The position numbers and the translations under genes are program-made. Of a DNA stretch of 64,000 nt, positions 1 through 64,000 are shown piece after piece. The first letter of the stretch is position 1; each line of letters opens with the position of its first letter. The notes beneath the pieces were generated by a model, which was given only the letters and a program-made list of their open reading frames with translations, made no database searches and had not been told where the DNA came from. Source of the stretch: Liolophura sinensis (taxonomy: Eukaryota > Mollusca > Polyplacophora > Chitonida > Chitonidae). The DNA lies in assembly GCF_032854445.1 (NCBI RefSeq), contig NC_088298.1, positions 3,778,160-3,842,159 on the forward strand, read 5' to 3'.

Positions 1-3000
1 TTTGATTGTGTGCTTCTTGTCCGGTGGATCTTTTGTCCTACACCCAGTAGGACCATGTTCATATGTGAGTCATTGTGTCAGTTTTTTATCCAAGGCCAGT
101 GGTTTACTCCAGACACTCTGATATCCTCAACCCACAATACTGACTGCTCTGATACACTTGTGAATGGGATGTAAGCCAGATGGCTGTTTCCATTGGTCCA
201 TTTATACCATGAGCAAAAGGGCTCATACACGAGATAAACAAAACACATGGTCATTCATGCCTGTGCTACAACATTACAGACTTGGACAAAAAATCAAATA
301 TTCTGCCGAGGTTTGATTTGTATGCCTATTTCTTGTCTGATTTCAACTTGAAACTGTGTTTGAGTGCATTTAAGACGTGCTTAAAATGCACAAAACTGTG
401 ACTGCCGAGAGTTATGATGCTTTAACCCTAGACACATGGACTTGTTTGTTCCTCAGTGACGGAACTCCAGTCATGCACACTGAAAATAGATATCTAGCTT
501 ATTATTGAGCCTAGTCCACCAGTTGTAGAAATAACTCACGCCTGATTGGTTATAACTGATAACACTGTGGCACTCTCGATTATCTGTGTGCACGATGGGG
601 TACTTTAGTTTGAACTGCGATACCTCGGTTGTGCAATGTCACAAAAATAAAAATTTATGTTCATTAAACTTCGTGTGGGATATTTTATTGATGATTATAT
701 ATTTGGTCTGGTGGTGTCTTTTCTTTCAAGCTAGATGCATTCGTCACTTGTGCATTAAAAGGGTTCACATCAAAGGGACATAACTATATTGAAATGCCAT
801 ACTAAAGCTTGACCGAACTAAAAATGTGTAACGAGCAAAAATCACCTGTGTTTTCCATAATCTCATGAATTACTGTTATCAGTATGTTATCTGTATTTCT
901 GCCTGGTAAGTAAGACTTTGACATAAGGTGTGGCTTAATTTTTTCACAGCTTAGAAAAATTTTTAAACTGTAATAACCTGAAAAAAAGTTCAACCACAAG
1001 AATTTCAATCAATATTTTTCAATCACATCCATTCCAGGTGATAAAATGTATTTTGTATTTCCACCTGACACATTCAATTAGTTATTAACCCATAGAGTTA
1101 TGAATGTAGAGGTTGCAGATGTTTGTGACATACTTCATTGGGTACATAACCCAGGAGCTAGCTCCATGTGGCGTCTCCAGCTCTGTGGAGGATATTTAGA
1201 CACTGCTGTTAACTACCCAGCTACACATTCCCTCATTGATTTGTGCGACTGTGTATTCCCCCTCCTCTTCCAGCTGCCCCTACCCCCCCCTCCCCCCACC
1301 CTCTGATATGGGATTTCTTAATGAACAGCTTCTACTGGACCCTGGGCATGAGCAGCAATGCACTTTACCGTAAATATTAGAAAAAAAATGTTTGTGGATG
1401 TTTTGATTTTGGTGCATTTTGGAGAAGTGTGCTGGTTTCTTTATTGAACTCTTGACATTTAAAGGATCATTTTATGGGCTGGCTCTAAGAGAGCTTTTTT
1501 TTTCCTTTTGCCAAGAGAAAGTCATTCTTGACTTTTAAAACATACCTTAGATACCATAGAAATTGGAGCATAGTAATTATATATAACATGGCTGGAGTTC
1601 ATGGTAGACTGGCTCTAGCTTCACAAATAGGCCCAGGAGCGCATTGTTTTCTGCTGTAATGCAGGAAAGTGATTATGTACAACCTACAGCCGAATTGTGA
1701 GTTCACATATACTGAAAAGTGATGTACTTGAGGGAAAAACACAAGAATACCAAGCTTTGGACTGCTTTGTTAAATATGTGTAGGAGAAGGAGTTTTACAA
1801 GCCTCCCCATTGAGAAGGGAATAATAATGAGTAATCATTTATCTCTGATATGTCTACATCGTTAGACTAGAATCCTGGAAAATGGCTGCTGCCAGTAACT
1901 CTTATAAGATTTTGTTTGCTGATCTATTAAGGCACATTCTATTAGACAGAGCATATAAAGTTTCAAGGCTTGGCTCTTCATCTTGCGGGCTTCACATTGG
2001 GAATTGTGATCTGTCACTTACCATCTTTTACAGTTAAGGTTCTTGTTTAATTTTGACTACTGCTTGGCTTCTGTTACAGCCATGAGGAATTCAGAATTAC
2101 TGGGAAACACATTTTCATGTACTTTTGAGCTGGGAAACAGTAGGAAACGTTTTTTTCGGTTCCCAACAATTTCTGCTGTGGGAACCGATTTCCCTGTAAT
2201 AACTTTAGGATTAATGGTATTTCATCCAATAAATTTTTGGTGTTTCTTGCAGATTTTATTTTCAGTTACTGTGTGAAGTAAAATTACCATAATCCCTCAA
2301 CCTTTTTGTTGAAAATGTATGTACTGTCACAGAATGATTGAGGTATCCGACTGCAATAAAAAAGAAGGGAGAGAACTGGGTATTCTAAACTTCGTCCGTT
2401 TGAGTTATCTCCCCGTACCTGAAGAGTACAATGCAGCATGTATTAAATACAACTTCCACAACAGCCTTGCAATCAAACAAATCTCAGAATCCGAATTTCA
2501 TATGAACAACAACTTCCTTGGTCAAGGACCTTGATTGGCTTTCTGTCCTGCATGTAATTCATCGGCTGTGCTTCTTTCTGCCCTTTGTGGCAGACAGCAT
2601 TGCAGGCTTGTGGTACACAGAGAGATTGAAACCCTTCATTTTTTGTGAGACCATTCATGGCAACAAAGTACAAGCATCTAGTGACATCTTAGCCACGATT
2701 TGAAGGCTCACAACTCCCAGTTGTCGGACAGTTAACTCTGTTCAATGTTTGCTGAGCAGTACTGAGTGAGTAGCCAAGCCTTTTTGTGGAAAATGGACTT
2801 TTGGCTCCGTGAATTGTTTACCTGGGAACTGACACAGAAATGGAAGGATTATTTCCGTAAAATCCTCATGCCAGTAATGCCACATTTAGAAAAAAGTAGG
2901 AAAAGCTTTTCTGAAATTATTCCTAGACAATTTGGAGTATAGGTTTTGCTGGAAGTAAACTTCAACAAACTGCAGGTGAACATTGCCTGTTCAATATGGC

Positions 3001-3082
3001 ATTCCCCTGATCAAGGTTTGTGTCAGGGTTTGTCCAGTAAAGTGCTCATCTCCTTGATGAACAGCACAGCTTACATAGCATC

Positions 3083-3400
3083 TTGATTTCTTGCCTTGGT
3101 TGCTTGGTGCTTGTTGGTTTCTTGGTGCTTTTTGATTTATTGGTGCTTCTGGCTGCTTTTTGGTTTCTTGGTGCTTCTTGGTTGTTTTTGGTGCTTGTTT
3201 GCGTCTTGGTGCTTTTTGTGGATTTTTGGTGCTTCTTAGTTTCTTGGTGCCTCTTTGTTTCTTTGTGCTTTTAATTCTTTAGAGTTTTTTGGGTACTTAT
3301 TGCTTTTGAGGAATTTTTTTGGTGCTTAGTTTTTCGATACTTCTTAATTTTTGGGTCGTGCTTAATTTTTTGGTGGTTCTTGTTTTCTTGTGCCTTTTTG
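3083..3400. repeat. Degenerate T/G-rich tandem repeat
   Basis: Imperfect reiterations of TTGGTGCTTCTTGG and TTTCTTGGTGC over about 300 bases. Confidence 0.75.
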
Positions 3401-4775
3401 TACCCCTTGGTTCATCCCCAAAACTTTGTGGTTCAAACATTGTTCTAAAATCACAGTAAGTTGATTATACAACTTCAGATGCACTCCCCTGTCACTTAGC
3501 ATAGCTAGCAAAGAGCCTCAGGGTCAAGAACATAGCCAAGAGCTGCTGTTGTCCCTCTGACAGAATCTGCAGAATGTGTTGCTAAGATTGTTGTGAAATT
3601 ATGCGGAGCTGAGTGTTCCCCCCTGCACCCCCTGCACCCCCAGCTGTGGCATATGCTCAGCTGACCCAAGGGCCACTATAAACTGCCCCTGCTGCTATGC
3701 CCTAGTCTCTGTTTGCCCCCAGCTTATTCACACATTGTTATCGGAGGGATTGGAATGAGTGAGGCTCCATAAGGGTGGGGTCAGATGGGGTCAGATCATT
3801 ACATATACAGGGGCTCAGATTACCCTGGTAAAGTGCATTACAGGATGTGCTGTTAGGTATTTTTGTACACTACCAAGATTGGGTAACATTGCCTCCACTT
3901 GGTAAAAGCAAGCAATGGCTATTTTGTTGCAGTTTCATAATTTAACACCTTGCAGAAAAAGCAGCAATAAGTAAAGATAAAGTGCTTGTTTCATCCGGAA
4001 TTCAAGAAAATTTTATGTGTAAAATTTTTTAATTTACATCTCTTGTTTATCGTGTTAACTCATCTGGGAACAGGACTTAACTTTTTTAATTAACTTTTTG
4101 GACAAATCTAGTGTAACTTTATGAGATTTGAAATTGAGGATTGAGTCAAGAGATTAATGTGTTTTTAGCTGGGTTCTGTATGAATTGCAGAACCCATTAT
4201 GGGTTCCTGCCACCATAATGTTGGTCGTCTTGAGGACGTCGTAAAACACCAGTAAATACATTTTAATTAACAGTATTTGCATTTTTGAGAACAGCATTAT
4301 TTTTGACACAGTAAGATTATTGTTTTGTTGATAGTTATAAATAAATGTGTAAATTTTTAGCTTGTTTGTGGTTGTCCTAAAAAAAAAAAGAGATTAATTT
4401 GTCCTGTTCTCTGTGTAAGCTATGGCTGAGTGTTCACAGACGTTTAATAGATTTAGACTGACTATGAAGACTGGAGATTACCCTGGTATGTTAGAGTATT
4501 TAATGAAATTTTGCATCTACATGCAGCTATAGTGCTGTTGGGAAGTAGTATCATGTCTGGAAAAGGGTGTTTGACGGTTTTGAAAACACCCCTGTGGAGA
4601 AAAGTGCTAGTTCCCATATTGTTCATTTTGTATCGTATTAAAACAAGGCTTCATAAAAACATTTGACTTCATATTATATAGTATGGACTATATGGGTCTT
4701 CCCACCTTCTTCAAAGGGGTGTTTTAAAAAAAATATGAGGCACTTATTTCAAGGCTTGTTTTTGTTTTTAAGAAG

Positions 4776-4860
4776 GTGTGTGATTATCACACCTCTTGCA
4801 GGAGACCAGGAGTGTGATTATCACACCTTTTGCAAGAGACCAGGAGTATGATTAGCACTC
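4776..4860. repeat. 34-bp tandem repeat with near-palindromic core
   Basis: Two good copies and one decayed copy; each carries GTGTGATTATCACAC followed by CTTTTGCAAGAGACCAGGA. A related GTGTGATAACACGCC is at 4947. Confidence 0.7.
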
Positions 4861-6303
4861 CTGAATTCATATTACCAAGCCTCTTGATTTTGTCTGCTAC
4901 CTTGTTTTAGCACACCTGGACTTCGTGTCAGGAATGTTAAGGTGTCAGAGTGTGATAACACGCCTCTGTAGTAAATCACCTGCAATTTCATGACAGTTTT
5001 CTCCCTGCTAGAAACTTTACCTGATTTCTCACCATATAATCCCCCATTGGCTCTACAGTTAGTACAGCAGTGTGATTAGTCGGTGCAAAATCACATAAAT
5101 CCCAGGTGATTTGTACGTTCAGGTAAATATATGATGTATAGGTTACATGCTGCCCCAGTTTGTTATCAGTTTGGCTGCTAAGGTTCTTATCCTGTAGAAT
5201 AGCTCCTTGTTTGTGAATAATTGCCTGTGATGGAGAAAACAAATGGCGGAGTAAAGCTAGCAGGTGACAGCTCTTTTAAAGCTTCACCCTGGGAGTAATA
5301 CCTAGCGCTCATTAATTAGCATGGCCTGGTGGTGCTTACAGAATGCTGGTTTGTCGTGCATCGTTTTGGTTGACAACTTTAGATGTATTTGGAAGATAAG
5401 ATGACATCCTGCTGAATTAATTTTCAGTTTCAGCAACAAAATGACCATTATTTTTTGGCGTCTAAAAATGTGCTGACATCCCTGATAACATAAAATTCTG
5501 TACTACATGTAAGACAACGATGACAAAGAATATATCATACAGTTTTGCTCTAGTTTGGTTTATATCTAATCATGTGACACGTTCACACTTAAAACACTGC
5601 AGTATAACGGGTGATAATTTAAGAAGAGGTCTAACCTGGGAATAGCAAATGATAGTTATATTGCGAGTGTCACTAATCCCCCCCCCCCTTCCATGTGAGC
5701 CTCACTGTGTGGTGGCATTATTGACTGATAAGTGTTTACAGACCCTTCAATGAGGCTCCATTGGATCATCCGTTTTGATATACATGTAAATATACCGTGT
5801 GGTCCATAAATCTCCCTTAGGGCTGCCAGGTGTTCATAGTTCTATGCCTGCCAGGAACTAATATTGTTCTCTGGTAGTGACTAGTAGGATGAAAAGAGAA
5901 GCTGTTGTTTTATTTCTCATGTTCTGGACAGAGCATGTGAGGAATGGTGGTTTTGAGAGCCTTTGCCCAGCTTTGAGGAAGCATATTGATCCAGAATTTT
6001 TGTGATTGACGCTTGAATGTGTTGTTTTTTTTTTTTTGTTTGTTTTTTTTTTTTTGGCGTAATTGAACTCAGAGAGTTCCCAAGAGTATGGAGAACTGGA
6101 GAAGATCTGGAAAATGAAGAAGGCCATTGAAGGTCTTGAAAATAGGTCTTGAATTACCAAAATCTAATAAATGTGTTTGGAAAAACTGTCATTTGTCTAG
6201 CATGTTTAACAATTCGCGAGATCTGGTGATGTATTGTGTTATGTTTCTATGATTGATTATTCATTTTAATGCCATATATGTGAAGTAATATGCTACTGTC
6301 ATG

Positions 6304-6935
6304 AACAGTCGACATTGCTCCAGAAATGCTGGTCTCCAAAACAGTTGAAATTCAGAATTAATGAAACCGTGAATTTGTGATTTTTGCAGTGGAGAAAGTT
6401 AAATATTTTTTAGAGTGTGAGGTGAAAATGATAACCCTTGAGACGTGATACTCTGTTTATTATTTAATATTTTGATAGCATCGTGATTTTGTGTATTTTA
6501 ACAAGTTTAAGCAGTGATTTTAGCTGAAGGCCTTCACAGACTTGTGTATACAGAGTGGCATCGCTCACTGTGTCTTGTGTGACATCATGTTGTGTTACGT
6601 GACATAAATGTTAATATTGACTGAACTTGTATTATGACGTTCATTCTGCTAAGCTCGGATTGGAAACGTCGTAAAACGAGATGTTTCTGTGTGACGTCAT
6701 GGCATCGCGGTGTGTAATAACAAAAGTGGTATCTAACTTTAGCCAGTGAGATATCACGTTTATCAGAGAAGAAAAGCCTGACATTTCACCTTTACATAAA
6801 TGATAAAATATACCGCTATAATAAACAGTCGACATTGCTCCACGAATGCTGGTCTCCAAAACAGTTGAAATTCAGAAACTAATGAAAACTCTGTGCTCCA
6901 TGAATTTGTGATTTTTGCAGTGGAGAAAGTTGCAG
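6304..6935 (+). repeat. 100-bp duplicated segment, copies 522 bp apart
   Basis: AACAGTCGACATTGCTCC starts at 6305 and again at 6827; similarity continues through TTTTTGCAGTGGAGAAAGTT in both copies, the second with a 15-base insertion. Confidence 0.8.
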
Positions 6936-7039
6936 AGTTCGTATTAGTCTTGATTGTGGTGTTCAATCACAAATTGAGGGTTGAACGCTCAATCTCAAAC
7001 ATTAATTGTTCGTTCAGAAGGACTTGGTGCAAGTTTATT

Positions 7040-7130
7040 ACAATTTGAGGTGGAGGATTTATTACAGTTGGAGGTGGAGGATTTATTACTGTGGGAGGTG
7101 GAGGATTTATTACAGCTGGATGTGCAGGAT
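7040..7130 (+). repeat. 24-bp tandem repeat, about 4 copies
   Basis: Unit GAGGTGGAGGATTTATTACAG plus three bases. Confidence 0.75.
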
Positions 7131-7458
7131 TCAAACCAAAAAAAGTTGACTGTACGTCTGTAAGCTAACCACAATTTGGTGTTTAAGGGGCCTAACCCAA
7201 AGACTTGTGCTAAAGCTACAGTTTATTGTAATTTTTTACATTTGAGTGTTCAGAGCTCAAATACACAATGATTCTTCAAGAAGGGTTTTGTGAATATTTT
7301 GACGATTGATGATGACCAAGGAAAATTGCAGAAATACAGGTAGAAGTAAACCAGTATTTTGGGGGTTGACAGATTTTTCTGATTAAACAATTTTATGGTC
7401 AGAGGTGATATTTGATGACCCAGATTTTCTATGGAGGACTAAACATTTCTGACATTCT

Positions 7459-7650
7459 AATTCCTCAACCTCTGCTATGTGAAACAGCAACTTTCAGTGC
7501 AATTCATGCACATTTTTAAGCTGACTTCTGAGACAGAACTACATTGGTCAGATTAGCCAGATGGCTTCACAAAGAGTATAATTTTATCAGTCTACACAGG
7601 ATAATGCTTGAATAAACACCTTAATTGCGAAAAGGTTGAAGAATTCCAGC
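7459..7650. mobile_element. MITE-like element, copy 1
   Basis: Imperfect inverted ends: ATTCCTCAACCTCTGC on the left and GAAAAGGTTGAAGAATTCCAG on the right, with a shared internal block (ACTACATTGGTCAGATTAGCC, CACAAAGAGTATAATTTTATC). Related copies at 51239, 58335 (inverted) and 60070. Confidence 0.65.
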
Positions 7651-7988
7651 CGCTGACGTTCTTCTGGTTACTGACATGATGACCTACTCATGTGTGGAAG
7701 TTTGAATGAGTAGATCCTTGTAACAAAGTATGAATGAAAAAGAATGGTAGGTGTAATTGTTGGCAAGATGTTTGAAAGGATGTTCAGAGGAATTATTTGC
7801 CTGACCAGAACATTGAATTAAAATTATGAAAGAGTCGTAAAATAAGGAGACAGAAGAAAGGCTGCAGGCAAAGTCATAGTTAATAAGTACAGCTTTACAT
7901 GAGGGACAGGTTTTATTTTCATGTCATGCCTAACTGCTTGTGCCTTGTCTGCATATGTTTTATGACTGCATTTGACAAGGTGGCTACC

Positions 7989-9513
7989 ATAATACCCCTA
8001 AATATGATACGTGTGTCACAAAAAAGCATAACCGTAATACCCCTAAATATGATACCTGTGCCAGAAAAAAACATAACCGTAATGCACCTAAATATGATAC
8101 GTGTGCCACAAAAAAGCATAACCGTAATACCCCTAAATATGATACGTGTGCCATAAAAAAGCATAACCGTAATACCCCTAAATATGATACGTGTGCCAGA
8201 AAAAAGCATAGCCGTAATACCCCTAAATATGATACGTGTGCCATAAAAAAGCATAACCGTAATACCCCTAAATATGATACGTGTGCCAGAAAAAAGCATA
8301 ACCGTAATACCCCTAAATATGATACGTGTGCCAGAAAAAAGCATAACCGTAATACCCCTAAATATGATACCTGTGCCAGAAAAAAGCATAACCGTAATAC
8401 CCCTAAATATGATACGTGTGCCAGAAAAAAGCATAACCGTAATACCCCTAAATATGATACGTGTGCCAGAAAAAAGCATAACCGTAATACCCCTAAATAT
8501 GATACGTGTGCCATAAAAAAGCATAACCGTAATCAACTAAATATGATACCTGTGCCAGAAAAAAGCATAATTGTAATGCACCAAAATATGATACGTGTGC
8601 CAGAAAAAGCATAATTGTAATGCACCAAAAAAGTGATACGTGTGCCAGAAAAAAGCATAACCGTAATACCCCTAAATATGATACGTGTGCCATAAAAAAG
8701 CATAACCGTAATGCACCTAAATATGATACGTGTGCCAGAAAAAAGCATAGCCCTACTGCACCTAAATGATACGTGTGCCAGAAAAAAGCATAACCGTACT
8801 GCACCTAAATGAATCGTGTGCCAGAAAAAAGCATAACCGTAATACCCCTAAATATGATACGTGTGCCAGAAAAAAGCATAACCGTAATACCCCTAAATAT
8901 GATACCTGTGCCAGAAAAAAGCATAACTGTAATACCCCTAAATATGATACGTGTGCCATAAAAAAGCATAACCGAAATACCCCTAAATATGATACGTGTG
9001 CCAGAAAAAGCATAACCATAATACCCCCTAAATATGATACGTGTGCCAGAAAAAGCATAACCGTAATACTCCTAAATATGATACCTGTGCCAGAAAAAAG
9101 CATAACCGTAATACCCCTAAATATTATACCTGTGCCAGAAAAAAGCATAACCGTAATACCCCTAAATATGATACCTGTGCCAGAAAAAGCATAACCGTAA
9201 TACTCCTAAATATGATACCTGTGCCAGAAAAAAGCATAACCGTAATACCCCTAAATATGATACCTGTGCCAGAAAAAAGCATAACCGTAATACCCCTAAA
9301 TATGATACGTGTGCCGTAAAAAAGCATAACCGAAATACCCCTAAATATGTGCCAGAAAAGCATAACCGTAATACCCCCTAAATATGATACGTGTGCCAGA
9401 AAAAGCATAACCGGAATACTCCTAAATATGATACCTGTGCCAGAAAAAAGCATAACCGTAATACCCCTAAATATGATACCTGTGCCAGAAAAAAGCATAA
9501 CCGTAATGCACCT
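7989..9513. repeat. 45-bp minisatellite, about 34 copies
   Basis: Unit CCCTAAATATGATACGTGTG followed by CCAGAAAAAAGCATAACCGT and AATAC. Variants: GATACC for GATACG, CCATAA or CCACAA for CCAGAA, and loss of one A from the A6 tract. Because 45 is divisible by three, long open frames appear on both strands (repeats of 15 residues); they track the unit length, not selection for protein. Confidence 0.95.
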
Positions 9514-10712
9514 TAATATTAGTAGATTGTCAATGAATTTAAAGCTCTGTCATACACCTTTGTGGGGCCTTGGTGGCATATAAGCAGTTAGTGCTGCTTG
9601 CTAGCATTTATTGAAGACCACTCTTTTCCACAAAGATGGTGTGTATATCTGTTCCTCAATTAAGTAATTTGCCAGATGTCAGTGGTTTATGCCAGAGGCT
9701 CTGTTTTCATCCATCCTTTAATCTTACAGCCATAGTGTTTGTGGAAAAATGGAGTTTGGATTAAGCAACAGTCAATCAAGTAAATAATGTGTTAAATATC
9801 TGCAGCATCTAGAGTGCGTGTTACTTTATACAGTATTGTATTTGATTTGCACCCGCTAGAGCCTCATGTTAGGGATATCTTCACCTGGAGATCTCCACTA
9901 AATACTGTCCAGGTTAACCATGCTTATAATTGGGGCTCAGTTGGGGAAATAGTGACGTTTAGGCTGTCTACAGATGGTTGCCACCCTGTAGAGCCTCCTG
10001 ACAGAAGCAACTTCATCTGAACATAGATCTTTACTAAAGGTTGTCCAGGTTAAACTGGCCTTTGACAGGGGCTCTAAAGGGGTGGGGATTCCCATGATTC
10101 CAAGTTGAAGATAGGATCATGTTGATTGGTATCTCATACAGGTTGAAGAGTGTTAAATATTATTAAAATGTACAGCAGAAAGAGTAAAACCAGGACAATG
10201 TTGACTGTGAATCCAGCTTGGATTTTATCCTAACAATTCATGCAAATGCTTAAAAAGTAGCAAATTACACACCCTCTAGCACCATGGCTTAATTAGAATT
10301 AGGTATTAAAAAAAAAAAATGCCAAGGCAGTGGTTTGGTGACACAAATGTCATTAACATGCACATCTGACAGCCTTAGAGTTTGATGTGATTTGATTCTG
10401 AGGAGCAGACCATGGTTAATTAATAAGCTGACAATCCTATCTGCTGAAACACAAGGTACAGGTTCAATCCCAAGCGTGGACACAGACACAGAACTTCCAC
10501 ATTTCTTCGTTCTTATTGTGTGCGATGGTCATATAGTGACAGTTAGAAGTTGATGGCATTAGTGTGACCGTTTTTATCCTCTTGTTTTCGTTAAAAACCA
10601 CTTGTCTTCCCCCTGATCAGTGTGGGATGGACTAGTCTGTATATATAATGTGGGAAAGTGCATCAGTAATTTGCCGAATGTTGAAGGTTTACATTGGCCC
10701 ATTATGTTGTAA

Positions 10713-11993
<1,281 letters not shown>

Positions 11994-14060
11994 TCAAAAA
12001 GGCAAGCGTAATGTGAACCACATCATCAACCAAATCTCATCAGGGCTTTATTTATTCATGTCTTCAGGATTGTGTGAAGGAAGAGAATGTTTTGAGTCAT
12101 CAAGTATAAAGCGTCTGACTCTAGTGTTACCAGTGTGAAGGAAGGAAGGAAGGAAGGGAGGGTCTAAGCAAGAGCACTCCCCTGTGTTAGAGGAGCATTT
12201 AGTACCAGCTGCTGATTGTAGAATTATCATCAAGGAAAAAAGATATCCTATCTACCAATCAGATTGCAGATATGCCTGACCTTCACCCTGGCAAATGTTC
12301 TTCACCCCTAAGCTATCATACAGACTGTTACCTCTCCTTTTGTATAAATCATCCTGAAGAACATTTGAATCTAGACCAATCGTGTGAAGGCTTCCTTCTC
12401 TCCATTGTAGCTTCTTTAAGAATCCACCCTCGGATTGGGTGAATGTTGTTACTGACATTTTCTTTGTTTTAAAAAGAATTGTTGTGAAGCTTTGTTGGAA
12501 AATTATTGTTTTTTAGCATGCCTAATGTGGTTGGGGATTCAGTACATGGACCCAAACACTGGACTCGTTTGCCTGCAAGTTGAAAAAGAGAAAAGGCAAT
12601 CTTAAGAATATGTTGCAGAAATTGTTTTCCTGCTTTGCGATGAAAGCGCGTTTTAAATTCTACAAGCCTGCCTATCAGTTAATGGTGCTTGAAATCGAAA
12701 AAAGAAAGAGTTGGTACATGTAAATGAAATCTAGAAATTCATTGGACAAGGTGTTGAACCAAATCGTCCAATCAGAAGTTTGTATTGCTTAGTGCGCTTA
12801 AGGTACAAGTAAGTTCTACCTCAGTAGAAGAAAAACATACATTGTAGGCCTATAAATGTGAATTTTATATTACTACATGTAGTGTGCAAATCACTTAATG
12901 GCATTGGAAAATGTCATTTGAATGCATTTTACGAGAATTTTAGTCATAACGCTAAAACAATAGGATACAAAGTGGTTGATAGGTTGCTATGTTTCTTTTG
13001 CAGAAATCGCCACAATATGGCTGTAATGTTGCTAATGTGACATCACAGTGTAAAGCAAAAATCAAAGGTCAGCCATCATGTGTAGCTCTTTATTTTGTCT
13101 GATTTTTAGGTTGGTACGTTTTAATATTTAAAGAAAAAGAAAAGAAGTAAACAAATAGTGTGGTGGTTTTGGACCTGGGTTTCATGTAATTTAAATCAGG
13201 TTACGTGTAAAATGTTTGACTAACAATGACACAAAATGGTGGAGCTCATGCAATGACCTCTTGTGACAGTACATACATGTAACTTTAGAATTAGCCAATC
13301 ACGTTGAGGCATTCACCAGGATTTTGATGGATAGAAGGGGAATCCACAGGAAAACTATTGCCTTGTCAACAAACCTGTTTGTGATTGGTTGAAAACGCTA
13401 CCCTTGGTAATGTGCTGGGTACATGCATTTGCCTGCTGGTTAAATTGCTTTTTTGTCTACATGTACATGTGACTTGATTTTAATTGGATTGGCCTAGGGT
13501 TAAGAATTGTTGTCATGAAAGTGAAATTATTGTGTCTTTTTAGTTCATCGAAAAAAAGAAACAAACCAATAGTGAAATTGATAATATATGTTATGAAGTG
13601 GCATCATTGCAAGTTTCCATTTTAGTGGTTAAATTGCAAATCATATGTTCACTGAACTTCAGCTTTCCTCTATGTGTGTTTTTACTGTGAATTCCAGGAA
13701 AATCTGACATTGGTGTGGAACTATAAACATGTAGCACTATGGGCACAAGCACCCCTACCCTCTACCCCCTCCCCCAAAACCACCGCCAGCAGACCCACAC
13801 CTTGTCGAAATAACTTTTCAGATACCCTCAAATTTTTAAAAAAATTTTTCTGTTCCCTATTTTGATCTAAAAGTGAGCTTGCTTTTTGCTTTTTATGTCT
13901 AAGGGAATTCTGGTGGGTTTCCATATTTTCTGTTTATGGGAATATTTATGAGAATTACATACCCACCTTCCCATCATGAGTCTTGAGCCTTCAATATTAC
14001 CATGGTGATATGCTAATTCCTTTGCCTGTGCGTTAATAAAATATATTCACAGGGTTGTGT
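11994..14060 (+). other. UBE2E: UBE2E 3' untranslated region (approximate)
   Basis: The first AATAAA I see downstream of the stop is at 14035-14040, giving a 3' UTR of up to about 2 kb. It contains several purine-rich runs such as the GGAA repeat near 12138-12158 but no clear coding exon. An earlier end using a variant poly(A) signal is possible. Confidence 0.4.
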
Positions 14061-14427
14061 TAAGACATGATTGAGCACTGAAAACATTGCTAATGTTGGT
14101 GAAGTATGAAGTATCTTTGATTACTTCGGAGTTAAAAAATTTAAATAAATTTTATCATGATTTTAATTAAATATGAAGGTACACGTGTAGATACAGTACT
14201 CACCCCAAAGTGAATTATACTGCCTGAATCTATCAGTTCTGCACTTTGTTTCAACCTCCATGTAGGACGCTTCCCAATGTACAGTTTATTTGTACATTAA
14301 CAAATGTACACTGTGTTACCTTGTCAGCAGTATAGTCAAATGTATGTATGCAACTATGACAAAAAATATTGTGATTATTAAAATTACCCAAGTATGTAAA
14401 TAGCCTTGGACTTCTTGTTTTTTGCTG

Positions 14428-14429
<2 letters not shown>

Positions 14430-14497
<68 letters not shown>

Positions 14498-14525
14498 GTG
14501 TGTATATATATATATACACACATAT
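14430..14525. repeat. (TG)n/(TA)n microsatellite
   Basis: TG run followed by about 25 TA units, then TGTGTG and TATATA again. Confidence 0.95.
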
Positions 14526-14952
14526 ACACAGAGCCCATGGGGAAACCCATGACCATCCACAGTGATTTTTATTTGAAATACTGAATGTAGAAGTGGGGAA
14601 CGTTTTGTTTCAAAGGCGTTTTGGCAAACACTTTGATGGCTCGATATGAATTGTGACTTCAGACGTGTAGCTGTCTGTCTGTGTCAAATGTCAAAAATCC
14701 AACAATGTGTCAGAAATGGCCAATATGATTCCAGTGTTTCAAATACAGTTTACTCCATTACAGAAATTCGAAAAAAAAATTAATGGAACTATGTTTCTAT
14801 TTAGATAATGGTCTTTCATCTGGGATATTCTTTGTGATAGTGACACCTTGGCATTCGAAGATATTTCCGCTAGGACAAGTACATTAGCATAGAAAAGGAC
14901 AGAACAGAGTGTTAAGAAAAATATTTGATCTTGTACTGATATCAGACAAGGT

Positions 14953-15088
14953 CGAGGGAAGATCAGTCAGCAACCTGCGGATGGTCGTGGTTTCCTCGGG
15001 CTGTGCCCAGTTTCCTCCCACCATAATGCTATCGGCCATCGTATAAGTGAAATATTCTTGAGTACGGCGTAAAACCCCAATCAAATAA
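14953..15088 (+). mobile_element. 5'-truncated SINE with target-site duplication
   Basis: Body from CAACCTGCGGATGGTCGTGG to the tail CAATCAAATAAAT. The 14-mer ATATCAGACAAGGT flanks it at 14939-14952 and 15089-15102, a clear retrotransposition footprint. Confidence 0.88.
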
Positions 15089-16134
15089 ATATCAGACAAG
15101 GTGGCACCCTTGTGGTTCTTTTTGGATAAGTAAGAACCATCACGGAAAAAATCATTCTCTTTACAGCGCATGCGCCGCTCTCCACTCTCACTTGACATCA
15201 CTGCCACCACTAGACAAGCTTGACTAGATGCAGGATGAGGTGTTTGGTCTTTGCCTCATCACCTGTGCCCTTGTGCGGAGCTACTTAATCAGCATTCATC
15301 AATAGATTCATGTCAGGTGTTAGTTAGAAATATTTTGGACCTACTTTAGATAAAGGGAATGCAGTCCTGTTGAGGTAGAGTCGTCGTGTTTTCTGACAGC
15401 TCTTCCTGCCTCATCACCCTGGCCTCATTTGCCTCCATGTTGTTCAAGATTTCTGTCTAACATTTGCTAGTGGTGGCATTGATGTAAACCGAACGTAGAG
15501 AGCGGTGCATGCCTGCTGTGAGGAGTGTGGACAACGGTATGAATGGACAGCTTCTCTTTGTGGACTGCTTGACATTTACTTATCATGCATTTGTCGTTTA
15601 TATTTTGTACCTCAAGTCCCGTTTTCACGAAGCGTTTTGTCGTAGAAATTCTCATAGAAAGTCCCGTACCTCCACGTCAGCCTTGGAGGTGGCGTACAAT
15701 ATTTTTACGAGAAAAATGGCGCTACTTGTAGTTCTGGCCGCCCAGCTAGTGGACAGAAGTCTAAGAAATTAGAGAGTTTTTCGAGATAGAACACAATTCA
15801 AGTGTACAATTATTATGAAAATGATGCTAGAGATGGTTTGTTTGTGTCACTAAAGATGCATGCTTCATAAAACTGTGCAAATTATTTCTCTAAACAACAT
15901 ACTTCTCTCAGAATGTTGCAAAATATTGGTTGGAGAGACGGTTGAAAATGTTGAAGAATTTGGGTAATTAAAACTTTTTTTAATTAAAAATAAGAAAAAT
16001 GCATAACTTAAATCTTTATGGTGAAATGAAAATGGCCAAGATCACTGAAGCCTGTTATCCCAGTCACACCTCTGTAGTAAAATGCTTATCAAATACTGTA
16101 AATGACATAAGATTTCGTCCAAGGCTTAAGCTAC

Positions 16135-16440
16135 TTGGACTGCTTCGGTGGCCTAATGGTTAGAGCGTCCGCCTCAAAGTCATGAGACCCAGGATCAAAT
16201 CAAAGACTTGTGATACTCGTTGCCTCACTTGGCGTTCAGTACTGAGAGGTCAGAGGAAGGAAACAGGAATGGTTGGCCTGGTGTCAGTATAATGTGACTG
16301 GGTGGGGTGTCATGTCTGGTGTCTTCGGCATGATACTTCAGCAGCACTTTGGCGGCCTCGACTCGCCCTGCCCCAAGAAAACACTATATGTACACACACT
16401 TTATGACTCCTCGTAGTCTGAAAAATTGTTAAGTACAATG
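16135..16440 (+). mobile_element. tRNA-headed SINE, family C
   Basis: Head GGTGGCCTAATGGTTAGAGCG (A-box-like) and GGATCAAATC (B-box-like), body with GACTGGGTGGGGTGTCATGT, end near GAAAAATTGTTAAGTACAATG. Similar copies at 40975 (+) and 33180 (-). Confidence 0.8.
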
Positions 16441-17741
16441 TTAAAATGCTATGCATGTATTCATTCCCCCTTAAGTTACTCATTTTGCCCAATTCTAGAG
16501 TTCGACTGATCTTAAAAAGGTGTCTTAAGGTTTGTGTAGAAGGTACGCTGATTGTATTACATGTACCTTTATTTACCTCGAAAATGTATTATTTAGTTGA
16601 GAATTGCATGGTTCCCCAAAATGTTTCTCTGTGAAAGGGATACAATTATACATGCAAATAATGGAGAATAATTATATTGTGCCTTCATAATTAAATCTAT
16701 GTGCATTCATACATTAGCTTTAACATGAAATCTCCTATCTTTCTTTGTCCACCAATCAGCTTGAATTGGCTATGCCTCACCACTGAAGCGAGTGTTACTA
16801 CAGGATCAGCAGAAATAATTGTCTTCAGTGAGCTGAACATAAGTGCTAATCCTACATCAATTGATGGTTCTAGCTTTAAATGAAAAAAAGCTATATTACA
16901 TGGATTTAATAAGAAAAAAACAAAATCAGAGCTATTGCCTGGTATTCCATTTTTGTGGTCACACCTGCATAAATGTAGCTGTAAAGAAGCAGGTGGAGAA
17001 AAGGAACAGTTGAAGCTCTGAAGCTCGCATGCAATGGAGGAAGGGAGACAATCGTTTAGGTTAGCATTGTAGTGGATCACTGCGCTGTCTTCGACAAGCG
17101 AATTTAGCCGATGGAGCCTCGAACAACATCTTGGACAAGCCGAGCCGGCTTTCTATGGGTAACAAAGAGAATCGCATTCGTGCAAAGATATGAAAATTGC
17201 ACTCTACTATCGCTTTACAAATATCACTAACGGAAAATCTAAGTCCTAGAGTACCCCGTGTAACAAGCTTCTGAAAATAATTCAAGGCATAAAGTCACCA
17301 CACGCCGTCAAAGCTTGTATGCAAATTAGGCTGGATGAGCAAAACCACCGGGGTTTACCGATCAAGAGCAACGAGTACTTATAATATGGGGAGGGTGGCG
17401 CGGAGGGGCTGTGTGTGACATGTATGTGTCAATTATCAGTATCGTGTTCAAGGCCGTTTGTAATGGGGCTCCGATGGGGAATGAGAGAGAATAATGCCAT
17501 GATCACGCGTTCACATTCGCGTGGAAGTGTTCAATTTAATGAGCTCAGAGTGACCAAAACTGCTTGCTATTTTTAACTTGGTATATGTCCTTAGTTCATG
17601 TTCTGATGTGATAGCCCTCGCAGATGGGTAGCTTTGTATGGGTTATGTCCAGTTTAATAAACGTACTTGTTGTTCAGTGAGCTAACTCATATATGGCCGA
17701 CAGTCATAGAACAGCAGCCCCCAATCAACTCAAGAACAGAG

Positions 17742-18078
17742 TGAATGAGTGAGTGCTTGGGGTTTAACGTCGTACTCAACAATTTTTCAGTCATAGGAGG
17801 ACGAAGGAATCCTTAGGGTGCATGTACGCGAAATGTGCCTCCTTTCCACCGCTCTTTGATTTAGTGCTGCATCACTGAGACGACTTACCGAAGGCAAGTA
17901 AGCCATTATACTGATACGGGTCAACCAGTCGTTGCAGTATCCCCTTCATGCCGAACGCCAAGCGAGGAAGTTACATCTTCCTCTTTTAAAGCCTTAGGTG
18001 TGACTCGATCAAGGATTGATCCTGGATCTACCGGTCCCGAAGCGGACGCTCTACCAACTGTGCTATCCGGGCCGGTTA
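17742..18078 (-). mobile_element. tRNA-headed SINE, family B
   Basis: Minus strand: head with GGTAGAGCGTCCGCTTCGGG, then GTGACTTCCTCGC-type body, end GAAAAATTGTTGAGTACGACG and CACTCACTCATTC tail. Near full length. Confidence 0.85.
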
Positions 18079-18323
18079 AAAGAGGTTGCTAGCCTACAGG
18101 TGTTTTCAACGTGATATGGCCGTAGGCCTCAGGAACAAAGTGTTTACCTCTGAGAATTTTTCCTTAAATGATCCAAGCTATTCTTCTCAAACGTAATGGC
18201 AGATTTGTTGATAAAAGATGACATTTTAGCCCTCTCTGGGTTGGGAGAGGGGACTGCATCAGCAACTTTGCTTGCAGCCAGAAAACGACAGAAGACATAA
18301 AGTTTGTGTTTTGTAACATTTTA

Positions 18324-18600
18324 GGGCATTCTATCGTGATTGTGTTAACAAGTAACTGTTGATTTCAAGTCTAAATATTCAAAGCAGAGTTGAGCTGCAA
18401 ATGACACACAGTAGGGGTCTTTCCACGACCCCAAACCCCAAATCACGATCAGATCACGAAATCACGATAGAGGGCATTCTATCGTGATTGTGTTAACAAG
18501 TAACTGTTGATTTCAAGTCTAAATATCCAAAGCAAAGTTGAATTGCAAATGGCACATTGTAGGGGTCTTTCCACGACCGCAAACCCCAAAACCAAAGGGA
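18324..18600 (+). repeat. 148-bp tandem duplication
   Basis: GGGCATTCTATCGTGATTGT starts at 18324 and 18472 with the following block to CTTTCCACGACC repeated; the junction carries AATCACGAT repeats. Confidence 0.85.
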
Positions 18601-19685
18601 ACTGCAAGACTAGATTATTTCAGAAGGACCTTCACACTCTCATCCATCTGTCAGCGGGTGCCATGGATGTTTAACTATCATCTTACCCCTTAATTTGATG
18701 TCCACGGTGGCTTTAATTACGGAACCCTTGGAGTTGGCAGTCACGGGTTCGTGGTAAGATCAAGCTGTCTGGATAGAGGAGAAGATTTCTTTTCTCATCC
18801 GAAAAACAAAGTGAAGTCATTCATCGAACTCACTGTGAAACATGATGGTTTGTGGACGTTTTGACCTTGATGCCAAATCTGTCAAGCGCAGCACTTTTTG
18901 ATTTGGAAGGCGAACATTCCTTTTAAGAGGGGCTTTTTCATTAACTCATATACAGTCTGTTTCTGTGAATCCCGTGCACTACTGTGTATCCCGTTGGTGT
19001 AGATTGACTAATACAAGCATTTAACTCGTAAGAGGAGAATCGGTGGAAAGAAACATCCATGTTTTTACTGGGCCTTGGTGGTAAATTTGCCGGCTTATTC
19101 GCACTGGCTTGTTTGCGATTGAAATCAATGTCATTCATATGTATACATACACTTTTTGATCAGACCTTTGGCTCAGAAAAATGGCGTGCGTCTGATTTAG
19201 GGGAACTGTCAGTAACGCGCCTAAGTCGGTGGTTACAACGCTTACTTGTCTTTCCTTAACTGATGAATCTTGCAACCTGTCCTAAGTGAAATGATCTTGG
19301 AATGACGATAAACCATAACGAAATAAATAACTCAACACCTGTGAGTGCATATATTGTAGAAATACATTAATTATAATGCTGTTTTGGGCTGAATAGAAAA
19401 TTGCACGCCATTGCATTGAAACACGGTCACTAAATCAGGGAGGTTGTGTTTGGAGACAAATGAGTTCACGTTTTTGTCAAATTACACTGTGATGATTTGC
19501 CCTTCCATGGGAGAATTGTATATAATTTTCATGCCCCCTTGCCCCCCCCCCCCCCTCCGGCTTCCTGCGCTCCTGTCATAGACCCTATTCTTCAAATTGA
19601 CAATATTACCACATTACGTCAAACAGTGGTCAAGACAACTGTTATTGTTATATAATCGCAGTCTGGTATTTTGAATACATGCATA

Positions 19686-19870
19686 AGGGTAGTTTTTAGC
19701 CCGTCTATGTATATATGTAGAGTACAATAACACTTGACGTTCCATCAATGATGCGCTGTGTTCATGTTTCATGTTTAATCATTGTAAATTACAAATTTCA
19801 CGACTGTTAGTGTATCAGAATCAGTGTTAAGGTAAATGTTTGGGGTAGTATTTAAAGGAGTATATACCCG
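19686..19870 (+). repeat. Unnamed dispersed repeat, copy 1
   Basis: Shares CATTGTAAATTACAAATTTCACGACT and the GTTCCATCAATGATGC block with loci at 20195, 35703 and 51575. Confidence 0.65.
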
Positions 19871-20135
19871 CACTGATAGCACAGCTGGTAGAGCGTCTGC
19901 CTCGGGAGGCGGTAGATCCGTTTTAAATCCTAAGACACCTGAGACCATAATAGAGGCTGTGGTAATTTCCACGCTTGGCGTTCAGCATTAAGGGTATAGT
20001 GCAACGACTGGTTGATCCGTATCGGGCGGGGCAACTTACTTGTTTTCGGTAAGTCGTCTTAGTGAAGGAGGACTAGATGCTCTCTTCGTGGTCATATGAC
20101 TGAAAAATTGTTAAAACTCAAGCAATCATTCACTC
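19869..20135 (+). mobile_element. tRNA-headed SINE, family B
   Basis: Head ACAGCTGGTAGAGCGTCTGC, body with GGCGTTCAGCATTAAGGG and CGTATCGGGCGGGGC, end TGACTGAAAAATTGTTAAAA with CACTCA tail. Confidence 0.85.
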
Positions 20136-20194
20136 AAAAAGTATATACTGTATGCATTGGGCTAATTATATATATATCGATCGCTCAGTGATGT

Positions 20195-20655
20195 TCTATG
20201 TTCTATCGTTGATGCTCTATGTGCATAACACCTACCGTAAACTGACCGTAAGAGAATATTTAGAACTGGTCAAATTGTAATAAGGTAAATGTTGTAGGTC
20301 ACTATTGGTATCTCAAAATCACTGCATGTATCCAGCCCAGGTTTTACATATAGGGTATGCATGTATAGAGCACAATGACACCAGAGAATGTTCCGTCGTT
20401 AATGCTCTAAATATGTGCATAACAATTACCGTAAATCACAAACTTCAAGACAGTGTGTTGAGAAATAGAACTGATCAAGTTAAAGTAAATGTTACAGGTG
20501 GTATCCCAAAAGGTACTGTATGTATTCAACTCAGGTTTTACATACATGGATGCAGAGCACAATGGCACGAGGGGCATGTTCTATCATTGATGTTCTATAT
20601 AGGCAATGTGCATATTATCACTACCGTAAATTACAAATTTCACGACTTACTTGTA
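20195..20655 (+). repeat. Unnamed dispersed repeat, tandem copies
   Basis: About two copies: each has AGGTTTTACATA, AGAGCACAATG(A/G)CAC, a TTCTATCATTGATG-type block, GTGCATA and ACCGTAAATTACAAA, then CAAGTTAAAGTAAATGTTACAG. Confidence 0.7.
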
Positions 20656-20781
20656 TTTTATGCTTTGCGCTGACGCTTTGCACCCATGTGTCTCCTATAT
20701 TGGCGAACTCTTTGGTAGCCTTGCTATCAAATTTAAGGATTTTTAATCTGGCTTGTAGCGTATATCGCGCTGAGTTACGAG

Positions 20782-20870
20782 CCTATGATATATTTATTTA
20801 TTTATTTATTTGATTGGTGTTTTACGCCGTACTCAAAAATATTTCACTTCTACGTCTGGCCTGTCATATA
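20782..20870 (-). mobile_element. SINE 3' fragment, family A
   Basis: Minus strand tail: TATTTATTTGATTGGTGTTTTACGCCGTACTC on plus, truncated after about 85 bases. Confidence 0.85.
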
Positions 20871-20989
20871 TGAATGGTTTTAAAATGCATAGGCCTATAT
20901 TAGATCAGTAAAAGTGGCTTATAGGCCTACAGAACAAACATAGAGATCCACAGCATACTTTAGCAGGCCTATATCAGAGTTGATATTTG

Positions 20990-21135
20990 TTTATTTGTTT
21001 GGTGTTTTACAACCTACTCAAGAATATTTTGCTTATAATACGACGGCGGCCAACATTATATGATGGGAGGAAACCGGGCAGAACCCGAGGGAAGCATCAA
21101 TCGTGTGGCGGCAACGGTGCTGTAGGTTAGACCAC
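20990..21135 (-). mobile_element. SINE 3' fragment, family A
   Basis: Tail and body in minus orientation (GGTGTTTTACAACCTACTCAAG, CGACGGCGGCCAACATTATA, GGAGGAAACCGGGCAGAACC on plus). Confidence 0.85.
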
Positions 21136-21581
21136 GGTTAGAGTAACCCTTTGACGATTAAACATAAATAAATAATTACTTTACGCGCTAATTAACAAAG
21201 TACACAGTCCTATCAGTGAAACTGTATGGCTCACTGCCGGTATTAGCTCCACCTAGGGCCTACCTCTACACCTTCGCTGACTCTACGGGATGTTAGGGGT
21301 GTAGAGGTAGGCCTACGTGGACCTATATTGGCCTACCGGTGTCAGACACGAAATATATATAGCGGTAGGTCTAATTAAGCGTCGAGATTTACCTTTTGGC
21401 CCGCCAAAAGAAGAATTATGCAGCGTCTAATTTCTTATAGGCCTATGTTTCGATGAATTTTTTTTTTAAAAAATGTTAGTAATGCCTAAGTGTTCGTATT
21501 TTAGTGAAATATGCGACACTTGTGTCAACGAAAAATGCATGTAAAATGAATGCTGATTGAAGTAGTACAAGACACCCGCCT

Positions 21582-21651
21582 GCAGCAGACATTCCACTTT
21601 ATCCCAGAAAACACGTGCAGCAGACATTCCACTTTATCCCAGAAAACACGT
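21582..21651 (+). repeat. 35-bp tandem duplication in LSM5 upstream region
   Basis: Two adjacent identical copies running from GCAGCAGACATTCC to AAAACACGTG, about 100 bases before the LSM5 start codon. Each copy ends in the palindrome CACGTG (E-box type). Confidence 0.85.
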
Positions 21652-21750
21652 GACCTGGATTGGAGCGTATCGCACGAAAGGTTTGACTTTTTGATGGCGG
21701 CGAGCATGCGTTTTCATTATTGAAAGACAATTTTAAAGTAAAGATCAGAA

Positions 21751-21790
21751 ATGACGACTTTCACAAACCCGTCTCAACTTTTGCCACTCG
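21751..21790 (+). CDS. LSM5: LSM5 exon 1
   Basis: ATG at 21751; encodes residues 1-13 ([13 protein letters not shown]) plus the first base of Glu14, then donor gtaagt at 21791. Confidence 0.95.
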
Positions 21791-24700
21791 GTAAGTGTCC
21801 TGTCTTTGTAACAGTGTTTAATGCACAGTTGTAGAAACGGATTTAGAATTTACTGTAATGATTTTCCTCCGATGCCTTACAACAACAACAACATCACATG
21901 TTACGCGTGGTTCGAAAATGAAATTCGGGAAGATCTTTTAATCAATTTGGACATTCTTAGACTAAAGCTGGGGTTCTTGCGGATATCACGAGGCAGAGGG
22001 TTTGTCGTCAGTTCACTGAAGAACATGGTTTTCACAATGAGCATTAGAGAAGCCGGTTAACAGAAACCTCGACTTTACAACTCACATCTGTTGAGTGGCC
22101 CTAGCACCAGTAGCACTAGAAGGCTTCATTTGTCATTCATTATAGCCCCTTCCACCCACCCACCCACCCAAACCCAAACCCAACCCATAGGCTTTATCGA
22201 GCTAGTGTAACCTAGGCTTAATTTCAATTAAATAAAAGGTTCAACAGTTTCTGATATTTACCTGCCTCAGTTGTTGAATTCAAAAACCTGTTAGGTCCAT
22301 ACCGGAGGACACTTTGCTGAAGGAAGTAGGCCTTTAAATCCACGTTAAAACGGTGGCACACACCAATTTCTGCTGTGCATTAAATATAATAGGACCCTAC
22401 TTACCACTTCTGCAAATGTAAGTCCATTCCTGAGTCATAATGTTGTAAAATTCACAGAAATATTTAATTCTTGCTCGTCAAAAAAACTTTGTGCTGTCAT
22501 GGTGAGTCGGATGTATTGAAATCTTGGAATCGCATGCCAAAAGATATGGAAATCAATCTTACAACACAACCATGCAACCAGTTTTAAATGACAACTTTAG
22601 TAATGCTATCCTAAGTCATCATGGATGCAGTACAATTTGCCCAGTGAGTCGCGCCAGAAAAATTAATTCTAAAGGCTCCAGTCAAGGCTTGCGGCTATTT
22701 CGTGCACATCTGCTTCGTTAACCATGTTTTCTGCCCCTGGACTCGGATACAATCCGTATTTTCAATACACCCGAAGCATCGCGTGTGCACACTGCAATTT
22801 TGAAGAGAGAAAAGGCAACACTTACCAAGTTTTCTGCATATAACTAGTCTGAAATTGATTAAAACTTGAAGGAGCGATAGAAGAGACCCATCCCTTCTCA
22901 GGGATAAAAGTACACCTCAACATTTAATTTAATTGAACTACCTAGGCTTCAGTTAGTGTACTGCAATATATAGGGCATAAGGTTTATAGTTCTGGCTTGA
23001 CACAGTCATATTATTGTGCAGGTGACCACCTGCCAACATGACGAATAGGTTTCGTTTTAACATGGGGCAATGGTCTTTTGAGGCAGGCAAAGGAGGAGTG
23101 CTTAGTGTGCAGATTTGTGTTGGTTGTACTTCACAGGAGACACGAGAAAAGTGACTGAGGTGCAAGTTGGCAGAACTCTGGAACTACTCCAAGAAAATCA
23201 AGTAGAATGTTGTGTAGCTCTACCCGTTTCTGTTTCTGAAAAAGTTTCCCAGCATGTGACATACAAATGCAGTATGTATTGGTGGGAGATCCCTGGTCGT
23301 CAACAAGTGTTACACAGCGCAAAGTACAGCGCAAACATTGTCGTCAATGCCTCACAACCTTATGCATTGTGAAAATCTACAGATTTGCTGTCCTAGGGTG
23401 ATTTTGAATCTGCACCTTATGCTTTTTAGTAATTGAAACGCAAGTCATTCAAACCACTAGACCACCCCACTCCCACATATGTGCTGTGTTTTAGCCAGTT
23501 ATAAATGTTTATTGTTTATTTTTCAGAACTGGTGGACAAATGTATAGGACACAGAATTCATATCATCATGAAAAATGACAAAGAAATTGTTGGAACGCTT
23601 TTGGGCTTTGATGATTTTGTCAGTATCCTTTTGATTTAAAGCATTTGGTAATACATAGATTTTACAACATTATTGTTTTCTGCTTTGTGTGTGTGTGTGT
23701 GTGTTTTTTTTTTCTTATTGTTAATCCACACCAATTTACTTCATTGTTTTGTGGGCAGAACAAATATTTTTCTAATGTCTTCAGAGGATATAAAAATAAA
23801 GCTTAAAATAGTTCTAATTTGTGGGAAATATGGACTGTCTTAGCAATTCTTTCCCTGTTAAAGATGTATTCATTTGATGAGAAAGCTTTGAAAAACAGGA
23901 AAATCATGAAAATATCCAGAATGGACAAAATAAAAAGGTGGAATTTCTGTTTTATTTCTTATTCAACTTCTTGCAATTTTTTTGTGTCGGTTCATCTGTA
24001 AAATACAAAAATAAAATTGATGTTGTCTAAACGGCTATATGAATTTGCATATTTAAAGCCAGTACTCTTGTCAATTTGAGTGCATCTTGGGGTAAGGAAA
24101 TTTGTCAGATAATTTACAACAAAGTACCACAAGCATATGATCTCTGAACTGTTACTTTGCATAATGCACGTTTTTTGTCCACCTACATACAAGGGGTACA
24201 TTGTATATTGCGAACCTCCTTGGTTGAGTTGCACAATGACTCAGGATTCTCAAACCAATGTGATGGTTGTGAGTTCAAGTCCCCACATGAACCCCCCCCC
24301 CCTTCCCCCAACCACCGTATAAAAGTGAAATACTCTTCAGTAAGGCATAAAATAACAAGCAAAGAGATAAGTAAATAAATTCTACCTTAATGCTCCCCAT
24401 CACTATATAAGTTAAATATTTCTGAGTACAGTCAGCATAGAACACCAATCAACCAAATAAATAAGCTTTATAATGCTTCAGTTATAACAGAGTATCAACT
24501 GGTTACTAAAAATTCGACCACAAAGGAGCATTTTTGGAGGCAAATAAATGTCATAAATAACTTTTACATTATCCCAGTAGGATATCATCCCACCTTCCAA
24601 GCACCTCCCAAAGCACCTTTCTAAAATCAGTAAAACTTTCAGAATCTGGAAAAATGAGTAACAGTCATGGACGAAATTTTAGGTCATTTAGGGTAGTTGT

Positions 24701-27476
24701 TAAAGGAGAAGAAAACATAAAAATGATGCCAAAATCAGATGAAAAACTTATTTACAAGTATGGTCTTTAATATTTTATTGATTTTTTTCTCAAGAGAAAA
24801 GGGTATTTGAAAATATTTTTGAATGGTGGGTATTTGGGACCAGCTTTTGGTATTTATCGTTGTTGCATAATAAAGTTCTAAATAAGGATGTGATGCTTGT
24901 CTAATAAATTTATTTCAATGTAAATTTGTTGTTATAGATCGAAACATATGCATTTAACATAAATTATGATAATATTTATGAAAATATTAAAAATTTAAAT
25001 ATGATCCAAAACGAGGTTTGATACATTTGTTAGCTGAAAAAAAAACAAATTCTAGTGCAAAAATATTTATTAAACCTGTGTTTAACATTATTAAACAAAA
25101 ACTATAAATACCGATAGGTGGTCCCAAATACCCACCATACAAAAATTATTTTCAAGTATCTTTTTCTCCTTAAGGAAAAATCAGAAAAAATATTGAAGAC
25201 CACATTTAGGAAAACTTTTCGTACTCTTTCATCTGAGCTTTATGTCATTTTTATGTTTTCTCCACCTTTAAGCTTTTGGCCTAAATATTCCTACATCTAT
25301 TGTTGGTAAGTGAAAAAGTTGTTTTTTGATGCATACAGTTTTTGTTGATCTTTCTTGTCCTGATTACAAGTTGATCATGCAGTGATTACTTCATTTATTC
25401 CATCTAAGGAGTCTCAATCAGTCAATCAGTCAGTTACTTGACTGAGTGAATGAGTGCTTGGTGTTTACATGAAGTCAGGAAATCATTTATATGTTTCCTT
25501 GATTCAATCATTTCCTCAGATATGGTATTGGAAGATGTTACAGAATTGTAAGTACACCTTTTGTTTCCTTTTAGACAGTAAAGTTGTGAAGATATTGATA
25601 GAATGTTTCTGTGAAAAATCAAATATTTTATGAGACCTCCGTTTAAGAGGTGGTTAGCACGCCAGCGCGGCACAATGACCTCTGGAGCCTCACACCAATG
25701 TGAGCTCACGTCCAGCTCATGCTGGCTTCCTGTCCGTGTGTCGGAAGGTCTGCCAGCAACCTGTGGAAGGTTGTGGGTTGCCCCGGGCTTTGTTCAGTTT
25801 TCTCCCACCATAATGCTGGCTGCCAGTGAAATAGTACTGAGAACAGCGTTAAACACCAGTGAAATAAATAAATAAATAAATAAATGAATGAATCTATCAA
25901 ATATTCTAGACTAATAAGTACTAGATCAAAGTCCTGTGATATAAATTGATGATAAATCTTTCTCCCCGCTTAATGTCCCAAGTACTTGGTTTAGATGGTT
26001 TTAGAATGAGTAGATGTGTTTGGCTTCCAGTCACTACATATGACACCTGACATCCCAGGTTCAAACCTGACCTTTGACAGGGAATTTGTTGATTTTCTAG
26101 CTCTAACTGTATCTGAGGCCTTGCACGATGACCTTTCTGCTCATGCAACTGACTGCCATCTACGAGTGAAAAATCCTTGAGAATAACACAAACAACAGTC
26201 AGATAAATAAGTAAATACAAAATAATCAGGGTAGTTGATCACTTTGTTCTCCTATTTTCAGTGAAAGCACACCAGAAGGCAGACGGGTTACCAGGTTAGA
26301 CCAGATTTTGTTAAACGGCAACAACATAACAATGGTGAGTATTCAATTTTTCCGCAAATTTTTGGCTTAATCCTGAATCCGATTACAGCAGTTATCAGTT
26401 TGTCCTGATACACAAGTAGTGTTATCTCTAAAACACAGAGATTTGATTGACACTTGATATTTGGACGCTTCATTCAAAAAAACTTCACAAAAAAATGGTC
26501 CCTGTGCTTTAAGGTTTCATGAAATCTAATGCTTGTTGTATCAGTACCCCTATGTTTAGTTGTATGTACACACCGGCCCTGATGGCTCATTTTGGGGCGG
26601 TAGATCCAGGGTTGTCACTTTGGCATTGCATTTGCTTGGCATTCAACTTTAAGGGGTTAGTGCAACAACTGGTTAATCAGTACAATGGCTTGGGTGGGGC
26701 GGCTTATGGCTCACCACTCGGTAAGTTGTGTCAGGAAAGCAGCACTAGATAAAAGAGCAGTGGAAATCCGTCCTGCAACAAGGAGGCACTTTTTATGCAC
26801 TCTTAAGGACTCCGTTGTTATATGACTGAAAAATTGACTGAAGTACAATGTTAAACCCTAAGCACTCACTTTAATATGCACATCTATGAGTGCAAATTGA
26901 AATTGTCGGCCTAGATCTTAGGAGGTAAAGATGGCAGAAAAGTTAAAGGATACTGTACCGGAATGTGAATTATGGTTTTAAAGGGATACAGAATTGATGC
27001 TGATTGGCTGGCAGTGGAGATAGGGTTTTCTGGGTTAAATGTTGCAGCCTTGGTCATGCTTGAATAAATGTAACACGCCTGTAATTCAGTTCAGGCAAGG
27101 CAAAGCAAAGCTTCTGTATCTCTTTAAGGAAAGTGAAAAACTTTATGCAAAAACAAAGACAAAAAAAACTCTCCTTTTTGAGTAAATAAAGTCATCATTG
27201 AAATTAATGAGGGGAAGGGGGATCAGCTTAACTTCACCTTAGTGCTTCAGCAAAACTGTAGTTTGGTTCCTCCGAGGATTGTTTCGTGCCTTTCAGTTTG
27301 TATATCAGAACACACTGTAGACTGCATGCCAGTAATAAGAAGTGAAAAAACAAAGACTTCATTTGCCCTTTAATGCACACTCTACTCCTGATTTAATGAA
27401 ATATTTAATATATCATTTTTTCTTTATTGATTTTGTTTTGCAGTTGGTGCCAGGTGGAGAAGGTCCTGAAGTGTGA
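21751..27476 (+). CDS. LSM5: U6 snRNA-associated Sm-like protein LSm5
   Basis: Subunit of the heptameric LSm rings: LSm2-8 binds the 3' end of U6 snRNA in the nucleus, LSm1-7 acts in cytoplasmic mRNA decapping. Five exons: 21751-21790, 23527-23622, 25520-25547, 26262-26334, 27444-27476, all with GT-AG borders and matching phases, giving an 89-residue protein, close to the family length of about 91. Residues 6-13 NPSQLLPL open the N-terminal helix; the Sm1 motif lies around residues 19-51 ([21 protein letters not shown]), with the RNA-contacting D-x-F-x-N; the Sm2 motif is [19 protein letters not shown] at the C-terminus. The start is the first ATG of exon 1, matching the family start. Nothing is broken or missing. 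Very secure. Confidence 0.97.
21791..23526 (+). other. LSM5 intron 1
   Basis: 1736 bases. No repeat family clearly recognised; contains a C-rich run of CCCACC/CCCAAA near 22148-22190. Confidence 0.85.
23527..23622 (+). CDS. LSM5: LSM5 exon 2
   Basis: 96 bases after acceptor tttcag. Encodes [11 protein letters not shown] through LLGFDDFV, the core strands of the Sm1 motif. Donor is gtatcc at 23623, weaker than the others but the only one that keeps the frame with exon 3. Confidence 0.95.
23687..23706. repeat. (TG)n run
   Basis: About ten TG units followed by T9. Confidence 0.85.
24205..24378 (+). mobile_element. Diverged SINE, family A
   Basis: GCACAATGACTCAGGATTCTC, GTGAGTTCAAGTCC (B box) and an AAATA-rich tail; a second tail fragment follows at 24400-24465. 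Confidence 0.75.
24700..25271. mobile_element. MITE-like element with roughly 165-bp terminal inverted repeats
   Basis: The left end reads TTAAAGGAGAAGAAAACATA and the right end, reverse-complemented, TTAAAGGTGGAGAAAACATA; the similarity continues inward for about 165 bases, including a shared GGTGGGTATTTGGGACCA. The middle is AT-rich with no transposase frame. TTAA at both outer ends is compatible with a TTAA target-site duplication. Its superfamily is not established. Confidence 0.8.
25520..25547 (+). CDS. LSM5: LSM5 exon 3 (28-base microexon)
   Basis: Acceptor tttcctcag, donor gtaagt. Completes Asn46 and encodes MVLEDVTE plus two bases of Phe55. It is too short to be found by frame length; it was located from the LSm5 protein pattern and both phases agree. 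Confidence 0.95.
25631..25890 (+). mobile_element. Full-length SINE, family A
   Basis: Head GGTGGTTAGCACGCCAGCGC, CACAATGACCTCTGGAGCC, body AGGTCTGCCAGCAACCTGTG, tail of AAAT repeats. Confidence 0.88.
26000..26215 (+). mobile_element. Old SINE-like copy
   Basis: Retains GGTTCAAACCTGACC (B-box-like), TGAGAATAACACAAACAACA and an AAATAAGTAAATA tail. Strongly diverged. Confidence 0.5.
26262..26334 (+). CDS. LSM5: LSM5 exon 4
   Basis: 73 bases after cctattttcag. Encodes [12 protein letters not shown] through LLNGNNITM, including the Sm2 motif start with its RNA-binding NGN. Donor gtgagt at 26335. Confidence 0.96.
26335..27443 (+). other. LSM5 intron 4
   Basis: 1109 bases with a CACT-tailed SINE at 26572-26870. 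Confidence 0.85.
26572..26870 (+). mobile_element. SINE, family B
   Basis: GCATTCAACTTTAAGGGG, CAACTGGTTAATCAGTACAA, AGCAGTGGAAATCCGTCC, TGACTGAAAAATTGACTGAA and CACTCAC tail. Confidence 0.82.
27444..27476 (+). CDS. LSM5: LSM5 exon 5
   Basis: 33 bases after ttttgcag; encodes [10 protein letters not shown] and TGA. This decapeptide end is diagnostic of LSm5. Confidence 0.96.
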   Translation: MVPGGEGPEV

Positions 27477-28195
27477 TCACATTACTTTATCTACACATAC
27501 AACCATTTTTCACCATCATCATTGAAGAGCAGACCAGGGGAGAGAACTCTGAATGATGTCCATGTTTTTTGTTTGTCACACTGATGGATTTTTATTGTTT
27601 TTTTTTTGTTTTTTTTTTTGTTTATGTACAACACATCCACATCTATTATGAATTCCTTATGATATTTTAAGGAAAATTTTGTTTATAAAACTTCTTTATG
27701 GCCAAGTAACCTGAATGTGTGATCTTGAGTTAAATATGTAGTCATTCTGCTTTAGGTAAATGTATCTTAGATTTTTTCTCTTTTTGTTAAACTCATCATC
27801 CAACTTATTTAACAATGTACAAGGAGATTAAGAGATAAAGGATACAAGGGTTATATAAGTTGTTTGTTGTTTTTTAATGATGGCGAAAAGAAATCAAAAG
27901 GTTTTCAGGGACTTTATCACTGTTTCACACATTTCTCAATTTCTGCAATGGGACCCAACATCTACCGAAACAACTTGACCAATCACATTGTGTAGAGCAG
28001 CTTGCTAAGTTGTCAAATAATTTCTACCTTGTGATGACCAACAAGGCGAGTTGGTGAAAAACAACAGTAATCTCTGGAATCATTCAGCGAACTCATTTCT
28101 TCTTAATTCCTCCATTCATGAAATATTAAGTAAACATCACTTAATATGCTATAATTTTGCTACCACACAAAAATAAAATTGAGTGAGAGAGTGAG
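27477..28195 (+). other. LSM5: LSM5 3' UTR (approximate)
   Basis: An AATAAA at 28172-28177 is the likely poly(A) signal, about 700 bases past the stop. T-rich tracts occur near 27590-27620. The signal sits immediately before a minus-strand SINE that begins near 28181, so the insertion lies right at the transcript end. Confidence 0.5.
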
Positions 28196-28548
28196 TGAGT
28201 GAGTGCTTGGGGTTGAACGTTGTACTCAACAATTTTTCAGCCATATGACGAGGAAGGAATCCTCTGGGTGTATGTAATGTGCCTCCTTGCGGCAGGACAG
28301 ATTTCCACCGCTCTTTTATTTAGTGCTGCTTCACTGAGATGCCTTACCCAAGGAAATTAAATCGCCCCACCCGAACCATTATACTGATACGGGTCAACCA
28401 GTCGTTGCACTATTCCCTTCATGCTGAACGCCAAATGAGGAAGTCACATCTTCCTCTGTTAAAGTCTTAGGTGTGACTCGATCAAGGACTGATCATGGAT
28501 CTACCGCTCCTGAAGCAGACGCTCTACCAACTGTGCTAGCCGGGCCAG
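28185..28548 (-). mobile_element. Near full-length SINE, family B
   Basis: Plus strand shows the tail GAGTGAGTGAGTGCTTGGGG first and the tRNA-like head GACGCTCTACCAACTGTGCT last. Directly follows the LSM5 poly(A) signal. Confidence 0.88.
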
Positions 28549-30620
28549 TAAAAAAACAGTGCAATTTCAATTAAACTTCTGACGATGAATGTAAAGATGC
28601 GTTTTCTATAGCTCCCATGCTTTCTGAAAAGTTAAAGAATCACTTTCAGATCTGTTAATTCTTTAAAGATTGATCCTGGATGGCAGGTGGCAGATAAGTC
28701 AGTTCTGATTGGGATGCTAGATATTGCGCAAAAGCAAAGTGTTTACTAGTGAAAAAGAATTGACGTACTGTGATTCTTCAACCATCTCAAACACTTAATA
28801 TTTGTCTGCAAGAATTATTACTACCAGGTTCTTGTGGAAGAGCTTAATATCACAACAACTGCCGTAACATCAACGTATTCCAGCACGACCAAGCTTCCCC
28901 GAGGTCCCTTTTCAGTGTTTCAGTGTGATTGTACGTTAAATGTGATGACAACACAGCATATTGTGTAATTCTAGACCAGTGACGTCAAATAAATTGCAGT
29001 TGACATCACTGCATTTTTGTTGCCTTATTCTGCCAAAGCCATGGTGCTAGGGGGCGTGTAATTTGCTGTTATTTATGCATTTACATGAACAATTAGAATA
29101 AAACCCTGACTGAAGTAAACTTACAAGAAGCCTGTCGTCGTTGCTCTGGTTTTATTCGGTAAGTCGTCTCAGTAAAACAGCACTAGATAAAATTTGTTAA
29201 ATCCTTTGTTGTGTGATGATTTCAATCAACGTCACAAGTTAGTACTGCAAAAATTTGTGTGTCAAGGTTATTCCATCAAACGCCTTCACTCTGCCTTTCT
29301 TAAGTTTTACAATGAGTAAAAGTCTCTTGTAAGTAAATATGGACAGAGCGTCCAGAATCTCTGGCCCTCTGCTTCCTGATTGTATCTTATTCCGCTGGGC
29401 TAGGAGCGATATATTCATCGCGTTGAATTAGATTGCCACTTTGTATATATGAACAGGTGCAATCAAAGCGCAACTGAGATACATATTTTATTATCGACAA
29501 CTTATATTCTAGGATGGTACACGGTTTGAACACAGATTTCTCTCAGTCGCCTAGAACATACCTTTGCGCCTTTACTACGTCACTGAAAACAGTTGACTGC
29601 TTCTCTTTGTCTGATACCGTCCTATTTTCGTACTTTACATACTTTCTTAGTTCTTGGTAGTTTGTGTTAAACGTCGTTTTGGGAATTGGCTTTGCGATTA
29701 AAAACCCGGAACGTGTTTATTGTATGATTGAGGGCTGGTATACGAATGTCTGTTTCGACGCATAGATTCACACATTACAAAGGCCTTGTGCCCAATGCAT
29801 AAAATGTACAAATGTCAAGACAGATTGTGAAGAATTGACTTCCTGCTGTTAGCTGTTTGTTTTAACCAAAGAAACCTGTCACATTCAAATTGCTTTTATT
29901 GACTTTGTCTGAAGACTGTGGTGTGGGGGCTTTTGCTTATAGTGGGCACTTGTTTTTGGCAGTTAACACTAACCGGAAGTGCTATTGGTTGTGCGACATT
30001 ATGGGCAATCATTTGTAGCCAATCTCTGTTCTTAAAAGGTTTGCGGCACGGGTAGTGAACTGTATGACTCCAAATCAAAAGTTTACAACCTAACCTTGAA
30101 GGCTTACATACACAGCCTTGGTTTGGTGGATAGCGCCCTAATAATCATAATGTAATAAATTCAACGTATTCTTTGATCCACATTCGAAAATGAAAACGTC
30201 CGGCATCATCTCGCTCAACGTATGTATTCAGCAATGATGCAGCTGAAATTGTTGCACTGTGCTGTTTCCGGCGAGTCTCGTACATTTCTCTGAAAATTCC
30301 ATTTGAACTACAGGTTATCCAGTCCACGGAGGCCCACATACCATGCTCATTCAAAATAACAGCAGACAGACTTGATTACAATACAGACAATTATTCGCGA
30401 AACCTCACGACAGCAATATTTCGTCAGAGGAAGCCGTAGAAATGCGTGGTCACAATCTGAGAAACCTCTCGCGTGCATGTATGTGTCTAGCGCAAATTGT
30501 AAATGATCATCCGTGGCAACTACAGTCAGCCTATTCTTGACCAATGTTGGTACACCTAATACAAATTTGTTTCTCCGAATACGAAATAAAGAGGGCGAGA
30601 GTGGGTGTAACGGAAAGAGA
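28196..30620. other. Intergenic stretch between LSM5 and the peptide gene
   Basis: Starts with a nearly complete minus-strand SINE (to 28548) and has a decayed SINE tail near 29150-29230. No gene recognised. The minus-strand open frames at 30145-30664 overlap each other and the presumed promoter of the next gene and show no domain. Confidence 0.5.
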
Positions 30621-30621
30621 A

Positions 30622-30627
30622 TATAAA
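30622..30627 (+). promoter_or_regulatory. Candidate TATA box of the peptide gene
   Basis: TATAAA in the context agaaTATAAAGTC. A transcription start about 30 bases on would begin a leader exon ending at the donor gtaagt at 30763. Placement is inferred from spacing and from the downstream gene. Confidence 0.4.
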
Positions 30628-30652
30628 GTCTTTGAATAGTATCAAAGTAACG

Positions 30653-30762
30653 GCAACCTTCCACGATTACGGTACCATTCTTCTGTCAGTCTCTGACAAC
30701 AGAACACTTGGTCGCGGGGAGCCGTAAATCCCCATGGACACAGCTCTGCTGAAAATTGCACA
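30653..30762 (+). other. Candidate 5' leader exon of the peptide gene
   Basis: Ends at TTGCACA followed by the strong donor gtaagt. The start is estimated from the TATA box. It holds an ATG at 30734 that, if spliced to the acceptor at 31194, opens a 13-codon upstream reading frame closing ten bases before the main start. A different leader exon ending at the donor gtaagg at 31015 is possible. Confidence 0.35.
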
Positions 30763-31194
30763 GTAAGTATACATATATGTTTCGTTCAAAATAAATGTGT
30801 AATGGCAAGATTTTTTTTTATCCGGGTAGGATAGATCAATAAACTATACAAATTGGTAAGCAGTTGGTGTTTAAAGTATATAAAGATGCCTGCCTCTGAT
30901 TTTCGGCTCTCACTTTTTGTGGGACCATAGTGACGGTATGCAGTCGACGAAGCTCACCTGGACAACTGTCGTCCACCAATATGGCGAGATTCCCTGTGCG
31001 CCAAATGCAAGTGGTAAGGTTGGTTACTTAATTGCTAAAGGTCGGTGGGTGTAGCCTTCAAGGTGTAGGCACCCGGATACGCCCTTCAGCCAATCAAAAT
31101 CAAATCAAATATTCTATACACTCATCTCATGGTTGCACAAAATATCATACTGAACACTTTGGCTTTAAGTTTAATAAGGTTGTTACTTTTTCAG

Positions 31195-31335
31195 GATTTA
31201 AATTGACGAACAGGAAGAATGAAATATTTCCGAAGTTTGTTCATCACAATGGTTACCATGCTGGTTTCCATGGCAGTCGGGTTACCTCTGTCTTCGAAGC
31301 AAAAAGTCGTTTCAAACCGCCATATCAACGTACCG
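31195..31335 (+). CDS. Peptide precursor exon with signal peptide
   Basis: Acceptor tttttcag ends at 31194; 24 untranslated bases, then ATG at 31219 and 39 codons to CCG, donor gtgagt at 31336. Encodes the signal peptide and LPLSSKQKVVSNRHINVP. Confidence 0.7.
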
Positions 31336-34300
31336 GTGAGTAATTATTTTGACTTATACAATGTTTTGTTTTCCACGCTGGCTTCCTCTCCGGCCGTACA
31401 TGGGAAGGTCTGTCAGCAACCTGCTGATGGTGGTGGGTTTCCATTCGGGGCCTGTCCGGTCCCGCCCCCCCCCCCCCCCATAATACTGGCCGCCATTGTG
31501 ATACATACGATGGGGGCCGGCATTATGGTAGGAGGAATTCCGGCAGTCCCCGGAGAAATCCACGATCATCCACAGATTGCTGACAGACCTTTCCATGTGC
31601 GCCCGGAGAGATAGCCAGCATAAGCTGGACTTACAACTGGAGAGGCTCCTGGGTCATTGTGCTCCTCTAGTACGTGAACCACACGACCTTATATTTACTG
31701 ACTTATTTGATTGGTGTTTTACGCCGTACTCAAAAATACTTTACTTATACGACGGCGGCCGGTATTGGTGAGAGGAAAGCTGACAGAACCCGGGGGTTTA
31801 TAAAATTTAATGCTAAACTTATTTTAATGAACATGATTACCATGAACGAAAACTGCATATGACTTCGTCAAGTTTTACAAAGCATGTTTTGAAAGCATGT
31901 TGTGAAAACTTCAGGTCATTTTTTAAACGTACACCATGACGTTAAAATACATGTTGACAATGGCGTCGGTATTTCAGAACAAACAAAATCGACCACAAGA
32001 ATGGATTAAACATGAGTGAAAATATCACACTTGCACATATACATGCTTGCATTCGTATAGTACGTCTGAAATGCATTTCTCTTTGAAGAGCTTGGTATAT
32101 CGTCTTAAAATGTACAAAGGCCACTGTCTGTAAAGATGTAGTGGGTATATATAACGAGACCTCGCTTGCTAAACTGGACATAGTGCTGGTCTCAGCAACT
32201 AAATGTATCAGGCCTTTGACCAGTGAGATCGCGTGCTCGAATCCAGCTTTTGCTGCAACATTTGCAGCTTCAGGTCAGGAGGTTTGTCAGGAAAGGTCAG
32301 GAAAGGCCGTGTGCTCCGTTTCCCCTCACCCTTGAACCTGACAGTCATTGTAAAACATTCTTAAGTTTTCGGCGTTAAACACCATTGAAATAAATAACTG
32401 TAGTGTACGCCTACATACTTTCAGTGCACAATTTACTTTACGCGAACAGTATACAATTTACTTTACGTGAACAGTGCACAGTTTACTTTACGCGACCAGT
32501 GCACAATTTACTGTACGTAACCAATGCACAATTTACTTTACATGAAGGTAAACTCTAGCTTCATATGACAACACATAATTTAATATAAACTGTGAAGGGA
32601 GAAGCACAGTGTCCAGACACGGTGAAGTAAGATGTAATGGCCAATTACATAAAACCAACTCCTATCACAGTCAGAGGCGATCTACAAATACCAATAATCT
32701 CATCCGCTCCGCTGCTGATATCGTTCAATCAAAAAAAATTGATTGTCGGAGTGATGCTCCAATGTATTCATTTATTATAACACAATATTCTGTCGCATTC
32801 ATTTTTGATTAATTTTTCAGTCTTGAACTGTACGGTTCACGACTGTGTAGGCGTTATTGTCTACAACTGTCTATCTGCGCGTGTATTATTTTTTATTCTG
32901 TTGTTCCTGTCGTGAAACCCTTGGCTGTATATGTATCTATCGCCGTTAAGTACTACACACTCTGCAACAGATATATCATATAGTACCGTGGCCAAAGGCC
33001 TATATATAGTGGGTCTCGGAGAAAAACAGGCATATGAACTGTATAGCATGCATAGCACACCAGTGAATTGGTGAGTTCTTCCATTCGCCTGGAACATTCC
33101 TTTGCATGATTCCGTCATAATTTCTAAATTTACAAGTATTTACTTTGTTAACTCTTTTATGTAAGCATGTACATGTATGATATATACTTGGGGTTTAAAG
33201 TCGTGCTTAACAATTTTTCAGTCATATGACGACGAGGAGTCAGTAGGTGTGTGCACACTTATATACTTTGTCTTCTTGTGACAGGGCGCGTCCATGCCAC
33301 TAGCATCATTCCGAAGACACCAGACATGGCACCCCACAAAGTCACGTTATACCGACACCGGGACGACCAGTCCTGTTTCCTTGCTCAGGTCTCTAACAAA
33401 TGCCATTTTTAAAGTCTTTGGTATGACTCGACCCGGATTTGATCCCGGGTCTCCCGACTTCGAGGCGGACGCTCTTATCATTAAACCGCCGAAGCTGTCT
33501 CTTAATTCTGTTATATTGACCCGGAACGTCTATTATTTTTGACGGATAGTCTACATACCAATGTCTCTTTCAAAGCTTAGATATCAGTGACAGAGAAATG
33601 TATATACCGTTATAACACTGTCACTCAAAAGAAACTCCCTCTATATATATATATATACTTGCATGTTACAGGCCGTGTTGTGGAGCCAGATTGTCTCCCT
33701 TCCCACCCTGACTCTCCGTCGGTACCAGGCCGGACTTCCCCCAAAGAGAAGTCTGCAGACGGTGGACGCTCTTCTCAACATTCCTTTGCACGTGCTCTGT
33801 CGCGCGGGCAGAGCAGTGAGAGGTAAGCCAGGACAATTTGCTTATCGTTTTCATGTATGTGTGTTTTAAAGATGGCGACAACACCTTTTGAGTAAATCAT
33901 TGCACACCATTACATTTTGTTTAAATGTATCTAATTTTGATGAAGGCGTGGTATGGATGGGCGTGTATAAGGGACGTATTAGCTCTAGACGTGTAAGCAT
34001 TTACACCAACAGTTAGAACGATCGTTCTGGAAGTTTTGAGACGGTAATACATGCTTCATTTCGGTCGGAGCCGTGAGACTAATGGCTATGTCAAAATCCA
34101 CAACAGAACACACACAGGTCCTTCATTTATGCAATTTAATTTATAAATTACAATAATGAATTTTATTTATTTATTTAATAATGTATAGCCATAATTTTGT
34201 TCAAAATGGACGACACAGACCACAACTTGACCTGTTGTAATCTCTCTTGATGAAGCTACGTATGTACCTAGTCCTAGCCTACTAAGTTTCAGTTGAAAGC

Positions 34301-36308
34301 AACAATAATTAAGTCCTAAAAAAAAAATGGGACAAAACGGCCTTAAATTTGTGTAGATAGAACTTAGGGGGTCAGAAACTTGAAGTTACTTGGTGAAGCC
34401 ATGTACCAAGTTTAATTAAGTTAAAAAAAATTTTAATTTGACTTCAATTTGTGACGGATTGTGGGGACAGACTGACGGATTAATGGACACATTGTCGGAC
34501 TGACGAATCAGTGGACAGACAGACTGATGGACAGACTTATGGATTTATGGACAGGCAGACTGATGGGAAGACTGGCGGATTGACGTATTGATGGACAGAC
34601 AGTGATGAGCACATGGACGGACTGACGAGTTAATGGACAGACAGAATGATGGAGGGACAGACAGACTGATGGACACACTGACAGACTGACAAACCTAATT
34701 CAGCTTTTAAAGCCATGGTGCCGTATAGAGATGTATTTATAAGTTTCTGTGTTACCTAAACATTAACAGCTGGAACAAACCCCTAACAGGTACATTGACA
34801 AGAAGCTGTATTTCAGCTGTTACCTGTGACCATTTTTCAATGTCGTCGCTACTCTATGCCGAGTCTTACATGAATGTCATAGTTTTGAACTGATGTCATG
34901 TCTGAGCCAATCATCAGCACACTGTGTCGTCACATGACTAGAGTACGAATTGAAAACAAACCGAATTTAAACCAGGTTAGATAAGACGTGAATAAGACTT
35001 TAACATGAACATTGAAAAAATATAGCTTTTAGGAAAGATTTTTTTTCTGGAAAGAGCCTAACCTTCAGATATGATAGTTTCGGTGTCCTATAGTACCTTG
35101 AAAATGGGCAAAAAATCAGCATTTCACCCATTTAGCTCCATGTTATTTATCCTCTCCTGGTCCTTGGGAAGACTAGATAAAAGGGCGGTGGAAATCCGTC
35201 CTGCAACAAGGAGGCACATTACATGCATTTTAACGATTCCTTCGTCGTCATATCACTGAAAAATTGTTAAGTACGATGTTAAACCTCAAGCACTCACTCC
35301 TTGCCCGGGTGCTCAAAGATATGAATTAATTATATGTTGTCACGAACGTTACGCCAGGCGCAAGTTGCGATAACCTCAATAAACGACCCCAATGGACTAT
35401 ACATGCAGCATTTCTGAGAACTATGCCTGTACCCCGCAGTACATAATAGATCGTTTTTATGCTATAAAATTGTGTGGTTTTGCATGGTGGCTATCTTGAT
35501 CTGCAGATACGCATAATTACAAGAATGCTTTTCATATCCAATACAACATGACGGGTTTTGACGAATGTCTTAAGTAATGAGTTTTTACTTCTCTTGACTG
35601 TCCATGAAGGGAAACTCCTGGTTATCTTGACTGCACTAAATACAGGCGTAGCTTACGTTATGTCCGTATAGCGTCGGCGTTTAATGGCATTTAAAGCAAT
35701 GATAAAGTATAAATGTTAGGAGCGATATCTAAAAAAGTACTGCACTGAGTTAATGGTTTACATACATGTAAAGCACAACGCCACGAGGGGGGTGTCCCAT
35801 CGTTGATACGGTGTGCATATTTTTCGCATTTAAAAACAGCAAAAGCGTTTGGTCAGTTAAACAGGGAATATCCCACTTCAGGGTGCAGTAAATGTTTGGT
35901 CAATGTTGCAGGTGTAAGGACTTGAGCCATGCGTACACATTAGACGTTTTAATAATGGCTGAGTGTTCAGCCTACATGGTTGCATGTGGGGTCCATTTAT
36001 TGTGTTCAGAAAATCAGGAAATTATTTTTGAGCAAAACAAAACGTTTTTATACAGGTTTTAGTGTGTGTAATGTGCACTGTATCATGATTCATATAGTTT
36101 TTTTTTATCCAGAAGGTGCCTTATGTTTTAATATAGAACGTTCAGAAATTGAAACAAACGTTTTCCTCAATATAAATATCATTCTTATTCCTTCACAGAG
36201 AGACGAATGAGGAATATCTGTCCTGAGATCCTCAACCGTTCCACGATCGATGCCGAAATGCCCAGAGATCTTCCGAAGAGACGGACGCAAGCTGTGTCGC
36301 TTCACTAA
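31219..36308 (+). CDS. Secreted neuropeptide/hormone-like precursor, family unassigned
   Basis: Three coding exons, 31219-31335, 33672-33822, 36199-36308, join in phases 0 and 1 to a 125-residue protein. Residues 1-21 (MKYFRSLFITMVTMLVSMAVG) are a typical signal peptide: basic start, hydrophobic core, small residues at the cut. There is no membrane segment after it. Residues 55-56 are RR, 64-65 KR, 91-92 RR and 117-119 KRR, i.e. prohormone convertase-type sites. The segment after KR opens SLQTVDALLNIPLHVL and looks amphipathic; two cysteines are at residues 82 and 97. No Gly precedes a dibasic site, so no amidation signal. I do not recognise a named hormone; the segment loosely resembles class B1 GPCR ligands (PTH, CRF/ELH types). 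Acceptors are strong (ttactttttcag, gttacag, ttccttcacag). That it is a real secreted precursor is likely; its function is unknown. Confidence 0.7.
31376..31500 (+). mobile_element. SINE family A, left member of an inverted pair
   Basis: GCTGGCTTCCTCTCCGGCCG, AGGTCTGTCAGCAACCTGCT and a C14 run before CATAATACTGGCCGCC. Confidence 0.85.
31505..31690 (-). mobile_element. SINE family A, right member of an inverted pair
   Basis: Minus orientation: GGCCGGCATTATGGTAGGAG, CCACGATCATCCACAGATTG, AGCCAGCATAAGCTGGAC, GAGGCTCCTGGGTCATTGTG on plus. Confidence 0.85.
31695..31805 (-). mobile_element. SINE tail, family A
   Basis: TTGATTGGTGTTTTACGCCG, CGACGGCGGCCGGTATTGGT and GAACCCGGGGG on plus. Confidence 0.85.
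32190..32397 (+). mobile_element. Diverged SINE with AAATA tail
   Basis: GTGCTCGAATCCAGCTTTTG (B-box-like), a duplicated GGTCAGGAAAGG, CGGCGTTAAACACCATTGAA and AATAAAT tail. Confidence 0.65.
32422..32546 (+). repeat. 25-bp tandem repeat, 5 copies
   Basis: Unit CAGTGCACAATTTACTTTAC plus GCGAA; copies differ at one to four positions. Confidence 0.9.
33180..33505 (-). mobile_element. tRNA-headed SINE, family C
   Basis: Minus strand: TTCGGCGGTTTAATGATAAG head, GATCAAATCCGGG B-box, end in GAAAAATTGTTAAGCACGAC. Confidence 0.8.
33672..33822 (+). CDS. Peptide precursor middle exon
   Basis: 151 bases from AVLWSQIV to GRAVR plus one base; donor gtaagc. Carries the RR and KR cleavage sites, so the short heptapeptide YQAGLPP and the N-terminal half of the main peptide are coded here. 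More GC-rich than flanking intron sequence, which supports coding. Confidence 0.72.
34450..34690 (+). repeat. Degenerate GACAGACTGATGGA repeat
   Basis: Irregular reiterations of GGACAGAC, TGACGGA and TGATGGA over about 240 bases. Confidence 0.8.
35165..35310 (+). mobile_element. SINE 3' half, family B
   Basis: AGATAAAAGGGCGGTGGAAATC through TCACTGAAAAATTGTTAAGT and CACTCACTCC. Confidence 0.82.
35703..35830 (+). repeat. Unnamed dispersed repeat, single copy
   Basis: TAAATGTTAGG, AAAAAAGTACTGCA, TTTACATACATG, AAGCACAACGCCACGAGG, GTGTCCCATCGTTGAT and GTGTGCATA blocks in the same order as at 20195. Confidence 0.6.
36199..36308 (+). CDS. Peptide precursor terminal exon
   Basis: Begins after attccttcacag; completes Glu90, then RRMRNICPEIL to RTQAVSLH and TAA. 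Contains RR and KRR basic sites and the second cysteine. Confidence 0.7.
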
Positions 36309-36967
36309 TGGATGCCCAGATTTCATGCAGACTAAAATACTGTTTTGTTATATGAAGTAAATCTTTGAGGCTTAATTTTACTTTCTGATATATCACGTTT
36401 GCTCTTTCACAAATACATTTGGTTGCCCGCCTTCAGGCCACTTATATATCTTTCTTCACTGAAAGAATGGAAGACAATAGGCCCCGGGATCACTTAAGTC
36501 AAAATTTCAATCACTAAACTTGGTATATTCCCTTCCGTTATTTGAGCTAAGACTTGTTTTACAATAACTTACCCTGAATTTACGTAGTCGAGCAATATTT
36601 TTACATTGTTACGTAAGAAATAACAAGTTTAAAGTGACCTGAAATTTTGATTTTAGTCCAAGGTCGCTTTGTGATCCCGGGGCCAGGTCTTGTCTCCGGA
36701 TTTCATAGTATAGTTTGCTTGACTGCTGGTAAAGGTGTTCTGGAGACAACGAATCTACAGCTATCAGATAAGACGAAAAAAGATCTAAACCTGAACCGAA
36801 ACCATCTTGGTTGAAAGCATGGAGGTAGAAATTTCTACCTCTATGGGTGAAACGTCGAACACATTATACACGCATGCGCATGAGGAATCTTGTTGACTCT
36901 CAGCTGGAAACTTGGCTTCTATCTGGAAAAACATCACACGACACGGATGGATTCCAATAATGTTCAC

Positions 36968-37120
36968 GTACTCAAGAGTATTTCACATATACGACGGCGG
37001 TCAGCAATATGGTGGGAGGAAACCGGACGGAGCCCGGGGAAAACCCACGACCATCCGTAGGTTGCTGGATGACCTTTCCACGTACAGCCGGAGAAGAAGC
37101 CAGCATGAGCTGGACTTATC
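36968..37120 (-). mobile_element. SINE body, family A
   Basis: CAAGAGTATTTCACATATAC, CGACGGCGGTCAGCAATATG, CACGACCATCCGTAGGTTGC and AGCCAGCATGAGCTGGAC on plus; its end touches the satellite. Confidence 0.85.
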
Positions 37121-37121
37121 T

Positions 37122-38150
37122 AGAATAACCAATGGAAATGGCTGTACCATAAGAGCTTACGAATGGCCAATTAGCCAATAGATACTCCAGAATGATGAAT
37201 TGAAATGACTGTACCACAAGAGCTCACGAATGGCCAATTAGCCAATAGATACTCCAGATTGATCAATTGAAATGACTGTACCATAAGAGCTCACGAATGG
37301 CCAATTAGCCAATAGATACTCCAGAATGATGAATTGAAATAACTGTACCATAAGAGCTCACGAATGGCCAATTAGCCAATAGATACTCCAGAATGATGAA
37401 TTGAAATAACTATACCATAAGAGCTCACGAATGGCCAATTAGCCAATAGATACTCCGGAATGATCAATTGAAATGACTACCATAAGAGCTCACGAATGGC
37501 CAATTAGCCAATAGATACTCCAGAATGATGAATTGAAATAACTGTACCATAAGAGCTCACGAATGGCCAATTAGTCAATAGATACTCCAGAATGATGAAT
37601 TGAAATGGCTGTACCATAAGAGCTCACGAATGGCCAATTAGCCAATAGATACTCCAGAATGATGAATTGAAATAACTGTACCATAAGAGCTCACGAATGG
37701 CCAATTAGCCAATAGATACTCCGGAATGATCAATTGAAATGACTACCATAAGAGCTCACGAATGGCCAGTTAACCAAGATACTCCAGAATGATCAATTGA
37801 AATGACTGTACCATAAGAGCTCACGAATGGCTAATTAGCCAATAGATACTCCAGAATGACCAATGGAAATGACTATACCAAAAGAGCTAACGAATAACTA
37901 CTGAGTCAATAGATACCCAAGAAAGACGAAAGGAAATGACCACAATAAGAGTTCACGAATGGCTAATTAGCCAATATACATCCTCCAGAATGACCAATGA
38001 AAATGACTATGGAAAGACCTCACGCATGGCTAATTAACCTATAGATAATCCAGAATGGCCAATTGAAATGACCATGCCAACAGACCTCACGAATGGCTAA
38101 TTAGCCAAGAAATAATCCAGAATGACCAATGGAAATGACCGTAGCAACAG
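37122..38150. repeat. 67-bp satellite, about 15 copies
   Basis: Unit GATGAATTGAAATAACTGTA, CCATAAGAGCTCACGAATGG, CCAATTAGCCAATAGATACT, CCAGAAT. The left and middle units are nearly identical; units after about 37860 decay steadily. Confidence 0.93.
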
Positions 38151-39117
38151 AAACCGTATAACCTGTAAAGTTACTGTAACAGCAGGAGAAGGCTGCTGCT
38201 CTGAACGAAGCAGGAAAGTGAATACGGACCAAATTTGATTCAATTCGTAGATCCAGGCCGATTCCACATAGTCCTTTCTGAATTGCGTCAAAATTTAAAA
38301 ACTGTACGATACTTAGTTTTTGGTACAGGAAGTTGAATTTTGGACACATTTGTCTTCAGACAACACTGATAAGGGGGACAAAATTTCAATTTGTAAAGTC
38401 TAAAAACAACCTCTCAGATTGTATTTCAAATTTTGACTGAAGTCAGGAATGGCTTTCCGGAATCAGCCCCAGTTTAAGTATGAACACTATGCATATGCTT
38501 CACTAGTGGACAATGGGTGACACCAGGTATTGCTGAAGTGTTTGTTTTTCTTTCTCTTTTGTTTTAGTTGAAAATGCGATACTCCATAGCCGACCCCTTG
38601 CCTCTGTGTAAGTTAATGAATGAATATTAATGCAGACACCTCCATTTCAAACAGTGAAACACGGAGCACGTCTGACAAGATATTTGCTCGTATACTCGTA
38701 TTTTCGCTCGTATCAGAAAATCAAGTGTCTTTCGACACAGCATAGAACTGATAGATTCACATGATCTGTGGAGGAGAGAGCATGTGGTCATGTATTACAA
38801 AGGAACACTCGAGTCGATTTGGTTTGGACCAGAGTCGCCTTAGGGCGAGAAAAGATTTTTGATTGCAGTACAAAAATCCTTGTCGTGCCATAACAACGCC
38901 ACAAAGGTCCCTTTGCAACCAGACAGGAAACTGCACTTTGGTGCAATTTTCAAATGAATAATTTTCTCCATGCAGTGAAACAAGGAAAGCTTACTTGAAT
39001 ATTAAGTACAATTACTAAAGAACATATGAGTGAAAAACTGGAGTGATGTGATTTATATTTTTTCTTCTGTCAGAAAACAAAAACAGATTTTTTTTCTATT
39101 TTTAAGGCGTTGGTCTA

Positions 39118-39232
39118 AGAGAAATCCCTATACAATAAAAATATGATTACGTGAAGCAAAATCATTTCCACATATTTGATGTATAATTAAGCAGATCACG
39201 CCGTAATATTTTTATTATATAGGGATTTCCCT
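39118..39232. mobile_element. 115-bp foldback element
   Basis: AGAGAAATCCCTATACAATA and AAAATATGATTACG on the left are mirrored by CGTAATATTTTTATTATATA and GGGATTTCCCT on the right, leaving a loop of about 45 bases. Confidence 0.7.
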
Positions 39233-39584
39233 CGGGAAATTTGCCCGACCGCAAATAAATAATTCAATAAATGAACAATTTAATACATAAATAAAATGTA
39301 CATAATGTGGCCATGACAGCTTGTTCCATTTGATAAAAGTACTATCATGCTTGTGGAGTCGATAAGAAAACGTCTTTTAGACATCAACTAAATGCACTTC
39401 GTCAACAGATTTCTGCCAACCAGTCCTCAAGAGGACTAAACGGAAAATACAGTTAAAAATTCAGGTAAGCAAAGATAGATGGATTGCTGGAAACTATATT
39501 AAAAAGCACTTTTACCCATAGTTTTAGACTTTTTAAAAATGAAAATAAATGCATTTAAATGTGTGGATAGTTATACTAATACGC

Positions 39585-39590
39585 TTTATT
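39585..39590 (-). terminator. Poly(A) signal of the minus-strand membrane protein gene
   Basis: AATAAA on the minus strand (tttatt on plus), 365 bases past the stop codon at 39955. Confidence 0.55.
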
Positions 39591-39954
39591 GATCATACCG
39601 CCAGGTGCAAGTAATCTGGCGTCATATCATCTTTCTTTTTTTATTCATGTATGCAAGCGAAAGTGTTGCAAACAGTATTTAAGTAATCTTTTACCCGTGG
39701 TTAATAAAAGCTATTCCAGCATAGAATTCATTCACGCACTTAATACTCTTTTTAAAAAAAAAAGTGTAAGTAATTTTATGCATAGGCTACGGCTGTCCTG
39801 GCTAGAGGACATCGTTTTATTTTTCAACCTTGTTCAGATTTAAACTAAACGTGTGTGAAAATAACATCTAAGAAGAATGGGGCTGCATAACACATATGTC
39901 AGCCACCGTGTTCGCTGAAGATTAATTAGCGTACAATCCTTTCCCTTATTACAC

Positions 39955-40514
39955 CTAAATATCTGTAATAAAAAATTCCTGCTCTTTATTGCATACTGGC
40001 AAAATGGCTGCTTGTACGGGCCGAGGTACTTTCCCGAGACACGGGAAATCACCAAGAGAAGATAACTCTCCTGACACAGAGGGAGTCAAATGGGGCGGTT
40101 TCATGCCGCCAACTTGGTCGCCGTGGCTATTTGGGGAAACAGGAACTTCAGATCCTGACGGCTCCTCATCGTTGAACTTTGGATCTATGTCGGTGATACA
40201 TGTACTTCCTTCTACTCTGTGAAGAGGGACGATGCTCGAGCTCGAACTGACGGGCATTACCGAATCGTCTTTGTGGCCATGGTCATCTCTGTCGTTATCG
40301 CCCGCCATAATTTTCTCGGACGTAAACAAGGGTCTCTTGTCTGCCGGAAGATGAATGAAGGCGTGCTCGATGCTGGGCAGTTCTTGTCCTCGTATTGCGT
40401 AGATCGGAAGCTTCCGCTCCCCGAGTCGATGATGTGCCAACATGAATATGTTAATCATATCCATGGCTTCCTGGGCCTCGTACGAACCGTAGAGGCCTTC
40501 CCAGACAGCTCGAC
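39955..40514 (-). CDS. Membrane protein terminal exon
   Basis: Acceptor ttccactgttag on the minus strand; 560 bases to TAG at 39957-39955. The frame stays open upstream through a TAT/TTT-rich intron tract that would code a run of Tyr/Phe; the tract is the polypyrimidine tail of the intron, not protein. Confidence 0.75.
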
Positions 40515-43304
40515 CTAACAGTGGAAAATAATAATAAAAATAAAAAAAATAATAGTAATAATAATAATAAAAAATGTGCATACATGAAAAACATGAAAAC
40601 AAATTCCCGCGATAGGTTTATCAAAACAATACATGTAAACCATTTTACTTTAATGTTCTCTTGCTTTTTTCAAACATCCTTTTGCCCTGTCATTAAGATT
40701 AAGGCTAAAATATTTTCACAGCGGGGTATCAAGAGGTTGTGAGCTTCCCATCCACGACGTCCACACAATATACAAATTACCACCCAGTGTGACAGACTAG
40801 CCAAGATCTAGACCACATTACGCAGTTTAAAATCCGTAGCTTAGTTGGCGTGTTTGGTTAATGAAAGATAGAAAGAAACTCTAAAGTCCAACACCATACA
40901 CAATGCACATTTTTGTGAACACTTTGTATACCTGACCATTTAACAATGATATATGTGTACATGCATATACACCACCGTTTAATGATTGGAGGTTCCCCCC
41001 GAAGTCGGGAGACCCTGGATCAAACCCGATTTGGGTCATCCTCTAAAGACTTTAGAGATGGTACTTCTTGCTGCCTCACTTTGCGCTCAGCACTGAGCGG
41101 TTAGAGCAAGGAAACGGGACTGGTTGGCCCGGTGTCAGGATAATGTGACTGGGTGGGGTGTCGTGTCTGGTGCCTTCGCCATGATACTTCAGTGGCGGCA
41201 GCACATTGTCGGCATGGACCCGCCCTGCCACAAGAAGAAACATTATATGTGCACACACATAGTGACTCCTCGGCGACATATGACTGAAAGTACGACGTTA
41301 AACCGAAAGCAGAAGTCGGGGGGACCCGGGATAAAAGTCGGGAGACCCGGGATGAAACTCGGGTCAGGTCATATCAAAAACTCATGCACTCTAAGGACTC
41401 CTTCCTCGTCATATGACTGAAAAATTGTTAAACGACGTTAAACCCTAAGCACTCACTCACTCACTCACTCACTCACTCACTCGAGGCAGGAAAAGAACAT
41501 ATCTTTTCTTCTCATAAATGGTTGTGAGGATTTTGTACAGTTAATATACTATATCTGGATCTATTCGTGACGTACCATCTGGTCCGATACCACTGAAAGA
41601 GTCCGTTGCACGATCCCCGTCCCTTCCCTGTTTTGCCCAATCATTTCTGAAAATATAGATACCATTGACGGTTTCCAGTTTACAGACGCAAATATATTAC
41701 ATAGACCCTGCGTGCTTCGGAAACTGAATATTTGTGTTATACTTAGGAATTTCATGAAAATAAATATTTAGAGCTTTAGTTTTCCATTTTCCCATTTAAT
41801 TACAACACTTCTCAATAGACATCTCTAGACTTTCGGTAGCTTCGTTTCAAGGGGAAACTGTGTACCAATTAAATAAGCCTGGCGTACCGCAGAACTGTTT
41901 GCTTCAGCCAAGTTTGTTCGTGGCAAACGGCGTAAGCAGACATAGCTTTCGTGCGCGGTCAACTTGGCCATTCCTGCAGGTGACAACGGCAACTATTTAT
42001 CATATTCGCCTCGGTATACAGCAGAAACTAACTCATTGCATGGGATTTACTAATTTCACTTTTAGGTTGAAGAAAGATTAAAGCCCATGCAGCGCACAGT
42101 TATTCATGGTTCTCTCAAGCAAAATGTCCCGTACACCGCCCTCTCGTTGCGTGCACATGGAGGTCATCTGCTGAGCATTCAGGATTAAGCTCATCTGCTA
42201 GCCCTCGTGTGCGCCTAGCTTAAGGGCTGTTTCCAACTATCCAATGGATCCAAATGTTGGAGATCGCGTACATCGAATGCTTTGAAAACGATTGATTTAT
42301 TTGCTATTAAAAGTTATTAAGTGATTGAAGGATGTCTGCAGCTTTTGTTTGTTTTAATGGAAAATATGCGCCATTATGTGACTGGAAATAGCGCAACGAG
42401 AATTAAAAAGCTGTTTTAGACAAAGGTACACCAGATTAGCCTCCATATTAGTCACTGAATTGTCATTATGGCGCGAGGTTTCATTCGCTCCGCCCAACAT
42501 GTCATCATGAATACAGCATTCAGGATTAAGAACTAAGGAATTTAAGCCTGTGATTGGCTGCAAACACTATATCAACCGCTAATCCGTCTCCTAGAAACTG
42601 TTTATGCTAAACCAAAAGACAAAAATACACTAAAAAGGAATCAATCGGTGGATGTATGACTTACAAGGCTTTCTTATACGAAGTCATGTACCAGCCAACG
42701 CCCACAACAACCAGCAAGAAGATGATGCACAGTACAGGAACCACGCCCACAACAATTGACAGGTCGTCACTCAGACATGACGAGGCGCACAGGTCAGGGG
42801 TTATGTCTGGAATAATGACGTATATCCTTAGTTTAGGTCAGCTTTTGTCACCTCGCTAACTGAAACTAATTCTGTGAATAAACTTCCCATATAAGCAAAC
42901 TCTAGTTTCTTGAAGAAGCTTTGTCGGGGAATAGATGATGATCTAGATGATGATTAATGTTTCATTTATAGTTGTTGCCTACAGCAAATAGGGTTTAAAG
43001 AATTAGTCAACTTCAAAGTCTTAAATACCTTTTAAAAGAAAGGTTAAAGGATTAGTGTCCAGATTTATCATTTTTGCATACCTGTATATATTGTTAAATT
43101 GAGCACCAACAAATATTGAAAAAGGGTGCAATAATCTGAGTAATATGGCACTTAAAATCAGACAATGAAACTAGTTTTATGCATTTTTCCGCAAACACTC
43201 GTTAGCCTCAGCCGAATCACGTCATATAAGTCCAACCTTTACCAGCTGTCCTCTGTACACTAACGCAGACGTCCACATCGTACATATACTTATACTGCAC
43301 ACGA
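39955..43304 (-). CDS. Single-pass membrane protein of unknown family (3' four exons)
   Basis: Minus-strand exons 43304-43243, 42806-42665, 41646-41576 and 40514-39955 have GT-AG borders and compatible phases (1, 2, 1). The first gives RVQYKYMYDVDVCVSVQRTA; the second DITPDLCASSCLSDD, then a membrane span (LSIVVGVVPVLCIIFLLVVV) and a basic WYMTSYKKA stop-transfer; the third NDWAKQGRDGDRATDSF; the last a 186-codon cytoplasmic tail beginning RAVWEGLYGSYEAQEAMDM with a Ser/Pro/Asp-rich, probably disordered end. Orientation is that of a type I protein with a Cys-containing ectodomain. The 5' part is unresolved: two signal-peptide-like starts lie upstream (44097 and 44843). I do not recognise the family. 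About 255 residues are placed here. Confidence 0.72.
40975..41310 (+). mobile_element. tRNA-headed SINE, family C
   Basis: GAAGTCGGGAGACCCTGGAT, TTGGCCCGGTGTCAGGATAA, GACTGGGTGGGGTGTCGTGT, CGACGTTAAACCGAAAGCAG. Lies in an intron of the minus-strand membrane protein gene. Confidence 0.85.
41370..41482 (+). mobile_element. SINE 3' tail with (CACT)n
   Basis: CATATGACTGAAAAATTGTT, ACCCTAAGCACTCACTCACT and further CACT units. Confidence 0.85.
41576..41646 (-). CDS. Membrane protein penultimate exon
   Basis: 71 bases; acceptor tatattttcag, donor gtacgt. Encodes 23 residues, NDWAKQGRDGDRATDSFSGIGPD, juxtamembrane cytoplasmic segment, with split codons on both sides. Confidence 0.7.
42665..42806 (-). 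CDS. Membrane protein exon with transmembrane span
   Basis: 142 bases; acceptor attattccag, donor gtaagt. Encodes the CASSC motif just outside a roughly 22-residue hydrophobic span. Confidence 0.75.
43243..43304 (-). CDS. Membrane protein ectodomain exon
   Basis: 62 bases; acceptor ggcctacag, donor gtaaag. Only the frame giving YKYMYDVDVCVSVQ keeps the next exon open. It starts in phase 2, so an unseen exon precedes it. Confidence 0.62.
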
Positions 43305-43947
43305 CTGTAGGCCTCTATATGCCTAGGCTGTTCGGAAGTAGCCAGCGCACATGGGTATGAATTTAGAATCCCTCGGTGAATAGAATGATATTTATTGTGA
43401 AGCGGATAGAAAGAAAGAATAGTAAATTAACATAAAATTATAAGATAAACACACGACACGTATAGTGTAACACGGGGTAAAACTATATAGCTTCCCAGAC
43501 CATATTGTCAGGTCCTAATGGAAATGATTGGACAAAGATCAAATTCAGTGTCCAAAAACTCTGTATCTGAAGTCTGGCTAGAGATATCAGTGTCATAAAT
43601 CCGAACGTCAACGTCGTCCACTATGGGTTCAAATTAATACGGCCGTATGATTGCTTCTGTGTAGCTAGAACCCATCTAGAAAATGACATCGTTTTGATAC
43701 GATTTCCCATGTTATACAGACCAGCTAGACTCGGTTGGTCATTTATGAAGCCATCCGCTGAGCTCTACCAGGCGGCGGGCGGCTGGCTGGAGACCGGCTA
43801 TAGGGCAGTAGATCTATTGCTTTCGGTGGATTTAAAGTCATTATTAGCATACGTTTCTCAGAAGGGCTTCCGGTAATAATAGTGTTTTAAGAGGTTATAA
43901 TCTTTATAGTTAGGACCAGGAGTTAGAATCTAGACACCAATCCTTTA

Positions 43948-44097
43948 ACTGATTAGTATCTGATAATCTGGATTGCTACACGCATGCATGACGTTGACAA
44001 ATGAAACAGTGCCCGGATAGTTGACTTCACCATTGACCAAACTGACAAAGAACGTAAACAGATATATTGCAATATGAATGACATTTTGTGGCAACAT
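43948..44097 (-). CDS. Candidate signal-peptide exon of the membrane protein gene
   Basis: From ATG at 44097 the frame reads MLPQNVIHIAIYLFTFFVSL, then VNGEVNYPGTVSFVNVMHAC, to a TAA at 43945. The start is an excellent signal peptide with a Gly-Glu cleavage site. No strong donor closes it in the right phase, so its link to the downstream exons is unproven; it could also be chance. Confidence 0.35.
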
Positions 44098-44701
44098 CAA
44101 TTAAACACCGGTAATTCCACGCACGTTTCGTCAAAACACACAAAACCTTTCATTTATTCATTCATATATAGTATATCCTATTTTTTTATTTTATCATTTT
44201 TGGGGGTTTTGTTTTGGTTTGTGGGAATATGGCTTGACTAGGTAGAATCTGCATATGTGGTGGCAAGCAAGTTCTTCAGAAACAAAACGACAGGTCAAAA
44301 TTTCTATACTCAATTCCTGAACACCTTGTTCATGTACATATCTTGTACTAAATGTAAATTGTGAAGACATTATTATTGCCATTTATGAAGTGTGCAAATC
44401 AGATTTACGGCAACAGACTTTTGGTAAAAAGAATCCATTATTAATTCCATCCACAATATCGACAAATATCACTGGTTAACTCTTTGTTTCAACAGACATG
44501 CGTCTCGCTGCCAGAAGGGCCAATCATCCAGCCGTATTATTATCATTATTATTAACACATTTATTATAGCACGTAGAGAGGAGGCTAACAGTAAGCACAG
44601 GAAGCTCAGCACAGTGATGAAATCGTTAGCATTGTCTAAATACAAATTTATGCAAATACCCGGTATATGTGCCGGACGGACTTCGTTGAGTTTGATTTTA
44701 C

Positions 44702-44843
44702 CTGTTACAATGCCCAGTGTAGTCATTTGTGTGGTCGTAATATCTTCAACTTCTGATTCTGCCAATTGTTGCGTTAAAGTCTGTGTCACAAAATAACACA
44801 AAAAAATTGTTCCTGGTAAACGATAGGCTACCGTGGACAACAT
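44702..44843 (-). CDS. Alternative first coding exon of the membrane protein gene
   Basis: From ATG at 44843 the frame reads MLSTVAYRLPGTIFLCYFVT then QTLTQQLAESEVEDITTTQM and meets the strong donor CAG|gtaaaa at 44701, after 47 codons plus one base. The start resembles a signal peptide. The exon end phase does not match the exon at 43304 directly, so another exon would be needed between them. Confidence 0.4.
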
Positions 44844-44861
44844 GTCGCTGCTTTGCATGCG

Positions 44862-44869
44862 TGACGTCA
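44862..44869. promoter_or_regulatory. Perfect CRE palindrome TGACGTCA
   Basis: Lies just upstream of the minus-strand start at 44843 and about 400 bases from a candidate plus-strand leader exon of ICA1, i.e. between divergent transcription units. Full-length TGACGTCA is the consensus CREB/ATF site; activity is inference. Confidence 0.4.
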
Positions 44870-45290
44870 CGAAATCATGTGACCCTCAAAACTCAAACGC
44901 AACTTCTTACAACTGTGTCTTGTTAGCGTTCGAAATTTTCCCTTCACTCTTTTGTTTTATGGACCATACAGGCGTCTGTTTTCTTCTACTTTACAGATAC
45001 AAGTTAAGTGATTTTCAATTCAACTTTCCAGTAAGCAAAATGCCAAAACTGTCTCAGATAAAGTAAAAATAACAGAGCGTTTCTATCACAGCCCACAGGC
45101 TGTACACATTAAAACCGTCCTTTGACCAAAAAACCCCGATTTCGTAATCACCGAGTTCACATCAGTAATCATACTCATTTTTTTGTTAACCGAAAAGTCA
45201 CGGGATCTGTACAGTTTTGAACAGACAGATGCCATCCGATGTCGGTGAAGCGCTCAAACGCGTCCCCTACCGTATAACATTCAGTCTCCT

Positions 45291-45420
45291 GTGAAAGGAG
45301 GTTATTTTAGCCTACGTGCCAAAAATAGCTTCGGCAAATTCCGTGAACGGAAACATGCGAGGCCAACGTCACAACATGGTGGACAGGACGGGATGATGCT
45401 GGAAATTAATGCTGCTGCGA
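45291..45420 (+). other. ICA1: Candidate first (untranslated) exon of ICA1
   Basis: A comparatively GC-rich segment ending at CTGCTGCGA with strong donor gtaaga at 45421. Its start is arbitrary. Upstream ATGs are present. Spliced to 49852 it would read through to a stop before the ICA1 ATG. Supported only by donor and base composition. Confidence 0.3.
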
Positions 45421-46159
45421 GTAAGAATTTGTTATATTATTTCCCTGTACTGTTTCCAACCATAATCAGAGATGCATTTATGACGAGTACATTTCAACAG
45501 AATCCTTGTACAGATAATTTGTGTCTCGGTTTTCTCGTTACAAAGTCGACAACAGATGCCATTCGCTGCTCACGAATGCGTCGGTGTCTTTTGCTGGTGT
45601 GTCAGCTGTCAATGTCGACACTAAAGAAATAGGCGAAAGTTGGAGGAATCATTGAAATACGCCCCAAATTAAACAAGTGTTGAACTATTCCACCTAGATA
45701 TAGCTTGTCTTGTACAGTATGCGAGAGAGGACAGGAAGCCATGTTCACTAAATGTCATAAGATTTAAATTTAAGATAAAATTGATTGACTGCCAGCATTG
45801 TTTACTGATAGCATCATGCCATTTCCAAACCAGTAACTTGGGTACTGGATTGATAATTGTTCAGTGTTCATTTTCTCTATAGAAAAATTGATTCTACTGT
45901 CATGTTCATTTGTATATGGTAAAATATTGGTAAGAGGTCTGTGCTTATCATTGCAAAAGGTTTATTATTAATTTGATCAGTGTTTAATGATGCAAGCAAG
46001 AATTTTCCCCATGTAATATGGCAGTATTGCAGGGTTTTTGTTTTCATGAAATGGAAGAGCCTAGCATGCATGTAAACAGTGTTCCTTGATCAGTGTCCAT
46101 ACCTGACTAGTCAGTATGTGTAATTGTGGAATGTAACTCTCTTTATCGAGCAACACATT

Positions 46160-46825
46160 GTTGGGAGAGTTACGGGGAATAATTATTTCCAATGGTTTGG
46201 AGCGAAGGTAAGTCACATTTACTGCATCTTGACACAAATATTAAATCTTCTTTAGCGTAAATTGATGCCAACCGAGTGGTTCCCATAACCAACTAACCTG
46301 TTCTGAGTCTTGCCGAGCCAAAAATGATCCATGACAACGGCACAAATTCACAACATATAAACATTTTCAGACACTACATCCGCTGTGGCGGTAAGCCATC
46401 TGTCTCCATTTTGATCATTTGCGAGAATGAACGAGACTGAAGTGATTAGCGGCATCTGACAACAGGGAGAAAGAACCAGCCAAATGTACGACTAGACTTG
46501 TCTAGTGTTACTATAGCGATTGCCATAGGTATTATCTCCCTTTAACGACCTTATTTTTTTCTGCGCTCACGTCGATCACATGACTTGTGTGTACGACTGT
46601 GAGAACAAGATGAGGACAGTGGGTGTTGTGTCTGACTGTGTATTTATTTTGTGAATTTTTGCAGTTCTTCAGTGAGACTCGGAACAGCTTAGTTGATTAT
46701 GGAGACCATTTGGTTGACATCGATTTACGCTAGGGAAGACTTAATGTGCATGTGAAGATGCGGTAAATGTGGCTTACTGTCGATCCGACACATTAGAAGC
46801 AGAAATTCTGAGTAACTCTCCCAAC
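46160..46825. mobile_element. Putative DNA transposon remnant with 14-bp perfect inverted ends
   Basis: GTTGGGAGAGTTAC at 46160-46173 and its exact reverse complement at 46812-46825; a GAAT follows at matching distance inside both ends. The 666-bp interval has no transposase frame. The right end abuts an AT microsatellite. Confidence 0.55.
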
Positions 46826-46831
46826 ACTTCG

Positions 46832-46839
46832 TGTATATA

Positions 46840-46892
<53 letters not shown>
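46832..46892. repeat. (AT)n microsatellite
   Basis: About 28 AT units with one GTAT interruption. Confidence 0.95.
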
Positions 46893-46894
<2 letters not shown>

Positions 46895-47399
46895 TTAAAA
46901 TTCTGAAGTTCATTGTAATACTGAATCCTTCCAGGTCTCTGAAAAATGTAGTATGGAATTTCCCCAACATTAGGTTAAGCAAAATTTTGTGCGGTCAGGC
47001 ATGGCCACAAACCAGCGTCAGTTATCAGTTATCAAATATGTCGAGGTGGTCAGTATAGCAGGTGGCTTAGAGCATCACCAAAGAATCTCAGGAAGGCATG
47101 ACAGGGAAGTAACCGATCGATCTTCTGCTTCCGAAATATTGACAAACAAACATATAAGGAACATAAGTGTTTTGGGAATTTAAGGCCATGGAGACGTATT
47201 TGATGGGTAATTTTTGCCTGTCATAAAGTCATTACAAACGGCCACGGATTGCACTGGTTTTGATCTATCTTTGGTTGAACAAAATTTTTGCCAAACCTAG
47301 CGTCTGAACAGTCTCAGACTATCAAAATGTAGGATGGATTTCACACTCCCACCTTACCACTCATGGCAATCAAACTCACCTCATGTGATCACTTCTTTG

Positions 47400-47650
47400 T
47401 TGGGCCACTGTGGCCAAGGTGGTTTGTATACCACTGCGGTGCAGTGACCAATGTTTTCACTGTGAGTTCAAGTCTAGCTCATGCTGGCTTTGTCTTTGGT
47501 CTTACATGTGAAGGTCTGCCAACAACCTGCGGATGGTCATGGGTTTTCCCCAGGGTTCTGTCTGTCTTCCTCCCTCAATAATGCTGGCTGATGTCATATA
47601 TGTGAAATGTATTTGAGTATGCCATGAAACACCATTCAAATAAATAAATC
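47400..47650 (+). mobile_element. SINE, family A
   Basis: GTGAGTTCAAGTCTAGCTCA, AGGTCTGCCAACAACCTGCG, TGAAACACCATTCAAATAAA. Confidence 0.85.
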
Positions 47651-48051
47651 TGTAAATCCCCTCTTTGTTATTTTCCAGTTGAATCTTGAATACTGTTGTC
47701 CTAATTTACTACCCTCACAGATGAAACTAATGGACTTGCTTTCTTGTGATCACATCAACTGTAAGAACTTTGAACGTACGAAAGAGCCAGACTACCTAGT
47801 CTACCTAAAATGTAACCTAGGTCTAACACCCTGAAAATTATGACACCAATATTTTCATTACTATCTGTCAGCACGACTTCAGTCTTCATCATCTACCTCA
47901 GTGTGGGAAAATATCTGAAATATGAGAAGGGGATGGATTTAGAATTACAATTAATGTCCGGAGAAATAGGCCCATTTTGGGGGACTACATACCTGACAAA
48001 CTTCTTAATTTATACCTACAGCTGAAATAAAGTCTGAATCAAAGCTAGGAT

Positions 48052-48190
48052 TTATTCATTTATTTATTTATTTGATTGGTGTTTTACGCCATACTCAAGA
48101 ATGTTTCACTTATATGACAGCGGCCAGCATTGTGGTGGGAGGAAAACGGGCAGAGCGCAGGGGAAACCCACAACCATCCACAGGTCCGCA
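48052..48190 (-). mobile_element. SINE 3' half, family A
   Basis: TTATTTATTTGATTGGTGTT, GACAGCGGCCAGCATTGTGG, CCACAACCATCCACAGG on plus. Confidence 0.85.
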
Positions 48191-49354
48191 GGGTGAGAGA
48201 CTCCAGGGTCAAAACTAGGAGGCTTGTCACATAAGTACATATGCCTGTTGAGGTGCATTGCTATTTGAGTGCATGTGTGAATGTAGGAGACAAGTTTGTG
48301 CATATTGGATATTTGCATCTCCTTCCATTCTAGGTGACGTCATGTGGTCACAGAAAGATTGAATATACAGAATGTAACTAATCTGTGTGACTTTCCATTG
48401 ACTTGTTTGCAATATAAATAATGAATTTTTAATAAACCAAAAATTTTTTGATGAACAAAAACATGAGAATTTCACAGGAGAGGAAAGTTAGAACTTTATA
48501 ATATGGACGGTACAAAGACCACATCGCATTTCGTTTAACAGAAAGCAACAGTTGGTGTTCCAGCTGAGTGAGCCTGTGTAGATGTACAGGGTTTCAGGGA
48601 GAGAATTTAACCATGCGTAAATTACATCTAAGTGTTAAGACTCCGCTGTATATTTGTGGCTTCTGGGGCGCATGGACTACATGGAGCATGACACGGTACA
48701 GATTGTATGGCTATGTAAACACCTCTGTCACAAGTCTCATGTTCCATTGGTGTGATCAGTCTGGTACTAGTTATCCTGAAGCATGTTTAAAGTTCAGGTT
48801 TTTGATGTGAATCTAAAAGTTATCAGAGTAAATATATGGTAGGGGTTGACAGTTTTGATATTTTGAGCTCCTCAGAGGGAGGACCTCAACAAAAACTAAG
48901 GTCAACCAGTATGTTTTAATGGTATGAAATGTATTAGGTTTTCTTTATGATCATACATTTTGACCCCTGCATGGCGATCATTGTGTGACATTTTTGTACC
49001 CGTTGTATGCAGTTCAGCGTATGTTCAGTACTAAACTGGACAGTCCAGAATTGGGTCATTGGGTTTTGAAAACAATACTCGGATGATGGTGCTCATGTTG
49101 AGTCGTTGGTTCATTGAAAGTCATATTTTATTCCACAAATATGCAGTGGGAAATTTATAACTTGCCAAAAGATTGTTGGTTTACCCTCAGCTGCTAAACG
49201 ATCTGTTTTCTCCACATCATCTTTCTGTCAAATTCTTTTGTTATGGGTAATTTTGCTTATTTTTTATAAACTACTACCCTATAAACAAGCATCTGGGCTA
49301 CTACAACCCAAAAAGGAACTTTAAGTACCGGTAATTCTAGATGCTAGATTGATT

Positions 49355-49570
49355 TGGGGCGACCATGACTGAGAGGGTTAGCACACCAGCAAGGCACAAT
49401 GACCCAGGAGCCTTTCACCAATACGGTCACTGTGAGTTCAAGTCCAGCCTGCAGATGGTCATGGGTTTCCCCCGAGCACTGCCAGGTTTCCTCCCACCAT
49501 AATGGTGGCAGCCAGTGTATAAAGTGAAATACTCCTGAGTAACACTGATCAAATAAACAAATAAATAAGA
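49355..49570 (+). mobile_element. SINE, family A, internally deleted
   Basis: Head GAGAGGGTTAGCACACCAGC, GGCACAATGACCCAGGAGCC, B box GTGAGTTCAAGTCC, then directly GCAGATGGTCATGGGTTTCC; the middle AGCTCATGCTGGCTTCC block is missing. Confidence 0.85.
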
Positions 49571-49851
49571 TCCTAGATTGTTTTTTGACACCTTTAGGAA
49601 TTTTGAAAATATTTGTAGTCTGCACAGTAGTATGGAAAATTTTTCTGGTTGGTCCAGGGATTTTAGCCAGAAATTCTTTGGAGTCAGTTTAACTCAGGTT
49701 GATATTATTACCATACATGTAATTAAGACCACAAGGGCTTTTATTCCGATTATGGAATAATTGTTTCTTTAATTGAGGTGTATAGTTTGAACGATTGTCG
49801 AGCGAGCAAGCTTGTACTAAAGTCAGTTGTATTGTATTATTTTCTCTGCAG

Positions 49852-64000
<14,149 letters not shown>

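Follow-up and report, generated by a model that had tools for sequence, protein, structure and literature searches.

A probable third PDF/cerebrin-type gene with a divergent peptide and a predicted C-terminal extension

The window, which is the whole stretch of 64,000 nucleotides that was analyzed (C4:3778160-3842159 in the G000 genome of 609 Mb and 632 contigs), contains a gene on its + strand whose predicted coding sequence is composed of 31219-31335, 33672-33822 and 36199-36308, with a length of 125 codons and a stop. This gene, referred to here as the window gene, has the following features:

31014..31194, + strand: possible 5' untranslated intron (its donor ranks 21st of 4042 and its acceptor 14th of 3680).
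31219..31335, + strand: coding exon 1, with the predicted signal peptide at about 31219-31281 and then the start of the propeptide; it ends in phase 0.
33672..33822, + strand: coding exon 2, with 24 propeptide residues, Lys-Arg, the putative PDF-type peptide, Gly-Arg and Ala-Val-Arg.
33744..33749, + strand: predicted Lys-Arg cleavage site that precedes the PDF-type peptide.
33750..33806, + strand: predicted mature peptide SLQTVDALLNIPLHVLCRA (amide), residues 66-84, with a putative C-terminus.
33807..33812, + strand: Gly-Arg in RAGR (Arg at P4), a putative amidation and cleavage signal.
36199..36308, + strand: exon 3, with the C-terminal extension, RR and KRR sites and the stop codon.

Several other features are found in the window. 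On the + strand there are ubiquitin-conjugating enzyme exons at 10857-11993 (Pfam UQ_con with an E of 1.5e-38 for one of the nine frames that were scanned; position assigned by eye, UBE2E-like), an LSM-domain exon at 23529-23633 that looks LSM5-like by eye, and an Arfaptin-domain exon at 59632-59808 (best E of the whole frame 7e-39), around which further exons at ~58.6-63.4 kb give an ICA1-like appearance, also by eye. Two tandem arrays are present, one at 7986-9519 with 34 copies of a 45-bp unit and several open frames, and one at 37122-38143 with ~15 copies of a 67-bp unit, which lies shortly 3' of the window gene. Rfam (gathering threshold) and tRNA scans across the window gave no hits.

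The initial annotation described a three-exon gene, and its junctions 31335/33672 and 33822/36199 can indeed be found in the sequence; their phases agree, and translation from the ATG at 31219 yields 125 residues. Its splice sites had been called strong, which is correct for both donors (scores of 11.4 and 10.85, ranks 4 and 6 of the 4042 GT sites in the window) and for the exon 3 acceptor (rank 9 of 3680 AG sites), but the exon 2 acceptor is only moderate because it ranks 132 of 3680; all splice-site scores come from generic matrices. A rival acceptor located 57 nt inside exon 2 (after 33728) keeps the frame and scores 7.9, versus 7.3 for the one used. The acceptor at 33672 is favoured because the acceptors of two other genes in this genome, A and B (described below), sit equally far from their Lys-Arg. 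The acceptor ending at 31194, taken with the donor at 31014, points to an intron in the 5'UTR, and therefore 30622-31335 is probably not a single exon.

The exons had also been described as clearly more GC-rich than the introns. This applies to exon 2, whose 60% GC is reached by 0.3% of 151-bp stretches, and weakly to exon 3 (51%, reached by 6.5% of stretches), but it fails for coding exon 1, which has 44% GC versus 42% in intron 1 and which 26% of stretches equal. The GC content of the coding sequence by codon position (1/2/3) is 0.53/0.44/0.60. A genome search with the precursor (E up to 10) gave no match beyond its own three exons, and the exon 3 region, searched at E up to 1, gave no second copy, only its own exon.

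Analysis of the protein sequence supports the earlier proposal of a secreted peptide precursor. Residues 7-18 have a mean hydropathy of 2.2, compared with 1.6 for the best stretch elsewhere, which by hydropathy only fits a signal-peptide start, and the basic sites RR55, KR64, RR91 and KRR116 are all present. Further sites are found at RAGR83-86 and RERR89-92. A PDB sequence search with the precursor gave two chance-level matches only (E 0.49 and 2.3), and an AlphaFold2 model from the single sequence had a mean pLDDT of 52 and was set aside.

Where the initial annotation could not match the precursor to a named one, the peptide that starts directly after the dibasic KR64-65, reading SLQTVDALLNIP, groups with the PDF/cerebrin family, of which two more typical members with the same arrangement of exons are encoded in this genome. 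The peptide resembles the oyster cerebrin/PDF sequence NLGTVDSLYNLP. The published molluscan peptides of this type are given as NLGTVDSLYNLPDLLYR-amide in oyster (PMC4200219), NAGTIDSLYNLPDLFAA-amide in scallop (PMC5996578) and NGGTADTLYNIPDLMHI-amide in Biomphalaria (PMC5455113), and sequences of arthropod PDF and PDH were taken from PMC4182629 and PMC3749230. The comparison set contained 47 peptides, 8 of them PDF-type, that were hand-chosen from five papers, and the target was the precursor minus its signal peptide. The three molluscan cerebrin/PDF peptides took the top three places among the 47, with 0, 0 and 1 of 1000 shuffles as good. Next came an opioid-like peptide with a p of 0.055. 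Four of the five arthropod peptides gave p values of 0.07-0.11, and the fifth was outside the best 16 of the 47 (the 16th had a p of 0.30). Other neuropeptide families in the set were considered and rejected, as their best p was only 0.055.

In a profile of nine published PDF peptides the precursor ranked first of 2192 sequences (itself and 2191 pieces of the window) with an E of 0.37, the open frame containing exon 2 came second and the first unrelated piece had an E of 1.0; by the best single stretch, the precursor and the first unrelated piece were level. The first 12 positions score 31.3 against a matrix of the molluscan cerebrins, which is the top place in the window and was equalled in 3 of 100 Markov windows. 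When 17 ungapped positions were scored against the molluscan matrix, the result was second in the window and at chance level (75 of 100 shuffles as good). Taken from the published peptides alone, the PDF/cerebrin identity is suggestive.

In the same genome, a search with the oyster peptide and its basic flanks led to contig C11, where two places (E 0.6 and 1.1) lie 10 kb apart; for both we built gene models from sequence alone:

Gene A, minus strand: exon 1 at C11:145740-145615 and exon 2 at 144685-144548; 87 residues, ending in KR-NRGTVDALLNLPYLRYI-GR-stop.
Gene B, minus strand: exon 1 at C11:164486-164367 and exon 2 at 154669-154529; 86 residues, ending in KR-NSGTVDAMLNIPDLNKI-GRR-stop.

Exon 1 was chosen from three candidates in A and two in B by a scan that demanded a hydrophobic start and a phase-0 donor, and because phase 0 was required, the exon 1 phase of A and B is not independent evidence. 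The acceptor of exon 2 is such evidence: in A, in B and in the window gene it lies 72 nt (24 codons) before the Lys-Arg, in phase 0, and this acceptor is the best of the open frame in both A (12.5) and B (8.8). When each precursor was compared alone with the profile of published peptides, the values were 1.4e-9 for B, 2e-6 for A and 1.7e-4 for the window gene. Aligned with exon 2 of either A or B, exon 2 of the window gene reaches a score of 49, which none of 2000 shuffles matched, and BLASTP between the full precursors gives 2e-4 with A and 1e-4 with B. After A and B were added to the profile, the window precursor had an E of 0.011 among 2192 sequences, and the first unrelated one 1.3.

The core [TLI]-[VIA]-[DN]-[STA]-[LM]-[YL]-[NG]-[LI]-P at positions 4-12 is found in the window gene as TVDALLNIP. 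Ala at position 7 of the peptide occurs in A and B and is absent from the nine published peptides. A degenerate DNA pattern for TVDA[LIMF][LF]N[LIMF]P has three matches in 609 Mb, which are A, B and the window gene, and its reversed control has none in the same 609 Mb; the pattern was written after seeing the three genes, and ~0.08 chance matches are estimated for even base use. Other features set the window gene apart. Its first residue is Ser where A, B and all nine published peptides have Asn, and Gln takes the place of Gly or Glu at position 3. When the genome was searched with the oyster peptide or with exon 2 of A, both A and B were listed and the window gene was not. The likeness of the window gene to PDF/cerebrin spans only ~14 residues, and the propeptides of the three genes have little in common beyond I-x-S-L. 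In a Pfam scan of the window precursor with E up to 10, which included PF06324 (pigment-dispersing hormone), no match was found. A and B had no significant Pfam match either and neither was recognised as PDF, so PF06324 has no power to separate the window gene from them.

One could argue that the window gene encodes a secreted precursor from some unrelated or novel family of peptides and that its PDF likeness is coincidental, given that the likeness is short, that a Pfam match is absent and that the profile of published peptides is not significant for the window. Such a coincidence would have to extend to an exon phase and a 72-nt spacing equal to those of A and B and to a motif that occurs at just three places in 609 Mb, each of them in an exon of this kind, and we regard it as very improbable. 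The shared 72-nt phase-0 acceptor, together with a motif that matches only these three genomic places, leads us to the best explanation, in which the window gene is very probably a divergent third paralog of the PDF/cerebrin family whose exon 3 would be read as an extension.

A possible origin of the extension can be seen at the end of exon 2. Past the Gly-Arg codons of the window gene, a donor-like site that scores 10.9 follows after 10 nt. A has a weak one (6.4) after 8 nt and B another (6.7) after 14 nt. Sites as strong as these two occur in ~3-5% of 16-nt stretches, and a score of 10 or more in 0.3%. The frame of the window gene has no stop after Gly-Arg, continues with AVR and then splices into exon 3. 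Most simply, exon 3 is perhaps a former 3'UTR exon that was made coding by the loss of a stop; the opposite order, with stops gained in A and B, is also conceivable. An ancestral intron just past the peptide would then be a 3'UTR intron in A and B and a coding junction in the window gene where, since the stop after Gly-Arg is missing, the frame crosses the shared junction into exon 3. The recruitment of exon 3 would add ~36 residues with new basic sites.

The coding sequence of A and B finishes in exon 2, and the unspliced frame of the window gene is open for a further stretch. This would also suit a PDF paralog that ends in exon 2 (to AVRGKPGQFAYRFHVCVF and a stop) and keeps exon 3 outside the protein. 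The ranks of the donor (6 of 4042) and of the exon 3 acceptor (9 of 3680) speak against this, as do the donor-like sites that A and B have at the corresponding position, and we consider such an ending improbable.

Exon 3 was also examined as a possible second, degenerate copy of PDF. The stretch NRSTIDA (36234-36254) can be aligned with NRGTVDA of A, yet 41 of 2000 shuffles were as good (98 of 2000 for B), and against the published peptides the shuffles as good were 0.9% for scallop, 4.7% for oyster and 39% for Biomphalaria, and the copy was rejected. An inner repeat in the propeptide of the window gene was likewise rejected, with 34% of shuffles as good. A separate observation is that 16 nt of exon 3 (36232-36247) are the exact reverse complement of a stretch that codes for part of the peptide in gene A (C11 ~144.59 kb). 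In 300 Markov shuffles matches reached at most 14 nt, and the 16-nt match was noticed post hoc.

Reading the window gene as a third paralog that extends into exon 3, a processing route can be proposed. The precursor would enter the secretory pathway and be cut at KR64-65 and after RAGR, the Gly-Arg of which is internal and monobasic. An Arg at P4, as in RAGR, is a feature of furin-type sites. The Arg would then be trimmed and the Gly turned into an amide, giving SLQTVDALLNIPLHVLCRA-NH2 of ~19 residues, a peptide whose first 12 residues resemble the published cerebrin/PDF peptides and those of genes A and B.

Whether this peptide works as a PDF is another matter. Because Asn-1 is lost and the amidation site is purely monobasic, there is room for a gene derived from PDF/cerebrin that has no working PDF peptide, either a decaying copy or a reprocessed one in which cleavage at RERR or RR gives a longer, non-amidated peptide. 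The loss of the C-terminal half, the absence of a stop after Gly-Arg and an unusual Cys would agree with such a copy. A decaying gene is harder to reconcile with three exons open in phase, strong donors, a GC-rich exon 2 and a high GC3, and all nine core residues are intact; we find this explanation rather unlikely, and more probable than an ending in exon 2.

If the window gene is a working paralog, its amidated peptide may act on a class-B (secretin-type) GPCR of the PDF type. In cockroach clock cells PDF acts partly via cAMP (PMC4182629), cerebrin alters the feeding motor pattern of Aplysia and PDF controls circadian locomotor rhythms in Drosophila (PMC4772807). For lophotrochozoan receptors, a PDF/cerebrin group and a separate 'PDF-like' group are listed (PMC8557429). 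Both ends of the window peptide are changed, which makes an altered choice of receptor plausible. A fuller and doubtful scenario is that a PDF/cerebrin duplicate lost its stop, turned a former 3'UTR exon into coding sequence and gained a new peptide at its C-terminus as well as a PDF variant that contains Cys and uses receptors differently, for instance as a ligand of the lophotrochozoan 'PDF-like' class-B group (PMC8557429).

PDF/cerebrin is a well-known family of Bilateria, and among molluscs its presence has been reported for each of the eight class-level taxa (PMC6425005); what appears to be undescribed is the divergent paralog with its predicted C-terminal extension. None of the open-licence main texts that were searched contains the strings DALLNIP, TVDALLN and LLNIPLHV from its peptide or TVDAMLN, and strings of typical PDF/cerebrin members do occur in the same literature. 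Homology searches miss copies like this one, as is seen from Pfam, which failed to recognise any of the three genes. Three PDF-type genes in one genome, one of them altered at both ends of its peptide and perhaps extended by stop loss, would offer a case in which to follow how a neuropeptide switches receptors after duplication.

Comparison with known systems shows what is kept and what is altered. With the molluscan cerebrin/PDF-like precursors the window gene shares the T-x-D-x-L-x-N-[LI]-P core and a putative Gly-basic amidation signal, whereas it has Ser for Asn-1, Gln for Gly-3 and Leu for Tyr-9, does not contain Pro-Asp-Leu, has a longer and different C-terminal half with a Cys, and has a precursor extended by an extra exon. 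With arthropod PDH/PDF (NSELINSLLGLPKVMNDA-amide, and the krill PDH-like NSGTINSMLGLPRTYNLRRMMMHA-amide) it shares the length class and the [LM]-L-x-[LI]-P core, and their Ala-amide end is predicted for the window gene too. The arthropod peptides have Asn at position 6 where the window gene has Asp, the window gene is without Asn-1, and this similarity alone is not significant. With A and B it shares a predicted signal-peptide exon 1, TVDA[LM]LN[LI]P, Gly-Arg and a donor-like site at most 14 nt later. A and B stop right after GR or GRR and keep Asn-1, whereas the window gene carries LHVLCRA before its Gly-Arg, a stretch with a Cys that exceeds its counterparts in those genes by two residues, and reads on into exon 3.
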